This document shows, piece after piece, positions 1 through 64,000 of a stretch of 64,000 nucleotides of DNA. The stretch is taken from contig NZ_CP041636.1 in NCBI RefSeq assembly GCF_007197755.1, positions 3,446,001 to 3,510,000 on the forward strand. The letters run 5' to 3'. Position 1 is the first letter of the stretch. Each line of letters opens with the position of its first letter. The translations under genes were made by a program, and so were the position numbers. Below the pieces are notes generated by a model. The model was not told the origin of the DNA, did no database searches, and saw nothing but the letters and a program-made list of their open reading frames with translations. Origin of the DNA: Ferrovibrio terrae (GTDB taxonomy: Bacteria > Pseudomonadota > Alphaproteobacteria > Ferrovibrionales > Ferrovibrionaceae).

Positions 1-82
1 CGATGGCGTTGTCGTCGATCTCAGGATTACGTTCGACGACCAGCCCGTTCTGCAGTCCTGATCCCGGATTGCTCTCTTTCAT
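1..82 (-). CDS. Truncated unknown ORF (N-terminal 27 codons)
   Basis: An open frame on the minus strand starts at an ATG (82–80) and runs off the window edge. It encodes a polar N-terminus (MKESNPGSGLQNGL...). I do not recognise the product. No convincing ribosome-binding site precedes the ATG, and too little sequence is present to judge coding potential. It may be the start of a real gene reading leftwards, or chance. Confidence 0.25.
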   Translation of the reverse strand, partial: MKESNPGSGLQNGLVVERNPEIDDNAI

Positions 83-112
83 CGACAGCCATTCACTCGT
101 TGCAGCTGTCAA

Positions 113-160
113 TCGCCTTAACATGCGCGTCCGCCACACGACATAACCCGGTCGCCTTAA
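113..160. repeat. Direct repeat TCGCCTTAA, two copies 39 bp apart
   Basis: The nonamer TCGCCTTAA occurs at 113–121 and 152–160, in the gap between the truncated ORF and the gabD terminator. It could be a pair of regulator half-sites for the leftward gene or chance. Nothing else is seen in this gap. Confidence 0.25.
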
Positions 161-202
161 GACTCGTGGTGGAATGCGTGTATATCGTGGGAATATGCGT
201 GG

Positions 203-235
203 AAAATAAAAGAAAGGGGGCCGAAGCCCCCTTTT
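203..235 (-). terminator. Rho-independent terminator of gabD
   Basis: A perfect 9-bp stem (213–221 paired with 226–234) closes a four-base loop. Read on the minus strand it is followed by a T-rich tail (TTTCTTTTATTTT). It lies just past the gabD stop codon, so it is a standard intrinsic terminator for that gene. Confidence 0.9.
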
Positions 236-257
236 CCGTCTCGTCTCGCGCAGAAGC

Positions 258-1691
258 TTAGAGGCCGACCTGCGTGATGAACTTGGTGTTCAGGTAGGAT
301 TCAATGGCTTCCGAGCCGCCTTCCGAACCGTAACCCGAATCCTTGATGCCGCCGAACGGCACTTCCGGCAGGGCCAGGCCATGGTGATTGATCGACACCA
401 TGCCGGACTCAAACGCCGCACCGATGGCAGCCGCGGTCTTGGCCGACTTGGTATAGGCATAGGCCGCCAGACCGAAGGGCAGACGGTTGGCCTCTTCCAC
501 CACGGCATCGAAGTTCGAGAAAGGAATGATCGGCGCCAGCGGGCCGAACGGTTCCTCGTTCATGATGCGCATGTCGTTGTTGATGTTGGTCATCACGGTG
601 GGCTCGAAGAAGTTGCCCTTGTTGCCGATCCGCTTGCCGCCGGTCTCGATCTTGGCGCCCTTCGACACGGCATCAGCGACGAACATTTCCATCGCCTGCA
701 CGCGACGGTCATTCGCCAGCGGGCCCATGCGGGTGTCCTTGTCCATACCGTCGCCGACCTTCAGCGACTTGGCGAAGTCGGTGAAGCCCTGCACGAACTG
801 GCCATAGACCTTCTCATGCACCAGGAAGCGGGTCGGCGACACGCAGACCTGGCCGGCATTGCGGAACTTGTTGGCCGACAGCACCTTGATGGCGGTATCG
901 ACATCGGCGTCTTCAAAGACGATGGCCGGCGCATGGCCGCCCAGCTCCATGGTGATGCGCTTCATATGCTGGCCCGCCAGCATCGACAGATGCTTGCCCA
1001 CCGGGGTCGAGCCGGTGAAGGTGATCTTGCGGATCACCGGATGCGGAATCAGGTATTCCGAAATCTCCGACGGAATGCCATAGACCAGCTGGATCACGCC
1101 AGCCGGCACGCCGGCATCGACGTAAGCCTGCACCAGCGCGGCGCAGGCCGCCGGGGTCTCTTCCGGGCCTTTGAGGATGATCGAGCAGCCCGCGGCAATC
1201 GCGGCCGAGCATTTGCGCACAGCCTGGTTGATCGGGAAGTTCCACGGCGTGAAGGCGGCGACCGGACCGACCGGCTCCTTCACCACCAGCTGATACACGC
1301 CCTCGGCGCGCGGCGGCACGATGCGGCCATAGGTGCGACGGGCTTCCTCGGCGAACCAGTCCATGATGTCGCCGGCGAGCATCGTCTCGCCCTTGGCTTC
1401 GATGAAGGGCTTGCCCTGCTCCATCGACATGATCTTGCCGATCTCGTCGGCGCGGCTGCGGATGATGTCGGCGGCCTTGCGCAGCACCTTGTAGCGGTCG
1501 AAGGGCGAGACTTTCTTCCAGGCCTTGAAGCCCTTGTCGGCAGCGGCCAGTGCGCGGTCCAGGTCGGCCTTCTCGGCATGCGCCACCTTGCCGATCTCTT
1601 CGCCGGTGGCGGGGTTCAGCACGGGGATGGTCTTGCCACCAGCGCCCTTGGTCCAGGCATTGTCGATAAAGAGCTGTACTTCGGGATACAT
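258..1691 (-). CDS. gabD: NAD(P)-dependent succinate-semialdehyde dehydrogenase
   Basis: This cytosolic aldehyde dehydrogenase oxidises succinate semialdehyde to succinate, the last step of GABA degradation. At 477 residues it has the normal length for the family. The catalytic glutamate is near E249 (MELGGHAP) and the nucleophilic cysteine is C283 (GQVCVSPTR). Cofactor-binding motifs TPWNFP (about 148) and FTGSTPVG (about 225) are intact. The ATG at 1691 is preceded by a strong GGAGG site six bases upstream. The gene is transcribed alone, with its own terminator at 203–235 and a divergent ATPase gene upstream. No GABA transaminase is adjacent, so another semialdehyde substrate, such as glutarate semialdehyde, is possible. 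Confidence 0.9.
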
Positions 1692-1832
1692 GCAGTCCTC
1701 CTCAGTCGGGGCGAGCGGTCGTTTTTCGGGGCCGGATTATGGCGCAAACACACTGCCCCCGCTACCGGTTGCGCCCTGCCCGCGACGCCCCCAGAATGGT
1801 TCACCTTTCACTTGTATTTTCTGATGACAAGC

Positions 1833-2777
1833 ATGTCCAAAAAGCCCGCGAAAAAAGCCGTCCGTCCTCCTGTGAAGCCTGCTGCAAAGCCCGCAGCCAG
1901 CGCTGCTGCTCACCTGGACGAAACCGCCCTGCTGCGCATCGCTGCGGCGCTGGAACGGCTGGCGCCGCCGACCGCCCCGGCGTTCGATGACATGGCGGCC
2001 GATGCCTTCATCTGGCATGCGGACCCCGCGCCCGGCTGGCTTGCGCCGGTGCCCCGGATCAATGCCGTGCCGATCCGCCTGCTGCAGGGCGTGGAGCGCG
2101 TGCGCGACATCCTGCTCGACAACACGCAGCGCTTCGCCAAGGGCCTGCCCGCCAATAATGCCCTGCTGTGGGGCGCGCGTGGCATGGGCAAGTCGTCACT
2201 GGTCAAAGCCGTGCATGGGGCGATCAACGCCAAGAAGCCGCACGCGCTCGCATTGGTCGAAATTCATCGCGAGGACATTCCCAGCCTGCCGGCGCTGCTG
2301 ACACTGCTGCGCGACTCAAAGCGCCGTTATGTGCTGTTCTGCGACGACCTGTCGTTCGATGCGGAAGACCAGCATTACAAGTCGCTGAAGGCGGTGCTCG
2401 ATGGCGGCATCGAGGGCCGGCCGGAGAATGTGGTGCTTTACGCTACCTCGAACCGTCGCCACCTGCTGCCGCGCGACATGATGGAGAACGAGAAGTCGAC
2501 CGCGATCAATCCGCATGAGGCGGTCGAGGAAAAGGTGTCGCTGTCCGACCGCTTCGGCCTCTGGCTCGGCTTCCATTCCTGCAGCCAGGACGATTTCTTC
2601 GCCATGCTGGATGGCTACAGCAAAGCCTTCGGCCTGAAGATCGACCAGAAGCAGTTGCGCGCCGAGGCGGTGGAATGGTCGATGACGCGCGGCGCGCGCT
2701 CGGGCCGCGTTGCCTGGCAGTTCATCCAGGATCTTGCCGGCCGGCTGGGCCAGCCGCTCACCGTTCCTAAGCCCTGA
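1833..2777 (+). CDS. DUF815-family AAA+ ATPase
   Basis: The protein (314 residues) is a P-loop ATPase of the DUF815 family, common in proteobacteria but without a settled function. It starts with a Lys/Pro/Ala-rich tail of about 30 residues. Walker A is GARGMGKS at 114–121 and Walker B is VLFCDDLSF near 167–175. The motif around 203–211 (YATSNRRHL) looks like a sensor-1 region. The open frame continues far upstream over gabD on the opposite strand, but that part is a shadow. I chose the ATG at 1833; an in-frame ATG at 1824 is equally possible, and neither has a clear ribosome-binding site. It is divergent from gabD. Confidence 0.85.
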   Translation: MSKKPAKKAVRPPVKPAAKPAASAAAHLDETALLRIAAALERLAPPTAPAFDDMAADAFIWHADPAPGWLAPVPRINAVPIRLLQGVERVRDILLDNTQRFAKGLPANNALLWGARGMGKSSLVKAVHGAINAKKPHALALVEIHREDIPSLPALLTLLRDSKRRYVLFCDDLSFDAEDQHYKSLKAVLDGGIEGRPENVVLYATSNRRHLLPRDMMENEKSTAINPHEAVEEKVSLSDRFGLWLGFHSCSQDDFFAMLDGYSKAFGLKIDQKQLRAEAVEWSMTRGARSGRVAWQFIQDLAGRLGQPLTVPKP

Positions 2778-2794
2778 TTGGGCCGAAGCCCTAA

Positions 2795-4087
2795 TCAGGC
2801 GACCGAGAGGAATTTCGCGGGATCGACCGCCTGCGTGCCACGGCGGATTTCGAAATGCAGCTGTGGCTGGCTGACACCGCCGGTGCTGCCCACCGTGCCA
2901 ATCGCCTGGCCCTTCGTCACCTTCTGGCCCTTCTTGACCAGCTGCTTGTCGAGATGGGCATAGGCCGTCATCCAGCCATCGGCATGGCGGATCAGCAGCA
3001 GGTTGCCGAAGCCCTTCAGCTCGCTGCCGGCATAGACCACTACGCCATTCTCGGCAGCGATCACCGGCGCACCGGCGCGCGCCGCGATATTGATGCCGTC
3101 ATTGTGCAGGCCATCCGGCGTCGGGCCGAAACCGGCCAGCACGCGACCCCGCACCGGCCATGAGAAAGTGCGGCCCGACCGCGGCGGCAACACGGTATCC
3201 TGTTTCGGATCGGCGGTCGGCCCCGCGCTCGACGGCGGTGCGCTGGCCACTTGCGGTGCTGGCGCCGGTGCGGGGGCTGGTGCAGGCGTGTCTGGCGCTG
3301 CCTGTTGCGGAATGGGCGGCAGGCCGGCGCTGTTGGGCGCCTCATCGCTCTGCACCGGTGCCGCGACTGTCGCACCGGGCGTTACCGGCAGCGTATCGGC
3401 CTGATAGCCGCGCGGCGCAGGCTCCTGCGGCGCGCTTGGGCTTTCTGGCGCAGGCGCGGAGGCCACGGCATAGCCGGTGGACGACGGCACTTTCAGCTGC
3501 TGGCCGATGCTGATGCTGTAGGGCTGCGGCAGGTCGTTGGCCTGCGCCAGGCTGTAGAGGTCAACACCGGTGCTGCGCGAAATGCTGTACAGCGTCTCGC
3601 CGCGCTGCACGGTATGGAAACGACTCTGCGGCAGGTTCAGGCGCTGGCCGGGCTGCAGTGCATAGGGCGGCTGCAGGCTGTTGTCCTCGATGATTGCACG
3701 GACGGGACGATTGTAGCGGCGCGACAGCGCATAGACGGTGTCGCCCGGCTGCACGATCACGGCATCGTCGAGACTGGACGCGGCAGGCGCCGAGGGCTGC
3801 TGTTGCACAGGCTGCGTGCGTACCGTCGGCGCGGGTGTCCCGCCCGGCGGCCCGAGCTGCTGCATCTGCACCACGCCCTGCGGTGCAGCCTGTGGCGTTG
3901 CACCGGCCGGGCCGCCAGCCTGACTGCTGCTTGGGCTGCGCTGGCTCTGCGTATGCGGCGGCGGCGTACCGGCTGCGACGGAGGGAGGCTGATCGCGATG
4001 GCCGAACACCACCGGTGCCGGGGCCTGCTGCCCACAGGCAGCCAGTCCGGTCAGGGTCAGTATGGCCAGAACGCGAATCCGAAACAT
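2795..4087 (-). CDS. nlpD: NlpD-like lipoprotein with two LysM domains and a degenerate M23 domain
   Basis: The 430-residue protein begins with a lipoprotein signal whose lipobox is LAAC (lipidated Cys18). A Pro/Gln-rich linker leads to two LysM domains, about 110–153 and 158–201, which bind peptidoglycan. Another long linker precedes a C-terminal LytM/M23 domain (about 320–425). Zinc ligands are lost: the usual HxGxD motif reads NDGIN and the HLH motif reads QLH. E. coli NlpD and EnvC also lack ligands and activate amidases instead of cutting peptidoglycan, so the same role at the division septum is inferred. The gene follows pcm and surE, the usual order for nlpD. Confidence 0.85.
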   Translation of the reverse strand: MFRIRVLAILTLTGLAACGQQAPAPVVFGHRDQPPSVAAGTPPPHTQSQRSPSSSQAGGPAGATPQAAPQGVVQMQQLGPPGGTPAPTVRTQPVQQQPSAPAASSLDDAVIVQPGDTVYALSRRYNRPVRAIIEDNSLQPPYALQPGQRLNLPQSRFHTVQRGETLYSISRSTGVDLYSLAQANDLPQPYSISIGQQLKVPSSTGYAVASAPAPESPSAPQEPAPRGYQADTLPVTPGATVAAPVQSDEAPNSAGLPPIPQQAAPDTPAPAPAPAPAPQVASAPPSSAGPTADPKQDTVLPPRSGRTFSWPVRGRVLAGFGPTPDGLHNDGINIAARAGAPVIAAENGVVVYAGSELKGFGNLLLIRHADGWMTAYAHLDKQLVKKGQKVTKGQAIGTVGSTGGVSQPQLHFEIRRGTQAVDPAKFLSVA

Positions 4088-4171
4088 GATGGCGGAGTCT
4101 AAGGCCCTTCCCCGGTTACGACAACGGAAGCCGGCCGTACAAGGCCGGGGCGCCGCACACGGCCCAAAAGC

Positions 4172-4816
4172 TCAGGTTGCCGCTTCGCGGGCGATTCCGG
4201 GCAGCAGCGGCACGAAACGCACCGGCAACAACCGCTCCTCGCGTATGTCATCGCCCTCGCGGGTATAGCGGATCACATCCTGTTCGGTCGTGTTCACCGC
4301 CACCGGGGCCACCATGATGCCGCCATTGGGCGAAAGCTGTGCGATCAGGCCGTCTGGCCGCGTATCGGCGGCGGCTGTGACCAGGATGCGGTCGAACGGC
4401 GCCTGCTCGATCCAGCCCTTGTTGCCATCGCCGAGTTTCGTGACCACGTTGGTGATCTTCAGCTCGTTCAGCCGTTTCTCGGCGGTGGTCAGCAGCGAGC
4501 GGTAGCGCTCGATGGTGTAGACGCGGCGGCTGAGGCGGGCCAGCACGGCGGTCTGGTAGCCCGAGCCGGTGCCGATCTCCAGCACCTTCATGCGGTCGGT
4601 CAGCTTCAGCGCCTCGGTCATATAGGCGACCACATAGGGCTGGCTGATCGTCTGGCCCTGCGTGATCGGCAGGGCGATGTTGTCATAGGCGTGTTTCAGG
4701 AACTGCTCGGCAACGAACTGCTCGCGCGGCACCCGTTCCATCGCCGCCAGCACGCGGGTGTCACCGATGCCCTGCTTGCGCAGTTCCATCAGCAACTGGA
4801 TGACGCGGGTGTCCAT
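4172..4816 (-). CDS. pcm: Protein-L-isoaspartate O-methyltransferase
   Basis: The enzyme uses S-adenosylmethionine to methylate isoaspartyl residues in damaged proteins. The SAM-binding motif VLEIGTGSGYQT and the family segment PITQGQTISQPY are intact. I chose the ATG at 4816, four bases past the surE stop, which gives 214 residues, normal for the family. A TTG at 4828 would overlap the surE stop and add four residues. The gene sits in the surE–pcm–nlpD order found in many proteobacteria, which suggests coupled expression during stress or stationary phase. Confidence 0.93.
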   Translation of the reverse strand: MDTRVIQLLMELRKQGIGDTRVLAAMERVPREQFVAEQFLKHAYDNIALPITQGQTISQPYVVAYMTEALKLTDRMKVLEIGTGSGYQTAVLARLSRRVYTIERYRSLLTTAEKRLNELKITNVVTKLGDGNKGWIEQAPFDRILVTAAADTRPDGLIAQLSPNGGIMVAPVAVNTTEQDVIRYTREGDDIREERLLPVRFVPLLPGIAREAAT

Positions 4817-4820
4817 CGTC

Positions 4821-5576
4821 TCAAGCAAGGGCGGCCTTCAGCGCCTTCATGCCGGTCTTGTGCGTGAGGTCGAGCTGCAGCGGCGTCACCGAAATTGCGC
4901 CGCTCTCGGTCGCGCCGAGATCGGTATGCCGCTTGGCCTTGTTCTTCTGTTTGCGATACCCGATCCAGTAATACGGCACACTGCGCGCATCGACACGGGC
5001 ATCGAGCAGCAGGTCGGCCAGGTCACGCTTGCCCTGCGGCACCACTTCGATGCCGGTGACGGAGTCTGCCACCACATCGGGGAAGTTCACGTTGATCAGC
5101 GTGTCTTTCGCCCAGCCGATCTTGAGCAGCTTCTTGATGACGCGCGGCGCATGGTATTCGGCCGTGCCCCATTTCACCGGATGGCCATGCTGGAAACACT
5201 GGCTCAGCGCGATCGACGGCACACCGAGCAGCGAGCCTTCCATGGCGACGGCGACGGTGCCCGAATAGGTCACGTCCTCGCCCAGATTGGCGCCACGGTT
5301 GACGCCGGACAGCAGCAGATCGGGCCGCTTGTCCTTGAAGATTTCGTGCATCGCCATCATCACGCAGTCGGTCGGGGTGCCGCGCACGGCGTATTTGCGC
5401 GCGTTGATCTTGCGCAGGCGCAGCGGCAGGGTCAGCGTCAGCGAGTGCGAGGCACCCGACTGTTCGTATTCCGGCGCCACCACCCACACATCCTTCGACA
5501 GCGAGCGCGCGACCTTCTCCAGGATTTTCAGGCCCGGCGCGTGAATGCCGTCGTCATTGGACACCAGGATACGCAT
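4821..5576 (-). CDS. surE: 5'/3'-nucleotidase SurE
   Basis: SurE is a metal-dependent nucleoside monophosphate phosphatase linked to survival under stress. The protein starts [10 protein letters not shown], carrying the metal-binding Asp pair at residues 8–9, and has the family segment LLSGVNRGANLGED. It has 251 residues, which is typical. The ATG at 5576–5574 overlaps the last base of the serS stop codon (TAATG), so translation is probably coupled to serS. An open frame extends further upstream but lies inside serS. Confidence 0.95.
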   Translation of the reverse strand: MRILVSNDDGIHAPGLKILEKVARSLSKDVWVVAPEYEQSGASHSLTLTLPLRLRKINARKYAVRGTPTDCVMMAMHEIFKDKRPDLLLSGVNRGANLGEDVTYSGTVAVAMEGSLLGVPSIALSQCFQHGHPVKWGTAEYHAPRVIKKLLKIGWAKDTLINVNFPDVVADSVTGIEVVPQGKRDLADLLLDARVDARSVPYYWIGYRKQKNKAKRHTDLGATESGAISVTPLQLDLTHKTGMKALKAALA

Positions 5577-6862
5577 TACTTCCCCACCTTCTCGACTTTT
5601 GTCAGCCCGCCCGTATAGGGCCTGAGCACATCCGGCACGCTGATGCTGCCGTCTTCGTTCTGATAGTTTTCCATCACCGCGATCAGCGCGCGGCCGACAG
5701 CTAACCCTGAGCCGTTCAGCGTATGCACGAAACGGGTCTGCTTCTCGCCCGGGGCACGGCAGCGCGCATTCATGCGCCGCGCCTGCCAGTCGCCGCAATT
5801 CGAGCAGGAGGAAATCTCGCGATACTGGTCCTGGCCCGGCAGCCAGACTTCCAGGTCATAGGTCTTGCGCGCCGCACCGCCCATATCGCCGGCACAGAGC
5901 AGCATGGTGCGGAACGGCAGGTCGAGGCGCTTCAAGACCGTCTCGGCTGCTCCGGTCATGCGCTCGTGCTCTTCCACCGACTTGTCGGGTGACACGATGC
6001 TGACCAGCTCCACCTTGTTGAACTGATGCTGGCGGATCATGCCGCGCGTGTCGCGGCCAGCCGCACCCGCTTCCGAGCGGAAACAGGCGGTCAGCGCGGT
6101 GAAGCGCCAGGGCAGCTCGCTCTCGTCGATGATCAGATCGCGCGCCAGATTGGTCAGCGGCACTTCCGCGGTCGGGATCAGCCAGTAGCCCGTCGTGGTG
6201 CGGAACAGGTCGTCGCCGAATTTCGGCAGCTGGCCGGTGCCGAATGCCGTGGCATCGTTCACCAGCATCGGCGGCTGCATCTCGGTATAGCCGAATTCGG
6301 AGGTGTGCAGGTCGAGCATGAATTGCCCGAGCGCACGCTCCAGCCGCGCCAGCTGGCTCTTCACCACAGTGAAGCGTGCGCCGGCCAGCTTCACACCATT
6401 GGCAAAGTCCATATAGCCAAGCCCTTCGCCGAGGTCGAAATGCTCCTTCGGCTTGAAGCTGTAGTTTTTCGGCGCGCCGGTGCGGCGCTGCTCGACATTG
6501 CTTTTCTCGTCCAGACCGTCCGGCACGTCGTCGGCCGGCAGGTTCGGAATGCGCGACAGCGCGTCGGTCAGCGCCTCTTCATGCGCCTTCTGCTCGACTT
6601 CCAGGATGCCAAGCCGCTCCTTCAGGCGGGCGACTTCGGTCATCAGCTCGTTGGCGCGAGCCTCGTCCTTCTTGGCCTTGGCGGCGCCGATTTCCTTCGA
6701 CAGCGTGTTGCGCTTGCCCTGAAGCTCGTCGAATTCGGTCTGGGCGGCGCGGCGCTTGCGGTCCAGTTCGATCAGGGTGACAGACAGCGGCGCGACGCCA
6801 CGGCGGGCAATGGCCTGGTCGAAAGCCTCCGGATTGTCCCGGATCAGTTTGATGTCATGCAT
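5576..6862 (-). CDS. serS: Seryl-tRNA synthetase
   Basis: This class II synthetase charges tRNA-Ser. Residues about 1–110 form the long antiparallel coiled-coil arm that contacts tRNA. The catalytic domain shows motif 2 ([14 protein letters not shown]) and motif 3 ([13 protein letters not shown]). Its 428 residues match the family. An AAGG site precedes the ATG at 6862. It lies between tatC and surE, a conserved alphaproteobacterial order, all on the minus strand. Confidence 0.97.
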
Positions 6863-6903
6863 AACGCGTTACCTTCGAGGCACGGCAATCAGGGCCCGGC
6901 CGA

Positions 6904-7785
6904 TCAAGGCGCAGGCGGCGTGTAAGGCTCGTCCTTAGCCGGCGCGGCAGTTTCAGTGGTGGCGTTTTCCGCATCCTCGGCGGCCTTTTCGGCGGCTTCT
7001 TTCTTGGCGCGGTCGCGCTCGATCAGCTTCACCATGATGATCGAGATTTCGTAGAGCAGGATCAGCGGTACGGCGAGGCCGACCTGGCTGAACACATCGG
7101 GTGGCGTCACCACGGCGGCGAACACGAACATGCCGACGATGGCATATTTGCGCTTGGCCGCCAGGCCCGCCGAGGTGGCGATGCCGACCTTGCCCAGCAG
7201 CGTAAGCAGCACCGGCAGCTCGAAGGCGATACCGAAGGCGAAGATCAGCGTCATCACCAGCGAAAGATATTCGCTGACCTTGGTTTCGAGCTGGATCGGG
7301 ATACTGCCCTCGCCGCCCGGCGCCTCGAAGCCGATGAAGAATTTCAGCGCCATCGGCATGATGAAGAAATAGACGAAGGCGCCACCGATCGTGAACAGGA
7401 TCGGGGTCGCGACCAGGAACGGCACGAAGGCCGACTTCTCATGCTTGTACAGGCCGGGCGCGACGAACATCCAGATCTGCACGGCGATCATCGGGAAGCT
7501 GATCAGCATGGCGGCCCAGAAGGCGAGCCGGATATAGGTGAAAAAGGCTTCCTGCGGCGCCGTGAAGATCATGCGGCGGCCTTCGGTGCCGGTCGCCTCG
7601 ATCAGCGGCTGCATCAGCACGTGATAGATGTATGGCGCCAGGAAATAGCAGGCGGCGAAGGCGATGAAGATCGTGCCGACCGACCACATCAGGCGGTTGC
7701 GCAGCTCGATCAGGTGATCGAGCAGCGGCATGCGGGAGGCTTCGACCTCGTCCTCCGGCTTGGCGTCTGTCTTGGTGTCGCTCAC
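6904..7785 (-). CDS. tatC: Sec-independent protein translocase TatC
   Basis: TatC is the inner-membrane receptor for twin-arginine signal peptides. The 293-residue protein starts with the conserved PLLDHLIELRNRL segment and has about six membrane spans. A charged Ala/Glu-rich tail follows the last span from about residue 245. The start is GTG at 7785; it overlaps the tatB stop in a GTGA arrangement, so translation is coupled. Likely clients in this window are the peptide-binding protein at 45365–46954 and PhoX at 61172–63193. Confidence 0.96.
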   Translation of the reverse strand: MSDTKTDAKPEDEVEASRMPLLDHLIELRNRLMWSVGTIFIAFAACYFLAPYIYHVLMQPLIEATGTEGRRMIFTAPQEAFFTYIRLAFWAAMLISFPMIAVQIWMFVAPGLYKHEKSAFVPFLVATPILFTIGGAFVYFFIMPMALKFFIGFEAPGGEGSIPIQLETKVSEYLSLVMTLIFAFGIAFELPVLLTLLGKVGIATSAGLAAKRKYAIVGMFVFAAVVTPPDVFSQVGLAVPLILLYEISIIMVKLIERDRAKKEAAEKAAEDAENATTETAAPAKDEPYTPPAP

Positions 7786-8225
7786 GGCTTGGGCGTCTCG
7801 GTTTGGACAGCAGCCGGCTGTTCAGGGACCGGCTGTTCAGGGACCGGCGGTTCGACAGGCGCGGCGTCAGGTCCCGGATCGGTGATCCTGGTGGCACCCT
7901 CGCCTTTTAGGTCCGAGGTGGCGTCCATGATCGCCTTGTTGTGCTCGGTGAACTGCTTTTCCAGCGAACCGTCGGGATCGAAGGTCTTCTTCACTTCGTT
8001 CTCGATCGAGAAATCGCTGACCTGCTTGGCGGCCTTGCGCAGCTCGTCCAGTTCGGTCTCGCGCACCATGTCGTCAATGCCGCTCTGGAATTCACGCGCC
8101 ATGGCGCGCGCCTTCGCGGTCCATTGCCCGATGCTGCGCAGCACCTTGGGCAGGTCCTTCGGGCCGATGACGATCAACGCCACCACCGCGATCACTCCGA
8201 GTTCCGACCAGGCAATGTCGAACAT
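7782..8225 (-). CDS. tatB: Sec-independent protein translocase TatB
   Basis: TatB (147 residues) forms the substrate-binding complex with TatC. It has one N-terminal membrane helix ending in the conserved GPKDLPKVLR hinge and then an amphipathic helix with charged residues. The C-terminal 45 residues are rich in Pro, Glu and Val, with a repeated PVPEQP motif, and are probably disordered. Its stop overlaps the tatC start. Confidence 0.95.
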   Translation of the reverse strand: MFDIAWSELGVIAVVALIVIGPKDLPKVLRSIGQWTAKARAMAREFQSGIDDMVRETELDELRKAAKQVSDFSIENEVKKTFDPDGSLEKQFTEHNKAIMDATSDLKGEGATRITDPGPDAAPVEPPVPEQPVPEQPAAVQTETPKP

Positions 8226-8293
8226 CGCCGCCTACGCTATCCGTGCTGCTGATCCGGCCTGTCCCTAGGAGAGAGACGGCCGGCGGGCTGCTG

Positions 8294-8545
8294 TTAGTGC
8301 TGCGCGGTCTTGTCGGCCGGTGCGCTGCTCGTCGCGCTACCGGTCGGCTGGCCAGGCTGCTGGTTGATGACCGGCGGCGGAGCGTCGGTCTTGTCCTTGT
8401 CGTCGCCGGGTTCGGCCATGCCCTTGCGGAAATTCTTGATGCCGGACGCGAGGTCGCCCGCCACCTTCGGCAGCTTGCCGGCCCCGAAGATGATCAGGAT
8501 CACCAGCAGGACAATCAGCCAGTGCCAAAAACTAAAGCTACCCAT
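8294..8545 (-). CDS. tatA: Sec-independent protein translocase TatA
   Basis: TatA (83 residues) oligomerises to make the twin-arginine translocation pore. It has one N-terminal membrane helix, the conserved FGAGKLPK hinge, and an amphipathic helix ([13 protein letters not shown]). The tail is charged and Gln/Pro-rich. A GGAGGAG site lies ten bases before the ATG at 8545. tatA is first in the tatA–tatB–tatC run. Confidence 0.96.
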
Positions 8546-8663
8546 ACCCTTATCTCCTCCAAAGCGGGGCCCAGGCGGGCCCGGCTCACGCAGGCCGCAC
8601 TATGGCAGAGATCGCCCGCCCGAGGCAATCTTCGGCCCCCGGACTCTCAGCCCTTCATCGCAG

Positions 8664-9731
8664 TTAAGCGGCTGGAAAAACGAAGCAGAAATCCGGGTTC
8701 AGGCCGAAATGCAGCACGGCGCCGCTGGCCGGCAGCGGTCCGGCCGGCAGGCGGGCGGCAAAGCGCTGCCCGGCAACACCGATCTCAAGCCGGCGATAGG
8801 CGCCCAGCGCGGTGGCGCGCTGAACCGTGACGGCGGCGGTGCCGGCGGCATCAGCCCCGGCTTCCTGCAGCGCCTCGGGCCGGAACATCAGCAAAGCAGC
8901 ACCATCCGGGACCGGCGCCGGCAGGCGACCGAACGGCGTCTCCACCGCGCCGCCGCGCACCTGCACCGGAATTTCATTCGTCTCACTCAGGAAACGGGCC
9001 ACAAACGGCGTGGCCGGCGCGGCATAAACCTGGGCTGGCGTGTCGATCTGTTCGATCCTGCCGGCATTCATGATGGCGATACGGTCGCCCATGCGCATGG
9101 CCTCTTCCGGGTCATGCGTCACCAGCAGCGTCGCCGTGCCGGCCTGTTTCAGCACTTCCACGGTTTCGTCGCGGATCTGGTCGCGCAGCCGGCTGTCCAG
9201 GCTGGAAAACGGCTCGTCCAGCAGCATCACGCGCGGCTCAGGCGCCATGGCGCGAGCCAGTGCCACGCGCTGCTGCTCACCGCCCGACAGCTGATGCGGA
9301 TAGGCCGCCAGCAGCGGCGACAGGCCAAGCCGCCTGCCCCAGCGCTCGATCCGCCCCTGCCGTTCGCCGGCTGCCAAATGGCCAAGCCCGAAGGAAATAT
9401 TCTGCGCCACGCTTAAGTGCGGGAACAGCGCATGATCCTGGAACACCATGCCGACATGGCGGCGTTCGGTCGGGATGTTGAGGCCGCGGTCGGCCATGAT
9501 CTCGCCGCCGATGCGGACCACGCCCTGCTGCAGGTCTTCCAGGCCAGCCACCAGACGCAGCGTGGTGGACTTGCCGCAGCCCGAGGGGCCGAGCAGCCCG
9601 AGGATTTCACCCTGCGCCACGGTGAAGCTGACGCCATCGACAGCGCGGCGGCGGCCGTAGTCGTGACTGACCGCGCTCAGATCGAGGCTGGCCCTGCTGG
9701 TTCTTTCACTGGCGGCGGACCGCTCACTCAT
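8664..9731 (-). CDS. ABC transporter ATP-binding protein of the FbpC/PotA/CysA type
   Basis: The 355-residue protein has all ABC nucleotide-binding motifs: Walker A GPSGCGKST, signature LSGGEQQRVALARA, Walker B VMLLDEPFSSLD and the switch histidine in VTHDPEEA. A C-terminal TOBE-like region follows, as in importers for iron, polyamines or sulfate. No permease or binding-protein gene is next to it, so the substrate is unknown and it must work with partners elsewhere. The ATG at 9731 overlaps the end of scpB by eight bases. The open frame upstream of that ATG is inside scpB and was ignored. Confidence 0.88.
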   Translation of the reverse strand: MSERSAASERTSRASLDLSAVSHDYGRRRAVDGVSFTVAQGEILGLLGPSGCGKSTTLRLVAGLEDLQQGVVRIGGEIMADRGLNIPTERRHVGMVFQDHALFPHLSVAQNISFGLGHLAAGERQGRIERWGRRLGLSPLLAAYPHQLSGGEQQRVALARAMAPEPRVMLLDEPFSSLDSRLRDQIRDETVEVLKQAGTATLLVTHDPEEAMRMGDRIAIMNAGRIEQIDTPAQVYAAPATPFVARFLSETNEIPVQVRGGAVETPFGRLPAPVPDGAALLMFRPEALQEAGADAAGTAAVTVQRATALGAYRRLEIGVAGQRFAARLPAGPLPASGAVLHFGLNPDFCFVFPAA

Positions 9732-10848
9732 CGTCGGAGGCGGACTTTTCCCTGGCGGCCTTCTCGTCGGCTTCCTCGTCCACCAGCGGCTCGAGGAATT
9801 CGCGGCCGTCATCATCTTCGTCCAGCGGGTCTTCGCCGGCTTCGTTGAGAGATTCACCCGGCATCGGAATGCCGCCAGATGCCGGCAGGGCTTCCAGCAG
9901 GCCGGACGCGCGCAGTTCCTCGATGCCCGGCAGCGCATCGGCGCTTTCGAGGCCGAAATGCACCAGGAATTCGTCCGATGTGCCATAAGTCACCGGGCGA
10001 CCGGGAACACGCCGGCGGCCGCGCACCTTCACCCAGTCGATTTCCATCAGCAGGTCCAGCGTGCCCTTGCTCAGGCTGACGCCGCGGATCTCCTCGATCT
10101 CGGCGCGCGTGCAGGGCTGGTGATAGGCGATGATCGACAGCGTCTCGAGCGCGGCGCGCGACAGCTTGCGCTGCACCTGGCGATGCTCTTCCAGCATGTG
10201 CTGCAGGTCGGGCGAGGTCATGAACGCCCAGCGCCCGGCCACCTTCTTCAGCACCACGCCCCGGCTGCGATAAATGTCTTCCAGCGCGGCCAGCACCGCC
10301 GGCACGCGGGTGCCGCGCGGCATGCGCTTGCGCAGCGTCGCCTCGTCCAGCGGCTCGGCGGCGGCGAACAGCAGCGCCTCGGCCATGCGGATGGCGGCGG
10401 CGAAGACAGCTTCCTTCTCGGCATCGCTCAGGCCGGCTTCGGCGGCGGCGGCTTCGTCGTCTTCGCTGCCCTCTTCGGTGGCGGCAGCCTTCCTGGCGCG
10501 GGGCTTGCGCGCCGGCGGCGCGGCTACCTCGGCCGAGGCTTCTTCACCCTCGTCCTCATCTTCGTCGTCTTCATCATCCTCGTCGTCATCCGACTCATCA
10601 TCGTCAGAATCGTCATCGTCCGAGTCATCGTCATCGGCGTCATCATCATCGGAATCATCGTCGTCATCATCCGAATCATCATCTTCGTCATCGTCATCGT
10701 CGCCATCATCGTCGTCCTCGCGACGCTTCGGCGCGGCACCGGCAGACAGTGCGGTGTCATCCGCGTCAGCCTCATCTTCGGCCGCGGCGATGATCTTGAT
10801 CTCGTCGTCCAGCCGCTCGTCGGCCGGCAGTGCGTCGTAGGACTGCAT
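9724..10848 (-). CDS. scpB: Segregation and condensation protein B with an Asp-rich extension
   Basis: ScpB pairs with ScpA and SMC to compact and segregate the chromosome. The two winged-helix domains lie between about residues 140 and 310 (core motifs EALLFAAAEPLDE and IIAYHQPCTRAEIEEIRG). The protein is unusual for an N-terminal extension of about 140 residues that includes an almost pure Asp/Ser/Glu tract at about 44–103. A normal ScpB has around 200 residues. The ATG at 10848 is six bases past the scpA stop; a GTG one codon earlier is also possible. Confidence 0.9.
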   Translation of the reverse strand: MQSYDALPADERLDDEIKIIAAAEDEADADDTALSAGAAPKRREDDDDGDDDDDEDDDSDDDDDDSDDDDADDDDSDDDDSDDDESDDDEDDEDDEDEDEGEEASAEVAAPPARKPRARKAAATEEGSEDDEAAAAEAGLSDAEKEAVFAAAIRMAEALLFAAAEPLDEATLRKRMPRGTRVPAVLAALEDIYRSRGVVLKKVAGRWAFMTSPDLQHMLEEHRQVQRKLSRAALETLSIIAYHQPCTRAEIEEIRGVSLSKGTLDLLMEIDWVKVRGRRRVPGRPVTYGTSDEFLVHFGLESADALPGIEELRASGLLEALPASGGIPMPGESLNEAGEDPLDEDDDGREFLEPLVDEEADEKAAREKSASDDE

Positions 10849-10854
10849 CACGTA

Positions 10855-11748
10855 TTACTCTTCCGGAGTGGCATTGGTCTCGACCGGCAGATTGCCATGG
10901 CCGCGGCGGATATAAATGGTACCGAAGGTCTGCGCCTGCTTCAGCTCGATCAGGCCCTGCTTGGCCATTTCGAGGCTGGCATTGAAGGTCGACGCCAGCG
11001 CCGACTTCACGGTGAAGGGATCCTCGGAATCGATGGGCAGGAAGGACTGCAGCGTGGCCCAGTCGGGGATCTGGCCGATCATGTTGCGCAGACGGGCCAG
11101 CGCCTCTTCCACCGAGACGATGCGGCGGCGGGCCATCTTCATGGTCAGCACTTCCGTCGACCCCTTGGAGGCGCGGAACTCGGCATAGGCCTTCAGCAGT
11201 TCATAGAGCGTGGAGGTGTAGATCGACTTGCGGATGACGCGGACGCCTTCGGGCTGGCCGCGCAGGAACATGGCCAGACCGACCTGATCGCGGCTCATCA
11301 GCTGTTCGGAGGCCCGGCGCATGGCTTCCAGCTTCTGCAGCTGGAAGGCCAGGCGGGCAGCGAGGTCGGCGCCCGACGGCTCGCCTTCCTTCTCCGGCTC
11401 GGGGATCAGCAGGCGCGACTTCAGGTAGGCCAGCCAGGCGGCCATCACCAGGTAGTCGGCCGCGATCTCGATGCGCACCTTGCGCAGTTCGGCGATGAAG
11501 CGGAGATACTGCTCCGCCAGGGCGAGAATGGAAATCTTGCGCAGGTCGACCTTCTGGTCGCGCGCCAGGGCCAGCAGCACGTCGAGCGGGCCCTCGAAAG
11601 CATCAAGGCTGAGGATCAGCTGTTCGCCGATGCGTATCCCGTCATCGGCCACCCCGTCGCGATGGGCGGCCTCGAAAGGCTCGGCCCCGGCGGGTGCGCT
11701 GTCCGGCGCGGATACAGGTGTCTCGGCAGCCTCGGTCACTACTTTCAA
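10855..11748 (-). CDS. scpA: Segregation and condensation protein A
   Basis: ScpA is the kleisin that bridges SMC heads in the bacterial condensin. The N-terminal kleisin segment LDAFEGPLDVLLALARDQKVDL is clear, preceded by about 40 poorly conserved residues. The C-terminal winged helix is also present (ALEARLRN-type region, then ASTFNASLEMAKQGLIE near 260). No ATG fits the 5' end. The candidates are TTG at 11748, with AGGCGAGG just upstream, and GTG at 11739; I kept the former. It is directly followed by scpB. Confidence 0.93.
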   Translation of the reverse strand: MKVVTEAAETPVSAPDSAPAGAEPFEAAHRDGVADDGIRIGEQLILSLDAFEGPLDVLLALARDQKVDLRKISILALAEQYLRFIAELRKVRIEIAADYLVMAAWLAYLKSRLLIPEPEKEGEPSGADLAARLAFQLQKLEAMRRASEQLMSRDQVGLAMFLRGQPEGVRVIRKSIYTSTLYELLKAYAEFRASKGSTEVLTMKMARRRIVSVEEALARLRNMIGQIPDWATLQSFLPIDSEDPFTVKSALASTFNASLEMAKQGLIELKQAQTFGTIYIRRGHGNLPVETNATPEE

Positions 11749-11781
11749 ATCCTCGCCTAAACCTTTGATGGGCCGGGGTTG

Positions 11782-12465
11782 TTAACGACCGTGTCCCGAC
11801 AATGCAAGCAGGGAATCCGCCAGCCAGTTCACCACCGGAGTGATCAGCGCAAACAACGGGTTCCAGTCGATGCCGAATTGACTGGCCGCCAAGGGCACGG
11901 CGAGCAGTAGAATCAGCAACAGCACCATGCCATAGCGCTCCAGCCGGGCCAAGGGACGCGCCAGCGCCAGAGGCAGCAAACCGACCGCGACCCGGCCGCC
12001 ATCCAGCGGCGGTAAAGGCAACATATTAAATACACATAGTATCAAATTGATCTGAATAGAATTTTCAAGATTCTGCGCCACCCACTGATCGACCGTCTGG
12101 CCAAACATCGGCAGCAGGTGAAACAGCAGCAGTGCGATATAGGCCTGCATCAGATTGATGCCGGGCCCGGCGGCCGCGACGATGGCCATGTCGCGGCGCG
12201 GCGAAGGCAGGTTGTGGAAGTCGACCGGCACCGGCTTGGCCCAGCCGAACAGGAACGGCGCTTTCACCAGCAGCAGCATGGCCGGCAGCACCACGGTGCC
12301 CATCGGATCGACATGTCGCAGCGGATTGAGCGACAGCCTCCCGGCGTCCTTCGCCGTCGGATCGCCGAGCCACCAGGCGACAAAGCCGTGCGCCGCCTCA
12401 TGCAGGGTGATGGCCAGCAGCGCCGGCAGGATCCAGGTCGAAGCCGTGTAAACGACGTCCATCAT
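11782..12465 (-). CDS. Site-2 protease family (M50) membrane metalloprotease
   Basis: The 227-residue membrane protein carries the zinc motif HEAAH in its first helix (LHEAAHGFVAWWLGD) and the second metal-binding motif LPLPPLDGGR near residue 170. Both identify the M50B rhomboid-unrelated intramembrane protease group that has no PDZ domain. It has about five membrane helices. Two adjacent ATGs (12465 and 12462) fit the start, seven bases after the nagZ stop. The gene sits between nagZ and scpA, a common place for it in this class. Its substrate is unknown. Confidence 0.9.
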   Translation of the reverse strand: MMDVVYTASTWILPALLAITLHEAAHGFVAWWLGDPTAKDAGRLSLNPLRHVDPMGTVVLPAMLLLVKAPFLFGWAKPVPVDFHNLPSPRRDMAIVAAAGPGINLMQAYIALLLFHLLPMFGQTVDQWVAQNLENSIQINLILCVFNMLPLPPLDGGRVAVGLLPLALARPLARLERYGMVLLLILLLAVPLAASQFGIDWNPLFALITPVVNWLADSLLALSGHGR

Positions 12466-12472
12466 GGCCGGT

Positions 12473-13516
12473 TCAGGCCGTGGCCTGCTCCAGCAGCGCC
12501 TGGTGGCGCAGCCGCTCGGCATCGGTGAAGGGCCTGGGCGCCGGCAGCGCGGCCCGGGCATGGGCGACGCGGCGAGCCGCCTCCGGACTCATCGCCGGCA
12601 GGGCTGCGAGCAGCGCCTGCATCTCGGGCAGGTCGCCCGAGCAATGCAGCACCAGGTCGCAGCCGGCCTTCAGCGAGGCAACGCCGGTGACGGCCGGGCT
12701 GCCCTTCAGCGCCTTCATGGTCAGGTCGTCGGAGATCAGCACGCCATCAAAGCCGATGCGGTCGCGGATCACCCGCTTGATCACGTTGGGCGACAATGTC
12801 GCCGGCAGAACGCCATCATAGGCCGTATAGACGATATGGGCGGTCATCGCCCAGGGTGCGTGGCGCAATGCCACGAAGGGCAACAGGTCGCTGCTTTCCA
12901 GCACCTCGGCGGGCGTATCGACCACCGGCAAGGCAAGGTGACTGTCGGTATGCGAGCGGCCATGGCCGGGAATGTGCTTGATCACTGGCATGACGCCGGC
13001 TTCGGCCAGGCCGCGCATCACTGCTTCGGCAATCAGGGTGACGGTATCGGCGTCGCGGCCATAGGCGCGGTCGCCGATCACGTCATGCGCGCCTTCGATC
13101 GGCAGATCGGCCACCGGGGCACAATCGACATCGATGCCAAGGGCTGCGAGTTCGGCGCCGATCCAGCGATAGTTCAGGTAAGCGGCTTCCTCGGCCAGTG
13201 CCGGATCGCGGGCATAAAGCTCGCCAAAAGCAGCACCGCGGGGAAAGACCGGCCAGTGTGGCGGCTTCAGGCGGGCGACACGGCCGCCCTCCTGATCGAT
13301 CAGCACCGGCGCAAGGGCATTGCCCACCACACCGCGGAAATCGTTGATCAGCGCCCTCACCTGCGCCGGGTCAGAAATATTGCGCGCGAACAGGATCAGG
13401 CCAAGCGGCTTGCGTACACCGAACAGCACGCGCTCTTCGGACGTCAGCTGCGTGCCGGCACAGCCGACGACGACAGGCGCGTAAGCGCTCCAGTCGACCG
13501 ATTTAACGTCCGACAA
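12473..13516 (-). CDS. nagZ: Beta-N-acetylhexosaminidase (glycoside hydrolase family 3)
   Basis: NagZ removes GlcNAc from muropeptides in the cytoplasm during peptidoglycan recycling. The conserved loop KHIPGHGRSHTDSH and the catalytic Asp in LISDDLTMKA are both present. The protein opens with the typical VVGCAGTQLTSEERVLF region. No ATG lies close to that region, so I chose TTG at 13516, with AGGG nine bases upstream, which overlaps the SPOR gene by 14 bases and gives 347 residues. ATGs further upstream would place about 20 extra residues entirely over the SPOR coding region. Confidence 0.9.
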   Translation of the reverse strand: MSDVKSVDWSAYAPVVVGCAGTQLTSEERVLFGVRKPLGLILFARNISDPAQVRALINDFRGVVGNALAPVLIDQEGGRVARLKPPHWPVFPRGAAFGELYARDPALAEEAAYLNYRWIGAELAALGIDVDCAPVADLPIEGAHDVIGDRAYGRDADTVTLIAEAVMRGLAEAGVMPVIKHIPGHGRSHTDSHLALPVVDTPAEVLESSDLLPFVALRHAPWAMTAHIVYTAYDGVLPATLSPNVIKRVIRDRIGFDGVLISDDLTMKALKGSPAVTGVASLKAGCDLVLHCSGDLPEMQALLAALPAMSPEAARRVAHARAALPAPRPFTDAERLRHQALLEQATA

Positions 13517-14378
13517 CGATGCAGCCCTGGTTCTTGGCAGCCAGCGCGCTGCAGGCAGCCTGCGCATCGGCACGATCTTTCAGCGGACCGGCTTGCAGAC
13601 GGATGAACGTGCCCTTGTCGGCGATCTCGACGCGCTCATATGACGGCTGCAGACCGCCGAGTTCGGCGGGGAATTTCTTCTGCAGCGCAGTCCAGGTCGC
13701 GGTGGCCGCCGCCTGATCCTTCAGCGAGGCGAGCTGGATCTTCGCGGTGCCGCCAGTTGTCGGCGTGACAGTGCGTGCGGCTGGCGCGGCGGCCGGAGTC
13801 TGCTGGGCAGGTGCCGGCGTCGGCACGGCTGCCGTGCGCGCCGATTGGGTCGGCGGCGTCACCGGCTGCGGCTGGCCTGGCGCCGCGGGCGTGATCGGAG
13901 TGGCGCTCGGAGCATCGGTGCGATTCGGCACTGCCGATGTCGCCGGCGGTGTCGCGGGAGTCTGATTGGGCACCGTCTGCGCGCTGCGATTGGGCACAGT
14001 CACGGCCGGCGAGGTCGGCGCGGCGCTCGGCCGTTCCGGCGGCGGCAGCAGCTTTTCGGTCTGGCCGGCGGCGGGTGCCTGGGTGCTGTTGCCCGGCAGG
14101 CGTTCGTAGATCTGCTTGTCCTGGTTCGGCACCTGCATGCCGCCGGGATTTTCCGGCGCGACCTTGGTTGGCGACTGATCGGCACGGATCAGCGGCGGCG
14201 CACCCGAGGCGCCACGCTTCACGCCCTGATCATAGGCAAACCAGATACCGATCCCGAACGCGGCCACCGCGCCGAGCGCGATGCCGGCGGTGATCAGGCG
14301 CTTCGGGCTGCGGAGGCCGGGGCCGGCGGATTCGCCAGGAACCGGACGCATGTTACGGTCGCCGCGCAGATCACTCAT
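13503..14378 (-). CDS. SPOR-domain inner-membrane protein
   Basis: The 291-residue protein has a short cytoplasmic N-terminus, one membrane helix (about 26–47), a long Pro/Ala/Thr-rich periplasmic linker (about 60–205) and a C-terminal SPOR domain (about 210–290). SPOR domains bind septal peptidoglycan stripped of stem peptides, so a role in cell division is likely. The ATG at 14378 follows a GTG; together they lie directly after the argS stop. The argS–SPOR–nagZ order is conserved in alphaproteobacteria. Confidence 0.9.
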   Translation of the reverse strand: MSDLRGDRNMRPVPGESAGPGLRSPKRLITAGIALGAVAAFGIGIWFAYDQGVKRGASGAPPLIRADQSPTKVAPENPGGMQVPNQDKQIYERLPGNSTQAPAAGQTEKLLPPPERPSAAPTSPAVTVPNRSAQTVPNQTPATPPATSAVPNRTDAPSATPITPAAPGQPQPVTPPTQSARTAAVPTPAPAQQTPAAAPAARTVTPTTGGTAKIQLASLKDQAAATATWTALQKKFPAELGGLQPSYERVEIADKGTFIRLQAGPLKDRADAQAACSALAAKNQGCIVVGR

Positions 14379-14381
14379 CAC

Positions 14382-16121
14382 TCACCTCATTTCTTCGACG
14401 GGCGTCACGCCCATCACCGCAAGGCCCGAAGCGATCACCAGCGCCACGGCACGCAGCATCGCGAGCCGCGCACGGGTCAGGTCGCCATCCTCGGGCAACA
14501 GGAAACGCATTCCCACATCGTCACGCCCGACATTCCACAACCCGTGGAAGCTGGCTGCCACATCCTGCAGGAAGAAGGCCACGCGATGCGGCTCATGCGC
14601 CTCGGCCGCCGACTCGACAAGCCGCGGCCACGACGCCAGCAGTTTGACCAGCGCCAGTTCGGCCGGGTGTGACAACTTCGTCATATCGGCCTTGGCCAAT
14701 GCGGCATCCGACGTCTCGACGTCGGGCACTTCGGTTTTCGCATTGCGCAGCACCGAACAGATGCGCGCATGGGCATACTGCACATAGAAGACCGGGTTGT
14801 CCTTCGACTGCTCGGTCACCTTCTTGAAATCGAAATCGAGCTGCGCGTCGTTCTTGCGCGTCAGCATGATGAAGCGAACGACATCCTTGCCGACTTCATC
14901 CACCACATCGCGCAAGGTGACAAACGTGCCCGCGCGCTTGGACATGCGGACCGGCTGGCCGTCATCCAGCAAGTTGACCATCTGCACCAGCTTGACGTCG
15001 AGCTCGGCCTCACCGTTCGAGAGCGCCTTCACGGCCGCCTTCATGCGCTTGACGTATCCGCCATGGTCAGCGCCCCAGACGTCGATCATCTGGTGGAAGC
15101 CACGCCGATACTTGTCGTCATGATAGGCGATGTCGGCGCCGAAATAGGTCCAGCTGCCATCCGACTTTTTCAGCGGCCGATCCGTGTCGTCGCCAAATTC
15201 GCTGGCCTTGAACAGCGCCTGCGGACGCGCCTCGTAATCGTCAGGCAGCTTGCCCTTCGGCGGCTCCAGCACGCCGGTATAGATCAGGTCGCGCTGGTGC
15301 AGGCGGTCGAACGCGGTCTGCACCGCGCCGCTCTCATGCAGCGCTTTTTCCGAGGTGAACACGGCATGATGGATGTTCAGCGCGGCGAGATCCTCGCGCA
15401 CCATGCCCATCATCGCCTCGGTGGCTTGGGTCCGGAACAGTGTCAGCCACTCGGCTTCGGGTGCGGATTGGAACTTGTCGCCATACTTCTTGGCCAGCGC
15501 ATCGCCGACCGGCTTGAGGTAGTCTCCCGGATACAGGCCCTCGGGAATCGTGATGCTCTCGCCCAGCGCCTCGCGGTAACGCAGATGCGTTGAGCGCGCC
15601 AGTACATCGACCTGCGCGCCGGCATCGTTGATGTAGTATTCGCGGGTGACGTCGAAGCCACCCTTGTCGAGCAGGGCGGCCAGCGCATCGCCGAACACCG
15701 CGCCTCGGCAATGGCCGACATGCATCGGGCCGGTCGGGTTGGCCGAGACGTATTCCACATTCACTTTCACGCCCTGCCCGGCCGTGCTGTCGCCATAAGC
15801 CAGACCGGCCTTGAGGATCGTGGCGATCTGCGCCTGCCAATATTCAGGCTTGAGGCGCAGGTTGATGAAGCCGGGCCCGGCGATCTCGACGGCGGTGACC
15901 TGCGGATTGGCTTCCAGCAGGGGTTTCAGCTTTTCGGCCAGCGCGCGTGGCGCCATCCCGGCCGGCTTGGCGATCACCATGGCGGCATTGGTGGCGAGGT
16001 CGCCATGGGCGGGGTCACGCGGCGGTTCGACCGCGACCGCCTTGAGCGGCAGGTCGCCCGGCAGATTCAGGCTTTCGACGGCCCGCATCACATCGCGGCG
16101 GAATTCGGAAAAAACGTTCAT
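14382..16121 (-). CDS. argS: Arginyl-tRNA synthetase
   Basis: This class I synthetase charges tRNA-Arg. It has 579 residues, normal for the family. The HIGH-type motif reads HVGH (within [17 protein letters not shown]) and the KMSKS-type motif reads RMSKR. The C-terminal DALR anticodon-binding domain covers about residues 460–579. It is the first gene of the long minus-strand run. In many alphaproteobacteria the dGTPase gene dgt separates argS from erpA; it is absent here. Confidence 0.97.
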
Positions 16122-16304
16122 TTTCGGACAGGCTTTTCTTTTATGTACTGGGCGGCGGTATTCGGGCGGAAAGTAGCCATATGACCGCCCTGCCGCAACG
16201 CGGCGCGGGGGAATGTGTGGTCTGCCAAATTGACTTCCGCGCGGCAGCCCCTAAATTGCTGATCGAATGTGGCAAATTATTGGTAAACCAAGCGTAAACA
16301 CCAG

Positions 16305-16688
16305 ATGACCGAGACCGCGACCCAGACTGCACCTGCTCAGACCCCGAGCGCCCCTGCCGGCGGCGAGTTGGGCCTGACCGCGTCCGCGGCCCGGCGCATC
16401 CTGAAAGTGGCCGAGTCGGAGGGCAATCCGGCGCTCGGCCTGCGGATCAGCGTCTCGGGCGGCGGCTGCTCCGGCTTCCAGTACAGCTTCACGCTGGATG
16501 CCGACGAGACCGCTGATGACGTGGTGATCACGCGCGACGGCGCCCGTCTGCTGGTCGATACCGTGTCGCTGGACTTCCTGCGCGGCTCGGAACTGGATTT
16601 CGTCGAGGACCTGTCCGGGGCCGGCTTCCGTATCAACAACCCGCTCGCCACCTCGAGCTGCGGCTGCGGCAATTCGTTTGCCGTCTGA
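16305..16688 (+). CDS. erpA: Iron-sulfur cluster insertion protein ErpA
   Basis: ErpA is an A-type carrier that hands Fe-S clusters to apoproteins. The three ligands are C55 in GGGCSGFQY and C119 and C121 in SSCGCGNSF. The first 20 residues are a Thr/Ala/Pro-rich extension; the family core is about 107 residues. No clear ribosome-binding site precedes the ATG at 16305. The 183-bp gap to argS holds no credible gene and should contain both divergent promoters. Confidence 0.93.
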   Translation: MTETATQTAPAQTPSAPAGGELGLTASAARRILKVAESEGNPALGLRISVSGGGCSGFQYSFTLDADETADDVVITRDGARLLVDTVSLDFLRGSELDFVEDLSGAGFRINNPLATSSCGCGNSFAV

Positions 16689-16737
16689 CGGCGCGCGCCT
16701 CTAGGCGCAGCCACCGCCTTGGCCGATACTCGCGGCC

Positions 16738-17505
16738 ATGAGAATCGCCACCTGGAATGTGAACTCGGTCAAGGCGCGCCTGCCCAATGTCACCGGCTGG
16801 CTGCGCGAGGCGAAACCCGATGTCTGCGTGCTGCAGGAAATCAAATGCCAGGACCCGGATTTCCCGCGCCTGGAATTCGAGAGCCTCGGCTATCACGTCA
16901 CCAGCCACGGCCAGAAAAGCTACAACGGCGTCGCCTTCCTCAGCCTGACCAAACCCGACGACGTGCGCATCCGCCTTGCCGGCGACGACACCGATGAACA
17001 GTCGCGCTATATCGAGGGCGACGTCGGCGGTGTCACCATCTGCGGACTGTACCTGCCGAACGGCAATCCGCGCCCGGGCGAGAAATATGACTACAAGCTG
17101 CGCTGGATGGAGCGCCTGCGGCAGCGCGCCATCGCGCTGCTGGCCACCGGCGCGCCCTTCATGATGACCGGCGATTTCAACATCTGCCCAGCCGACGCCG
17201 ATGTGTACGATCCGGCCGGCTGGGCCGAGGATGCGCTCTGCGCGCCCGACAGCCGCCGCGCCTGGCGCGCGCTGTGCAACCTCGGCCTGACCGAAGCCTG
17301 GCGCGCGCTGCATCCGCGCGAGGTCGAATACAGCTTCTGGGACTACCAGGCCGGCGCCTGGCCGCGCAACAACGGGCTGCGCATCGACCATTTCCTGCTC
17401 TCGCCCGCGCTGGCCGACCGCTTGTTGTCCTGCGAGATCGACCGCGGCCCGCGCGGCCAGGAAAAAGCCTCCGACCACACGCCGGTGATCTGCGAGATCG
17501 CCTGA
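16738..17505 (+). CDS. xthA: Exodeoxyribonuclease III
   Basis: The enzyme is an apurinic/apyrimidinic endonuclease and 3'-exonuclease of base-excision repair. It has 255 residues and the EEP-fold motifs: RIATWNVNSVKARL at the start, LQEIKCQD with the metal-binding Glu, MTGDFNICP, and a C-terminal RIDHFLLSP and SDHTPV. It lies 49 bases after erpA on the same strand and may be cotranscribed with it. Confidence 0.95.
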   Translation: MRIATWNVNSVKARLPNVTGWLREAKPDVCVLQEIKCQDPDFPRLEFESLGYHVTSHGQKSYNGVAFLSLTKPDDVRIRLAGDDTDEQSRYIEGDVGGVTICGLYLPNGNPRPGEKYDYKLRWMERLRQRAIALLATGAPFMMTGDFNICPADADVYDPAGWAEDALCAPDSRRAWRALCNLGLTEAWRALHPREVEYSFWDYQAGAWPRNNGLRIDHFLLSPALADRLLSCEIDRGPRGQEKASDHTPVICEIA

Positions 17506-17508
17506 AAC

Positions 17509-17919
17509 TCAGTCCGCTTCGATGCGGTCGACGCGGTCGGGATAGAAGGCGACGAAGCCGCCGATTCTTGAGACAGCCGGATTGGGCTCCTCGTAGCTCC
17601 ACACCGCATCCCGGGCGCGTTTGCCATCGACATCGAGATGGAAATACGACGCCTCGCCCTTGTAGGGGCAATGGCTGGCATGGTCGCTCGGCGTGAACAG
17701 GCGCCAGTCGCAGTCGTGGCGCGGAATGTAATAGACCGGCGGGTAATCGGCTTCCTGCAGCCGCACGGCATTGGCGGTGTTGGCGATCAGATGCCCGTTG
17801 AAGGCGACGCGCACGCGGCCGGGGAATTCGTCGATCTGGATGGGATGCTTTTCATTCGGCTCAAGGCGCTGTTTGCCGCGATTTTTCGACTTGCCGGTCG
17901 CTTGCTGGGTATTGGCCAT
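17509..17919 (-). CDS. DUF427 domain protein
   Basis: The 136-residue protein matches the DUF427 family (motifs GHLIANTANAVRLQEADYPPVYYIP, shortened here to the core ADYPPVYYIP, and HCPYKGEASYFHL). The family folds as a small beta-barrel and has no established reaction. The N-terminal 25 residues are Lys/Arg-rich. It ends three bases from the xthA stop on the opposite strand. The motif W-S-Y-E-E-P near residue 110 is typical. Function is unknown. Confidence 0.85.
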   Translation of the reverse strand: MANTQQATGKSKNRGKQRLEPNEKHPIQIDEFPGRVRVAFNGHLIANTANAVRLQEADYPPVYYIPRHDCDWRLFTPSDHASHCPYKGEASYFHLDVDGKRARDAVWSYEEPNPAVSRIGGFVAFYPDRVDRIEAD

Positions 17920-17985
17920 GCTTCGTCCCTCCGCGCTGGGTCTGCAGCTCCAGCTAGGACAACGCGGGACAGAGGCAATGGTTTC

Positions 17986-18666
17986 CTATTTCAGCAGCTC
18001 ATACGGCCCGCCAGTCTCAAGCGCGCGCAGGAAGGCCGGACGGGCGTGGATGCGTTCGAGGAAGTCGCGGATCGGGCCATGGCCCTCGCCCAGCCCGACG
18101 CGCGCCGCCGCGGCCTCGAGCGGGAAGCTCATCATGATATCGGCGGCCGAGAAGGCCTTGCCGGCGAACCAGCCATTGCCCTGGCGCAGCGCGTCGGCCC
18201 AGTAGAGCATATGCTGGCTGATCTGCGGATCGGTCACCTTCACCTGCGCCGTCTTCGCGATCTTCTTCACCAGCGGCCGCAGGAAGAAGGGCACGCCCGC
18301 CGGCATGCGCAGGAAGACCAGCTTGAGCAGCAGCAGCGGCATGGCCGAACCTTCGGCGTAATGCAGCCAGTAGGTCCATTGCAGTTTTTCCGGCGTGCCC
18401 GGCGCGGGCACCAGCATGCGCTGCGTGTCGTAGCGTTCGATCAGGTATTCGATGATCGCGCCGGTCTCGGCGAGACGGTCGCCGCCATCCTCGGTCTCGA
18501 TCACCGGCGACTTGCCGAGCGGATGCACCTGCTGCAGCTCGGCCGGCGCGCGCATGGTGGCCTTGTTGCGCTCGTAGCGTTTCACCTGATAGGGCACGCC
18601 GAGTTCCTCGAGCAGCCAGAGCACGCGCTGCGAGCGCGAATTGTTCAGGTGATGGACGGTGAGCAT
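17986..18666 (-). CDS. Glutathione S-transferase family protein
   Basis: The 226-residue protein has the two GST domains: an N-terminal thioredoxin fold (about 1–80) starting LTVHHLNNSRSQRVLW, with the cis-Pro/Glu-Asp region KSPVIETEDGG that binds glutathione, and an all-helical C-terminal domain (about 90–226) ending in the capping-box segment AADIMMSFPLEA. A Ser in NNSRSQ is a plausible catalytic residue. It could act in detoxification; the substrate cannot be told from sequence. It is convergent with nothing and lies between DUF427 and MFS genes on the same strand. Confidence 0.87.
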   Translation of the reverse strand: MLTVHHLNNSRSQRVLWLLEELGVPYQVKRYERNKATMRAPAELQQVHPLGKSPVIETEDGGDRLAETGAIIEYLIERYDTQRMLVPAPGTPEKLQWTYWLHYAEGSAMPLLLLKLVFLRMPAGVPFFLRPLVKKIAKTAQVKVTDPQISQHMLYWADALRQGNGWFAGKAFSAADIMMSFPLEAAAARVGLGEGHGPIRDFLERIHARPAFLRALETGGPYELLK

Positions 18667-18696
18667 GGCAGTTTTCCCTTCAAAGCCTGCGGCAAT

Positions 18697-19872
18697 CTAG
18701 GAGATTCCACGCCGCCGCAACAGGGGCGCGAGGCCGATCAGGCCCAGCACCGGGCCGGGCAGCAGCAATAGCGCAACGTAAGGCCCGAGCAGGCTGAGCC
18801 ACTGCGTCGCCAGCGCGATGGCGACCGTGGTGATGGCGAAGCCGATGGCATTCTGGATCGCCAGCGCGCTGCCCACCGCATCCGGCGGACAGGCGGCGCC
18901 CGACAGGGCCGAGAATTGCGGCGAGTCCGCCACCACGGCAAAACCCCAGACCAGCAGCAACACGAGCAACGCCGGCCAGGGCAGACCGCTGCCGAACACC
19001 GGATAGAACAGACACAAGGCACCCGACAGCCCGAGCATCAGCGCCGCGACCTTCGCGCTGCCGATGCGCTTGCTGACAATGCCGCCCAGCACGCAGCCGA
19101 GCGCGCCGATGCCGATCACCGCGAAACTGAGCAGCGACACCGCGCCGGCCGCGAGATCCGGTCGTGCCATCACGAGTAAAAACGGCAACAGCGTCCAGAA
19201 GGCATAGAGTTCCCACATATGCCCGAAATAGCCGAGCGCCGCGGCGCGAAACGCCGGAATGCGGAAAGCCGTCAGCACCGCGCGTCCGCTCAAGGGTTTC
19301 GCGCGCCCTCTGGCGAGATACGGCCCCTCGCCCAGCCACAGCACGGCAAAGCCGCCGAGCAAAGCCAGAACCGAGGCCGCGCCGACCGCGATCTCCCACG
19401 GCACGCCACTGTCCACGCCGCGAATGCCATGCGGCAAGGCAGTGCCCAGCACCAGCATGCCGACGAGCAGGCCTAAAGCGCCGCCGGTGGCGCCCCTGGT
19501 CCAGCCGATCACCAGCTTCATGCCGATGGGATAGATGCCGGCGAGCGACAGGCCGGTGAGCACGCGCAGCGCAAACGCCAGCGGATAGTCGCGATAGCAC
19601 AGGATGAAGGCGGCATTGGTCGCCGCGCCGATCAGGCAGGAGACAAAGAAAATGCGATGCGCGGCGAAGCGATCGGCCAGGCCGGACAGCGCAATGAGCA
19701 GCGTGCCGGCGATGAAGCCGAGCTGCACCGCATTGGTGAGCCAGCCGATATCGCCCGCCGACAGATCGAGGATCGCCTGCAGATCGATGGCCGCCGCGTT
19801 GAAGGAGAACCACAGCGAGGTGCCGAAGAACTGCGCGACGACCAGGATGGCAAGCGGTGCACGGAGCATCAT
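18697..19872 (-). CDS. Major facilitator superfamily transporter
   Basis: The 391-residue protein has about 12 membrane helices in two halves, with the MFS loop motif [10 protein letters not shown] between helices 2 and 3. It most resembles CynX/NarK-like or drug:H+ antiporter members; substrate is unknown. The start is the first of two ATGs at 19872, with GAGG six bases upstream. It is divergent from katG. A decayed copy of its N-terminal coding region appears to exist at about 23690–23760 (see that entry). Confidence 0.88.
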
Positions 19873-19898
19873 GCCTGCCTCACTTGCCGCCGCCGGTA

Positions 19899-19917
19899 TG
19901 ATCGAAAAAACCGATCA
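19899..19917. promoter_or_regulatory. Inverted repeat in the katG/MFS divergent region
   Basis: TGATCG and CGATCA form 6-bp arms separated by seven A/C bases. A further TGATCAC copy starts at 19924. The site sits between the two divergent start codons and could be the operator of a regulator acting on katG, the MFS gene or both. The regulator cannot be named from this sequence. Confidence 0.4.
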
Positions 19918-19992
19918 CAGTCTTGATCACAATCAATTTCCCCGAAGATGGCGCAAGGCATAGTCTGGCTCCGCTCAAGCTTGAGCCGGTGA

Positions 19993-22158
<2,166 letters not shown>

Positions 22159-22171
22159 ATCCCGACGACAG

Positions 22172-22208
22172 GTTTCCCCGGCCGCCGCTGAACGGTGGCC
22201 GGGGAAAC
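22172..22208 (+). terminator. Hairpin downstream of katG
   Basis: Twelve perfectly paired bases (22172–22183 with 22197–22208) extend by four more pairs to a five-base loop. No T-run follows, so it may act as a Rho-assisted terminator or as a 3' stabilising structure for the katG mRNA. Confidence 0.65.
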
Positions 22209-22297
22209 GCACTTTCGCCCTTGTGTATTACGTTTGATCACAAAACGGCGAGCGACTCTCGCGCTGCGCCGGAGTCTGAAAAAGCGACTGGACTCCC

Positions 22298-22313
22298 TAC
22301 CTACCAGTAGGTA
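22298..22313. promoter_or_regulatory. Probable TetR operator
   Basis: A perfect inverted repeat, TACCTAC-CA-GTAGGTA, ends ten bases before the tetR-family ATG. The short spacer, arm length and position are typical of TetR-family autoregulatory operators, so self-repression is likely. The sequence resembles known operators carrying the TACC..GGTA core. Confidence 0.75.
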
Positions 22314-22323
22314 AGTAGCCGGC

Positions 22324-23028
22324 ATGACCGCCGACACAGGACAGCTGATTCTCGACAAGGCCGAAACGCTGATGCGTTCGCGCGGCTACACGGCCTTCAG
22401 CTATGCCGATCTTGCCGCCGATCTCGGCATCACCAAGGCGAGCGTGCATTATCACTTCGCCAGCAAGGAAGCGCTGGTGCTGGCGATCCTGGCGCGCTGC
22501 CTCGATCGCGGCCGCGCGACGCTGGTGCAGCTGACGCGCGATCATGCCGATGTGCGCGACAAGCTGCGCGCCTATGCCGCCACCTTCCTCTTCTCGGTGG
22601 AGAGCGGAATGATGCCGGTCTGCGGCACGCTGTCCGCCGAACGCGGCGTGCTGCCGGAAAGCACCTATCCGTCGATCCAGCAATTCTTCCAGATGCAGAT
22701 CGACTGGCTGGCCGACGTGGTGCGCGAGGGCACCGCCGCCGGAATCCTTGCGCCGCCGCTGCCGCCCGAACAGGCCGCCGTGGTGATCTTCAGCGCGCTG
22801 GAAGGCGGCACGATGATCGCCTGGGGCATGGATCGCAAATCGGTGGTGCTCACCGCCTTCGAGGCGATCCTCGACTGCATGATGATGCAGACACAGATGA
22901 CCAGGCAACCGACCTCTGCGGCCGTTGGGAAGCGGCAACAGAAGAGTCAGACGGGGCCGCGCACACGCAAGCGCAAGGGTGCCCCCTCACGACGGAGCGC
23001 AGCCCAGGCTGGAGGACCGCTCAAATGA
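22324..23028 (+). CDS. TetR/AcrR family transcriptional regulator
   Basis: The 234-residue protein has an N-terminal helix-turn-helix (about 25–50, TFSYADLAADLGI-type; here FSYADLAADLGITKASVHYHF) and a ligand-binding C-terminal domain. The last 35 residues are Lys/Arg/Gln-rich and look disordered, an unusual tail for the family. The start ATG at 22324 is just downstream of a perfect palindromic operator at 22298–22313. The next gene, a GFA-family protein 91 bases downstream on the same strand, could be part of its regulon. The inducer is unknown. Confidence 0.88.
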   Translation: MTADTGQLILDKAETLMRSRGYTAFSYADLAADLGITKASVHYHFASKEALVLAILARCLDRGRATLVQLTRDHADVRDKLRAYAATFLFSVESGMMPVCGTLSAERGVLPESTYPSIQQFFQMQIDWLADVVREGTAAGILAPPLPPEQAAVVIFSALEGGTMIAWGMDRKSVVLTAFEAILDCMMMQTQMTRQPTSAAVGKRQQKSQTGPRTRKRKGAPSRRSAAQAGGPLK

Positions 23029-23119
23029 CGTCGACCTGACGCAAGCGCCTGCTGAAGGCGCGCGGGTGCCGCATGCGGCCCCGCTTCCCGCAAAACATCA
23101 ATCCAGCCAGAGATCCATC

Positions 23120-23548
23120 ATGACTCATACGCACACCGGTGCCTGCTTCTGCGGCGCCGTCGAGATAGAAGTGTCCGGAGCCCCCGAAGCCATGGGCTAT
23201 TGCCATTGCGAATCCTGCCGCTCGTGGTCGGCCGGGCCGGTGAATGCCTTCACCCTGTGGAAGCCGGAAAACGTGAAGGTGACCAAGGGCAAGAGCTTTC
23301 TCGCCACCTTCATCAAGACCCCGACCAGCGAACGCCAGTTCTGCACCAAATGCGGCGGGCATGTGATGACCGGGCATCCCACCTTCGGGCTGACCGATGT
23401 CTATGCCGCGACGATCCCTTCAGTTGAGTTCAAGCCCGGCGTGCATGTGAACTACGCCGAGACCGTGCTGCCGATGCGCGACGGCCTGCCGAAACTGAAA
23501 GACTTCCCCGCCGAACTCGGCGGCAGCGGCATCGCCGTTGCCGAATGA
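23120..23548 (+). CDS. GFA-family (glutathione-dependent formaldehyde-activating-like) protein
   Basis: The 142-residue protein binds zinc through the family's cysteine sets: CFC near the N-terminus (GACFCGAVEIEV), CHCESC at about 32–37 and CTKC at about 77–80. The founding member, Gfa, joins formaldehyde to glutathione, but most homologues have no proven reaction. I chose the ATG at 23120 since the open frame upstream runs through the end of the tetR gene and the gap. The gene ends before a strong hairpin and a sharp fall in GC content. Confidence 0.85.
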   Translation: MTHTHTGACFCGAVEIEVSGAPEAMGYCHCESCRSWSAGPVNAFTLWKPENVKVTKGKSFLATFIKTPTSERQFCTKCGGHVMTGHPTFGLTDVYAATIPSVEFKPGVHVNYAETVLPMRDGLPKLKDFPAELGGSGIAVAE

Positions 23549-23592
23549 GTGAGGTGATCGGCCGACGCTGAATGGCGTTCGGCTGAACCCAA

Positions 23593-23635
23593 GCCTGTCC
23601 GGCCCCACTGGAAGCGCTCCGTGGGCCGGACAGGC
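23593..23635 (+). terminator. Hairpin downstream of the GFA gene
   Basis: A 13-bp perfect stem (23593–23605 with 23623–23635) closes a 17-base loop. A weaker hairpin lies just upstream (about 23562–23586). There is no T-run. It marks the end of the GFA transcript and the left edge of the low-GC block. Confidence 0.6.
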
Positions 23636-23689
23636 GAGGTCGTCATTGAGCGGGGCACGTGATATAGACGCAGTAGATCATATGACTGC

Positions 23690-23760
23690 GGCGGCTACGC
23701 AGAAAGCGAGGTGCCGAAGAACTGTGCGAGTACAAGCCGTGGTATACTTGCTAGCTATTT
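23690..23760 (-). pseudogene. Decayed N-terminal fragment of an MFS transporter gene
   Basis: Twenty bases at 23705–23724 are identical to 19814–19833 inside the intact MFS gene, in the same orientation. Translated on the minus strand the fragment reads [15 protein letters not shown] then a stop, matching [15 protein letters not shown] near the MFS N-terminus. Stops and a small deletion follow, so it cannot encode a transporter. It is probably the trace of a second, lost MFS gene that once stood here. Overlapping ORFs of 72–81 codons in both strands of this gap look spurious. Confidence 0.5.
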
Positions 23761-23942
23761 TCCGTCTGTTCTCATTCTCGCTCAATCCCGTGTCCCGGAC
23801 AGTCTGACTCAGGGTATCATTTTGGAAGCCATCGCTTCCACTCAAGTCCCTCGCGATAAATTCAAACCTAATATTGTAGGCGGGATAAGTCCTAAACTCT
23901 TCTTCATAAAATCGGACAATCAACTATAGATTGTCTGTAAAT

Positions 23943-23950
23943 GAGGGGGG
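23943..23950 (+). promoter_or_regulatory. Strong ribosome-binding site of the helicase-nuclease gene
   Basis: GAGGGGGG lies four to five bases before the ATG at 23955. It decides this start over an in-frame TTG at 23931 that has no such site. Confidence 0.8.
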
Positions 23951-23954
23951 CACA

Positions 23955-26834
23955 ATGAAAAATCACTTGCCAGAAAATCATGGATTGTCGCCGGCTATTC
24001 AGGCTACTGCCGAACTTATGCCGACTGAAAATGGCGAACCTTCATTAACAGACATTCAATTTGAAGCGTTGGAAAGAGGAATTGCTACAGGCCGAAGCGC
24101 CCTTATAAGCGCGCCTACATCCACAGGTAAAACGCTTATTGGATGGTGGACAATTGCTTCAGCCATCCAGAGCGGAGCGCGAGCTGTATACCTAGTATCT
24201 CATCGTGCGCTAGCGAAGCAGAAATTCGTAGAAGTCCAAACTCTCTTTAACAATCCAAACTTTGGGATCGACGCAAGCTCAATAATATGCGCCACAGGAG
24301 ATGGAGTTGAGGACGCGTCTGGACGGAAGGTAAGCGCACCCCTCACCGCAACTATTCTTATCGCCACATACGAAAAGTTTCTTGGATGCCTGTCCTCAGG
24401 CGGCGCTCCGAGAGATTTAACAAACACCTGTCTGGTCTGCGACGAAATACAAATACTAGGAGATAAAAGACGCGGTCAGAATATCGAGCTTCTCTTAACC
24501 TTACTGAGAAAGGCTAGATGGAAGCAGTTCATTGGCCTGTCTGCAGTCTTAAGTGAAAATGACGCGAATCACATTTCCGACTGGCTCGACCTCGAACTAA
24601 TAAGAAATCCTATTCGAGAAAAAGCTCTACAAATTGAATGTCGTTCAAACACGGCAGTTTACGACGTAGCCTTAGCGCCAGGCAGAGACGGCGCACCCCA
24701 AATACAACAGGTGGTACGGCAAAGAGCAACAAACCGAATTGTCACTGAACTTTTGGCCAACCGAGACCACTATCCGGTGATAGTGTTCTGCATGAGAGTT
24801 GACGACACGTACAACTTATCGTCGGAGTGGATCGCCGGAAAGCCTATTACGAACCAAGTTCGCGTCCCTGCTGGACTGGATATTAATCCGGATTTAATCA
24901 GAGCTTTGGAGCGTCGATGCGCCTTCCATAACTCCGAACTAAGTGAGGACGAAAGAAATTTCGTTGAAGCTAAGTTAGCAGAGAATAGTGTCGATGTCGT
25001 CTATGCGACTAGCACATTAGCGGCTGGTGTCAATTTCCCCCTTGGAAGCGCGGTTTTCGCTTCTTGGAGACGTTGGAATTCGGAACGTCGAGTTTACGAA
25101 CCAATTGGAAGAGCAGAATTCCAGAATATGGCTGGGCGAGTGGGACGCATGGGCCAAGCCGCTCGTGAAGCGAAGGTGATTATAGCAGTGGAGGATGACG
25201 CTCCCATTATGAGCGCCTTAGCACTTATAAACTTCAACGAACAAGAGGCGATAGGGATTGGAATTACACCTGATGATTTTGGCTCGTTAACCCTCCAAAT
25301 ATTTGCGGGAAAGCTTTGCGCAACACGTGCGGATGCTTTTGCTCTGCTAGAATCTAGTTTAAGCGCCGAGCGCGAAAGATCACGGAATGCTCAAGGGGTA
25401 CAACACTGGGAAGAGCATCTTAACGGACACATAGATCGTTTAATTAATGCCGGCTGCCTCATCGAAGCGCGAGGACGTTTAACAACAAGTGCGTTCGGAT
25501 ATGCCGTTGCACAGTCAGGACTCAAACCTGAAACCGCCCTCTACTTCATAAACGGCCTTGTCGAATCTGGGGCGCAACTAGTGGCAATGCTGCCGCAAGA
25601 TGATGAATCTGATGGAGAAGACGACCTCCTTTTCGTGCTGGCACACGCGGCATTGAGTTCTCCGGAATTTAATTATGATGGCGGTCGGCCAACACGATAC
25701 GTTAGTTGGCGTGTGTCACAGCCGAATTTATTGCCGAACGATTACGCTCGTCGCCTCGATGCCGTACTATTCCATCGTCCATGGATGGGTGATGTCTCCG
25801 CCGCAAATGGTGCCCTAATTATAACCAAGCGATCTACCGGCAGTATTCGCCGCGACGCAGATATGCCAGCTCAAGGCATACGCATGGGGGTGGCACAATC
25901 TCTGTGCACAGATGCAGCTTGGATATTGACAGGTATATCGGAGATTTTAGCCGCCACAACATCGCCAACTTTGGCAGACGAAAGCAAACCAGAAGCATTG
26001 AGGGGTGGAGGAGTAGAGGTTGAGGCTTTACGTCGCCTCGCCCGACCAATACGGAGAGTAGCCACAAGAATTAATGCGGGCCTGCCTGGGAACGTATTAT
26101 GGATGACGGCTTTGGAACTCCCTGGAAGGCGCAAACGGTTGTCACGACTCCAAATCCTTTCATTGTCAGATTACAACTTGGTCCGACCTATCGATTTAAT
26201 GAATGGAAATGAAGCGGCAGACGCCAGTAGGCGCGAAGCATTGGATGCGGTCGACAATCCAGGAATTGCAAACAATGTTCGCGATGCCGCGAAGAGGTGG
26301 AAAGTCAAGGACAGGGAGTTTTGTCTGCAACTTCACCGAAGGCGCGCTGAACGCTTCCACGGCGTAGACATCATCAACAATCTATATTTACGCCGAGGAG
26401 ACGAGTTTGAGGCTTCCTTTGAGGACTGTTTGCAGTTCGCCTCAATAAATTTTGAGAATCTAGATGGCCGCAAGAAACAAGCACACCCTGATTACTTAGT
26501 TACCATTGAAAAGTATCCGCCTCTTGTTGTTGAATTAAAGACCCGACAGACCGATACGGACTTGGTTCCGTTAAATTCAGCGATGGAGGTTTTGGGCGCA
26601 TCTGAAGTAATCGGCCTTCGGGAGAACTTCTGCGTTACATTGTGCAGCCCTGGTGTCGAACCTAGCGTCCCCGGCATTATAGAGCGCTGCGGGCGACTGT
26701 GCGTCGTTGATGTTTCAGATTTTTGTGAAGCTATACTTCGTTTGCGAGAAGGGACGCTCACCCGTGACGAATTTTACAACTGGCTAACTACGCCTGGGAT
26801 AGCACTGATCGAAGACCTTCCGTATGGGCGTTAG
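23955..26834 (+). CDS. Ski2/Hel308-like helicase fused to a PD-(D/E)XK-type nuclease motif
   Basis: The 959-residue protein has a complete superfamily 2 helicase core: Walker A APTSTGKT (53–60), motif II DEIQ (163–166), motif III GLSAVLSE (from 194), motif V YATSTLAAGVNFP (from 350) and motif VI QNMAGRVGRMG (390–400). Motifs V and VI closely follow the Ski2/Hel308 pattern. A winged-helix-like segment follows (about 485–530, RLINAGCLIEARGRLTTSAFG). After a long central region without recognised domains, the C-terminus (about 810–870) shows EFEASFE, then HPDYLV with D846 and VELK with E860 and K862, the layout of a PD-(D/E)XK nuclease. A single-protein DNA or RNA surveillance nuclease is inferred. 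It is functionally reminiscent of Hachiman, which pairs a separate helicase and nuclease, but homology was not tested. The gene is low-GC and stands alone. Confidence 0.8.
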   Translation: MKNHLPENHGLSPAIQATAELMPTENGEPSLTDIQFEALERGIATGRSALISAPTSTGKTLIGWWTIASAIQSGARAVYLVSHRALAKQKFVEVQTLFNNPNFGIDASSIICATGDGVEDASGRKVSAPLTATILIATYEKFLGCLSSGGAPRDLTNTCLVCDEIQILGDKRRGQNIELLLTLLRKARWKQFIGLSAVLSENDANHISDWLDLELIRNPIREKALQIECRSNTAVYDVALAPGRDGAPQIQQVVRQRATNRIVTELLANRDHYPVIVFCMRVDDTYNLSSEWIAGKPITNQVRVPAGLDINPDLIRALERRCAFHNSELSEDERNFVEAKLAENSVDVVYATSTLAAGVNFPLGSAVFASWRRWNSERRVYEPIGRAEFQNMAGRVGRMGQAAREAKVIIAVEDDAPIMSALALINFNEQEAIGIGITPDDFGSLTLQIFAGKLCATRADAFALLESSLSAERERSRNAQGVQHWEEHLNGHIDRLINAGCLIEARGRLTTSAFGYAVAQSGLKPETALYFINGLVESGAQLVAMLPQDDESDGEDDLLFVLAHAALSSPEFNYDGGRPTRYVSWRVSQPNLLPNDYARRLDAVLFHRPWMGDVSAANGALIITKRSTGSIRRDADMPAQGIRMGVAQSLCTDAAWILTGISEILAATTSPTLADESKPEALRGGGVEVEALRRLARPIRRVATRINAGLPGNVLWMTALELPGRRKRLSRLQILSLSDYNLVRPIDLMNGNEAADASRREALDAVDNPGIANNVRDAAKRWKVKDREFCLQLHRRRAERFHGVDIINNLYLRRGDEFEASFEDCLQFASINFENLDGRKKQAHPDYLVTIEKYPPLVVELKTRQTDTDLVPLNSAMEVLGASEVIGLRENFCVTLCSPGVEPSVPGIIERCGRLCVVDVSDFCEAILRLREGTLTRDEFYNWLTTPGIALIEDLPYGR

Positions 26835-26836
26835 CT

Positions 26837-27811
26837 CTAAATGTACTGAACCTTCGCCCCGCCTGATCCGCCGCCTGCATCCCCCACCGCGCTCGCCGCC
26901 ATGCGCAGCACTTCCAGATAGCCGCCGCGCAGCTCCATCTGCTCGCGCAGGCCTTTCGCGATCAGCACACGATGCGCCGCCGGCAGTTTCCAGCACGGCA
27001 GACTGAGCAGCAGGTGATGCTCGAGGTGGTAGTTCACCCAGTAGGGCGCGAGCAGCAGCCGCGCCAGCGGGTTCGCGTAGGTCGTGCGCGTGTTACGCAA
27101 CGGGTCGTCGTTGTCGGGCACCACGGCATGTTCGGCGATGTTGCGGATGCGGCTGACCAGCTGGTACCAGGTGAGCAGCGGCAGCAGCCACAGCGCCGGA
27201 TAGAGCCACCACAAACCAACGGCGCTCATCGCCATCCACATCAGCGCATTGGTGATGACGAAGCCGACCAGGCCGCCCTGTTTCAGGCGCAACCAGCGTT
27301 CCGCCCATGACAGGCCCGCCTCGCGCCAGATGGCCATGATCTGCTGTTTGCGCCGCGTGAGGCCGGTATTGCCGGTGATGTCGCGCCAGATCTTGCGCCG
27401 CAGGCTCTGGCGGCTGATCGGGAATGGCGCCGAGAGCACCAGGTCGGGGTCGTCGGCCTGCTGGGTATGGCGATGATGCTTGAGGTGATACGGCCGGTAG
27501 AGATGCAGGTCGGTGCCGACCGGAAAGGCGCAGAGCCACTGCCCGGCGAACTCGTTCAGCCGCCGCGTTTTGAACAGCAGGCCGTGGGCGGCATCATGCA
27601 TCAGGATGGCGAGGCCGAGCTGCCGCCCGCCGATCACCATCACGGCCACAAGGAAGGTCAGCGGATTGGGCAGCCAGACGAAGAGTCCCATGGCAAGGGC
27701 GATCAGCGCCCAGGCATGCAGCACCAGATACGCGCCCATCCAGTCCGAGCGCTGGCTCAGGCGTCTGATCTCGTCCGGGGTGAACACCTGCCGCGCCGTC
27801 GCCGCTGCCAC
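26837..27811 (-). CDS. Membrane fatty acid desaturase
   Basis: The 324-residue membrane protein has the three histidine boxes of the di-iron desaturase/hydroxylase family: HDAAHG (about 72–77), HLKHHRH (about 109–115) and HLEHHLLLS (about 260). Four membrane spans flank them. The start is GTG at 27811 with AGGA nine bases upstream. Its stop codon is only two bases from the stop of the convergent island gene, and its last codons (KVQYI) are AT-rich, so the island edge may have replaced its native C-terminus. The lipid position it desaturates is unknown; ring hydroxylation of carotenoids is an alternative for the family. Confidence 0.87.
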   Translation of the reverse strand: MAAATARQVFTPDEIRRLSQRSDWMGAYLVLHAWALIALAMGLFVWLPNPLTFLVAVMVIGGRQLGLAILMHDAAHGLLFKTRRLNEFAGQWLCAFPVGTDLHLYRPYHLKHHRHTQQADDPDLVLSAPFPISRQSLRRKIWRDITGNTGLTRRKQQIMAIWREAGLSWAERWLRLKQGGLVGFVITNALMWMAMSAVGLWWLYPALWLLPLLTWYQLVSRIRNIAEHAVVPDNDDPLRNTRTTYANPLARLLLAPYWVNYHLEHHLLLSLPCWKLPAAHRVLIAKGLREQMELRGGYLEVLRMAASAVGDAGGGSGGAKVQYI

Positions 27812-27917
27812 GCTGCCGTTTCCTCGTCGTTTGTTGTTGGTCGGGAGTTTAGGTGATTCCGCGAACCGCCCCTACAAAATCGTTATCCTCACCCTTCGTC
27901 ACCCTCGCGACCCCAGA

Positions 27918-27991
27918 CGTCACCCTCGGGCCTGACCCGAGGGTCTCTCTCCGGCCGGCCAAAGATGCTCGGGTCAAGCCCGAGCATGACG
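27918..27991. repeat. 74-bp paired-palindrome element, copy 1
   Basis: Two 23-base hairpins (27922–27944 and 27965–27987) have 9-bp arms around five-base loops CCTGA and TCAAG. They face each other across a 20-base spacer and are bounded by CGTC and GACG. The same architecture recurs at 29823–29896. The hairpin core CTCGGGTCAAGCCCGAG is of a kind scattered through many alphaproteobacterial genomes. The remaining sequence between the desaturase and M81 genes holds the phased array described below and nothing else recognised. Confidence 0.85.
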
Positions 27992-28119
27992 CGGGTTTTG
28001 GAGGGCTTGAAAACCACCCATCAGTTCCACATATGTTCCTGTTGGGCCACGCCTGCACTTACGGGTGTATGCGATACCCGGCGATAGACGCCGTTAGGCC
28101 CGGATAGACGGAGATATGC

Positions 28120-28268
28120 CGAACGAACCGAAACGAACACCCACGAGCATCGCGCGAACGCTGGCGAACGCCTACGAAGCGCCACGAACACTGGCGAAGC
28201 GCCACGAACACTCACGAACGCTGGCGAACGCCCACGAACCGCCACGAACACGCGCGAACCACACCGAT
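28120..28268. repeat. 10-bp-phased CGAA array with a 30-bp higher-order repeat
   Basis: CGAA occurs eleven times at exact 10-bp intervals, starting at 28155, 28165 and so on to 28255, with CGAT at 28265. Three 30-bp units are closely similar (28155–28184, 28185–28214, 28215–28244) and a fourth decays. Irregular CGAA copies begin at 28120. Ten bases is one helical turn, so all copies face the same side of the DNA. A 63-codon ORF (28116–28307) crosses the array but has a poor start and looks repeat-derived. Function is unknown. Confidence 0.85.
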
Positions 28269-28303
28269 ACGATCCGGAGCCGCATTCAAGCGTATGCCGT
28301 CGT

Positions 28304-29812
28304 CTAGAAGGCCCTGCCCTTGGGGGCCAGTTTCATGCCCTTGCGCAGCTTTTTATAGGGCAGCGTTTCGGCGCGTTCGATGAAGGCGCCGGGGCTTTCG
28401 ACATTGAGGATATCGTGCGCGATGTCGGTGAAGTCGCCGCGGAAATGCACCGTGCTTTTCACGCCGACGATCTGCCGCTCGCCCGGCTCGATGCCGAGAT
28501 GGCGGTACTGGTCCTTGTCGGCGGCCTGCACGCGGGCGGATGCAATAACAAGATCTACACCATTGACCTGTAATCTGGCCATCAGGCCGAGGTCCATGCG
28601 CGTGCCCTTGTAGAACGGCCCGGTGCAGAGGAATTTGCCGCTGCCGAGTTTCGCCACCCTGAAGCGGTTGCGATAGGGCCGCGCGCCCTCGACATCGAGC
28701 AGCTTGCCGCCGACGCTGACCTCGATCTCGCTGCCCTCGCCGGCCTGGTGCGCGATCTTCGCCACCTCGGGGTCATACAGCAGCCCGAGCGTGGCATCGG
28801 GCACATGCTCGGCGACGAGCGCCGCCAGCAGCCCGGTGGTATCCGACGTGGCGCCCGTGCCGGGATTGTCCTGCACATCGGCCAGCACGATGGATTTGCG
28901 CGCGCCGGCCTGGATCAGCTTGCGCGCCTGGTCGATGGCGGCATGCGGCGACAGGAGATTGAGTTTGAACTCGGCCTCGCGTTCGATGATCTGGCGCGCG
29001 AAATCATCGGCGGCCTTGTCAGCGGCGGCCTGCGTGTCGCCATAGGCGATCACGCTGGGGCCGCAGTGATGGATGTCGGCCGGATGGAAGCCGGGGCTGA
29101 AGCTGAGCGACGACACCGCGCCGTGCTCCATGTCGCCCAGCGTGTCGTACAGGCTTTTGCATGGCTCGATGAAGGTGCATTGCGCCGTCAGCGGAATCAG
29201 GAAGGGAATCTGCCGCAGCGCCTTGGCCTGCTTTTTACGCTCGCCGGTCAGCAGCTTTTCCATATGGCGCAGCACGCGCGCGCCGGTGACGGCCATGTCG
29301 AGATGCGGATAGGTGCGGTAGCCGATCATCACGTCGGAATACTGCAGCATCTCCGGCGTGACATTGGCATGCAGGTCAAGGCTGACGCCGATCGGCATAT
29401 CGGGGCCGACCAGCGCCCGCACACGGCGCAGCAGCTCGCCCTCGCCGTCCTCATGCGCTTCCGTCACCATGGCGCCGTGCAGGTCGAGATACACCGCGTC
29501 GATGCGGCCTTTCAGCGCCGCAATGCCATTCAGGATCTTGCCGGCGATGTATTCAAACGCCTCGGTCGAGACATAGCTGCTGGGCGCGGCGGCGGCCCAG
29601 ACGATCGGATGCAGCTCCCAGCCCTTCGGCTTCGCCGCATTCATGAAGCCGCCGATCGGGATATTCATCGGCGAGAAGACCTCGACGATGTCCCTGCCCT
29701 CGGTCAGCGGCGGCCAGCCCTCGCCCTTGATGAACAGGTCGAGCGTCGCGCGCGTTGGCGCGAAGGTATTGGTCTCGTGCTGGAAGCCGGCAATGGCGAC
29801 GCGATAGGTCAT
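28304..29812 (-). CDS. M81-family metallopeptidase (MlrC-like)
   Basis: The 502-residue protein belongs to the M81 family, whose founder MlrC (microcystinase C) hydrolyses linear peptides after microcystin opening. Family motifs are present: the early QHETNTF, YLDLHGAM near 110, and SLDLHANVT near 145, which include metal-binding residues. A C-terminal MlrC domain covers roughly 300–490. Most homologues have unknown substrates, often near peptide or amino-acid transport genes. It is flanked by two copies of a 74-bp palindromic element. A paralogue lies at 47045–48571. Confidence 0.87.
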   Translation of the reverse strand: MTYRVAIAGFQHETNTFAPTRATLDLFIKGEGWPPLTEGRDIVEVFSPMNIPIGGFMNAAKPKGWELHPIVWAAAAPSSYVSTEAFEYIAGKILNGIAALKGRIDAVYLDLHGAMVTEAHEDGEGELLRRVRALVGPDMPIGVSLDLHANVTPEMLQYSDVMIGYRTYPHLDMAVTGARVLRHMEKLLTGERKKQAKALRQIPFLIPLTAQCTFIEPCKSLYDTLGDMEHGAVSSLSFSPGFHPADIHHCGPSVIAYGDTQAAADKAADDFARQIIEREAEFKLNLLSPHAAIDQARKLIQAGARKSIVLADVQDNPGTGATSDTTGLLAALVAEHVPDATLGLLYDPEVAKIAHQAGEGSEIEVSVGGKLLDVEGARPYRNRFRVAKLGSGKFLCTGPFYKGTRMDLGLMARLQVNGVDLVIASARVQAADKDQYRHLGIEPGERQIVGVKSTVHFRGDFTDIAHDILNVESPGAFIERAETLPYKKLRKGMKLAPKGRAF

Positions 29813-29822
29813 TCACACACCT

Positions 29823-29896
29823 CGTCATGCCCGGGCTTGACCCGGGCATCTCATGCAGAACGGCGCGAGATCCTCGGGTCAAGCCCGAGGATGACG
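29823..29896. repeat. 74-bp paired-palindrome element, copy 2
   Basis: Two hairpins (29827–29849 and 29870–29892) have 9-bp arms around CTTGA and TCAAG loops. Length, spacing (43 bases start to start), orientation and the CGTC/GACG ends match copy 1 exactly, though arm bases differ by compensatory changes. It fills the gap between ilvD and the M81 gene and could terminate ilvD transcription. Confidence 0.85.
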
Positions 29897-29908
29897 GGCC
29901 TGTAAAAA

Positions 29909-31687
29909 TCAAATATCAGCGTATTCTTTGACTTCCTTGGCGCCGCCGGGATGCGTCACCGCGCCGTCATGGGCATCGCCCACGGTCTGGGCGTATTTCC
30001 ACAGCGTGCCCGACTGGTACTCGGTCTTGCGCGGCTTCCACTTCTTCCTGCGCGCCGCCATTTCCTTGGCGGAAACGTCCACGCTCAGGATGCCCTTCAC
30101 CGCGTCGATGGTGATGATGTCGCCGTTCTTGATCAGGCCGATCGGGCCACCGACAGCAGCCTCGGGCCCGACATGGCCGACGCAGAAGCCGCGCGTGCCG
30201 CCCGAGAAACGTCCGTCGGTGATCAGCGCCACCTTCTCGCCCATGCCCTGGCCGTAGATCGCCGAGGTGGTCGACAGCATTTCGCGCATGCCGGGGCCGC
30301 CCTTGGGGCCTTCGTAGCGGATGACGATCACGTCGCCTTCCTTGTACTTCTTGGCCTGCACGGCGGCGAAGGCCGCTTCTTCGCTGTCGAACACGCGCGC
30401 CGGGCCGACATGCTTCAGCCGCGCCATGCCCGCCACCTTCACGATGCCGCCGCGCGGGGCCAGATTGCCCTTCAGGCCCACCACGCCGCCGGTCGGCGTG
30501 ATCGGATTGCTGATCGGGCGCACCACGTCCTGGTTCTTCGGGAAGGTGACGCCCTTCAGGTTCTGCTCGATGGTCTTGCCGGTCACCGTCAGGCAGTCGC
30601 CGTGAATGTAGCCGCCCTTCAGCAGCTCGTTCAGCACCACCTGCACGCCGCCGATCTCGTACATGTCCTTGGCGACATAGCGACCGCCCGGCTTGAGGTC
30701 GGCGATATAGGGCGTCGACTTGAAGATCTTGGCGACGTCGTCGAGATCGAAGCGGATGCCGGCCTCATGCGCGATCGCCGGCAGATGCAGCGCGCCGTTG
30801 GTCGAACCGCCGGTGGCGGCCACCACGCGGGCGGCATTCTCCAGCGCCTTGCGGGTCACGATGTCGCGCGGGCGGAGGCCGAGCTTGATCAGCTCGACGA
30901 TCTGCTTGCCCGAGGCTTCGGCATACTGGTCGCGCGTCTCATACGGCGCCGGCGCGCCGGCCGACCCCGGCAGCGCCAGGCCGATGGCTTCCGACACGCA
31001 GGCCATCGTGTTGGCGGTGAACTGGCCGCCACAGCTGCCGGCCGACGGACAGGCCACGCATTCCAGCTCGTGCAGGTCCTTGTCGCTCATCTTGCCAGCG
31101 GCATGCTGGCCGACGCCTTCGAACACATCGACCACGGTGACGTCCTTGCCGCGGAACTTGCCGGGCAGGATCGAGCCGCCATACATGAAGATCGACGGCA
31201 CGTTCAGGCGCACCATGGCCATCATCAGGCCGGGCAGCGACTTGTCGCAGCCGGCCAGGCCGACGATGGCGTCATAGCAATGGCCACGCACGGTCAGTTC
31301 GGTGGAGTCCGCAATCACTTCGCGGCTGATCAGCGACGACTTCATGCCCTGGTGACCCATGGCGATGCCGTCGGTAACCGTAATGGTGGTGAATTCGCGC
31401 GGCGTGCCGCCATTGGCCTTCACACCCTTCTTCACCGCCTGGGCCTGGCGGCCGAGCGTGATGTTGCAGGGCGCGGCCTCGTTCCAGGTGGTGACGACGC
31501 CGACGAAGGGCTGGGCGATTTCCTTCTCGGTCATGCCCATCGCGTAATAGTAGCTGCGATGCGGCGCGCGCTCGGGGCCGACGCTGACATGCCGGCTCGG
31601 CAGCTTGGACTTGTCGATTTTTCCACCCGTCATCACGGATGCGCGCTTGGGCGCGCGCGCCGCTGTTTTCTTTTTCTTGGTCGCCAT
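29909..31687 (-). CDS. ilvD: Dihydroxy-acid dehydratase
   Basis: IlvD dehydrates 2,3-dihydroxy acids in valine and isoleucine synthesis. Cluster-ligand cysteines lie in [11 protein letters not shown] and [15 protein letters not shown], and the C-terminal [14 protein letters not shown] segment is conserved. The protein has 592 residues from the ATG at 31687, including a Lys/Arg-rich tail of about 25 residues before the family core. An ATG at 31702 is an alternative start. No other branched-chain biosynthesis genes are near. Sugar-acid dehydratases of the same superfamily are a less likely reading. Confidence 0.93.
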
Positions 31688-31745
31688 GGTTGCTGGTCCC
31701 ATCCCTCGAGGCAAAAGCACAGGGGACGGAGCATAGTCCAGCGGG

Positions 31746-32630
31746 TCAGCCTCCGGCCAGAGCCTTGGGGCCGGCAGGCGGCGGATTTTCCGCCTTCTTT
31801 TTTTCGCGCCGCAATAGAGCGGAATTCAACTCGGCCCCGAAGATGAACAGGACCGCCGAAACGTAGAAGAAGACCAGGGTGATGATCACGCCGCCCAGGC
31901 TGCCATAGGTGGCGCTGTAGCTCCCCAGCTTGGCGACATAGACCGAGAACAGGCTGGCGGCCAGCAGCCACAGTGCCGTGGTGGCGAGCACGCCGGGCAG
32001 CAGGCTGCGCAGGCTCAGACTGCGGCCGGGCAGCCAGCGGTGCAGCGCCAGCAGGCCCGCCAGCATCACCAGGGTCGCCAGGGTGTAGCGAACGGTACTG
32101 AAGGCCCAGCGATCGGCCTCCCCCAGCGGGAACAGCCAGAGCAGCCCTTTCCAAATGACCGGACCCAGGATCACGAGCACGGAGAGCAGCAGGAAGACGA
32201 CACCCCCCACAAAAATGGCGCCGATGCTGCCCAGCTTGATCAGCCACCAGGGCCGCTCTTCCTGAATATCGTAAGCGGTGTTGAGAGCGATGCGCAGCGC
32301 ATCGATCCCATTGGAGGCCACCCACAACGCGCCCAGCAGGCCCAGCGTCAGCAGGCCGCCGTCACGGCTGTCGAGCACTTCGTGGATCACCGGCGATAGC
32401 GTCTTCGCCACATCCTGCGGCAGCAGGTTCAGCATGCTTTCCATGGAGGCCAGCCCGCCGGCGGCATTGCCGAGGAAGCCTGCCAGGGCGGCCAGGAAGA
32501 TCAGGAACGGAAAGATCGCCAGCAGGCCGGTATAGGCGATATGGCCGGCCAGTTCGAAAGACAGGCTGTTGATCATGGCCCGGCCGGCGCTGATCAACAG
32601 GCGGCCGAAGCCCAGCAGCCGGGTATTCAT
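31746..32630 (-). CDS. YihY/BrkB family membrane protein
   Basis: The 294-residue inner-membrane protein has about six helices and the family's conserved segments [20 protein letters not shown]-like region (near 30–50) and the [22 protein letters not shown]-like final helix (near 245). The family was once annotated as ribonuclease BN, which was an error; its role is unknown. Its ATG overlaps the stop of the upstream AsmA gene (ATGA), so the two are translationally coupled. The C-terminus is Lys/Pro-rich and cytoplasmic. Confidence 0.88.
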
Positions 32631-34684
32631 CCCGGCCGCCCCATCTGCACCTGCTTGAGCAGGGCGGCGCAGTCGCTGTCGGTTTCAAGGCCCGGTTCGA
32701 TGAAGGCGAGGATCGAGGCCAGCGGCGTCAGCAGCACACCGAGCGCGATGGCCCCGGCCCCGCGCGCCGCCAGCGGAGCCGCGTCGACGCCAACGGAAGG
32801 CCGGCTGAAGGCGCCGCTGATGTTGATCGGCGTACGGGCCGACAGCAGGCTGGGGTCCTTGGGATGTGCCTTGATCTTCAGGCCAAGCAGTTCCTGCGTC
32901 AGGCTGATGCTGCCTTCGGCCGTCACCGTGGTATCGCTGGTATCCAGCACGAAGACACGCGGTACCATCAGTCCCTGCTCGACATTGAAATCAGTGACGA
33001 AGCAGCGTAGCGGAATCTGTTTGTCGCCGCCGGCCCAGAACCGCGCGGCTTCCGCCACGTCCAGGCCAACCAGCTCCATCGCCAGGTTCGACAGCGATCC
33101 TCCATCCATCGCCATGCGGATTTGGCCGTTGGCACTGCCGAGCGACTTCTGCACGGTATCGCCGTAGCCGACCAGCTGGATGCGGCCATTGATCTCGCCG
33201 CTGCCGCTGTCTTTCAGGCCGGCAGATTCGAGGAAACGTTCGAGCCGGAACTTGTTCAGTTTCACGTCGTACTGCGTCAGCACGGCATCAGTACGTGCGT
33301 CGATGCGGATATCCGCATTCACCAGCCCGCCGGCGACACCCAGCTTCAGCGGCCGCAGATGCAGCACGCTGTTCTCCAGCAGCAGGTCGAGCTCAACCGC
33401 GCTGAGCGGCGTATTCGGCGCCTCCACCTTGTCGCCGCGGAATTTCACCTTGGCATCAACTTCGCGGATCTGTTCAATCGCCAGCGGCGCATCGGGCAGC
33501 ACTTTGGGCGGCGGGCCCTTGGCGGCCACCTGCGCCGCTTTCTGGGCCACCGCCTTCTGGTTTTCGGTCATGGCGGCGGTATTCGGCGCGCGCTCTTCTT
33601 CCGGCCGAAGGCCAATCAGCGGGCCGATATCGCGATAGTCCAGTACCTTCGACCGCAGGTCCGCCTCGATATAAAGCCGCTCGCGCCCGGTATCGACCTT
33701 GACCATGCCGCCGAGATCGCTGTTGCCGACCCGGCCCGCCATGTTCTCGATCCGCAGAATCGCACCATCGCGATGCAGCCGGCCCTTCAGATCGTAGGGC
33801 GGCGTCATCGGCAGCGGCACGCCGGTGATGATCTGCAGCTTGCCAAGATCGGGACCGCTCAGGGCCACCTCAAGATCGAGGCCCTCGAACTTGATCGGAT
33901 CAGCCAGCGTGCCCGAGATGCGGCCCTTCGTTGCTCCGACCGTCATTTCAATGGTGAGCGGATAGGGCTCCTCGTTTTCGCGCAGCGACAGCAGTGAACC
34001 GCCAGTCATGCGGAGCTGGAACGGCTCGCCGTGCATGGTTCCGCGACCGCCCAGCCGCACGCGGTCCCTGCCCTCGCTGTTGGCGCCGACCACGGTCGCG
34101 ACCTGGGCATCGATATCGATGCCGGCCTTTTCGTCATGATAGAGGAAGCGACCATCCTGGATGCGAAGCCGGCCGATCAGCGGCATCTCGGTGCGATCCT
34201 CCGGTGCGGCGATATCCTTTGCCGCCTTCACACCAAAGGTCCAGTTGCCTTCGCCATCGGCGCGACGCTCCAGCGCCACCTGCGGCTTCACCAGCAGGAT
34301 TTCCCGCAGCACGGTGCGGCCGCTCAGGAGTTCGCGCAGATCGACCACCACCTCGGCACGCTCGAAACTGATGAGTTCCTTCTCGCGCGCCCAGTCGGCA
34401 TTGGCCATGTGGAAGTCTTCGATCACGAAGCGCGGCGTCAACGACCATTCGCCCGCCAGCCGGCCGTTGATCACGGTCTGCCGACCGGTCGCGGCGGTGA
34501 TGAAGCTCTGCGCCGGATTGCGCAGCCAGTTCCAGTCAAACAGGACGGCAACCGCAACGAGAGCGAGCAGCAGCACGGCAAAGCCGCCGGCCACCCAGTG
34601 CCACCAAGGGCGACGCCAGAAAGACTGAGATGTGGGTTTTTCCCGCAATTCCGGTATTTCTGCCCGGGGATCGGACGTGGCCAT
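32627..34684 (-). CDS. AsmA-family protein
   Basis: The 685-residue protein has one N-terminal membrane helix (about 33–52) and a long periplasmic region of beta-strand repeats, with the C-terminal AsmA domain from about residue 400 to 640 (NGRIQLVGYGDTVQKSLGSA region). AsmA-like proteins are thought to carry phospholipids between membranes or influence outer-membrane assembly. The ATG at 34684 has GGAG seven bases upstream; earlier in-frame codons lack one. It forms a two-gene operon with the YihY gene. Confidence 0.87.
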   Translation of the reverse strand: MATSDPRAEIPELREKPTSQSFWRRPWWHWVAGGFAVLLLALVAVAVLFDWNWLRNPAQSFITAATGRQTVINGRLAGEWSLTPRFVIEDFHMANADWAREKELISFERAEVVVDLRELLSGRTVLREILLVKPQVALERRADGEGNWTFGVKAAKDIAAPEDRTEMPLIGRLRIQDGRFLYHDEKAGIDIDAQVATVVGANSEGRDRVRLGGRGTMHGEPFQLRMTGGSLLSLRENEEPYPLTIEMTVGATKGRISGTLADPIKFEGLDLEVALSGPDLGKLQIITGVPLPMTPPYDLKGRLHRDGAILRIENMAGRVGNSDLGGMVKVDTGRERLYIEADLRSKVLDYRDIGPLIGLRPEEERAPNTAAMTENQKAVAQKAAQVAAKGPPPKVLPDAPLAIEQIREVDAKVKFRGDKVEAPNTPLSAVELDLLLENSVLHLRPLKLGVAGGLVNADIRIDARTDAVLTQYDVKLNKFRLERFLESAGLKDSGSGEINGRIQLVGYGDTVQKSLGSANGQIRMAMDGGSLSNLAMELVGLDVAEAARFWAGGDKQIPLRCFVTDFNVEQGLMVPRVFVLDTSDTTVTAEGSISLTQELLGLKIKAHPKDPSLLSARTPINISGAFSRPSVGVDAAPLAARGAGAIALGVLLTPLASILAFIEPGLETDSDCAALLKQVQMGRPG

Positions 34685-34809
34685 GGCAATCTCCAGTAGG
34701 ATAACCAAACCGTTGGTATGTCCTTGGAGTTCCGTGGAAATTGGCCGGTGACGGAAATTGTTAACCGCCGTTTAAAATTCGTTAATCACGCCCTGCCAAA
34801 TTGGGTGCT

Positions 34810-35181
34810 ATGGGCGTTCAGACGGAGATCATTATCCCGCGCTATGTCGTGATGACACGACTGGCTGACAGCTGGATTCCGCGCGCCTCGCATGGCGATG
34901 TCGAACGTGCCGAAGCCGAAGCCTTCCGCTGGCGTCGCATCTACGGTCCCGATCGCACCCGCGTCGCCGAATTCCTCGTCCCTGAAGAAATCGATGGCCC
35001 TTCGCTGCACGAGGCCGTCACCGTCACGGCCCTGCCGATCCTGTCGCGCACCTCGTCGCGGGTGCTGCCAGACAAATACCATGCCTGGCGCGAGGCCGGC
35101 CTGCGCGCGCTCGCGCTCTATCTCGGCTTCGGCCTTGCCACCCGCGCCGTCGACCTGCTGATCATCATGGTCCAGCATTAG
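34810..35181 (+). CDS. Small hypothetical protein
   Basis: This 123-residue protein is not recognised. It starts MGVQTEIIIPRYVV, has a mixed charged central region and ends with a hydrophobic stretch (LALYLGFGLATRAVDLLIIMV) that could be a membrane anchor. GC content and codon use match the neighbours, so it is probably a real gene. A TTG at 34801 is an alternative start. It is divergent from the AsmA gene and precedes the AEC transporter by 70 bases. Confidence 0.65.
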   Translation: MGVQTEIIIPRYVVMTRLADSWIPRASHGDVERAEAEAFRWRRIYGPDRTRVAEFLVPEEIDGPSLHEAVTVTALPILSRTSSRVLPDKYHAWREAGLRALALYLGFGLATRAVDLLIIMVQH

Positions 35182-35251
35182 TCTCCCGGCATTAGTTTTA
35201 GACTTCGGCCTGGGCTAGACTCGCCCGCAGTATCTCCTGCCCGAGTCCAGC

Positions 35252-36172
35252 ATGCTCTCCGTCATTTTCGCCATCATCCCGATCTTCCTGCTGATCGCAC
35301 TCGGCGGCGCGCTCAAGCGCACCAACTTCCCCGGCGATGCCTTCTGGCCACTGGCCGACAAGATGACCTACTTCATCTTCTTCCCAGCCCTGCTGGTCGA
35401 CAACCTGAGCAGCGCGCGGCTCGGAAATCTCGATCCGACCGGCATGCTGGGCGCGCTGCTGGCCGTGATCCTGCTGCAGGCCGCATTGGTTTACCTGTTG
35501 CGGCCTTTGGCAAAAGTTGACGGACCTGGATTTACATCGCTGTTTCAGGGCGCTGTGCGCTTCAACACCTTCGTCGGTCTCGGTGCCGTGGCGGCGCTGG
35601 ATGGCGGTGCCGGCATCACGCTGTTTGCGATTGCGATCTCGCTCGCCATCCCGGTGCTGAACGTACTCTGCGTGCTGACGCTGGCACGGTATGGCGCGCA
35701 CGGCCAGAGCACCAGCTTCAAGGGCCAGGCGCTATTCCTGATCAAGAACCCGCTGATCATCGCCTGCCTGATCGGCATCGCCATGAATCTCACCGGCCTG
35801 TCGCTGCCGCGCGGCATCGAGCCGGTGTTCAAGATGCTGGGCAGCATGGCCGCCCCGATGGGCCTGCTGACCGTGGGCGCCGGCCTGCAATGGGAGGCGG
35901 CGCGCAGCGGCGGCCGTGCCGTGCTGCTGGCCTGCGCGCTCAAACTGGCGATCTATCCGCTGATGCTGTTTGCCGCGGCAAAGCTGTGGGGCCTGGGTCC
36001 GCTGGAGACCAAGGTGATGGTGCTGTGGGGCGCCATGCCCACCGCCAGCGCCAGCTACATCCTGGCCAGACAGATGGGCGGCGACGCGCCACTGGCCGCC
36101 GCCATCGTCACGGTCAGCACGATCCTGGCGTTCGTGACCGTGCCGGTCTTCATGCTGATGGCAGGCGTCTAG
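35252..36172 (+). CDS. AEC-family transporter (auxin efflux carrier type)
   Basis: The 306-residue protein has about ten membrane helices and the AEC family pattern, including FNTFVGLGA in helix 4 and MPTASASYILARQMGGD near the C-terminus. Bacterial members export or import malate, malonate or other organic anions; the substrate here is unknown. Its TAG stop and the TAG stop of era on the other strand share the palindrome CTAG at 36169–36172. Confidence 0.88.
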   Translation: MLSVIFAIIPIFLLIALGGALKRTNFPGDAFWPLADKMTYFIFFPALLVDNLSSARLGNLDPTGMLGALLAVILLQAALVYLLRPLAKVDGPGFTSLFQGAVRFNTFVGLGAVAALDGGAGITLFAIAISLAIPVLNVLCVLTLARYGAHGQSTSFKGQALFLIKNPLIIACLIGIAMNLTGLSLPRGIEPVFKMLGSMAAPMGLLTVGAGLQWEAARSGGRAVLLACALKLAIYPLMLFAAAKLWGLGPLETKVMVLWGAMPTASASYILARQMGGDAPLAAAIVTVSTILAFVTVPVFMLMAGV

Positions 36173-37095
36173 TTTTTGGGGAAATCGAGCCCCATCGCCT
36201 CGTAGCGCTCTGGGTCGTCGCCCCAGTCCTCGCGCACCTTCACGAACAGAAACAGGTGCACGCGGCGATCGAACTGCTCTTCCATGATCTTGCGGGCAAA
36301 AGCGCCGACCCGCTTGATCATCTGACCCTTCTCGCCCAGCACGATTTTCTTCTGGCTGTCGCGCTCGACAAAGATCACCTGCTCGATGCGGGCCGAGCCG
36401 TCCTTCTGGTCTTTCCAGTTTTCGGTCTCGACCGTGATCGCGTAGGGCAGTTCGTCATGCAGGCTGCGATAAACCTGTTCGCGCGTGATCTCGGCGGCCA
36501 GGAAGCGCATCGGCACATCGGCCAGCTGGTCTTCCGGATAAAGCCAATGGCCGGCCGGCATGCGCCCGGCCAGATCGGTACGCACGTCGTCCACGCCGGT
36601 GCCCTTTTCGGCCGAGATCATGAAGACGCGCTCGAAGTCGTAGGTCTCGCTGATTTCCTTGGCCAGACCGAGCAGCTTTTCACGCTGTACGGCATCGACC
36701 TTGTTGAGCGCCAGCAGCACATTGCGGCGCTTGCGATCCTTCAGCGCCTCGATGATGGCGCGGCTTTCGTCGTCAAAGCCGCGCTCCGCATCGATCAGCA
36801 GCAGCACGGCATCGGCTTCTTCGATGCCGCTCCAGGCCGCATTGACCATGGCGCGATCCAGACGCCGCTTCGGCTTGAAGATGCCGGGCGTGTCGAGGAA
36901 AACGAGCTGTACGTCGCCTTCCATACCGATAGCCGTGATGCGGGCGCGCGTGGTCTGCACTTTTTTCGAGACAATCGAAACCTTCGCGCCGACCAGTTTG
37001 TTCAGCAACGTGGACTTGCCCGCATTGGGCGCGCCGACAATGGCGACGTAACCGCAATGCGGCGCCGCCGGAGTACCTGTAATGTTTTCGGTCAT
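36169..37095 (-). CDS. era: GTPase Era
   Basis: Era binds 16S rRNA and helps mature the 30S subunit. The G1 motif GAPNAGKST and G3 motif DTPGIFKP are followed by NKVD (G4) and a C-terminal KH domain (about 215–300) with the GQMIKRVG turn. Length (308 residues) is normal. Its ATG overlaps the rnc stop (ATGA). The lepB–rnc–era order is conserved widely in proteobacteria. Confidence 0.97.
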   Translation of the reverse strand: MTENITGTPAAPHCGYVAIVGAPNAGKSTLLNKLVGAKVSIVSKKVQTTRARITAIGMEGDVQLVFLDTPGIFKPKRRLDRAMVNAAWSGIEEADAVLLLIDAERGFDDESRAIIEALKDRKRRNVLLALNKVDAVQREKLLGLAKEISETYDFERVFMISAEKGTGVDDVRTDLAGRMPAGHWLYPEDQLADVPMRFLAAEITREQVYRSLHDELPYAITVETENWKDQKDGSARIEQVIFVERDSQKKIVLGEKGQMIKRVGAFARKIMEEQFDRRVHLFLFVKVREDWGDDPERYEAMGLDFPKN

Positions 37096-37841
37096 GCTTT
37101 CTCGGTGACAAGCCGGTCGAGCAAACGACCGGCGGCTTCCTGTTCAGCGGCCCGTTTCGAGCCGCCCTGCCCCTTGGCCGGCTCACCATTCCCGAGCTTC
37201 ACGGCAACGGTGAAGCGTGGTTCATGCGGCGGGCCTTCGGTGCTGACGATTTCATAACGCGGCGCGGCCTTGCCACGCGCGGCCGCCCATTCCTGCAAGG
37301 CGGTCTTGGGATCCTTGGCAGCGCCGTTGGCGACTTCGCTCATCATCGGTTCCATGTAGCGGCGCACGAAGCGCTCGGCCACCTTGAGGCCACCATCGAG
37401 ATACAGCGCCGCCACCACGGCTTCGCAGGCATCGGCGAGAATCGCCGGCTTGCCAGCACCGCCGGAATCGCGTTCGGAGCGCGACAGCTGGATGAAGTCG
37501 CCCAGACCGAGTGACTGCGCGAAACGTGCCAGGCTCTCCTGCTTGACCAGTGCATTGTAGCGCAGCGCCAGTTCGCCCGCTTCGGCCTGCGGAAAGCGTT
37601 CGGCCAGCAGCGTGGCAACGACGAGGCCCAGCACGCGATCGCCGATGAATTCGAGGCGGTTGTAGTCGCGCACGGTCGGCGGCGTTTCGACAGCCTTGGC
37701 CTTGCCCGACTTGGCACGGCTGCGGCGCGGATTGGCCGAAGGATGCACCAACGCTTCTTCCAGCAGCTTGACGTCGGCGAACTTGTGGCCCAGCGCCTGC
37801 TGTATCTGCTCGAGTGCCGGCTTGCGGGTCTCCGCGCTCAA
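37092..37841 (-). CDS. rnc: Ribonuclease III
   Basis: RNase III cleaves double-stranded RNA in rRNA processing and antisense regulation. The signature NRLEFIGDRVLGLVV contains the metal-binding acidic residues, and a C-terminal dsRNA-binding domain covers about 175–249. An insertion of about 20 basic residues (RRSRAKSGKAKAVE) precedes the signature. No ATG fits; TTG at 37841 lies eight bases after the lepB stop and has GAGG six bases upstream, giving 249 residues. The frame upstream overlaps lepB. Confidence 0.94.
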   Translation of the reverse strand: MSAETRKPALEQIQQALGHKFADVKLLEEALVHPSANPRRSRAKSGKAKAVETPPTVRDYNRLEFIGDRVLGLVVATLLAERFPQAEAGELALRYNALVKQESLARFAQSLGLGDFIQLSRSERDSGGAGKPAILADACEAVVAALYLDGGLKVAERFVRRYMEPMMSEVANGAAKDPKTALQEWAAARGKAAPRYEIVSTEGPPHEPRFTVAVKLGNGEPAKGQGGSKRAAEQEAAGRLLDRLVTEKA

Positions 37842-37849
37842 TGCCGGCC

Positions 37850-38626
37850 TCAGTTGATGCCAGTGAACATGCGGCCCCAGCGCAAGGCACCGAACCATGT
37901 CCAGGGCTTGAGCAGTGACGCGCTTTGATCGATGGAAATCCAGCGCACTTCCGCGCGGCCGATCAGGTGGTCGGCCGGTACATAACCCACGCCGCCAACT
38001 TCAACCGGCACGCGGCTGTCCTGCGAATTGTCGCGGTTGTCGCCCATCATGAAGAAATGGCCGGCCGGCACGGTATAGACGCCGGTATTGTCGCCGGCAT
38101 TGTAGTTGTAGAGGTCGAGTGTGTTGTAGACGGCGCCGCCCGGCAGGGTCTCTTCCCACTGCGCAATGCGTTCCACCACATTGCCGAAGCGGTCGCGGCG
38201 CTCAAAGTCCTCGATGCGGCGACGCTTCACCGGCTCGCCGTTGATCAGGAGTGCGCCGTCGCGAACCTGCACACGGTCGCCCGGCAGACCAATCACGCGT
38301 TTGATGTAGTCGATCGACGGATCGCGCGGCCAGCGGAACACCACGACATCGCCGCGCTTGGGCGCCGAGCCGAGGATGCGACCATCGAAAACCGGTGGAC
38401 TGAAAATGATGGAATACTTGCTGTAGCCGTAGGCGTATTTCGAGACGAAGACGTAGTCGCCGACCAGCAGGGTCGGCAGCATGGACTCCGACGGGATATG
38501 GAACGGCTCGTAAGCGACAGTGCGGATACCGATCGCGATCAGCACGGCATAGACGAGCGTGCGCAGGCTGTCCCAGAGATCGCCACCGCGCGTCTTCGCC
38601 TTTGCCACTGCCTGCTCCTGATCCAT
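37850..38626 (-). CDS. lepB: Signal peptidase I
   Basis: LepB removes signal peptides from exported proteins at the outer face of the inner membrane. The catalytic Ser48 (PSESMLPTL) and Lys109 (DYIKRVIGLPGD) form the Ser/Lys dyad. One membrane helix lies at about 22–38. The late motif MMGDNRDNSQDSR is intact. I chose the ATG at 38626, with AGAGG ten bases upstream, which gives 258 residues. Confidence 0.96.
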   Translation of the reverse strand: MDQEQAVAKAKTRGGDLWDSLRTLVYAVLIAIGIRTVAYEPFHIPSESMLPTLLVGDYVFVSKYAYGYSKYSIIFSPPVFDGRILGSAPKRGDVVVFRWPRDPSIDYIKRVIGLPGDRVQVRDGALLINGEPVKRRRIEDFERRDRFGNVVERIAQWEETLPGGAVYNTLDLYNYNAGDNTGVYTVPAGHFFMMGDNRDNSQDSRVPVEVGGVGYVPADHLIGRAEVRWISIDQSASLLKPWTWFGALRWGRMFTGIN

Positions 38627-38709
38627 ATAAATCAACCTCTTACGCGTAAAATCCGGCGCGCCGGAGCGGCGCATCAAGCCGTGTTCCGCCCCGCAAAGTC
38701 AAGCGCTGG

Positions 38710-39132
38710 CTAGGCGCCTGATCCGGCAGGTATTTTCGGCCTGGCCGAGATGATGATGATGGCTTGCGCCATGGGCGGTTCATCGGTCAGCGAGATATCG
38801 ATCTGGGCCTCGTATCCAGCGGGTAACATACTCTCCAGCCGCGCCAGCGCGCCGCCTGTCAGCGCCATCGACGGCTTGCCGCCGCTCAGGTTGACCACGC
38901 CCATGTCGCGCCAGAACACGCCCTTGCGAAAGCCGGTGCCGAGCGCCTTGGAACAGGCCTCCTTGGCGGCATAGCGCTTGGCGTAAGACTCGATGCGGGT
39001 GAGCTGGCGCCGGTCCGACCGCGCGCGTTCGACCGGCGTGAAGATGCGGTTGAGGAAGCGGTCGCCGAAACGCTCTATCGTCTTCTCGATCCGCCGGATA
39101 TCGATCAGGTCGGATCCCAGGCCGATGATCAT
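38710..39132 (-). CDS. acpS: Holo-[acyl-carrier-protein] synthase
   Basis: AcpS transfers phosphopantetheine from CoA to acyl carrier protein. The metal-binding Asp8 ([10 protein letters not shown]) and the glutamate in [16 protein letters not shown] are present. The ATG at 39132 overlaps the pdxJ stop (ATGA), so I rejected the longer frame that covers pdxJ. The protein has 140 residues, near the usual 125–140. The pdxJ–acpS pairing is conserved. Confidence 0.95.
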
Positions 39133-39881
39133 GCCGATTTCGCGGTCAGGCCGCGCGCATCGTTCATCAGCGCCCTCATGCGGCGGATCGCGCCATCCAG
39201 GCCGCCGAAGATCGCCTCGCCGATCAGGAAATGACCGATGTTGAGTTCGATGATGGTGGGAATGGCGGCCACCGGCGTCACCGTCTCGAAATTCAAACCG
39301 TGGCCGGCATGACATTCCAGGCCAAGCTTTTCGGCATGGACAGCGGCCTTGCGGATACGCTCCAGTTCGGCAGCCTGTTCGGCGCCTTCGGTCTCGCAGT
39401 ATTTGCCCGTGTGAATCTCGATCACCGGCGCGCCGAGCGCCTTGGCGGCATCGAGCTGTGTCTCGGAGGCTTCGATGAACAGCGAGACGCGGATGCCGGC
39501 CTCCGACAGTCTGGCGATCATCGGCTGCAGATGTGCAAACTGTCCGGCGGCATCCAGTCCGCCCTCGGTGGTGCGTTCTTCGCGGCGCTCCGGAACGATG
39601 CAGGCCGCATGCGGCTTGTGGCGCAGTGCAATCGCCAGCATCTCTTCGGTGGCCGCCATTTCAAGATTGAGCGGCAGGCTGATTTCGGCCATCAGGCGGT
39701 CGATGTCGCTGTCCGAAATATGCCGGCGATCCTCGCGCAGATGCGCGGTGATGCCGTCGGCGCCGGCGGCAGCCGCCAGCTTGGCGGCGCGCACCGGATC
39801 GGGATGCCTGCCACCGCGCGCGTTGCGGATGGTGGCGACGTGGTCGATGTTGACACCGAGGCGGAGGCTGCGCGCGGTCAT
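39129..39881 (-). CDS. pdxJ: Pyridoxine 5'-phosphate synthase
   Basis: PdxJ condenses deoxyxylulose phosphate with aminoacetone phosphate to make vitamin B6. The N-terminal [17 protein letters not shown] segment, the [15 protein letters not shown] motif and the phosphate-binding C-terminal [11 protein letters not shown] are conserved. It has 250 residues, as usual. It is 11 bases past pyrE and overlaps acpS by four bases. Confidence 0.96.
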
Positions 39882-39892
39882 GGTCGAACGTC

Positions 39893-40480
39893 CTATTTCA
39901 GGCCACGCGAGCCGGGCTTGATCGCCGGAATCTTCTGGAGTTCAGGCGGCAGTGCATCGGCCGTGTAGGACGGTACCTTGAAGCCGCAGAGCGCAAACAG
40001 CGGCACGCCGAGATCGACTTCGCCATCCGAGCGATCGACGATGCAGGAGGCCGCGACAGTGACGCCGCCATGCTCGGCGATGCAGTCGATACATTCGCGG
40101 CTCGACTTACCGGTGGTGACGACGTCTTCGGCCATCAGCACGCGGGCACCCTGCGGAATGTCGAAGCCGCGGCGCAGCGCGAATTTGCCATCGACACGCT
40201 CGGTGAAGATCGCCGGCACGCCGAGCTGGCGCGCCAGCTCGTAGCCCACCACAACACCGCCCATGGCCGGCGAGCAGACCAGGTCGACCGGCTTGGGACC
40301 ATAAGCCTTGCGGAGCTTGGCGGCCAGCGCCTCGCACAGTGCGGCTGCGCGCTCGGGGAACATCAGCACGCGGGCCGACTGCATGTAGACCGGGCTGTGC
40401 AGGCCGGAGGTCAGCAGGAAATGGCCTTCCAGCAGGGCGCCGGAGTCACGGTAATGCTGCAGCACGTCCTCACGAGTCAT
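39893..40480 (-). CDS. pyrE: Orotate phosphoribosyltransferase
   Basis: PyrE makes orotidine monophosphate from orotate and PRPP in pyrimidine synthesis. The PRPP-binding motif is [13 protein letters not shown]. The N-terminal [16 protein letters not shown] region contacts orotate. The protein has 195 residues, in the short bacterial class. It lies between rsh and pdxJ in the same direction. Confidence 0.95.
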
Positions 40481-40510
40481 GGTCTTCCGGTCTCTTTCTT
40501 GGTTTGCTGG

Positions 40511-42697
40511 TCAGCCACGGGCACGTTCCACCGAACTGATGACGGAGGTGGCGCGCAACGCCGCGATGATGTTGGTGAGATGCTTCACGTCACGCACCTC
40601 GATATCGACGAACATCTCGAAGAAATCGGTGGTGCGGTTGGTGATCTTCAGGTTCGTGATATTGCCCTTGTGTTTGGCGATGATGGTGGTCACCGCGCTC
40701 AGGGCGCCCGGCTCGTTGTTGATCAGCAGATTCACGCGGCCGACATGGCCATGCGTCTTTTCGGCATCCGACGGCGGATCCCAGGCCAGATCGAGCCAGC
40801 GTTCCGGCTGCTCGGCGAATTGCTCCAGCGTCTCGCAGTCGATGGTGTGGATGGTCACGCCCTTGCCGGTGGTGACGATGCCGACGATGCGGTCGCCCGG
40901 CAGCGGATGACAGCAGCCGGCGAAATGCATCGCCATGCCCGGGATCAGGCCGCGGATCGGGATGCCGCTGCCGGCCTTACTGTGATCGGTCGGCTGGCGA
41001 TGCGGGCGCGGCAGCGGTGGGGCCTTGTCGGCCTCGTCTTCCTTCTGGCCGGGGAAGACAATGTTGATCACCTGGCGCGCGGTGAAATTGCCCTCGCCTA
41101 CACCAACGAAAACATCGTCGGCATTGCGCAGCTTCAATACCTTCACGACCGGTTCCAGCACCTTTTCGGTGGCGGAGCTGTCATGCTCCTTGAACGCCTT
41201 GGTCAGGATCGCCTTGCCCAGTTCATGATACTGGCCGCGCTGCTGCTGGCGGATGAAGCGGTTGATGCAGGATTTGGCACGGCCCGACTTGACGAAATTC
41301 AGCCAGGTCGGATTGGGCGCCGTCACCTTGGAGCGCAGGATTTCCACCTGGTCGCCATTGCGCAGTACGGTGCGCAGCGGCACCACGCGGCCGTTCACCT
41401 TGGCGCCGACCGCCGTATCGCCGACATCGGAATGCACGGCATAGGCAAAGTCGACCACGGTGGCATCACGCGGCAATGCGATCAGATCGCCCTTCGGCGA
41501 GAAACAGAAGACCTGATCCTGGAACATGTTGAGCTTGGTATGCTCCAGGAATTCTTCCGGGTCCGAGGCCTGGTCGAGGATTTCCAGCAGTTCGCGCAGC
41601 CAGCGATATTGCCGCGCCTCGGCCTCCGGCGCCGGCGCATGGCTGCCGCCATTCTGCTTGTATTGCCAGTGCGCCGCGACGCCGAGATCGGCAATGGTAT
41701 GCATCTCGTTGGTGCGGATCTGGATTTCGATACGCTTGTTTTCCGGACCGATCACCGTGGTGTGCAGACTACGGTAGCCGTTCTGCTTCGGCGTCGACAG
41801 ATAGTCCTTGAAGCGGCCCGGCACCGAAGGCCAGGTCTGATGCACCACGCCCAGCGCGTGATAGCAGGCGGCGATATCGGCCATCACGATCCGGAAGGCC
41901 ATGATGTCGGACAGCTGCTCGAAAGCGATGTTCTTGCGCTGCATCTTCTGCCAGATCGAATAGGGCCGCTTCTCGCGCCCTGAAACCCAGGCATCGACGC
42001 CCTGCTCCGCCAGTGTGCGCTTCAGCTTGTCGACGATACGATCGACCAGACTGCCGCTTTCGTTGCGCAGCTGATCAAGGCGCGCGATGATCGAGGCGCG
42101 CGCATCGCCGTTCAGTTCGGCGAAGGCCAGGTCTTCCAGTTCTTCACGCAGATCCTGCATGCCGATGCGGTCGGCAAGCGGGACGTAGATTTCCATCGTC
42201 TCCTTGGCGATGCGCCGGCGCTTGTCCGGGTCCTTGATGAAATGCAGCGTGCGCATGTTGTGCAGCCGGTCAGCCAGCTTGACCAGCAGCACACGGATGT
42301 CGTTCGACATCGCCAGCAGCAATTTACGGAAATTCTCGGCCTGCCTTGTGCGGTCCGACTGCAGCTCGATGCGCGAGAGCTTGGTGACGCCATCAACTAG
42401 CCGCAACACATCGGCGCCGAAATTCTTCTGGATCTCTTCCGGGGTCGCGACCGTGTCTTCCAGCGTGTCGTGCAGCAGGCCGGTGGCAATGGCGGTCGCA
42501 TCCAGCTTCATGCCGGCCAGGATGCCGGCCACTTCGACGGGATGGGAAAAGTACGGATCGCCCGACGCACGTTTCTGCGCGCCATGCGCTTTCATCGAAA
42601 ACACATAGGCGCGATTCAGCAAGTCCTCATCCGCCGACGGGTCGTAGGCGAGGACTTTCTCCAGCAGTTCAACCTGGCGCATGACTCGCGGGCGCAT
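40511..42697 (-). CDS. rsh: Bifunctional (p)ppGpp synthetase/hydrolase (RelA/SpoT homologue)
   Basis: The 728-residue protein makes and degrades the alarmone (p)ppGpp. The hydrolase HD domain is intact (HPVEVAGIL, then HDTLED with the HD pair at about 76–77), as is the synthetase domain (about 245–355, with DYLSTPKQNGYRSLHTTV). A TGS domain (about 400–460) and a C-terminal ACT domain (about 655–728) follow. Both activities are therefore expected. An ATG at 42682 (MRQVELLEKV) is an alternative start. The gene follows rpoZ, as in most proteobacteria; the omega subunit forms part of a ppGpp site on RNA polymerase. Confidence 0.95.
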   Translation of the reverse strand: MRPRVMRQVELLEKVLAYDPSADEDLLNRAYVFSMKAHGAQKRASGDPYFSHPVEVAGILAGMKLDATAIATGLLHDTLEDTVATPEEIQKNFGADVLRLVDGVTKLSRIELQSDRTRQAENFRKLLLAMSNDIRVLLVKLADRLHNMRTLHFIKDPDKRRRIAKETMEIYVPLADRIGMQDLREELEDLAFAELNGDARASIIARLDQLRNESGSLVDRIVDKLKRTLAEQGVDAWVSGREKRPYSIWQKMQRKNIAFEQLSDIMAFRIVMADIAACYHALGVVHQTWPSVPGRFKDYLSTPKQNGYRSLHTTVIGPENKRIEIQIRTNEMHTIADLGVAAHWQYKQNGGSHAPAPEAEARQYRWLRELLEILDQASDPEEFLEHTKLNMFQDQVFCFSPKGDLIALPRDATVVDFAYAVHSDVGDTAVGAKVNGRVVPLRTVLRNGDQVEILRSKVTAPNPTWLNFVKSGRAKSCINRFIRQQQRGQYHELGKAILTKAFKEHDSSATEKVLEPVVKVLKLRNADDVFVGVGEGNFTARQVINIVFPGQKEDEADKAPPLPRPHRQPTDHSKAGSGIPIRGLIPGMAMHFAGCCHPLPGDRIVGIVTTGKGVTIHTIDCETLEQFAEQPERWLDLAWDPPSDAEKTHGHVGRVNLLINNEPGALSAVTTIIAKHKGNITNLKITNRTTDFFEMFVDIEVRDVKHLTNIIAALRATSVISSVERARG

Positions 42698-42815
42698 CGT
42701 CTTTGGTCCGTTCTCCGGTCACTCCGGCAAACGGTTGTTCCTAAAGACTTATTTTGGGCTAATTTCCGCCGGGGACAAGCCCAGCGGGCGGAAAAACGTT
42801 AATAAAGCCGCCGGA

Positions 42816-43226
42816 TCACTCTTCAGTGGGAGCTGCCGGCTCTTCGGCAGCCTCTTCGGCCTCATCGCCGTCAGCTTCGTCGGCATCGACTTCATCGATG
42901 CCCATGCCTTCGGCGAGGTCTTCGTTGTCCTGCGGGACACCGGCCCACTCGCCCGACTGCATCAGGGCGGCCATGTTGTCCTCTTCCGGCTCGTCGACTT
43001 CCGGGCTGTCCTGCATATCGCCGATCATGCGCTGACGCAGACCTTCGATATCCACGGTTTCATCAGCGATTTCGCGCAGGGCGACGACCGGATTCTTGTC
43101 GTTGTCACGATCCACCGTGAGGGGCGCGCCAGTGCCGATGGCGCGGGCGCGCTGGGCGGCGATCAGAACCAGCTCGAAGCGGTTCGGGATCTTGGTGACG
43201 CAATCTTCGACGGTGACGCGGGCCAT
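42816..43226 (-). CDS. rpoZ: RNA polymerase omega subunit
   Basis: Omega helps assemble and stabilise RNA polymerase. The N-terminal core [20 protein letters not shown] and the following helices (about 1–65) match the family. The C-terminal half (about 78–136) is very acidic and probably disordered, longer than in E. coli. An N-terminal MAR motif contributes to ppGpp site 1 in E. coli. The gene is 118 bases upstream of rsh. Confidence 0.95.
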
Positions 43227-43341
43227 GGCTTACCCTCGGGCAAAACAGGAAAAAACAGCGGAAGCGGGTTATTAAGGGCCTTTCCGCTCCGATGCAAGGC
43301 CCCATTGAAGCAGAAACGTGGCCCCGAGGCCAAGGAATTCC

Positions 43342-43869
43342 TTATAACTTATTGATTCTTATAGGATGCGCTGCGGCAATCAGGTCCGGTAACGCTGCGC
43401 CACTCAGCGGATGGCGCCAATCAGGGACAATTTCCTGCAACGGCAACAGCACAAACCACCGGTCAGCCAGCCGCGGATGCGGCAAAACTAGGTCGCTGCC
43501 CTGCCCGCCAGTCTGCTGCTGGCCGCGATAATCGATCAGATCAAGGTCCAGCACCCGCGCTTCCCAGCGTTGCTGCCGGACGCGTCCGCAAGACGATTCG
43601 ATCCGGTGCAGGGCCGCCAGCAGATCAACCGGCGACAGGACCGTTTCAATCTCGATCACACCGTTGATGAAATCGGGCTGCTCTGACGCCGGCTGCGGTC
43701 CGGATTGCCACCAGGAGGAGCGCTGCAGGATCGCGATACCCTCTTTGGCAAGCAGCGACAGCGCAGCTTCGAGCGTTGCATGCGGTGAACCATGTTCTGC
43801 GCTGGGCAGATTGGCACCAAGCGCGACAAAGATGCCGCCAGTTTTTGTTACAGCGTTTCCACTTGCCAT
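43342..43869 (-). CDS. folK: 2-amino-4-hydroxy-6-hydroxymethyldihydropteridine diphosphokinase
   Basis: FolK transfers pyrophosphate to the pterin in folate synthesis. The GANLP start motif (VALGANLPS), the Mg-binding EARVLDLDLIDY and the following LVLPHPRLADRWFVLLPL are conserved. It has 175 residues. No folP or folB gene is adjacent. It is 115 bases downstream of nothing in the same operon except by distance from rpoZ, which it precedes. Confidence 0.92.
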   Translation of the reverse strand: MASGNAVTKTGGIFVALGANLPSAEHGSPHATLEAALSLLAKEGIAILQRSSWWQSGPQPASEQPDFINGVIEIETVLSPVDLLAALHRIESSCGRVRQQRWEARVLDLDLIDYRGQQQTGGQGSDLVLPHPRLADRWFVLLPLQEIVPDWRHPLSGAALPDLIAAAHPIRINKL

Positions 43870-43959
43870 CGCGATTGCAGAGTTAGCACACTGGCTGCAT
43901 AAGAAGGTCGCATAACGCGTCAGCGTTTTTATACCAAAATTATATGATGAGGACAGCCA

Positions 43960-44658
43960 ATGAAATTTTATCAGCAGGAGCGCGTCGCATTATTCATCGA
44001 TGGCGCCAATCTCTACTCGGCCGCCCGCAGCCTCGGTTTTGAAATCGATTATCGCCGTCTGCTTGAGTCCTTCCGCAAGGAATCGCAGCTGGTGCGCGCC
44101 TTCTACTACACCGCGCTGGTCGAGGATCAGGAATATTCGCCGCTGCGCCCGCTGATCGACTGGCTCGACTACAACGGCTTCACCATGGTGACCAAGCCGG
44201 CCAAGGAATACACCGATGCCATGGGCCGCCGTAAGGTGAAAGGCAACATGGATATCGAGCTGGCCATCGACGTGATGGAAATGTCGCCGCATATCGACCA
44301 TGTCGTGCTGTTTTCCGGCGATGGCGATTTCCGCCGTCTGGTCGAAGCCGTGCAGCGCAAGGGCGTGCGCGTCAGTGTCGTCAGCTCCACCCGCACGCAG
44401 CCGCCGATGGTGGCTGACGAACTGCGCCGTCAGGCCGATACCTTCATCGAGTTGCAGGACCTGATGCCGAAGATCATGCGCGACCAGACCGCGCGCGACC
44501 AGTCGCGCACCGCCGGCGTGCATGCCACGTTGCGCAGCGGTCAGAACAACGATCGGGGCAATGATCGTGGTGGTAATGTCGCGCCCTCCAGTCCAGCCCA
44601 TGCGATGGACGATTTCGACGAGATCGACACCGCCGATCCGCGCAAGCATCTGCGCTGA
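43960..44658 (+). CDS. NYN-domain (LabA/DUF88-like) putative ribonuclease
   Basis: The 232-residue protein has a PIN-like NYN domain (about 8–160). Its acidic residues lie in ALFIDGANLYSAARSLG, the MDIELAIDVME segment and LFSGDGDFRRLVEA, which form the probable metal site of an RNA-cleaving fold. The C-terminal 65 residues are Asp/Asn/Gly-rich and disordered. GAGGA lies six bases before the ATG. The family includes LabA regulators and RNA-processing enzymes; the RNA target is unknown. Confidence 0.85.
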   Translation: MKFYQQERVALFIDGANLYSAARSLGFEIDYRRLLESFRKESQLVRAFYYTALVEDQEYSPLRPLIDWLDYNGFTMVTKPAKEYTDAMGRRKVKGNMDIELAIDVMEMSPHIDHVVLFSGDGDFRRLVEAVQRKGVRVSVVSSTRTQPPMVADELRRQADTFIELQDLMPKIMRDQTARDQSRTAGVHATLRSGQNNDRGNDRGGNVAPSSPAHAMDDFDEIDTADPRKHLR

Positions 44659-44691
44659 CCAGACTGCCCTGCCCTGATAAAGACTGTCCCG

Positions 44692-45339
44692 ATGACGACT
44701 GCTGCTCCCGTCCTGCCGGGCCATGACTGCCCGCTCTGCCCGCGGCTGGCCGAATACCGCATGGCCAATCGCGCCACGTTTCCCGATTTCTTCAATGGAC
44801 CGGTGCCGCCCTGGGGCGACCCGAATCCGAGACTGCTGATCGTAGGCCTCGCGCCCGGCGTGAAGGGCGCCAACCGCACCGGCCGACCGTTCACCGGCGA
44901 CTATGCCGGCGTGCTGCTGTATTCGACGCTGATCAAGTACGGCTATGCCAAAGGCGAGTTCAAAGCCGATCCGAATGATGGACTGCAACTGGTGCACAGC
45001 CACATCACCAATGCGGTGAAATGCGTACCGCCGGAAAACAAGCCGACGCCGGCTGAAACCAAGACCTGCATGAAGACCTTCCTGTCCGGCGAGATCGCCG
45101 CGATGGAAAGCCTGAAGGCGATCCTGGTGCTGGGCCAGATTGCGCATATTGCGGTGCTGGATGTGCTGAAGATCAGGCGGGCCTCGGCGCCGTTCGGCCA
45201 TGGCGCCGAGCACAAGCTGGCGAGCGGTGCGACGCTGTTTTCCAGCTATCACTGCTCACGTTACAACACCAATACCGGCCGCCTTACCGAGGCGATGTTC
45301 CATTCGGTATTCGACAGGATCAAGCAGGTGACGGGCTGA
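44692..45339 (+). CDS. Uracil-DNA glycosylase, family 5-like (UdgB)
   Basis: The enzyme removes uracil or related lesions from DNA. Motif A reads GLAPGVKGANRTGRPFTGD, as in family 5, which lacks the polar catalytic residue of family 4. Four cysteines (CPLC near residue 13; CVPPENKPTPAETKTC near 110) should bind a [4Fe-4S] cluster. Motif B reads HCSRYNTNTGR, with Cys where Pro is common. The protein has 215 residues. The TGA stop lies in the loop of the terminator that follows. Confidence 0.85.
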   Translation: MTTAAPVLPGHDCPLCPRLAEYRMANRATFPDFFNGPVPPWGDPNPRLLIVGLAPGVKGANRTGRPFTGDYAGVLLYSTLIKYGYAKGEFKADPNDGLQLVHSHITNAVKCVPPENKPTPAETKTCMKTFLSGEIAAMESLKAILVLGQIAHIAVLDVLKIRRASAPFGHGAEHKLASGATLFSSYHCSRYNTNTGRLTEAMFHSVFDRIKQVTG

Positions 45340-45360
45340 GCCCGTCACCTGCTTCTTTGT
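45322..45360 (+). terminator. Terminator with the glycosylase stop codon in its loop
   Basis: A perfect 15-bp stem pairs 45322–45336 with 45340–45354; the three loop bases are the TGA stop codon of the upstream gene. A T-rich stretch (CTTTGTTGT) follows. A ribosome reaching the stop would cover the stem, so termination may depend on ribosome release. Confidence 0.8.
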
Positions 45361-45364
45361 TGTC

Positions 45365-46954
45365 TTAAGCCTTCGGTTTCATCATCAGTGCATTGAAGCG
45401 CCGTTCCGGGCGCGGCGTGATGGCGATAGCCGCCTTGCTGGCCATTTCGGCATTCGGATGGAAGACCGGGATGATCGCCTGCTCGTTCATCGAAATCTCG
45501 ATGGCGGCCTGCACCAGCGGCTTGCGCTTCACCGGATCCATCTCGGCCTGGGCCTTCTCGATGGCCGCGTCGATATCAGTATGCGAGAATTTGGTGCGGT
45601 TGGCTGTGCCATAGACGCCGCCTGGGGTATGCACCAATGCACGCGGACCAATGGACGCCTCTTCCGTGCCGTACTGCGCCATGAAGACGGAATATTCCTG
45701 CTTGGTCGCCTGCGTGAAGAAGACCGTGCCAGGCAGCGCCTCGACGGCAACCTGCAGGCCGATCCGGCTCCAGAACTGGCCCACGGCCTGCGCGATATCC
45801 TTGTCCTTCGGATAACGGTCGCCGGTCGCATGCAGTGTGATCTTGAAGCCGTTGGGATAACCGGCTTCCTTCAGAAGTCCCTTGGCCTTTTCGACGTCAT
45901 AGGGATCGACCTTCAGCTTGGTGCTGGTGCCGTCAAAGCGTGACGGCAGGAACTGCGAGGCCGGCGTGGCCGAGCCATCCAGAATGCGGTCGACGATCAG
46001 CTGGCGGTTGATCGCCAGCGACAGCGCCTTGCGCACGCGGCGGTCTTTCAGCGGATTGCCGAGCAGCGCCGGCTGGCCGTCCTTCGCCGAGATGAACGGG
46101 CTGACGTCGCGCACAGCGTCCATGGCGATGTACTGCACGGTGGCCGAGGCGCCGCTGACGACATTAAAGCGCTTATCCTGCTTGATGCGCGGGATATCGA
46201 TTGTGGGGACCTCATCGATGGCATCCACATCGCCCGACAGCAGCGCCGCGATACGCCCGGCATCGCCCTTGATGACTTTCTCTGTCACCTTGGCCCAGGG
46301 CTGCTTCTCGCCCCAATAGGCATCGTTGCGGGCCAATACCAGCTGCTGGCCGTTGACCCAGTCGGTCACCTTGTAGGGACCGGTGCCGATGGCAGCGCCC
46401 GCAGCGCCGTTGTTGAAATCTGCGGTGCTGCCGGTGACATATTTCTTCGAGATGATGAAGACACGCGCCAGATCGGATGCCAGGGTTGGTGTCGGCGTCG
46501 CCGTCTTGAAACGGATTTTATGATCGCCCAGCTTCTCCGTGGACTGGATGGACCGCGTGAACTGCGTGAAGGGATTCGGACTGTTCGGTACCTTCGGCAC
46601 GCGCTCCAGCGTGGCGATCACATCATCTGCGGTGAAATCCGAACCATCGTGGAATTTCACATTCTGGCGCAAATCGAATTCCCAGGTGACAGGATCGATG
46701 TTGCGGTAGGCCGTGGCAAGCCCGGGCACCAGACGCAGCTCGCTATCGAGTGCCAGCAACGCATCGAAGATCAGTGAATGCGATGACCCTTGCGGGAAGC
46801 CGTTGAAGAAATGCGGGTCGAGCGTGTTGAGCTCGAGCTTGGTACCGAGCACCAGTGCGGGGCCGCCCTGCGCAAAACTGCGCGAACCAATTCCGGCTGC
46901 TGCCAGCGTCGCAATGGTTCCACTCATGAACAGGCGGCGAGAAACTGGGAGCAT
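45365..46954 (-). CDS. Peptide/nickel-type ABC transporter substrate-binding protein (Tat-exported)
   Basis: The 529-residue protein belongs to solute-binding family 5 (DppA/OppA). The signal begins MLPVSRRLFMSG, a twin-arginine motif at residues 6–7, followed by a hydrophobic core and an AFA-like SFAQ cleavage region. Family segments include YRNIDPVTWEFDLRQNVKFHDG-like text (near 80–100) and LKDRRVRKALSLAINRQ. AAGGA lies nine bases before the ATG at 46954. It is divergent from an M81 peptidase gene, and no permease genes adjoin. Peptide binding for that peptidase is a reasonable inference. Confidence 0.9.
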   Translation of the reverse strand: MLPVSRRLFMSGTIATLAAAGIGSRSFAQGGPALVLGTKLELNTLDPHFFNGFPQGSSHSLIFDALLALDSELRLVPGLATAYRNIDPVTWEFDLRQNVKFHDGSDFTADDVIATLERVPKVPNSPNPFTQFTRSIQSTEKLGDHKIRFKTATPTPTLASDLARVFIISKKYVTGSTADFNNGAAGAAIGTGPYKVTDWVNGQQLVLARNDAYWGEKQPWAKVTEKVIKGDAGRIAALLSGDVDAIDEVPTIDIPRIKQDKRFNVVSGASATVQYIAMDAVRDVSPFISAKDGQPALLGNPLKDRRVRKALSLAINRQLIVDRILDGSATPASQFLPSRFDGTSTKLKVDPYDVEKAKGLLKEAGYPNGFKITLHATGDRYPKDKDIAQAVGQFWSRIGLQVAVEALPGTVFFTQATKQEYSVFMAQYGTEEASIGPRALVHTPGGVYGTANRTKFSHTDIDAAIEKAQAEMDPVKRKPLVQAAIEISMNEQAIIPVFHPNAEMASKAAIAITPRPERRFNALMMKPKA

Positions 46955-47044
46955 GCCGTTTTTCCTTCTGGTTTTTGGCGTCGCGTCGGACCTATAACAA
47001 ACGCCTTCGTTCGTTGAGTCAATCAGACAGGGTGACATTAAGCC

Positions 47045-48571
47045 ATGCCGCGCAGTTATCGCATCGCCATTGGTGGCTTCATGCTGGAAAGCAACGGCCA
47101 TGCGCCGGTTTCGACCCGCGAGGAGTTCGAGGCCGCCGTGCTGCTGGAGGGCGAAGGCCTGCTGGCCGATCTCGCCAGCCGCAATCCGCGCAGTCCGACC
47201 ACGCTGACCGGTTTCACGGGTGAAATGGACCGCCTGGCCGACTGGGAACGCGTGCCGCTGGTGATGGCGGCCGTTGGCGCCTCGGGGCCGGTGGACCAGG
47301 ACTTCTTCGACTGGGTGATGGAGCGCCTGCGCAAACTGCTGCGCGACGCCGGCCCGGTGGATGCGGTATTCCTGTCGCAGCATGGCGCGGCCACTGCGAC
47401 GGCCGACATCGATCCCGATGGCACGGTGTTTCGTGCTGTGCGTGAAATCGTCGGACCCGATGTGCCGGTGGTGGCAACGCTGGATCTGCACGCCAATGTC
47501 AGCCCCGCGATGGTGGACCTTGCCGACATTCTGGTCGCCTATCGCGAGAATCCCCATACTGACATGCCGGAGCGCGGCGCCGATTGCGCGCGCCACCTGA
47601 AAGCCATGCTGGATGGCATGAAGCCGTATTCGGCCTTCGTGAAGCTGCCCTTCATTCCGCCGTCAACGAGCCAGAACACCAAGTCCGGGCCTTATGCCGA
47701 TGTGATCGCCTATGGCCAGAAGAAGGTTGGCCCAGAAGCAGGCTTGGGCGTGATCGATGTGTCGATTTCCTCTGGCTTCTCGCTGGGCGATACGCCGAAG
47801 AACGGCATGTCCGTGATCGTGACGGCAACGGATATGAAGCAGGCGGAGGCCGTTGCCCGCGATGTTGCCAGCCATTGCTGGAGCCAGCGCCAGCGCTTCA
47901 CCACCAATCTCACCAGCCTTGAGCGTTGCACGGAGATGGCGCTGGCCTGCAGTCGCGATCCGGCCAGACCCGCCCTGCTATTCGCAGACGTGGCCGACAA
48001 TCCCGGCGGCGGCGGCCGTGGCAACACGGCTTATATCCTCAGCGCCTTCCACAAGGCAGGCGTCACCGGTTGCGCCATCGGGCCAGTGTATGACCCTCTG
48101 CTGGCCGCCGAGGCGCACAAACTCGGCATCGGCGCGAGTTTCGAGGCAAAGTTCAACCGCGACGAAACCACCACCTTCTCCGAAGCCTTCACTGCACAGG
48201 GCAAGGTCGTAGCACTGAGCGACGGGCTGTTTGTCGGCCGTCGCGGCATGGCGGCGGGCCGCACGCTGGATATGGGCCCGGCAGCGGTCGTGCAGGTCGA
48301 CGGCATCCAGGTGGTTGTCACTACCAATCGCCACCAGGCGCTCGATCCGATGTTCTTTGAAACCTTCGGCATCGACATCACGGCCTTGCGCAGTCTGGTG
48401 GTGAAGTCGCGTGGCCATTTCCGCGCCGGCTTCGACGAGTTCTATCCCGATGAGCGCATCATCGAGGTGGATGTGCCCGGCCTGACCACACCGATGCTCA
48501 AAAACGTGCCCTGGCGCCAGGTGCCGCGGCCGATCTATCCGCTGGATCCGGAGACGGAATGGGCGCCATGA
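47045..48571 (+). CDS. M81-family metallopeptidase (MlrC-like), second copy
   Basis: The 508-residue protein shows the same family motifs as the copy at 28304–29812: AIGGFMLESNGHAP in place of the QHETNTF region, LSQHGAATATAD, and TLDLHANVSP. The first motif differs from the canonical HETNTF (His and Glu shifted to ESNGHAP), so its metal site may not be identical. It is divergent from a Tat-exported peptide-binding protein 90 bases away, which suggests joint regulation and peptide use. Confidence 0.85.
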   Translation: MPRSYRIAIGGFMLESNGHAPVSTREEFEAAVLLEGEGLLADLASRNPRSPTTLTGFTGEMDRLADWERVPLVMAAVGASGPVDQDFFDWVMERLRKLLRDAGPVDAVFLSQHGAATATADIDPDGTVFRAVREIVGPDVPVVATLDLHANVSPAMVDLADILVAYRENPHTDMPERGADCARHLKAMLDGMKPYSAFVKLPFIPPSTSQNTKSGPYADVIAYGQKKVGPEAGLGVIDVSISSGFSLGDTPKNGMSVIVTATDMKQAEAVARDVASHCWSQRQRFTTNLTSLERCTEMALACSRDPARPALLFADVADNPGGGGRGNTAYILSAFHKAGVTGCAIGPVYDPLLAAEAHKLGIGASFEAKFNRDETTTFSEAFTAQGKVVALSDGLFVGRRGMAAGRTLDMGPAAVVQVDGIQVVVTTNRHQALDPMFFETFGIDITALRSLVVKSRGHFRAGFDEFYPDERIIEVDVPGLTTPMLKNVPWRQVPRPIYPLDPETEWAP

Positions 48572-48584
48572 GCGCCTATTCTTC

Positions 48585-48613
48585 TTGAGAACATATTGGC
48601 AACATGCTATAAT
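48585..48613 (+). promoter_or_regulatory. Sigma-70-type promoter with extended -10
   Basis: TTGAGA (48585–48590) and TATAAT (48608–48613) are 17 bases apart, and a TGC precedes the -10 box. The surrounding 80 bases are AT-rich. It reads into the oxygenase-like gene whose ATG is at 48659. Confidence 0.75.
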
Positions 48614-48658
48614 TCACGTCTATATTAAGCAAAATCAATAACTTGATTGGTATTCGCA

Positions 48659-49552
48659 ATGATCCAGACCTCGATCATTCCTGACCATCAAACCGTCTTC
48701 GGTCATCTGAGCAGCCGGTTTGATCTCGAGGCCGCGATGCAGCCCCTTCTCGGGCGGACCCCGACACTGCAGCGCTACGATCTGTCGCTCGACCTGCCGA
48801 CACTGGAAACCGCCTGCCGCGAGGTGATCGGTCACCATGGCCTGCGCGGCTTCCGCAACACGGCCGACGATGTCGCCAGCCCGGCCTATGGTTCGCTGTC
48901 GCTGACCTGCAATCCCGATGTCGCCGGTGATCCGCACAGCGCCACGCTGGGCTCAGCTCACTTGCGCAATGGCCAGTATTTCTACGGCACCAGGGATACG
49001 CAGGCGCAGATGCCGAAGCTGAAAGGCGACTATTACGACAGCTATGGCTTTCGCCAGCTCACGCCGGCCGCCAACCATGGTGCGCTGGGTGAGCTGCTGC
49101 GCGGCTTCACCCTGCCGGTGATCCGCTCGCGCCTCAGCGTGATTCCGGGCGACAATCCGGAAGCGTTGAAGGACAGCTACGGCTGGCACCGCGATGAAAA
49201 CATCTTCCACAATCTGCGGATCAACATTCCGGTCTGGACGGCGCCGGAATACCTGCTGGAAATCGAGGCCATGCTGCCGCAGCCCGAAGCCGGCTCGGCC
49301 ACCGCACAGCGCCATCACCTGCGGCGCGGGTTTGCCTGGTCATGGGATACCAATCAGCCGCATCGCGTCTTCGCCAGAGGACTGACCGCGCAGTCGCGCT
49401 GCCATCTCGTGATCGGTCTGGCGCCATGGTTCGACTACGATGCTGCGAATGATGCCTGGTCACCCAACCAGTGGTTCGGGCGCGTGCACCCGCATGATCT
49501 GGTCGCCGATGGGCTGGCGCATCCGCTGATCCGCGCTGGCAGGCGCAGTTAG
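48659..49552 (+). CDS. Putative Fe(II)/2-oxoglutarate-type oxygenase, asparaginyl hydroxylase-like
   Basis: The 297-residue protein has a likely metal triad: H177 and D179 in YGWHRDEN and H235 in TNQPHRVF. An Arg and His in SRCHLVIGL about 13 residues later could bind the co-substrate. The layout resembles aspartyl/asparaginyl beta-hydroxylases. The substrate is unknown. I chose the ATG at 48659 over a TTG at 48647. A strong promoter precedes it, and it stands alone, convergent with the CorA gene by one base. Confidence 0.65.
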   Translation: MIQTSIIPDHQTVFGHLSSRFDLEAAMQPLLGRTPTLQRYDLSLDLPTLETACREVIGHHGLRGFRNTADDVASPAYGSLSLTCNPDVAGDPHSATLGSAHLRNGQYFYGTRDTQAQMPKLKGDYYDSYGFRQLTPAANHGALGELLRGFTLPVIRSRLSVIPGDNPEALKDSYGWHRDENIFHNLRINIPVWTAPEYLLEIEAMLPQPEAGSATAQRHHLRRGFAWSWDTNQPHRVFARGLTAQSRCHLVIGLAPWFDYDAANDAWSPNQWFGRVHPHDLVADGLAHPLIRAGRRS

Positions 49553-49553
49553 A

Positions 49554-50558
49554 TCAGAGCCACTTCATCTTGCGCAGCAGCGCCACTTCGGCGACCAGCA
49601 ACCCAAGCGTGATCCCGCACACCGCTGCAAAGGCCCAAGGCTCGTCGGCAAAGGGAATGCCGGCGACATTCACGCCGAGCAGACCGGCGATCAGGCTGGG
49701 CGGCAGCAGGATGGCGGTCAGCGCGGTCAGGCGATTGGTGGTCGCAGCAATCTGCTCGCTCATCAGCGTGGTCAGGTCTTCATGCAGGATGGTGAGGCGA
49801 TCGCGCAGTGAATCCAGCGTTTCCACGCTGCGCAACACTTTATCGGTAAGCTCGCGCAGGCGCTGGCGGTCACGCGGCGAAATCCAGTTGCCGGTCGCGC
49901 CCTGCAGGCGGAACATCGCTTCGCGTTGCGGCGCCATATAGCGGCGCAACGAAATCACGCGCCGCCGCATGTCGCTGAGTTCGCCACGCGCTTCGCGCAC
50001 GTCGCATTCTTCGATCTGATGATCGAAGGCATCCACTTCGTCCTCAAGCTGCTCAAGCACCGGTTCGATATACTTGAAGACGCGACGGGCGACCTTGGTC
50101 AGCAGATGCCCGATATGCAGCGGCCCCTGCCCCTCACCCAGGTCTTCGCGGATATCGCGCAAAGCGTGCAGGTAATGATCCTTGTCGCGCAGCGAGATCA
50201 TGCGATGCTCGTCGGCCCAGAAATGAATCGGCACCAGATCGAGCGTATTCTCATGCGGATCGCGATTGACGCCGCGCAGCACGGCAATCAGGCCGGTATT
50301 GGTTTCCTGAACGCGCGGCCGCGACTCTTCGGCCAGCAGCGCGTCACAGACCACCATGTCCAGGCCGCTTTCTTCACGCAACCACTTGGCCGTGGTCGGA
50401 TCGTCGCGTTCCAGATGCACCCAGAGTGCTCCCTGGGCTGGTCGCCACCGCCGGATTTCATCCCAGCCAATCTCGCGCGCGCCGCCAGAGCCATCCAGAA
50501 TCATGGCGAAGCGCAGGCCGGGCTGCTGGCCGTAAATCAATCCGCGCTGCTGGTCCAT
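49554..50558 (-). CDS. CorA/ZntB-family divalent cation transporter
   Basis: The 334-residue protein has a long cytoplasmic N-terminal funnel domain (about 1–270) and two C-terminal membrane helices. The pore motif reads GVNVAGIP instead of the CorA GMN, which points to the ZntB branch (zinc or proton-coupled cation uptake). The funnel contains the typical long helix KVLRSVETLDSLRDRLTILHED-like segment. The start is the ATG at 50558. It lies close to the Mo-enzyme gene on the same strand. Confidence 0.85.
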   Translation of the reverse strand: MDQQRGLIYGQQPGLRFAMILDGSGGAREIGWDEIRRWRPAQGALWVHLERDDPTTAKWLREESGLDMVVCDALLAEESRPRVQETNTGLIAVLRGVNRDPHENTLDLVPIHFWADEHRMISLRDKDHYLHALRDIREDLGEGQGPLHIGHLLTKVARRVFKYIEPVLEQLEDEVDAFDHQIEECDVREARGELSDMRRRVISLRRYMAPQREAMFRLQGATGNWISPRDRQRLRELTDKVLRSVETLDSLRDRLTILHEDLTTLMSEQIAATTNRLTALTAILLPPSLIAGLLGVNVAGIPFADEPWAFAAVCGITLGLLVAEVALLRKMKWL

Positions 50559-50588
50559 GCGTCCCCCGACTACACAAACTGGCCGGCC

Positions 50589-51260
50589 TCAGCCGTACCG
50601 CTCTTCTTTCCACGGGTTGCCGGTATTGTGATAGCCGCGCACTTCCCAATAGCCCGGCGCATCGCGATCCAGAAACGCGATATGCTTAACCCACTTGGCG
50701 GATTTCCAGAAATAGAATTGCGGCATCACGATCCGCACCGGTCCGCCATGCTCGCGGGTCAGCGGTCCACCTTCCCAGGAATGCGCCAGCAGCACGTCCG
50801 CGGCGGAAAACATTTCCAGCGTCACATTGGTGGCATAGCCGTCATAGGACTGAAACACGACATGCTTCACTTCGGGCCGGGGCCGCACGGCCTTGAGGAA
50901 GTCGCGCGCCAGCACGCCCGACCACTTGTTGTCGTAGCGCGACCAGGCGGTGACGCAATGAATGTCCGAGACCGTGTCGCTCTGCGGCAGGTCGAGGAAA
51001 TCATTCCAGTTCAGCTTGAGCGGCTTTTCCACCAGGCCACCGACCGTGAGCTGCCAGCGATCCAGCAGGATGTTGGGCTGCACGCCGAGATCGAGCACCG
51101 GCCAGTCGCGCGTCAGGCGCTGGCCCGGCGGCAAGCGGCGCTTGTCGGGTGACGAGGCCTCGCCGGTCAGCAGCCGGCCATCCTTGGCCCATTGCTGTTT
51201 GGAGGCGATCAGCTTGTCCTTGATCTGGCCGAGCAGTCCGGGCTTGTAGTCGTCGCTCAT
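50589..51260 (-). CDS. Sulfite oxidase-like molybdopterin oxidoreductase
   Basis: The 223-residue protein has only the molybdopterin-binding domain of the sulfite oxidase family. The Mo-ligand cysteine is in DIHCVTAWSRYDNKWSG, and the RIVMPQFYFWKSAKWV region is typical of short bacterial members. No signal peptide is seen, so it is probably cytoplasmic. It could reduce oxidised metabolites; no substrate is known for most relatives. GGAGG lies seven bases before the ATG at 51260. Confidence 0.85.
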   Translation of the reverse strand: MSDDYKPGLLGQIKDKLIASKQQWAKDGRLLTGEASSPDKRRLPPGQRLTRDWPVLDLGVQPNILLDRWQLTVGGLVEKPLKLNWNDFLDLPQSDTVSDIHCVTAWSRYDNKWSGVLARDFLKAVRPRPEVKHVVFQSYDGYATNVTLEMFSAADVLLAHSWEGGPLTREHGGPVRIVMPQFYFWKSAKWVKHIAFLDRDAPGYWEVRGYHNTGNPWKEERYG

Positions 51261-51293
51261 CACTTGCCTCCGTCTGCCCGCCAAGAGGGCCGG

Positions 51294-51755
51294 CTAGTCC
51301 TTGGTCTTCAGCAGCCGGTGCTGCTCGCGCTTCCAGTCGCGCTCTTTCTCGGACGCACGCTTGTCATGCAGCTTCTTGCCGCGTGCCAGCGCGATCTTCA
51401 CCTTGGCGCGGCCACGTTCGTCGAAATATATGGTCAGCGGCACCAAAGTCACGCCGCCGCGCTGCAGGGCGCCGATCAGCTTGTCGATCTCGCGATGCTT
51501 GAGCAGCAGCTTGCGATGACGCCGCGGTTCGTGATTGAAGCGGTTGGCGCCATGAAACTCGGGAATATGCGAGTTGATCAGCCAGATTTCGCCGCCCTGT
51601 TCGGCAGCGTAGGCATCCTGGATGCTGGCGCGACCATCGCGCAGACTCTTCACCTCCGAGCCGACCAGAACCACGCCGGCGTCGTAGGTGTCATCCAGAT
51701 GAAAGTCGTAGCGCGCCCGGCGGTTTTCGGCCACCGTGCGCGGTTGCTGCGGCAT
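51294..51755 (-). CDS. smpB: SsrA-binding protein
   Basis: SmpB binds tmRNA and rescues stalled ribosomes. The core [29 protein letters not shown]-like region (about 13–41), INSHIPEF and the C-terminal [18 protein letters not shown] tail, needed for decoding-centre binding, are all present. It has 153 residues. It lies six bases after dapA, the usual neighbour in alphaproteobacteria. The tmRNA gene is not in the window. Confidence 0.96.
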
Positions 51756-51761
51756 GAAGAG

Positions 51762-52697
51762 CTACTTCTTCTTTTTCTTGCCGCCCTTGGCCTTGGCAGC
51801 GGACTTGCCACCCTTGGCCTTCGGACCGACAAGACCGAGCTGCTTGACCAATGCCTTGACGCGATCGGTTGTCGCCTTGGACGGCCGTGCCATCGGCAGA
51901 CGCACCTCGTCGGAGCAGATGCCCAGCATCGCAGCCGCATATTTCACCGGGCCCGGGCTGGGCTCGGCGAACAAAGCCTTGTGCAGCGGCATCAGCTTTT
52001 CCTGGATCGCCAGCGCCTTGGCCTGTTCACCGGCGAGACTGGCTTCCTGCATCTGCGACACCAGCCTGGGCGCGATATTGCCGGTCACCGAAATACAGCC
52101 GGTGCCGCCATGGGTATTGAACCCCAGCGCGGTGGTGTCGTCGCCATCCAGCTGGCAGAATTTCGTGCCCGATGCGATACGCTGCAGCAGCGGACGCTCC
52201 AGGTTGCCGGTGGCGTCCTTGACGCCACGGATGCGCGGCAACTTCGATAGCGCGGCCATGGTCTCGACCGACATGTCGATGATGCAGCGTGGCGGGATGT
52301 TGTAGATGAAGATCGGAATCTTGGTCGCGTCGTGGATCGCCTTGTAATGGGCGTACAGTCCAGCTTGGCTGGGCTTGTTGTAGTACGGCGTCACGATGAG
52401 TGCGGCATCGGCTCCGGCTTCCTGGGCATGCTGGGTCAGCTCGATCGCCTCGTCGGTCGAGTTCGAACCGGTACCGGCCATCACCGGAACGCGGCCGTGC
52501 GCCACCTCGATGCAGATTTCCACCACGCGCTTATGCTCGTCATGGCTCAGTGTCGGGGATTCGCCCGTGGTGCCGACCGGCACCAGGCCGTGCGTACCCT
52601 GGGCAATCTGCCATTCGACGAAATCGCCGAACGCTTTCTCGTCCACCTGCCCCTTTTTGAACGGGGTGATGAGTGCGACGAAAGAGCCCTTGAACAT
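51762..52697 (-). CDS. dapA: 4-hydroxy-tetrahydrodipicolinate synthase with a lysine-rich tail
   Basis: DapA condenses pyruvate and aspartate semialdehyde in lysine and peptidoglycan-precursor synthesis. The Schiff-base lysine is in RGVKDATG, the catalytic tyrosine in TPYYNKP, and GTTGESPTL is conserved. From the ATG at 52697, with AAGGA six to seven bases upstream, it has 311 residues; about 20 of these form an extra Lys/Gly/Ala-rich C-terminal tail ending GGKKKKK. Family members usually end before this. Confidence 0.94.
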
Positions 52698-52837
52698 GGT
52701 GGTTCCTTTACCTTTGCGCGTTACGAAACGGGTTGCCGCGACCTTACTCGCGCCGGCAGCCCCAAACAAGGGCAAGCCGAGCTTTTGCGCCGGTCGGCTG
52801 GCTGCTATCATCCATTTGGATTTGCGAGAGATTCGCC

Positions 52838-55015
52838 GTGCCGCTGCATTGTATCGATTGTCCCTCTGGTCGCTCGCGCCCCAATCTCAATTGGGGCCTG
52901 ATGGCAGCCCTGCTTGCCGGGCTGTGCCTTGTCGGAATCGCTCCGGCCATCGCCCGCCAGCCGGTTCCGGAAACCAAACCCGCCCCGGAACTGGCCTCAA
53001 GCAGCACGGCTGCTCCGGTACCTTTGGCCAAGCCGCGACGCGGCACACCGCCGGCACGGCCCGAGCAGACCCGCCTGCCGGCCCAGCATGAAATCCTCAG
53101 CGCCACCGATCGCGAGATCGGACGTAAAGCCCTGCAGGAGGCCGCCGCCTTCCGCTTCGACGCCGCGCGGCGCATAGCCGCCACGGCCAGGGAGCCGATG
53201 ATCGCCCAGCTGACCCGCTGGCTCTGGCTGCAGACCGCGAACAGCGGCGCCAGCTTCGAGGAGATCACCCAGTTCATCAGTACCAAGCCCGACTGGCCGG
53301 CCCGCGAAGCGCTGCTGCGCCGTGCCGAGGAAGCCATTGACGGTGCCACGCCCGAGGGCCGCGTCCTCGCCTGGTTCGACACGCATCCGCCGGAAACCGG
53401 CCTCGGCCTGCTGCGGCTGGGCGAAACGCTGTTGCGACTTGGCCGAGAGAAGGATGCCTTTCCGGTCATGCGGCGCGCCTGGGTCGACGGAAACCTGTCG
53501 CAGCGCGACGAGAAGGTGCTGTGGAACGAATTCGGCAACCGCTTCACGCTGGCCGATCATGCCGCGCGCGCTGATCGCCTGCTGTGGGATGGCAATATCG
53601 AGGCCGCGCGCCGCATGCTGCCGCGCCTCGGCGAAGAGGCCCGTCAACTGGCCGAAACCCGTATCGCGCTGGCCAACAACGTGCCGGGCGCCGAAAAGAT
53701 GGTGACCGCCCTGCCCGCGCATCTGCGCGACGATGGCGGCCTCAATTACGACCGCATCCGCTGGCAGCGCAAGCGCGGCATGAGCGATGGCGTCGAAGCC
53801 CTGCTCTACAACGCTCCGGATGATCTCGGCCGCGCCGAGAAATGGTGGGTTGAACGTCATTTCCGCGCCCGCAAGGCGATGGCCGAAGGCCGCATCTCGG
53901 AAGCTTATCGTCTGGCTGCCGGTCATGGCGTATCGGGCGGCGCCGCGATGGCCGAGGCCGAATGGCTGGCCGGCTGGATCGCGCTGCGCCTGCTGCAGGA
54001 GCCCAGAGCTGCACTGAAGCATTTCACCACCCTGCAGGACGCCGTGCGCTTTCCGGTCAGCCAGTCGCGTGCCGCCTACTGGCTCGGCCGCACCCACATG
54101 GCATTGGGCGATACCGAACGGGCGCGCCAGTCGTATGCCCAGGCGGCACTGCATGGCACCACCTTCTATGGCCAGCTGGCCGCCCATGAGCTCAACCCCA
54201 AACAGACACTCGACCTCCCGGATGCGATCCAGCCTACGGCAGAGCAGGCGCGCCAGTTCCAGCGCCGTGAAGTGGTGCGGGCGTCGCAGATCCTGGTCGA
54301 ACTCGATCAGGAAGAGCGACTCCGCCCCTTCATCATGCGTCTGGCCATCACCGCAGTGACGCCGGAAGAGCACAAACTGGTCGCGCAGCTCGCGCGCAAC
54401 CTGCGCCGTGTCGATCTCGCGGTGGCATCCAGCAAGCGTTCCGCACGTCAGGGCATCATCCTGCTGCATGAGGCTTTTCCGCTGGTCGAACCGATGCTCC
54501 GCGTCGATGAACCGGAAACCGCCCTGGTGCTGGCATTGTCACGGCAGGAAAGCGAATTCAACCAAACCGCCGTTTCGCCGGCTGGCGCGCGTGGCCTGAT
54601 GCAGCTGATGCCAGCTACCGCCAAGGGCGTGGCCAAGGAACTCAAGCTCGGTTTCGATCAGGGCCAGCTGACGCAGAATGCCGGCTACAACGTGCAACTC
54701 GGCTCGCATTACCTGAAAGGCCTGTTGCGCAACTGGGACAACAACTTCGTCCTGGCACTGGCTGGTTACAATGCCGGCGAGGCGCGCGTGCGCCGCTGGA
54801 TCCAGGATTGGGGCGATCCGCGGCAGGCGAATGTCGACGTGATCGACTGGATCGAACTGATTCCCTTCTCCGAAACCCGCAATTATGTGCAGCGGGTGCT
54901 GGAAAGCGTGCAGGTCTATCGCCATCTCCTGCATAACCAGCCGGGGACAGTGGACCGTATCTACATCGACATGCGCGGCACGCCTCGGCAAGCCTGCAGC
55001 ACACCATCCTGTTGA
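52838..55015 (+). CDS. Soluble lytic murein transglycosylase (SLT family)
   Basis: The 725-residue periplasmic enzyme cleaves peptidoglycan glycan strands to anhydromuropeptides. A signal-type hydrophobic segment ([18 protein letters not shown]) is followed by a Pro-rich linker, a long alpha-helical superhelix (about 80–560) and a C-terminal SLT domain. The catalytic glutamate is in SRQESEFN, with [10 protein letters not shown] and [15 protein letters not shown] downstream. I chose GTG at 52838 with GAGAG upstream; ATG at 52901 would begin the hydrophobic segment directly. The 140-bp gap to dapA holds both divergent promoters. Confidence 0.9.
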
Positions 55016-55036
55016 TCCAAGGGCCCTGCTGATCCG

Positions 55037-55723
55037 ATGACACGCGCTGAGGGAATCAAGGCCTGCCTGTTCGACGCTTACGGCACATTGTTCGATGTGA
55101 ATTTCGCCGCGCGCGCCCTGGCCGATGAACTGGGGCCGCACTGGCAGCCACTGGCCGAAACCTGGCGCGCCAAGCAGCTGAATTACTCCTGGCTGCGCAG
55201 CCTGATGGGCGCTCACGTCGATTTCCGGCAAGTTACCGCCGATGCCCTCGATTTCGCGCTGGAAGATCGCGGCCTGCAGGATGCCGGCCTGCGGCAGCGC
55301 CTGCTCGACCTGTACCTGAACCTCGCCTGCTATCCGGAAGTCCCGGCCATGCTGCAGCAGCTGAAGGACGCCGGCTTTGTCACCGGCATCCTGTCGAACG
55401 GCGCGCCCGCAATGCTGGAGGCAGCCTGCCGTTCGGCTGGCATCGATACGCTGATCGATCACCTGATCTCGGTGGAGGATGTTGGCATTTACAAGCCCGA
55501 CCCCCGCATCTATCGGCTGGCGATGGAAAAGCTCGTTCTGCCGGCACATGCCATTGCCTTCCACAGCAGCAACGGATGGGACATCCATGCCGGCAAGCGC
55601 GCCGGCTTTTACGCGATCTGGATCAACCGCAGCGGCCAGCCGGCCGAACGCCTGCCCAATCCACCCGATGTCGTGTTGCGCGGCCTGGCCGAGGTGCCGG
55701 GCATATTGGGTCCCGCCGCATGA
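55037..55723 (+). CDS. Haloacid dehalogenase type II
   Basis: This HAD-fold enzyme (228 residues) resembles L-2-haloacid dehalogenases, which hydrolyse 2-haloalkanoic acids. The nucleophile is D13 in FDAYGTLFDV; the second motif is ILSNGAP, the lysine motif is KPDPRIY, and SSNGWDIHAGKRAGF is the typical fourth region. The gene overlaps the next one by four bases (ATGA), so the two are coupled. The biological substrate may not be halogenated. Confidence 0.86.
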   Translation: MTRAEGIKACLFDAYGTLFDVNFAARALADELGPHWQPLAETWRAKQLNYSWLRSLMGAHVDFRQVTADALDFALEDRGLQDAGLRQRLLDLYLNLACYPEVPAMLQQLKDAGFVTGILSNGAPAMLEAACRSAGIDTLIDHLISVEDVGIYKPDPRIYRLAMEKLVLPAHAIAFHSSNGWDIHAGKRAGFYAIWINRSGQPAERLPNPPDVVLRGLAEVPGILGPAA

Positions 55724-56583
55724 TCGCCGAATTCCGCGAGAACCATTTCCATAGCCATGACGGCCTGCGGCTGTACTACCGCGATTACGGCGACCGCACA
55801 GGTCCACGCACGCCACTGCTCTGCCTGTCCGGCCTGACACGCAATTCAAACGACTTCCATGAATTCGCGCTGCGGCATGCGGCAACGCGGCGCGTGATCT
55901 GCCTCGACTATCGCGGCCGTGGTCGTTCCGCCCACGACCCGGACCCGATGCATTACGAAGTGCCGGTCTATCTGGACGACATCCAGCATCTTCTGGCGGT
56001 AACGCATATCCGCCGCGTGATCGTGACCGGCACATCGCTGGGCGGCATCATCGCCATGGCATTGGGCATGGTGATTCCCACGCTACTGGCCGGCGTGATC
56101 CTGAACGACATCGGCCCCGATGTAAAAGAAGACGGCCGCCAGCGGATTGCCGGTTATGTCGGCCAGGCCGTGCATGTGCCGGACTGGACCGCCGCCATCG
56201 CCCATATTCGTAAGGGGTATGGCGCGGCGTTCCCGGTGATGGACGATGCTGGCTGGAAACGCATCGCACGCGGCACCTTCATCGAGACGGCCGCCGGTAG
56301 AGGGCTTGCGCTGGCCTATGACCTGAATATTTCGGTGGCGCTGCGCGAACAGGCCAAGGTTGCACTGCCTGATCTGTGGCCGCTGTTCCGCAGCCTGCGC
56401 CCCCTGCCGGTGCTGGCCCTGCGCGGGGCGCTGTCGGATATCCTCACCGCCGATACCTTCATTCGCATGAAGCGCGAGCATGCCGGCATGATTGCCGTGA
56501 CCGTGCCCGATGTCGGCCACGTCCCGATGCTGGATGAACCGGCAGCCGAAACCGCCATCGATGCCTTTCTGGCAGACCTGTAA
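55720..56583 (+). CDS. Alpha/beta hydrolase
   Basis: The 287-residue protein has the nucleophile elbow GTSLGG (about residue 105) and a catalytic Asp/His region ending VPDVGHVPMLDEP. An early oxyanion segment (LCLSGLTRNSNDF) is present. The first step of an ester or lactone cleavage is likely, but the substrate is unknown. The ATG at 55720 overlaps the HAD gene stop. Confidence 0.87.
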   Translation: MIAEFRENHFHSHDGLRLYYRDYGDRTGPRTPLLCLSGLTRNSNDFHEFALRHAATRRVICLDYRGRGRSAHDPDPMHYEVPVYLDDIQHLLAVTHIRRVIVTGTSLGGIIAMALGMVIPTLLAGVILNDIGPDVKEDGRQRIAGYVGQAVHVPDWTAAIAHIRKGYGAAFPVMDDAGWKRIARGTFIETAAGRGLALAYDLNISVALREQAKVALPDLWPLFRSLRPLPVLALRGALSDILTADTFIRMKREHAGMIAVTVPDVGHVPMLDEPAAETAIDAFLADL

Positions 56584-56635
56584 CACAGCGGGACGCATGC
56601 TATAGTTCCGGCTCCCGTCCAACAGCGAGCCGAAC

Positions 56636-57643
56636 ATGAACGCGCCTGCAAAACTGCCTGCCCTGCCCACCGTCAGCGATGTCGAGGATGCCGCTCGCCA
56701 GCTGCGCGGCGTTGCCATCCGCACCCCGTTGCTGGAAAGCCAGTTCCTCAACGAGCGCCTGGGTGGCCGCCTGCTGATCAAGGCAGAACCGCTTCAGGTC
56801 AGCGGCTCATTCAAGTTCCGTGGCGCGTATAACCGGATCAGCCGGCTGAATGCCGAAGAACGCAAACGCGGCATCGTCGCCTTCTCGTCCGGCAATCACG
56901 CACAGGCCTGCGCTTGGGCTTCCAGGATCACCGGCACGCCGGCCGTGATCGTGATGCCGAGCGACGCGCCGAAGATCAAGATCAGCAACACCCGCGCCTA
57001 TGGCGCCGAGGTGGTGCTGTATGATCGCCACAAGGAAGATCGCGAAGCCATCGGCCGGCGCTATTCGGATGAGCGCGGCATGACACTCGTACCGCCGTTC
57101 AACGATCCCTATATCATCAGCGGCCAAGGCACTATCGGCCTGGAGATCGCCGCGCAATGCGCCGAGCGCGACATCAAGCCCGATGCCGTGCTGGCGCCGG
57201 CGTCTGGCGGCGGACTCATCTCCGGCATCTCGCTGGCAATCAAGGACCGCCTGCCGGGCACCGATGTCTACTGCGCCGAACCCGACCAGTTCGACGATAT
57301 CGATCTCTCGCTGAAGGCCGGCAAGATCGTTGATCATGCCGGCAAAGGCACAACCTTCTGCGATGCGCTGATGGCACCGCACCCGGGCGACATCACCTTC
57401 GGCGTGATGAGCCGTAACCTGAAAGGCGCGGTTTCCGCGACGGACGCCGAAGTCGAGATCGCCATGGCCACCGCTTTCAACTACTTCAAGCTCGTGGTCG
57501 AACCCGGTGGTGCGGCGGCTCTGGCCTCTGTGCTGAATGGCAAGGTGCCGTGCGCTAACCGCACGGTGGTCGTGGTCTGTTCGGGCGGAAATGTTGACTC
57601 CTCGCTTTACTCCGCCATCATCGCCCGCACGCCGCCGGTCTAA
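56636..57643 (+). CDS. Threonine/serine dehydratase-type PLP enzyme
   Basis: This fold-type II PLP enzyme (335 residues) is of the threonine ammonia-lyase/serine racemase group. The Schiff-base lysine is K60 in SGSFKFRGAYN, the phosphate loop is SGGGLISG near 190, and the C-terminal GGNVD region is normal. No regulatory ACT domain is present, so it is the catabolic rather than the feedback-controlled form. A TGC-TATAGT sequence at 56598–56606 could be its -10 region. A 3-hydroxyaspartate dehydratase role is possible. Confidence 0.87.
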   Translation: MNAPAKLPALPTVSDVEDAARQLRGVAIRTPLLESQFLNERLGGRLLIKAEPLQVSGSFKFRGAYNRISRLNAEERKRGIVAFSSGNHAQACAWASRITGTPAVIVMPSDAPKIKISNTRAYGAEVVLYDRHKEDREAIGRRYSDERGMTLVPPFNDPYIISGQGTIGLEIAAQCAERDIKPDAVLAPASGGGLISGISLAIKDRLPGTDVYCAEPDQFDDIDLSLKAGKIVDHAGKGTTFCDALMAPHPGDITFGVMSRNLKGAVSATDAEVEIAMATAFNYFKLVVEPGGAAALASVLNGKVPCANRTVVVVCSGGNVDSSLYSAIIARTPPV

Positions 57644-57693
57644 GCACTGGCGTCGTTTATTTCACTCGGCCGCGAGACCTTAGGGAGAGACAT

Positions 57694-58896
57694 ATGACCG
57701 AGGCATTCATCTGTGACGCCATTCGTACGCCGGTTGGCCGCTATGGCGGTTCGCTGTCAAGCGTACGCGCCGACGATCTCGGCGCCGTGCCAATCAAGGC
57801 ACTGATGCAGCGCAATCCGGCCGTCGACTGGGAAGCCATCGACGACGTGATCTATGGCTGCGCCAACCAGGCCGGCGAAGACAACCGCAATGTCGCCCGC
57901 ATGTCGCTGTTGCTGGCCGGTCTGCCCGAAAAGGTGTCGGGCGCGACGGTCAATCGTCTGTGTGGTTCCGGCCTGGAAGCTACCGGTGCAGGTGCCCGCG
58001 GCATCAAGACCGGCGAGTTCGATCTCGTTATCACCGGTGGCGTGGAAAGCATGAGCCGTGCCCCCTTCGTGATGGGCAAGGCCGAGAGCGCTTTCTCGCG
58101 CACCGCCGAAATCTATGACACCACCATCGGCTGGCGCTTCGTCAACAAGCTGATGAAGCAGAAGTTCGGTGTCGACTCCATGCCGGAGACGGCCGAGAAC
58201 GTCGCCGAGCAGTATCAGATCAATCGCGCCGACCAGGATGCGTTCGCGCTTCGCAGCCAGCAGCGTGCGCTGAGTGCGATCAAGCTCGGCCTGTTCGAGG
58301 CCGAGATCACCTCGGTGACGATCCCGAGCCGCAAGGGCGACCCGGTGGTCGTGGACCGCGACGAGCATCCGCGCGACACCTCCATCGAGGCACTGGCCAA
58401 GCTGCCGACGCCGTTCCGCCAGGGCGGCACGGTCACTGCCGGCAATGCCTCGGGCGTGAATGACGGCGCTGCCGCGCTGATCCTCGCGTCCGAAGCGGCC
58501 GCCAAGAAGCATGGCCTGACGCCGCGCGGCCGCGTGATCGCCACGGCGACCGCTGGCGTGGCGCCGCGCGTGATGGGCATCGGCCCCGTGCCCGCCACCG
58601 AGAAGGTGCTGGCCAAGGCCGGGCTTTCCATTCGTGACATGGACGTGATCGAGCTGAACGAAGCTTTCGCCGCCCAGGCGCTGGCCGTACTGCGCCAGCT
58701 CAACGTGCCGGACGATGCCACTTACGTGAATCCGAATGGCGGCGCGATTGCCATCGGCCATCCGCTCGGCATGAGCGGTGCCCGCCTCGTCACCACGGCG
58801 CTGAATCAGCTGGAACGCACCGGCGGCCGCTATGCGCTCTGCACGATGTGCATCGGCGTCGGCCAGGGCATCGCCATGGTGATCGAACGCGTCTGA
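57694..58896 (+). CDS. pcaF: 3-oxoadipyl-CoA/acetyl-CoA thiolase
   Basis: The 400-residue thiolase splits 3-oxoadipyl-CoA to succinyl-CoA and acetyl-CoA at the end of aromatic degradation. The segment GCANQAGEDNRNVARM is typical of PcaF. The acylated cysteine is C90 (NRLCGSG), and the active-site His and Cys lie in GHPLGMSG and LCTMCIGVGQG. AGGGAGA precedes the ATG. No other pca or paa genes are near. A general acetyl-CoA acyltransferase role is possible. Confidence 0.85.
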   Translation: MTEAFICDAIRTPVGRYGGSLSSVRADDLGAVPIKALMQRNPAVDWEAIDDVIYGCANQAGEDNRNVARMSLLLAGLPEKVSGATVNRLCGSGLEATGAGARGIKTGEFDLVITGGVESMSRAPFVMGKAESAFSRTAEIYDTTIGWRFVNKLMKQKFGVDSMPETAENVAEQYQINRADQDAFALRSQQRALSAIKLGLFEAEITSVTIPSRKGDPVVVDRDEHPRDTSIEALAKLPTPFRQGGTVTAGNASGVNDGAAALILASEAAAKKHGLTPRGRVIATATAGVAPRVMGIGPVPATEKVLAKAGLSIRDMDVIELNEAFAAQALAVLRQLNVPDDATYVNPNGGAIAIGHPLGMSGARLVTTALNQLERTGGRYALCTMCIGVGQGIAMVIERV

Positions 58897-58920
58897 GCAG
58901 CCATAGCTGCTGCAAAGCGA

Positions 58921-58950
58921 AAGGGCCGTCCAATGGGCGGCCCTTTTTTT
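58921..58950 (+). terminator. Rho-independent terminator of pcaF
   Basis: An 11-bp stem with one G-U pair closes an AAT loop, and seven T residues follow. It ends the pcaF transcript and, being partly symmetric, could also act for the convergent chemoreceptor gene. Confidence 0.92.
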
Positions 58951-58958
58951 GAGATCGA

Positions 58959-60887
58959 TCAGGCCGTCTTGTAGCCGATGCGGAAGCCGCCCCAGTGGCG
59001 GCCCTGCACCGTGATGGGCGCGGACATGTCCTTCATCAGGATGAAGACACCGCCGCCCATGTCACGGCGATAGCACTGCAGCAGATACGGTTTGATGTTG
59101 CGGCCGCAGGCCAGGCCGACCGGATCGTTGAACAGGCGGCGGTTGCGCGAATTGGCCGTATTCCAGACCGGATCGCTGCCCTGCGGCTGGCAGTATTTCA
59201 GGTTGTGGGTCGGGATCAGGCCATTGCGGTCGATGCCGACGCAGAAGGCAATGTTGGGATTCGATGTCAGCAGCGGCTCCTGCACCTTGGGCAGGAATTC
59301 GTCGGTGAACTTGAGGAACCGCGTCATGTATTGCTGCGGATTGGTGCCCTTGATCGGCACGTAATTCTCGTCGAACAGGTCTTCCATGCTGAGCTGGCCG
59401 CGCCGCACGGCATCCTCGAAACCTTCACTGATCCGGGCTGCCGCATCCTTAGCAGCAACCAGGAACGGCCGGTCCTCGGTGGTGGTGACGAAGGCGATCT
59501 GCGTGGCCAGATTGGCGACCTGCTGGTCGATATCCTGGATCGCCTTGCCGGTACGCTGCACTACGGCGAGATAGCCGCGCGTCGCCGCGTTGATCTCGCT
59601 GATCGAACCGGTGACAGCATTGACGCGGCTGGACTGGTCTGTGCTCGCCTGCTCAATCTCGTCAAGCTGCTGGCCCATCGAGTCAATCGCCTCGACAATT
59701 CCGTTCAGTACTTTTCCGGTTTCACTCACCAGCGTCACGCCGGACTTCACCTTGTCATCCGACTGCTTGATGATCGCGCCGATATCCTTCGAGGCATTGG
59801 CCGAGCGCTGGGCCAGCGCGCGCACTTCCTGCGCCACCACGGCAAAGCCCTTGCCGGCTTCACCCGCACGCGCGGCTTCGACCGAGGCGTTCAGTGCCAG
59901 CAGATTGGTCTGGAAGGCGATCTCGTTGATCAGCGAGGTGATCTCGGAAATGCGTTGCGACATCTCTGCCATTTCATTCATGGCATCAACCGAACGCCGT
60001 ACCACTGTCACGCCATTCTGGGCCGCGGCGCGCGCCTGTTCGGCGCGCTGGCTGGCGCGCTTGGCTGCTGCTTCGTTGGCGCGGGCCGCCTCGCTGAGCG
60101 AGGCGGCGTCGGCCGCGGTGCGGTCGAGGCTGTCGGACTGCGCTTCAGCGCTCTGCGCCAGCCCCTTGGCTTCGCGATTGAGTTCGACAGAAGCACTGGA
60201 GATCGAGTTCGCGGCCTGCACGATGGTGCCGATCACGCCGCCAAGCCGCTCGGCGGCCTGGATCGCGCCATCGCGGATGACGGCGAAATCGCCGCCGTAA
60301 CTGTTGTCCACGCCGGTCGACAGGTCGCCTTCGGCCATCCGTGCGAACAGGACCTTGAGGTCGCCCACAACACCATCCAGCGTTTCAGCCATATGATTGA
60401 AGCGCGCAGCCAGGTCATGCGCCTGCGCCTCGCCCTCATGCGCGGCAACGCGCCGGTTCAGCACGCCGCTGTCGATGTCGCCGCACAGTTCGGCGATTTC
60501 GCTGATGACAGCGCTGTCGGATTTCTGCACGCGGTCGAGTTCAGCCTGCACGTCGGCCAGTCGACGCTCCAGTGCCTCACGCCGGCTGGTTTCCTCGTCC
60601 CAGCGTCGCGCCATGACCTGCAGCGGTTCGCGCAGATCGGACGGCGCAATGTCGGCCTGCCCGGCGCTGGCCGGCCAGTTGCGCAGCATATCGGCAACGG
60701 CAGACCCGCCGCCTGCCAGCGACACAATCATCGCACCGCCAATGATGACTGCGACCAGACTGATGATCAGCGGCAGCATCATGCCGCCGGCTGTTTGACT
60801 CGCACCCCAGACCCAACCGCCTGCAACAACGATCAAACTACCAATTGCCACGCCAATGCGCAGACCCGTGGGCAAACCAGAAAACAT
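58959..60887 (-). CDS. Methyl-accepting chemotaxis protein with a C-terminal sensor
   Basis: The 642-residue receptor has two close N-terminal membrane helices (about 9–28 and 36–57) with only a short loop between, so there is no periplasmic sensor. A coiled-coil region and the signalling hairpin follow (about 340–385, with EIAFQTNLLALNASVEAARAG-type core). The last 150 residues (about 490–642) form a separate domain rich in Asn/Cys/Tyr with HNLKYCQPQG and GGFRIGYKTA, probably a cytoplasmic ligand sensor. I chose the ATG at 60887, with GGAGG upstream. The ligand is unknown. Confidence 0.9.
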   Translation of the reverse strand: MFSGLPTGLRIGVAIGSLIVVAGGWVWGASQTAGGMMLPLIISLVAVIIGGAMIVSLAGGGSAVADMLRNWPASAGQADIAPSDLREPLQVMARRWDEETSRREALERRLADVQAELDRVQKSDSAVISEIAELCGDIDSGVLNRRVAAHEGEAQAHDLAARFNHMAETLDGVVGDLKVLFARMAEGDLSTGVDNSYGGDFAVIRDGAIQAAERLGGVIGTIVQAANSISSASVELNREAKGLAQSAEAQSDSLDRTAADAASLSEAARANEAAAKRASQRAEQARAAAQNGVTVVRRSVDAMNEMAEMSQRISEITSLINEIAFQTNLLALNASVEAARAGEAGKGFAVVAQEVRALAQRSANASKDIGAIIKQSDDKVKSGVTLVSETGKVLNGIVEAIDSMGQQLDEIEQASTDQSSRVNAVTGSISEINAATRGYLAVVQRTGKAIQDIDQQVANLATQIAFVTTTEDRPFLVAAKDAAARISEGFEDAVRRGQLSMEDLFDENYVPIKGTNPQQYMTRFLKFTDEFLPKVQEPLLTSNPNIAFCVGIDRNGLIPTHNLKYCQPQGSDPVWNTANSRNRRLFNDPVGLACGRNIKPYLLQCYRRDMGGGVFILMKDMSAPITVQGRHWGGFRIGYKTA

Positions 60888-61083
60888 GCTCAACTCCTCC
60901 CGCGTCGGACGTGTATTTCGAACCCAGAGCCCTGTTGGGTTCGGACGTCCGCTCATGCCCTGTTTTTTGACAGTGTAGCGTAATGAATACCCGGTTGGGC
61001 AGAATAAGCCGGTAGTCTAAGCCCTTAGCCCCATCCGACTTTAGTCGAAAATTTACATCCGTTCGCCGCCCGGTTGCGGATGA

Positions 61084-61101
61084 GTTTCATCCTCTCGTCA
61101 C
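61084..61101 (+). promoter_or_regulatory. Candidate Pho box upstream of phoX
   Basis: Two 7-base blocks, GTTTCAT and TCGTCAC, are separated by four bases, the spacing of PhoB half-sites. Each matches the consensus CTGTCAT/CTGTCAC at five of seven positions. It lies 71 bases before the phoX start. The match is imperfect. Confidence 0.35.
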
Positions 61102-61171
61102 ATGGACGCGCTACCCATCGGCTTCCCCAGCGCCGCCGAGTCCGGCGGTTTCAGTACGTCCAGGAGCCCCT

Positions 61172-63193
61172 ATGGCCAGCCCCGCGTCCCCGATCCCTCT
61201 CAGCCGCAGTGAGGCCTACGAAGAGTCGCAGAATGTCGGCATCAATCCGAGCGACAATGCCACCATCGCCGAGGTGATCCGACGCCGTTACGGCCGCCGC
61301 GATGTACTCAGGGGTCTGCTAGCGGGCACGGCGGTCGCGGGCCTCGGCGGCACCGGCCTGTCTGTTGCTTTGCCTGCCAGCGACGCTCAAGCACAGGTAG
61401 CATCGCGCTTTACCTTCACCGAAATCAGCCACGGCGTCGATCGCACGCATCATGTCGCGCCGGGCTATGACGCCGATATCCTGATCCGGTGGGGCGATGC
61501 GGTGATGGCGGATGCGCCCAACTTCGATCCGCAGCACCAGACCGCCGCCGCACAGATGAAGCAGTTTGGCTACAATAACGACTTCATCGGCTATCTGCCG
61601 CTCCCGTTCGGCAGCCAGAGCGCCGATCGCGGCCTGCTTTTCATTAACCATGAATATACCAGCGAAGAGGTCATGTTCCCCGGCATCGGCCGGCAGGAAG
61701 CCAAAGACAAACTGTTCAAGGACATGACCCGGCCGCTGGTCGAGATCGAGATGGCGGCGCATGGCGCCAGCATCATCGAGATCCAGAAAAATGCCGATGG
61801 GAAATGGGCCGTGGTCAATGGCAGCCGCTATGCCCGTCGCATCGATGCCGGCACCACAGCGATGGAACTGACCGGCCCGGCCGCAGGCCACGCCCGCCTG
61901 CGCACCAAGGCTGATCCGACCGGTCGCAGTGTGATCGGCATGTTGAACAACTGCGCCGGCGGCATGACACCCTGGGGCACGGTGCTGACCGCGGAAGAAA
62001 ACTTCCATGGCTACTTCTGGGGCAAGCTGGATGCCGGCCACTCGGAAGCGCGGAACCACAAACGCTATGAGGTGCCGGGTAACTGGTACAACTGGGGTCA
62101 GCATTTTGATCGGTTCGATATCGCCAAGGAACCGAACGAGGCCAATCGCTTCGGCTGGCTGGTCGAGATCGATCCTTACGATCTGCAATCCGTGCCGAAG
62201 AAGCGCACCGCGCTAGGCCGCTGCAAACACGAAGGCGCCGCGGTTGTTGTGAATGGTGATGGCCGGGTGGTGCTTTATTCCGGCGACGATGAGCGGTTTG
62301 AATATGTCTACCGCTTCGTCTCGGCCGGCCGCTACAACGCCAGCGACCGCCGTACAAATTCGGGCCTGCTAGACGAAGGCACGCTGTCGGTGGCGAAGTA
62401 CAATGCGGATGGCTCGGTGGACTGGCTGCCGCTGATCTTCGGGCAGGGCCCGCTGACCGCCGCCAATGGCTTCAACAGTCAGGCCGATGTGATGATCGAA
62501 ACCCGCCGGGCCGCGGACCTGCTCGGCGCCACCAAGATGGATCGCCCGGAAGACATCGAGGCCAATCCGGCCACCGGCAAGGTCTATGTCATGCTGACCA
62601 ATAACACCCGCCGCAAGGACGACCAGCGCGACGCCACCAACACCCGCGCCGCCAACGAATGGGGCCAGGTGCTGGAGATGATCCCGCCTGGCGGTGACCA
62701 TGCGGCCCCCAGGGCCAGCTGGTCCCTGCTGGTGCAGGGCGGCAATCCGGCCGACGCGAAAACCGGCGCGAAATTCCACCCTTCCACCACCAGGAACGGC
62801 TGGTTCGCCTGTCCCGACAACGCCGCCGTCGATCCGCAGGGCCGGCTGTGGATCACCACCGATCAGGGCGAGGCCTGGCAGAAGGCCAGCGGCACAGCCG
62901 ACGGCGTCTGGGCATTGGAAACCGAAGGCCCCAATCGTGGCCTGGGCAAGATGTTCTTCCGCGTTCCGGTCGGCGCGGAAATGTGCGGTCCGTGCTTTAC
63001 CCCAGACGGGCGCACCCTGTTCGTGGCGGTACAACATCCTGCCACCGATGGTGGCGAGGGCTTTACCCGGAGTGGCAAGGGCTCGACCTTCGAGGATCCG
63101 GCAACACGCTGGCCGGACTTTCAGCCGGCCATGCCGCCGCGACCTTCGGTAGTGGTGATCACCAAGCGGGATGGCGGCATCATCGGCAGCTAG
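61172..63193 (+). CDS. PhoX/DUF839-family phosphatase, Tat-exported
   Basis: The 673-residue protein begins with a twin-arginine signal (RR at 42–43 in YGRRDVLRGLLAG, cleavage near ASDAQA at about 70–75) and then a DUF839 beta-propeller domain like PhoX, a calcium/iron-dependent phosphatase. Family segments include LLFINHEYTSEEVMFP and GTVLTAEENFHGYFWG. The 41 residues before the RR pair form an unusually long n-region. AGGAG lies five bases before the ATG. Phosphate-starvation control is suggested by the family and by a weak Pho-box-like site upstream. Confidence 0.87.
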   Translation: MASPASPIPLSRSEAYEESQNVGINPSDNATIAEVIRRRYGRRDVLRGLLAGTAVAGLGGTGLSVALPASDAQAQVASRFTFTEISHGVDRTHHVAPGYDADILIRWGDAVMADAPNFDPQHQTAAAQMKQFGYNNDFIGYLPLPFGSQSADRGLLFINHEYTSEEVMFPGIGRQEAKDKLFKDMTRPLVEIEMAAHGASIIEIQKNADGKWAVVNGSRYARRIDAGTTAMELTGPAAGHARLRTKADPTGRSVIGMLNNCAGGMTPWGTVLTAEENFHGYFWGKLDAGHSEARNHKRYEVPGNWYNWGQHFDRFDIAKEPNEANRFGWLVEIDPYDLQSVPKKRTALGRCKHEGAAVVVNGDGRVVLYSGDDERFEYVYRFVSAGRYNASDRRTNSGLLDEGTLSVAKYNADGSVDWLPLIFGQGPLTAANGFNSQADVMIETRRAADLLGATKMDRPEDIEANPATGKVYVMLTNNTRRKDDQRDATNTRAANEWGQVLEMIPPGGDHAAPRASWSLLVQGGNPADAKTGAKFHPSTTRNGWFACPDNAAVDPQGRLWITTDQGEAWQKASGTADGVWALETEGPNRGLGKMFFRVPVGAEMCGPCFTPDGRTLFVAVQHPATDGGEGFTRSGKGSTFEDPATRWPDFQPAMPPRPSVVVITKRDGGIIGS

Positions 63194-63202
63194 CGGCCGT
63201 GA

Positions 63203-63242
63203 GCATCAGCCCAGGTTACGATTTGTGAACCCGGGCTGATGC
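63203..63242. terminator. Hairpin after phoX
   Basis: Ten perfectly paired bases (63203–63212 with 63233–63242) and an inner 4-bp pair (GGTT/AACC) form a long stem with no T-run. It may be a Rho-dependent terminator or mRNA 3' barrier. Confidence 0.55.
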
Positions 63243-63273
63243 TATACAGCGCCTGCCCCGGTCGATATAACCC

Positions 63274-63298
63274 GAAATGCCCGCACGGCGGGCATTTC
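63274..63298. repeat. Perfect 11-bp palindromic hairpin
   Basis: GAAATGCCCGC (63274–63284) pairs with 63288–63298 around an ACG loop. It lies between phoX and the HPt-like gene and could act as a second terminator or as an operator for the gene at 63353. Confidence 0.6.
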
Positions 63299-63352
63299 GC
63301 CCACTTCATTCATGCAAGAATGCTGGGGCATTCTGGTGGGGAACGGCTGGGC

Positions 63353-63856
63353 ATGGCCAAGGCCGAAAAAGCAAAGTTCATCAAGGCGCCGCAGGACCTG
63401 CGGCAGAAGGCGGTCAACTTCCACACTGGTGTCGACCTGACGCTCACCGATGAGGTGCGCAGCCGGATCGAGGCGGTGATTACTGAATCCGCCGATGCCT
63501 TCTCCAAGGATGTGCTCGACAAGCTGCGCGAGATGCGCGTGCAGGTGAAAGCGGCCGAGGACGATGCGCTGTCGCGCATTTTTATTCTGACCACAATTTC
63601 GGAACTGGCCTTCGACATTAAAGGCATGGGCGGCACCTTCGGCTACCCGCTGCTGAGCCACCTGGCCAAGTCACTGAAGGACTTCATCACCGAACTGGCC
63701 CTGCCCAATGAGGCGCAGCTTGAAGTCATCAGCATCCATGTCGATGCCATGTATGTGGTGCTGGCCCAGGGCGTACGCGGCACCAGCGACAAGCTGCAGA
63801 AGGACCTGCTCGATAACCTGAGCATCGCTGTCAGCAAGGTGCGCGATCCGGTTTAA
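63353..63856 (+). CDS. HPt-like protein lacking the phospho-accepting histidine
   Basis: The 167-residue helical protein has the pattern of an alphaproteobacterial HPt-related family in which HDIKGxGGTFGYPL is conserved. Here the segment reads FDIKGMGGTFGYPLLSHL, so Phe stands where His is phosphorylated. It may be a non-phosphorylated adaptor in a signalling pathway. An alternative start is the ATG at 63320. No kinase or response-regulator gene adjoins within the window. I recognise the family by pattern only. Confidence 0.6.
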   Translation: MAKAEKAKFIKAPQDLRQKAVNFHTGVDLTLTDEVRSRIEAVITESADAFSKDVLDKLREMRVQVKAAEDDALSRIFILTTISELAFDIKGMGGTFGYPLLSHLAKSLKDFITELALPNEAQLEVISIHVDAMYVVLAQGVRGTSDKLQKDLLDNLSIAVSKVRDPV

Positions 63857-63917
63857 TGCTGCAGCATTAACCATTTTCCGCCATACTTCGCTAACGTTTT
63901 GCCAGCAGTGTAGCGCC

Positions 63918-64000
63918 ATGGACAACAGTTCCGACGCTGAGATTTACCGCACGGCCCGCGACCTGATCGCCGATTACGGCGCACGGGGCGCGGAATCGCA
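63918..64000 (+). CDS. Truncated unknown small protein (N-terminus)
   Basis: A frame starts at the ATG at 63918 and continues past the window edge. It reads MDNSSDAEIYRTARDLIADY and onward. It resembles short alphaproteobacterial helical proteins of unknown function. Its GC content fits the region. Only 27 codons are visible. Confidence 0.45.
   Translation, partial: MDNSSDAEIYRTARDLIADYGARGAES

Follow-up and report, generated by a model that had tools for sequence, protein, structure and literature searches.

Can a single gene that stands alone in the window (the whole 64-kb stretch of DNA analyzed here) make up a defence system in one protein? The gene encodes 959 residues from an ATG that is preceded, as the original prediction had noticed, by the ribosome-binding-site-like sequence GAGGGGGG (Table 1). 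An alternative TTG start at 23931 would add eight residues to the N-terminus of the protein, and a promoter scan, uninformative as it turned out, found none where 3.3 were expected by chance. The gene is present in a single copy in its own genome and is indeed solitary: it lies between katG, TetR, and GFA genes and a second trio that encodes a desaturase, an M81 peptidase, and IlvD. Pfam assigned metabolic or regulatory products to these flanking genes and none of the six matched any PADLOC model at 1e-3, a result that also served as the control for the analysis of the insertion site described below. The foreign character first suspected from base composition was also borne out, with a GC content of 0.493 for the gene compared to 0.62-0.66 for the six flanking genes. 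Moreover, the five lowest-GC intervals of 2.88 kb in the window are all located at this gene, the lowest value elsewhere being 0.597. Among the repeats listed, none brackets the foreign segment in the manner of transposon ends.

Table 1. Features of the helicase-nuclease gene, its protein, and its immediate surroundings (positions in the window).
Feature	Residues	Position	Strand	Basis or remark
Perfect 13-bp inverted repeat, terminator-like, 3' of the GFA gene		23593..23635	+	left edge of the foreign segment
Foreign segment at the hotspot, GC 0.492		23636..26851		limits from homology to congener G002
Ribosome-binding-site-like GAGGGGGG, shortly upstream of ATG 23955		23943..23950	+	sequence
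Complete gene, Hel308-like helicase with C-terminal FokI-type nuclease, 959 aa	1-959	23955..26834	+	959-codon open frame, ATG 23955 to stop 26834 (window ORF reading)
RecA-like domain 1	1-225	23955..24629	+	Pfam DEAD 32-202 and model; boundary approximate, inferred
Walker A, APTSTGKT	53-60	24111..24134	+	sequence
Motif II, DEIQ	163-166	24441..24452	+	sequence
RecA-like domain 2	226-430	24630..25244	+	Pfam Helicase_C 313-400; boundary approximate, low model confidence
Winged-helix-like part	431-545	25245..25589	+	Hel308 structural match 1-784; boundary approximate, inferred
Hel308 ratchet-like and C-terminal helical part	546-785	25590..26309	+	fold matches; naming inferred
FokI-type PD-(D/E)XK nuclease domain	786-959	26310..26831	+	fold modelling
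E819, invariant residue in a helix of the nuclease domain	819	26409..26411	+	alignment
D846, predicted catalytic	846	26490..26492	+	alignment
E860, predicted catalytic	860	26532..26534	+	alignment
K862, predicted catalytic	862	26538..26540	+	alignment
Fatty acid desaturase gene, its 3' end marking the hotspot		26837..27811	-	

The protein contains a complete set of SF2 helicase motifs. In addition to the Walker A and DEIQ motifs, the translation includes SAV at residues 196-198, ATSTLAAGVNFP at 351-362, and QNMAGRVGR at 390-398, in agreement with the motif reading made at the outset. Pfam recognized DEAD (8.7e-20), Helicase_C (3e-6), and ResIII (2.7e-5) domains and gave no match past residue 400. 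The best NCBIfam match was an archaeal-type DNA helicase model (residues 25-539; 166.7 bits, short of its equivalog cut-off of 887), and the NCBIfam Hel308 model scored 105.7 bits; in view of these low scores, we refer to the protein as Hel308-like. When structures were searched with a profile built from seven members of the family, Hel308/Hjm ranked at the top (E 7.2e-38, 133.1 bits). AF2 modelled the full-length protein with modest confidence (pLDDT 67.8, pTM 0.51), and the second RecA-like domain is poorly modelled. Foldseek placed nine Hel308/Hjm chains at the top of the matches to this model, and VIA aligned it with Hel308 over 477 residues in the range 1-784 (Z 30.3, rmsd 4.1). As modelled, the protein adopts the Hel308 multi-domain helicase fold over residues 1-784; given that this range aligns to Hel308, its middle most plausibly makes up the winged-helix and ratchet parts, together with the C-terminal helical part, of a Hel308-like motor. 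A novel domain in the middle of the protein was hence rejected: the stretch of about 280 residues once regarded as uncharacterized models as Hel308 domains. Hel308/Hjm is the best match by both sequence and fold, but the present protein differs in being bacterial and mobile, in its low score against the equivalog model, and in carrying an extra nuclease domain.

This extra domain was modelled separately. From seven alignment rows, the last 174 residues gave a model of high confidence (pLDDT 90.4, pTM 0.88) with a core in the order helix-strand-strand-strand-helix-strand. The top three Foldseek matches were FokI chains (best E 1.6e-4), and the VIA comparison with FokI extended over 155 residues (Z 15.6, rmsd 2.5). 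Z values for other families were 10.9 for the R.BspD6I small subunit, 10.8 for N.BspD6I, 9.7 for HindIII, and 8.7 for Hna (9yhn), while weaker Foldseek matches included Hjc-type resolvases and DdmD (9ki0, E 0.11). HamA was absent from the fold-match rows shown for this model, which leaves similarity to HamA possible. The C-terminal domain is confidently modelled as a FokI-type PD-(D/E)XK fold, so that the C-terminus does appear to hold the nuclease that had been predicted from its D846/E860-x-K862 pattern.

Similarity to FokI is undetectable by sequence, in contrast to the likeness in fold and in the PD...E-x-K residues, and a profile search of PDB and Pfam with the nuclease domain returned nothing meaningful. 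The domain also sits on a helicase, rather than on the site-specific DNA-binding domain of FokI. Residues E819, P845, D846, E860, K862, and E878 are identical in all eight unbroken family members, query included, at 44-57% identity to the query. Because of this invariance among such divergent proteins, together with the PD-(D/E)XK fold in the model, the pattern formed by E819, P845, D846, E860, and K862 exceeds what chance would produce. We take D846, E860, and K862 to fall on D450, D467, and K469 of FokI, as judged by position rather than by a residue-level superposition; the catalytic motif of FokI is D-x-K, compared to E-x-K in the present protein. FokI cleavage domains cut duplex DNA as dimers. 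The modelled likeness to FokI would nonetheless fit either exonucleolytic or endonucleolytic cutting, as the fold does not decide between them.

Immune systems in which a sensor helicase works with a nuclease, whether separate or fused, form a growing class that includes Hachiman, AbpAB, Hna, Nhi, and DdmD. The original prediction was of a compact Hachiman-type fusion; the fusion of helicase and nuclease in one chain is close to certain, whereas the assignment to Hachiman did not hold. Like Hachiman, the protein pairs a Ski2/Hel308-like helicase with a nuclease, and the best PADLOC models, HamB (104.7 bits) and PDC-M23B (103.6 bits), cover helicase parts only. However, Hachiman encodes its nuclease HamA separately and no HamA match was found among the six flanking genes, the nuclease domain resembles FokI most closely in fold, and the family profile that favours Hel308 scores HamB at only 58.3 bits (2.9e-15); membership of Hachiman was rejected on these three grounds. 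The HamA domain PF08878 gave no match genome-wide, though 14 control genomes were silent as well. HamB was itself compared with Hel308 by its authors, who describe a helicase that recognizes 3' DNA ends and whose movement activates or releases the nuclease HamA (PMC12278908).

A one-chain helicase-nuclease defence is already known in Hna (SMa2245 of Sinorhizobium meliloti pSymA), a published single-protein system (PMC13381803, PMC12445080). Like the present protein, Hna is the horizontally spread product of a single gene, with an N-terminal SF2 helicase and a C-terminal PD-(D/E)XK domain; it differs in having 845 residues and a DinG/ExoDinG-like helicase (PMC13381803, PMC12445080). It acts by abortive infection and is described as a 3'-5' ssDNA exonuclease that is inactive as an ATP-stabilized dimer and is stimulated by phage SSB, its trigger (PMC13381803). 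The shared domain order and the presence of the Hna nuclease among the fold matches raise the alternative that the present protein defends as a processive exonuclease on single strands, restrained by ATP or dimerization, rather than as a FokI-like dimeric endonuclease. We regard this as unlikely, since FokI fits the nuclease far better than Hna does and the helicases belong to different families: BLASTP aligned the two proteins at the Walker A stretch alone (E 0.002). The same alignment and the Hel308 fold matches excluded membership of Hna. The present protein may work like Hachiman or Hna while belonging to neither. No Hel308-type helicase fused with either a FokI-type nuclease or a caspase was found in the literature searched, which consisted mostly of papers outside subscription.

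The family is rare, patchy, and mobile. A scan of 84,980 genomes recovered nine loci, in Paracoccus, Mesorhizobium (two), Marinovum, Sulfitobacter, Asaia, Methylobacterium, Beijerinckia, and Comamonas; this count is a lower bound because the scan sought two short peptides. Seven of the nine loci have a frame that runs unbroken to its stop, although the Asaia copy lacks its 5' end at a contig boundary; the frame is broken in the copies from Methylobacterium and Comamonas (L058 and L060). Among 398 sampled genomes of the phylum, the C-terminal profile matched only the genome of origin, and the full profile matched none of nine congeners (three of them less than 90% complete). Whole-protein scans of 61 and 385 genomes gave matches in 13 and 103 of them, own genome included; apart from it, these were short helicase stretches only (best 5.2e-11). 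Only two plasmids, both conjugative and from Cereibacter, encode matches over 80% of the query (47% identity), and C-terminal queries recovered the same two plasmids alone; a DNA-level search of plasmids gave no match. A phage-borne origin of the gene was discounted, as none of 50,697 phage records covers 80% of the query and seven match helicase parts only. Two viral_contigs scans, limited to short peptide patterns, found no relative.

The homologues are not confined to housekeeping contexts. When the two Cereibacter plasmids were counted as one lineage and the two Mesorhizobium loci as another, a mobile-element gene was located within approximately 10 kb in six of nine lineages. These genes comprise a relaxase, which is close to the homologue on both Cereibacter plasmids, and IS256 in the same lineage, as well as a serine recombinase, integrases (three in Mesorhizobium), and IS66. 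Loci L058, L059, and L060 had no mobile gene among the ORFs listed, only one ORF each of L058 and L060 having been profile-scanned. Identity between the Asaia and Cereibacter proteins is 89%, though their hosts come from different families. Between the main branches of the protein family it is 44-62%. Also encoded on the Cereibacter plasmids are a protein resembling UvrD/Gabija (3.7e-24) and, as a weak match, one resembling DarT (3.1e-4).

The site of the gene varies in content among related species, where it is home to other defence genes. Desaturase orthologues (77-90% identity) occur in five of nine congeners, and the 3' end of the desaturase gene holds different genes in all five of these readable congeners, with PADLOC matches in four. 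The one clear known system is in G004, which carries SIR2 (6.9e-153) and HerA (2.5e-160) genes at GC 0.45 and 0.44. G002 encodes a 366-aa single chain that matches PtuA and then PtuB models (3.4e-17 and 1.9e-13; GC 0.46). Two further matches are generic, namely a 322-aa AAA protein in G001 (NsnB 6.4e-13 over residues 3-91; GC 0.41) and a ThiF/E1-like protein in G008 (PADLOC E1-E2 2.4e-17; GC 0.57), which accompanies a 161-aa protein of unknown type (GC 0.46). G005 encodes a 211-aa protein (GC 0.45) with a readable PD...E-x-K stretch, no PADLOC match, and a Pfam DpnII-MboI match under the cut-off (0.0032). Both flanks match in order in G002, whereas G001 and G005 show rearrangement or partial loss on the left, only the right flank is in common in G004, and the contig of G008 ends inside the desaturase gene. 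The 3' site of the desaturase gene is likely to be a defence hotspot.

Because the same site carries other genes in all five readable congeners, a defence role for the helicase-nuclease is likely, as had been proposed. Its combination of helicase and nuclease in one protein, at a site of other antiviral genes (in part of known kinds) in related species, suggests that a single gene probably provides a compact defence against viruses or plasmids. By analogy with HamB and Hna, the Hel308-like motor would most likely patrol DNA, and it may load on 3'-ended ssDNA at forks or broken ends that arise from phage or plasmid replication. The C-terminal FokI-type domain would be kept inactive in the idle state. 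Once the protein has loaded and moves along with ATP, or once it meets a second loaded molecule, this domain could then be freed to cut DNA, with the result that the invader is destroyed or the cell is killed. On balance, we favour the reading of a one-gene defence system that has spread horizontally, is parked in a chromosomal defence hotspot, and works by such a Hel308-FokI mechanism. Several observations count against defence: SIR2-HerA stands alone as a clear known system among the five hotspot neighbours, no recognized defence gene adjoins the present copy, three of nine lineages had no nearby mobile gene seen, and two homologues are frame-broken. The rearranged or partly readable site in G001, G005, G004, and G008 and the modest full-length model count in the same direction.

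The target could alternatively be mainly plasmids or other mobile elements rather than phages, or the protein could be a weapon of its carrier plasmid against rivals. DdmD is the helicase-nuclease of the anti-plasmid system DdmDE, and it appears weakly among the nuclease fold matches; two homologues, moreover, are on the conjugative Cereibacter plasmids near a relaxase gene. Nevertheless, no partner gene was recognized beside the present copy (none of the six flanking genes matched PADLOC, whose release may or may not include a model for the Argonaute-like DdmE), and the chromosomal copies and SIR2-HerA company suit phage defence at least equally. We therefore judge a predominantly anti-plasmid role improbable.

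A role in DNA repair or recombination on mobile elements, without immune function, is distinctly less probable still. It would fit the activity of Hel308 and HELQ as repair helicases (PMC12278908) and the Hjc-type resolvases among the weaker nuclease matches, but not the rare and patchy distribution, the variable site with defence genes, or the caspase carried by helicase relatives, which has no obvious use in repair. That the gene is a non-functional or decaying passenger, as its two frame-broken homologues might suggest, is very improbable given that the present copy and seven members are unbroken and keep all catalytic residues despite the divergence of the main branches. An unbroken, mobile Hel308-like helicase-FokI nuclease is, then, probably a variant of helicase-nuclease defence at a probable hotspot, its detailed mechanism being proposed by analogy. 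It would join a repair-type helicase of archaeal and eukaryotic kind to a FokI-type cutter in one 959-residue chain, small enough to express and dissect, and the single-locus hotspot beside the desaturase gene could be a source of further small systems in related species.

The caspase-bearing relatives came from 33 weaker plasmid records, of which nine were opened. Eight of the nine (L042-L045 and L047-L050) encode proteins of 1001-1040 residues with an N-terminal caspase and no nuclease: PF00656 is over its cut-off and GHG and DCCFSG are present in all eight, and a PD/GD...(D/E)xK pattern after residue 780 in none. They share the same type of helicase core with the present protein (26-31% identity over 408-578 aligned columns) and differ in carrying their effector at the N-terminus instead of a C-terminal nuclease. 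No published name for these caspase-helicases was found in the literature searched. The presence of a caspase in place of the nuclease suggests effector swapping on one sensor helicase. We tentatively raise the broader idea that bacterial Hel308-like helicases form a platform for the immune sensing of abnormal DNA structures, to which unrelated effectors are fused at either end. If so, one DNA-structure trigger would drive either DNA cutting or protein cutting, and a bacterial caspase would be directly switched on by a DNA motor. With the two groups together, it could be tested cleanly whether sensing of infection lies with the helicase alone and whether effectors can be exchanged. In a tree, the nuclease and caspase groups fall on opposite sides of a fully supported branch; it is silent on which effector came first, since it has no known root, contains one very long row, and compares proteins of unequal domain content. 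The ninth relative opened, from Methanomethylovorans, has 769 residues and is simply a Hel308-like helicase.

Eight plasmids carry weaker relatives of the query helicase (L042-L045 and L047-L050) in which an N-terminal caspase and a Hel308-like helicase are joined in one protein of 1001-1040 aa. Carriers are Agrobacterium, Bradyrhizobium, Manganitrophus, Hymenobacter, Rhizobium, Fibrella, Bosea and Rhodopseudomonas, and the family spans Alphaproteobacteria, Bacteroidota and Nitrospirota. At L049 and L050, the caspase-helicase gene is adjoined by TIR-domain genes, a second caspase-family gene and a gene for a 201-aa protein, the Bosea copy of which matches the PADLOC model PDC-S54 (9.7e-33); together, these genes perhaps form a multi-gene system.

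Among the homologues of the query itself, those of Methylobacterium (L058) and Comamonas (L060) contain 31 and 16 in-frame stops, respectively, in the matched frame, and are therefore decayed copies or assembly errors. Upstream of the Paracoccus homologue, the two proteins accompanying the RES-domain protein have no Pfam matches; these genes are possibly another toxin or defence operon.

The likely defence hotspot beside the desaturase gene holds other cargo in congeners, among them G002, G005 and G008. The G008 161-aa protein has no Pfam match. For the 211-aa protein of G005, the Pfam DpnII-MboI match (0.0032) falls under that model's cut-off. The G002 protein is a possible one-chain Septu-like system. 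In the window, the palindrome preceding the query gene is possibly an operator or hairpin.

Coordinates of features near the query gene, its relatives and the congeners' likely hotspot
Feature	Coordinates	Setting
7-bp palindrome, 7-base loop	window 23915-23935	just upstream of query's ribosome-binding site
PtuA (AAA) then PtuB model matches, one 366-aa chain	L087:2411-3511	G002, hotspot
211-aa protein, readable PD...E-x-K stretch	L088:2418-3053	G005, same hotspot
ThiF/E1-like protein and 161-aa protein	L091:1465-3122	G008, beside desaturase
RES-domain protein (7.7e-18) and two further proteins	L052:6630-9491	upstream of Paracoccus homologue
Caspase-helicase and neighbours	L049:4533-9711	plasmid
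Caspase-helicase and neighbours	L050:3315-8247	plasmid
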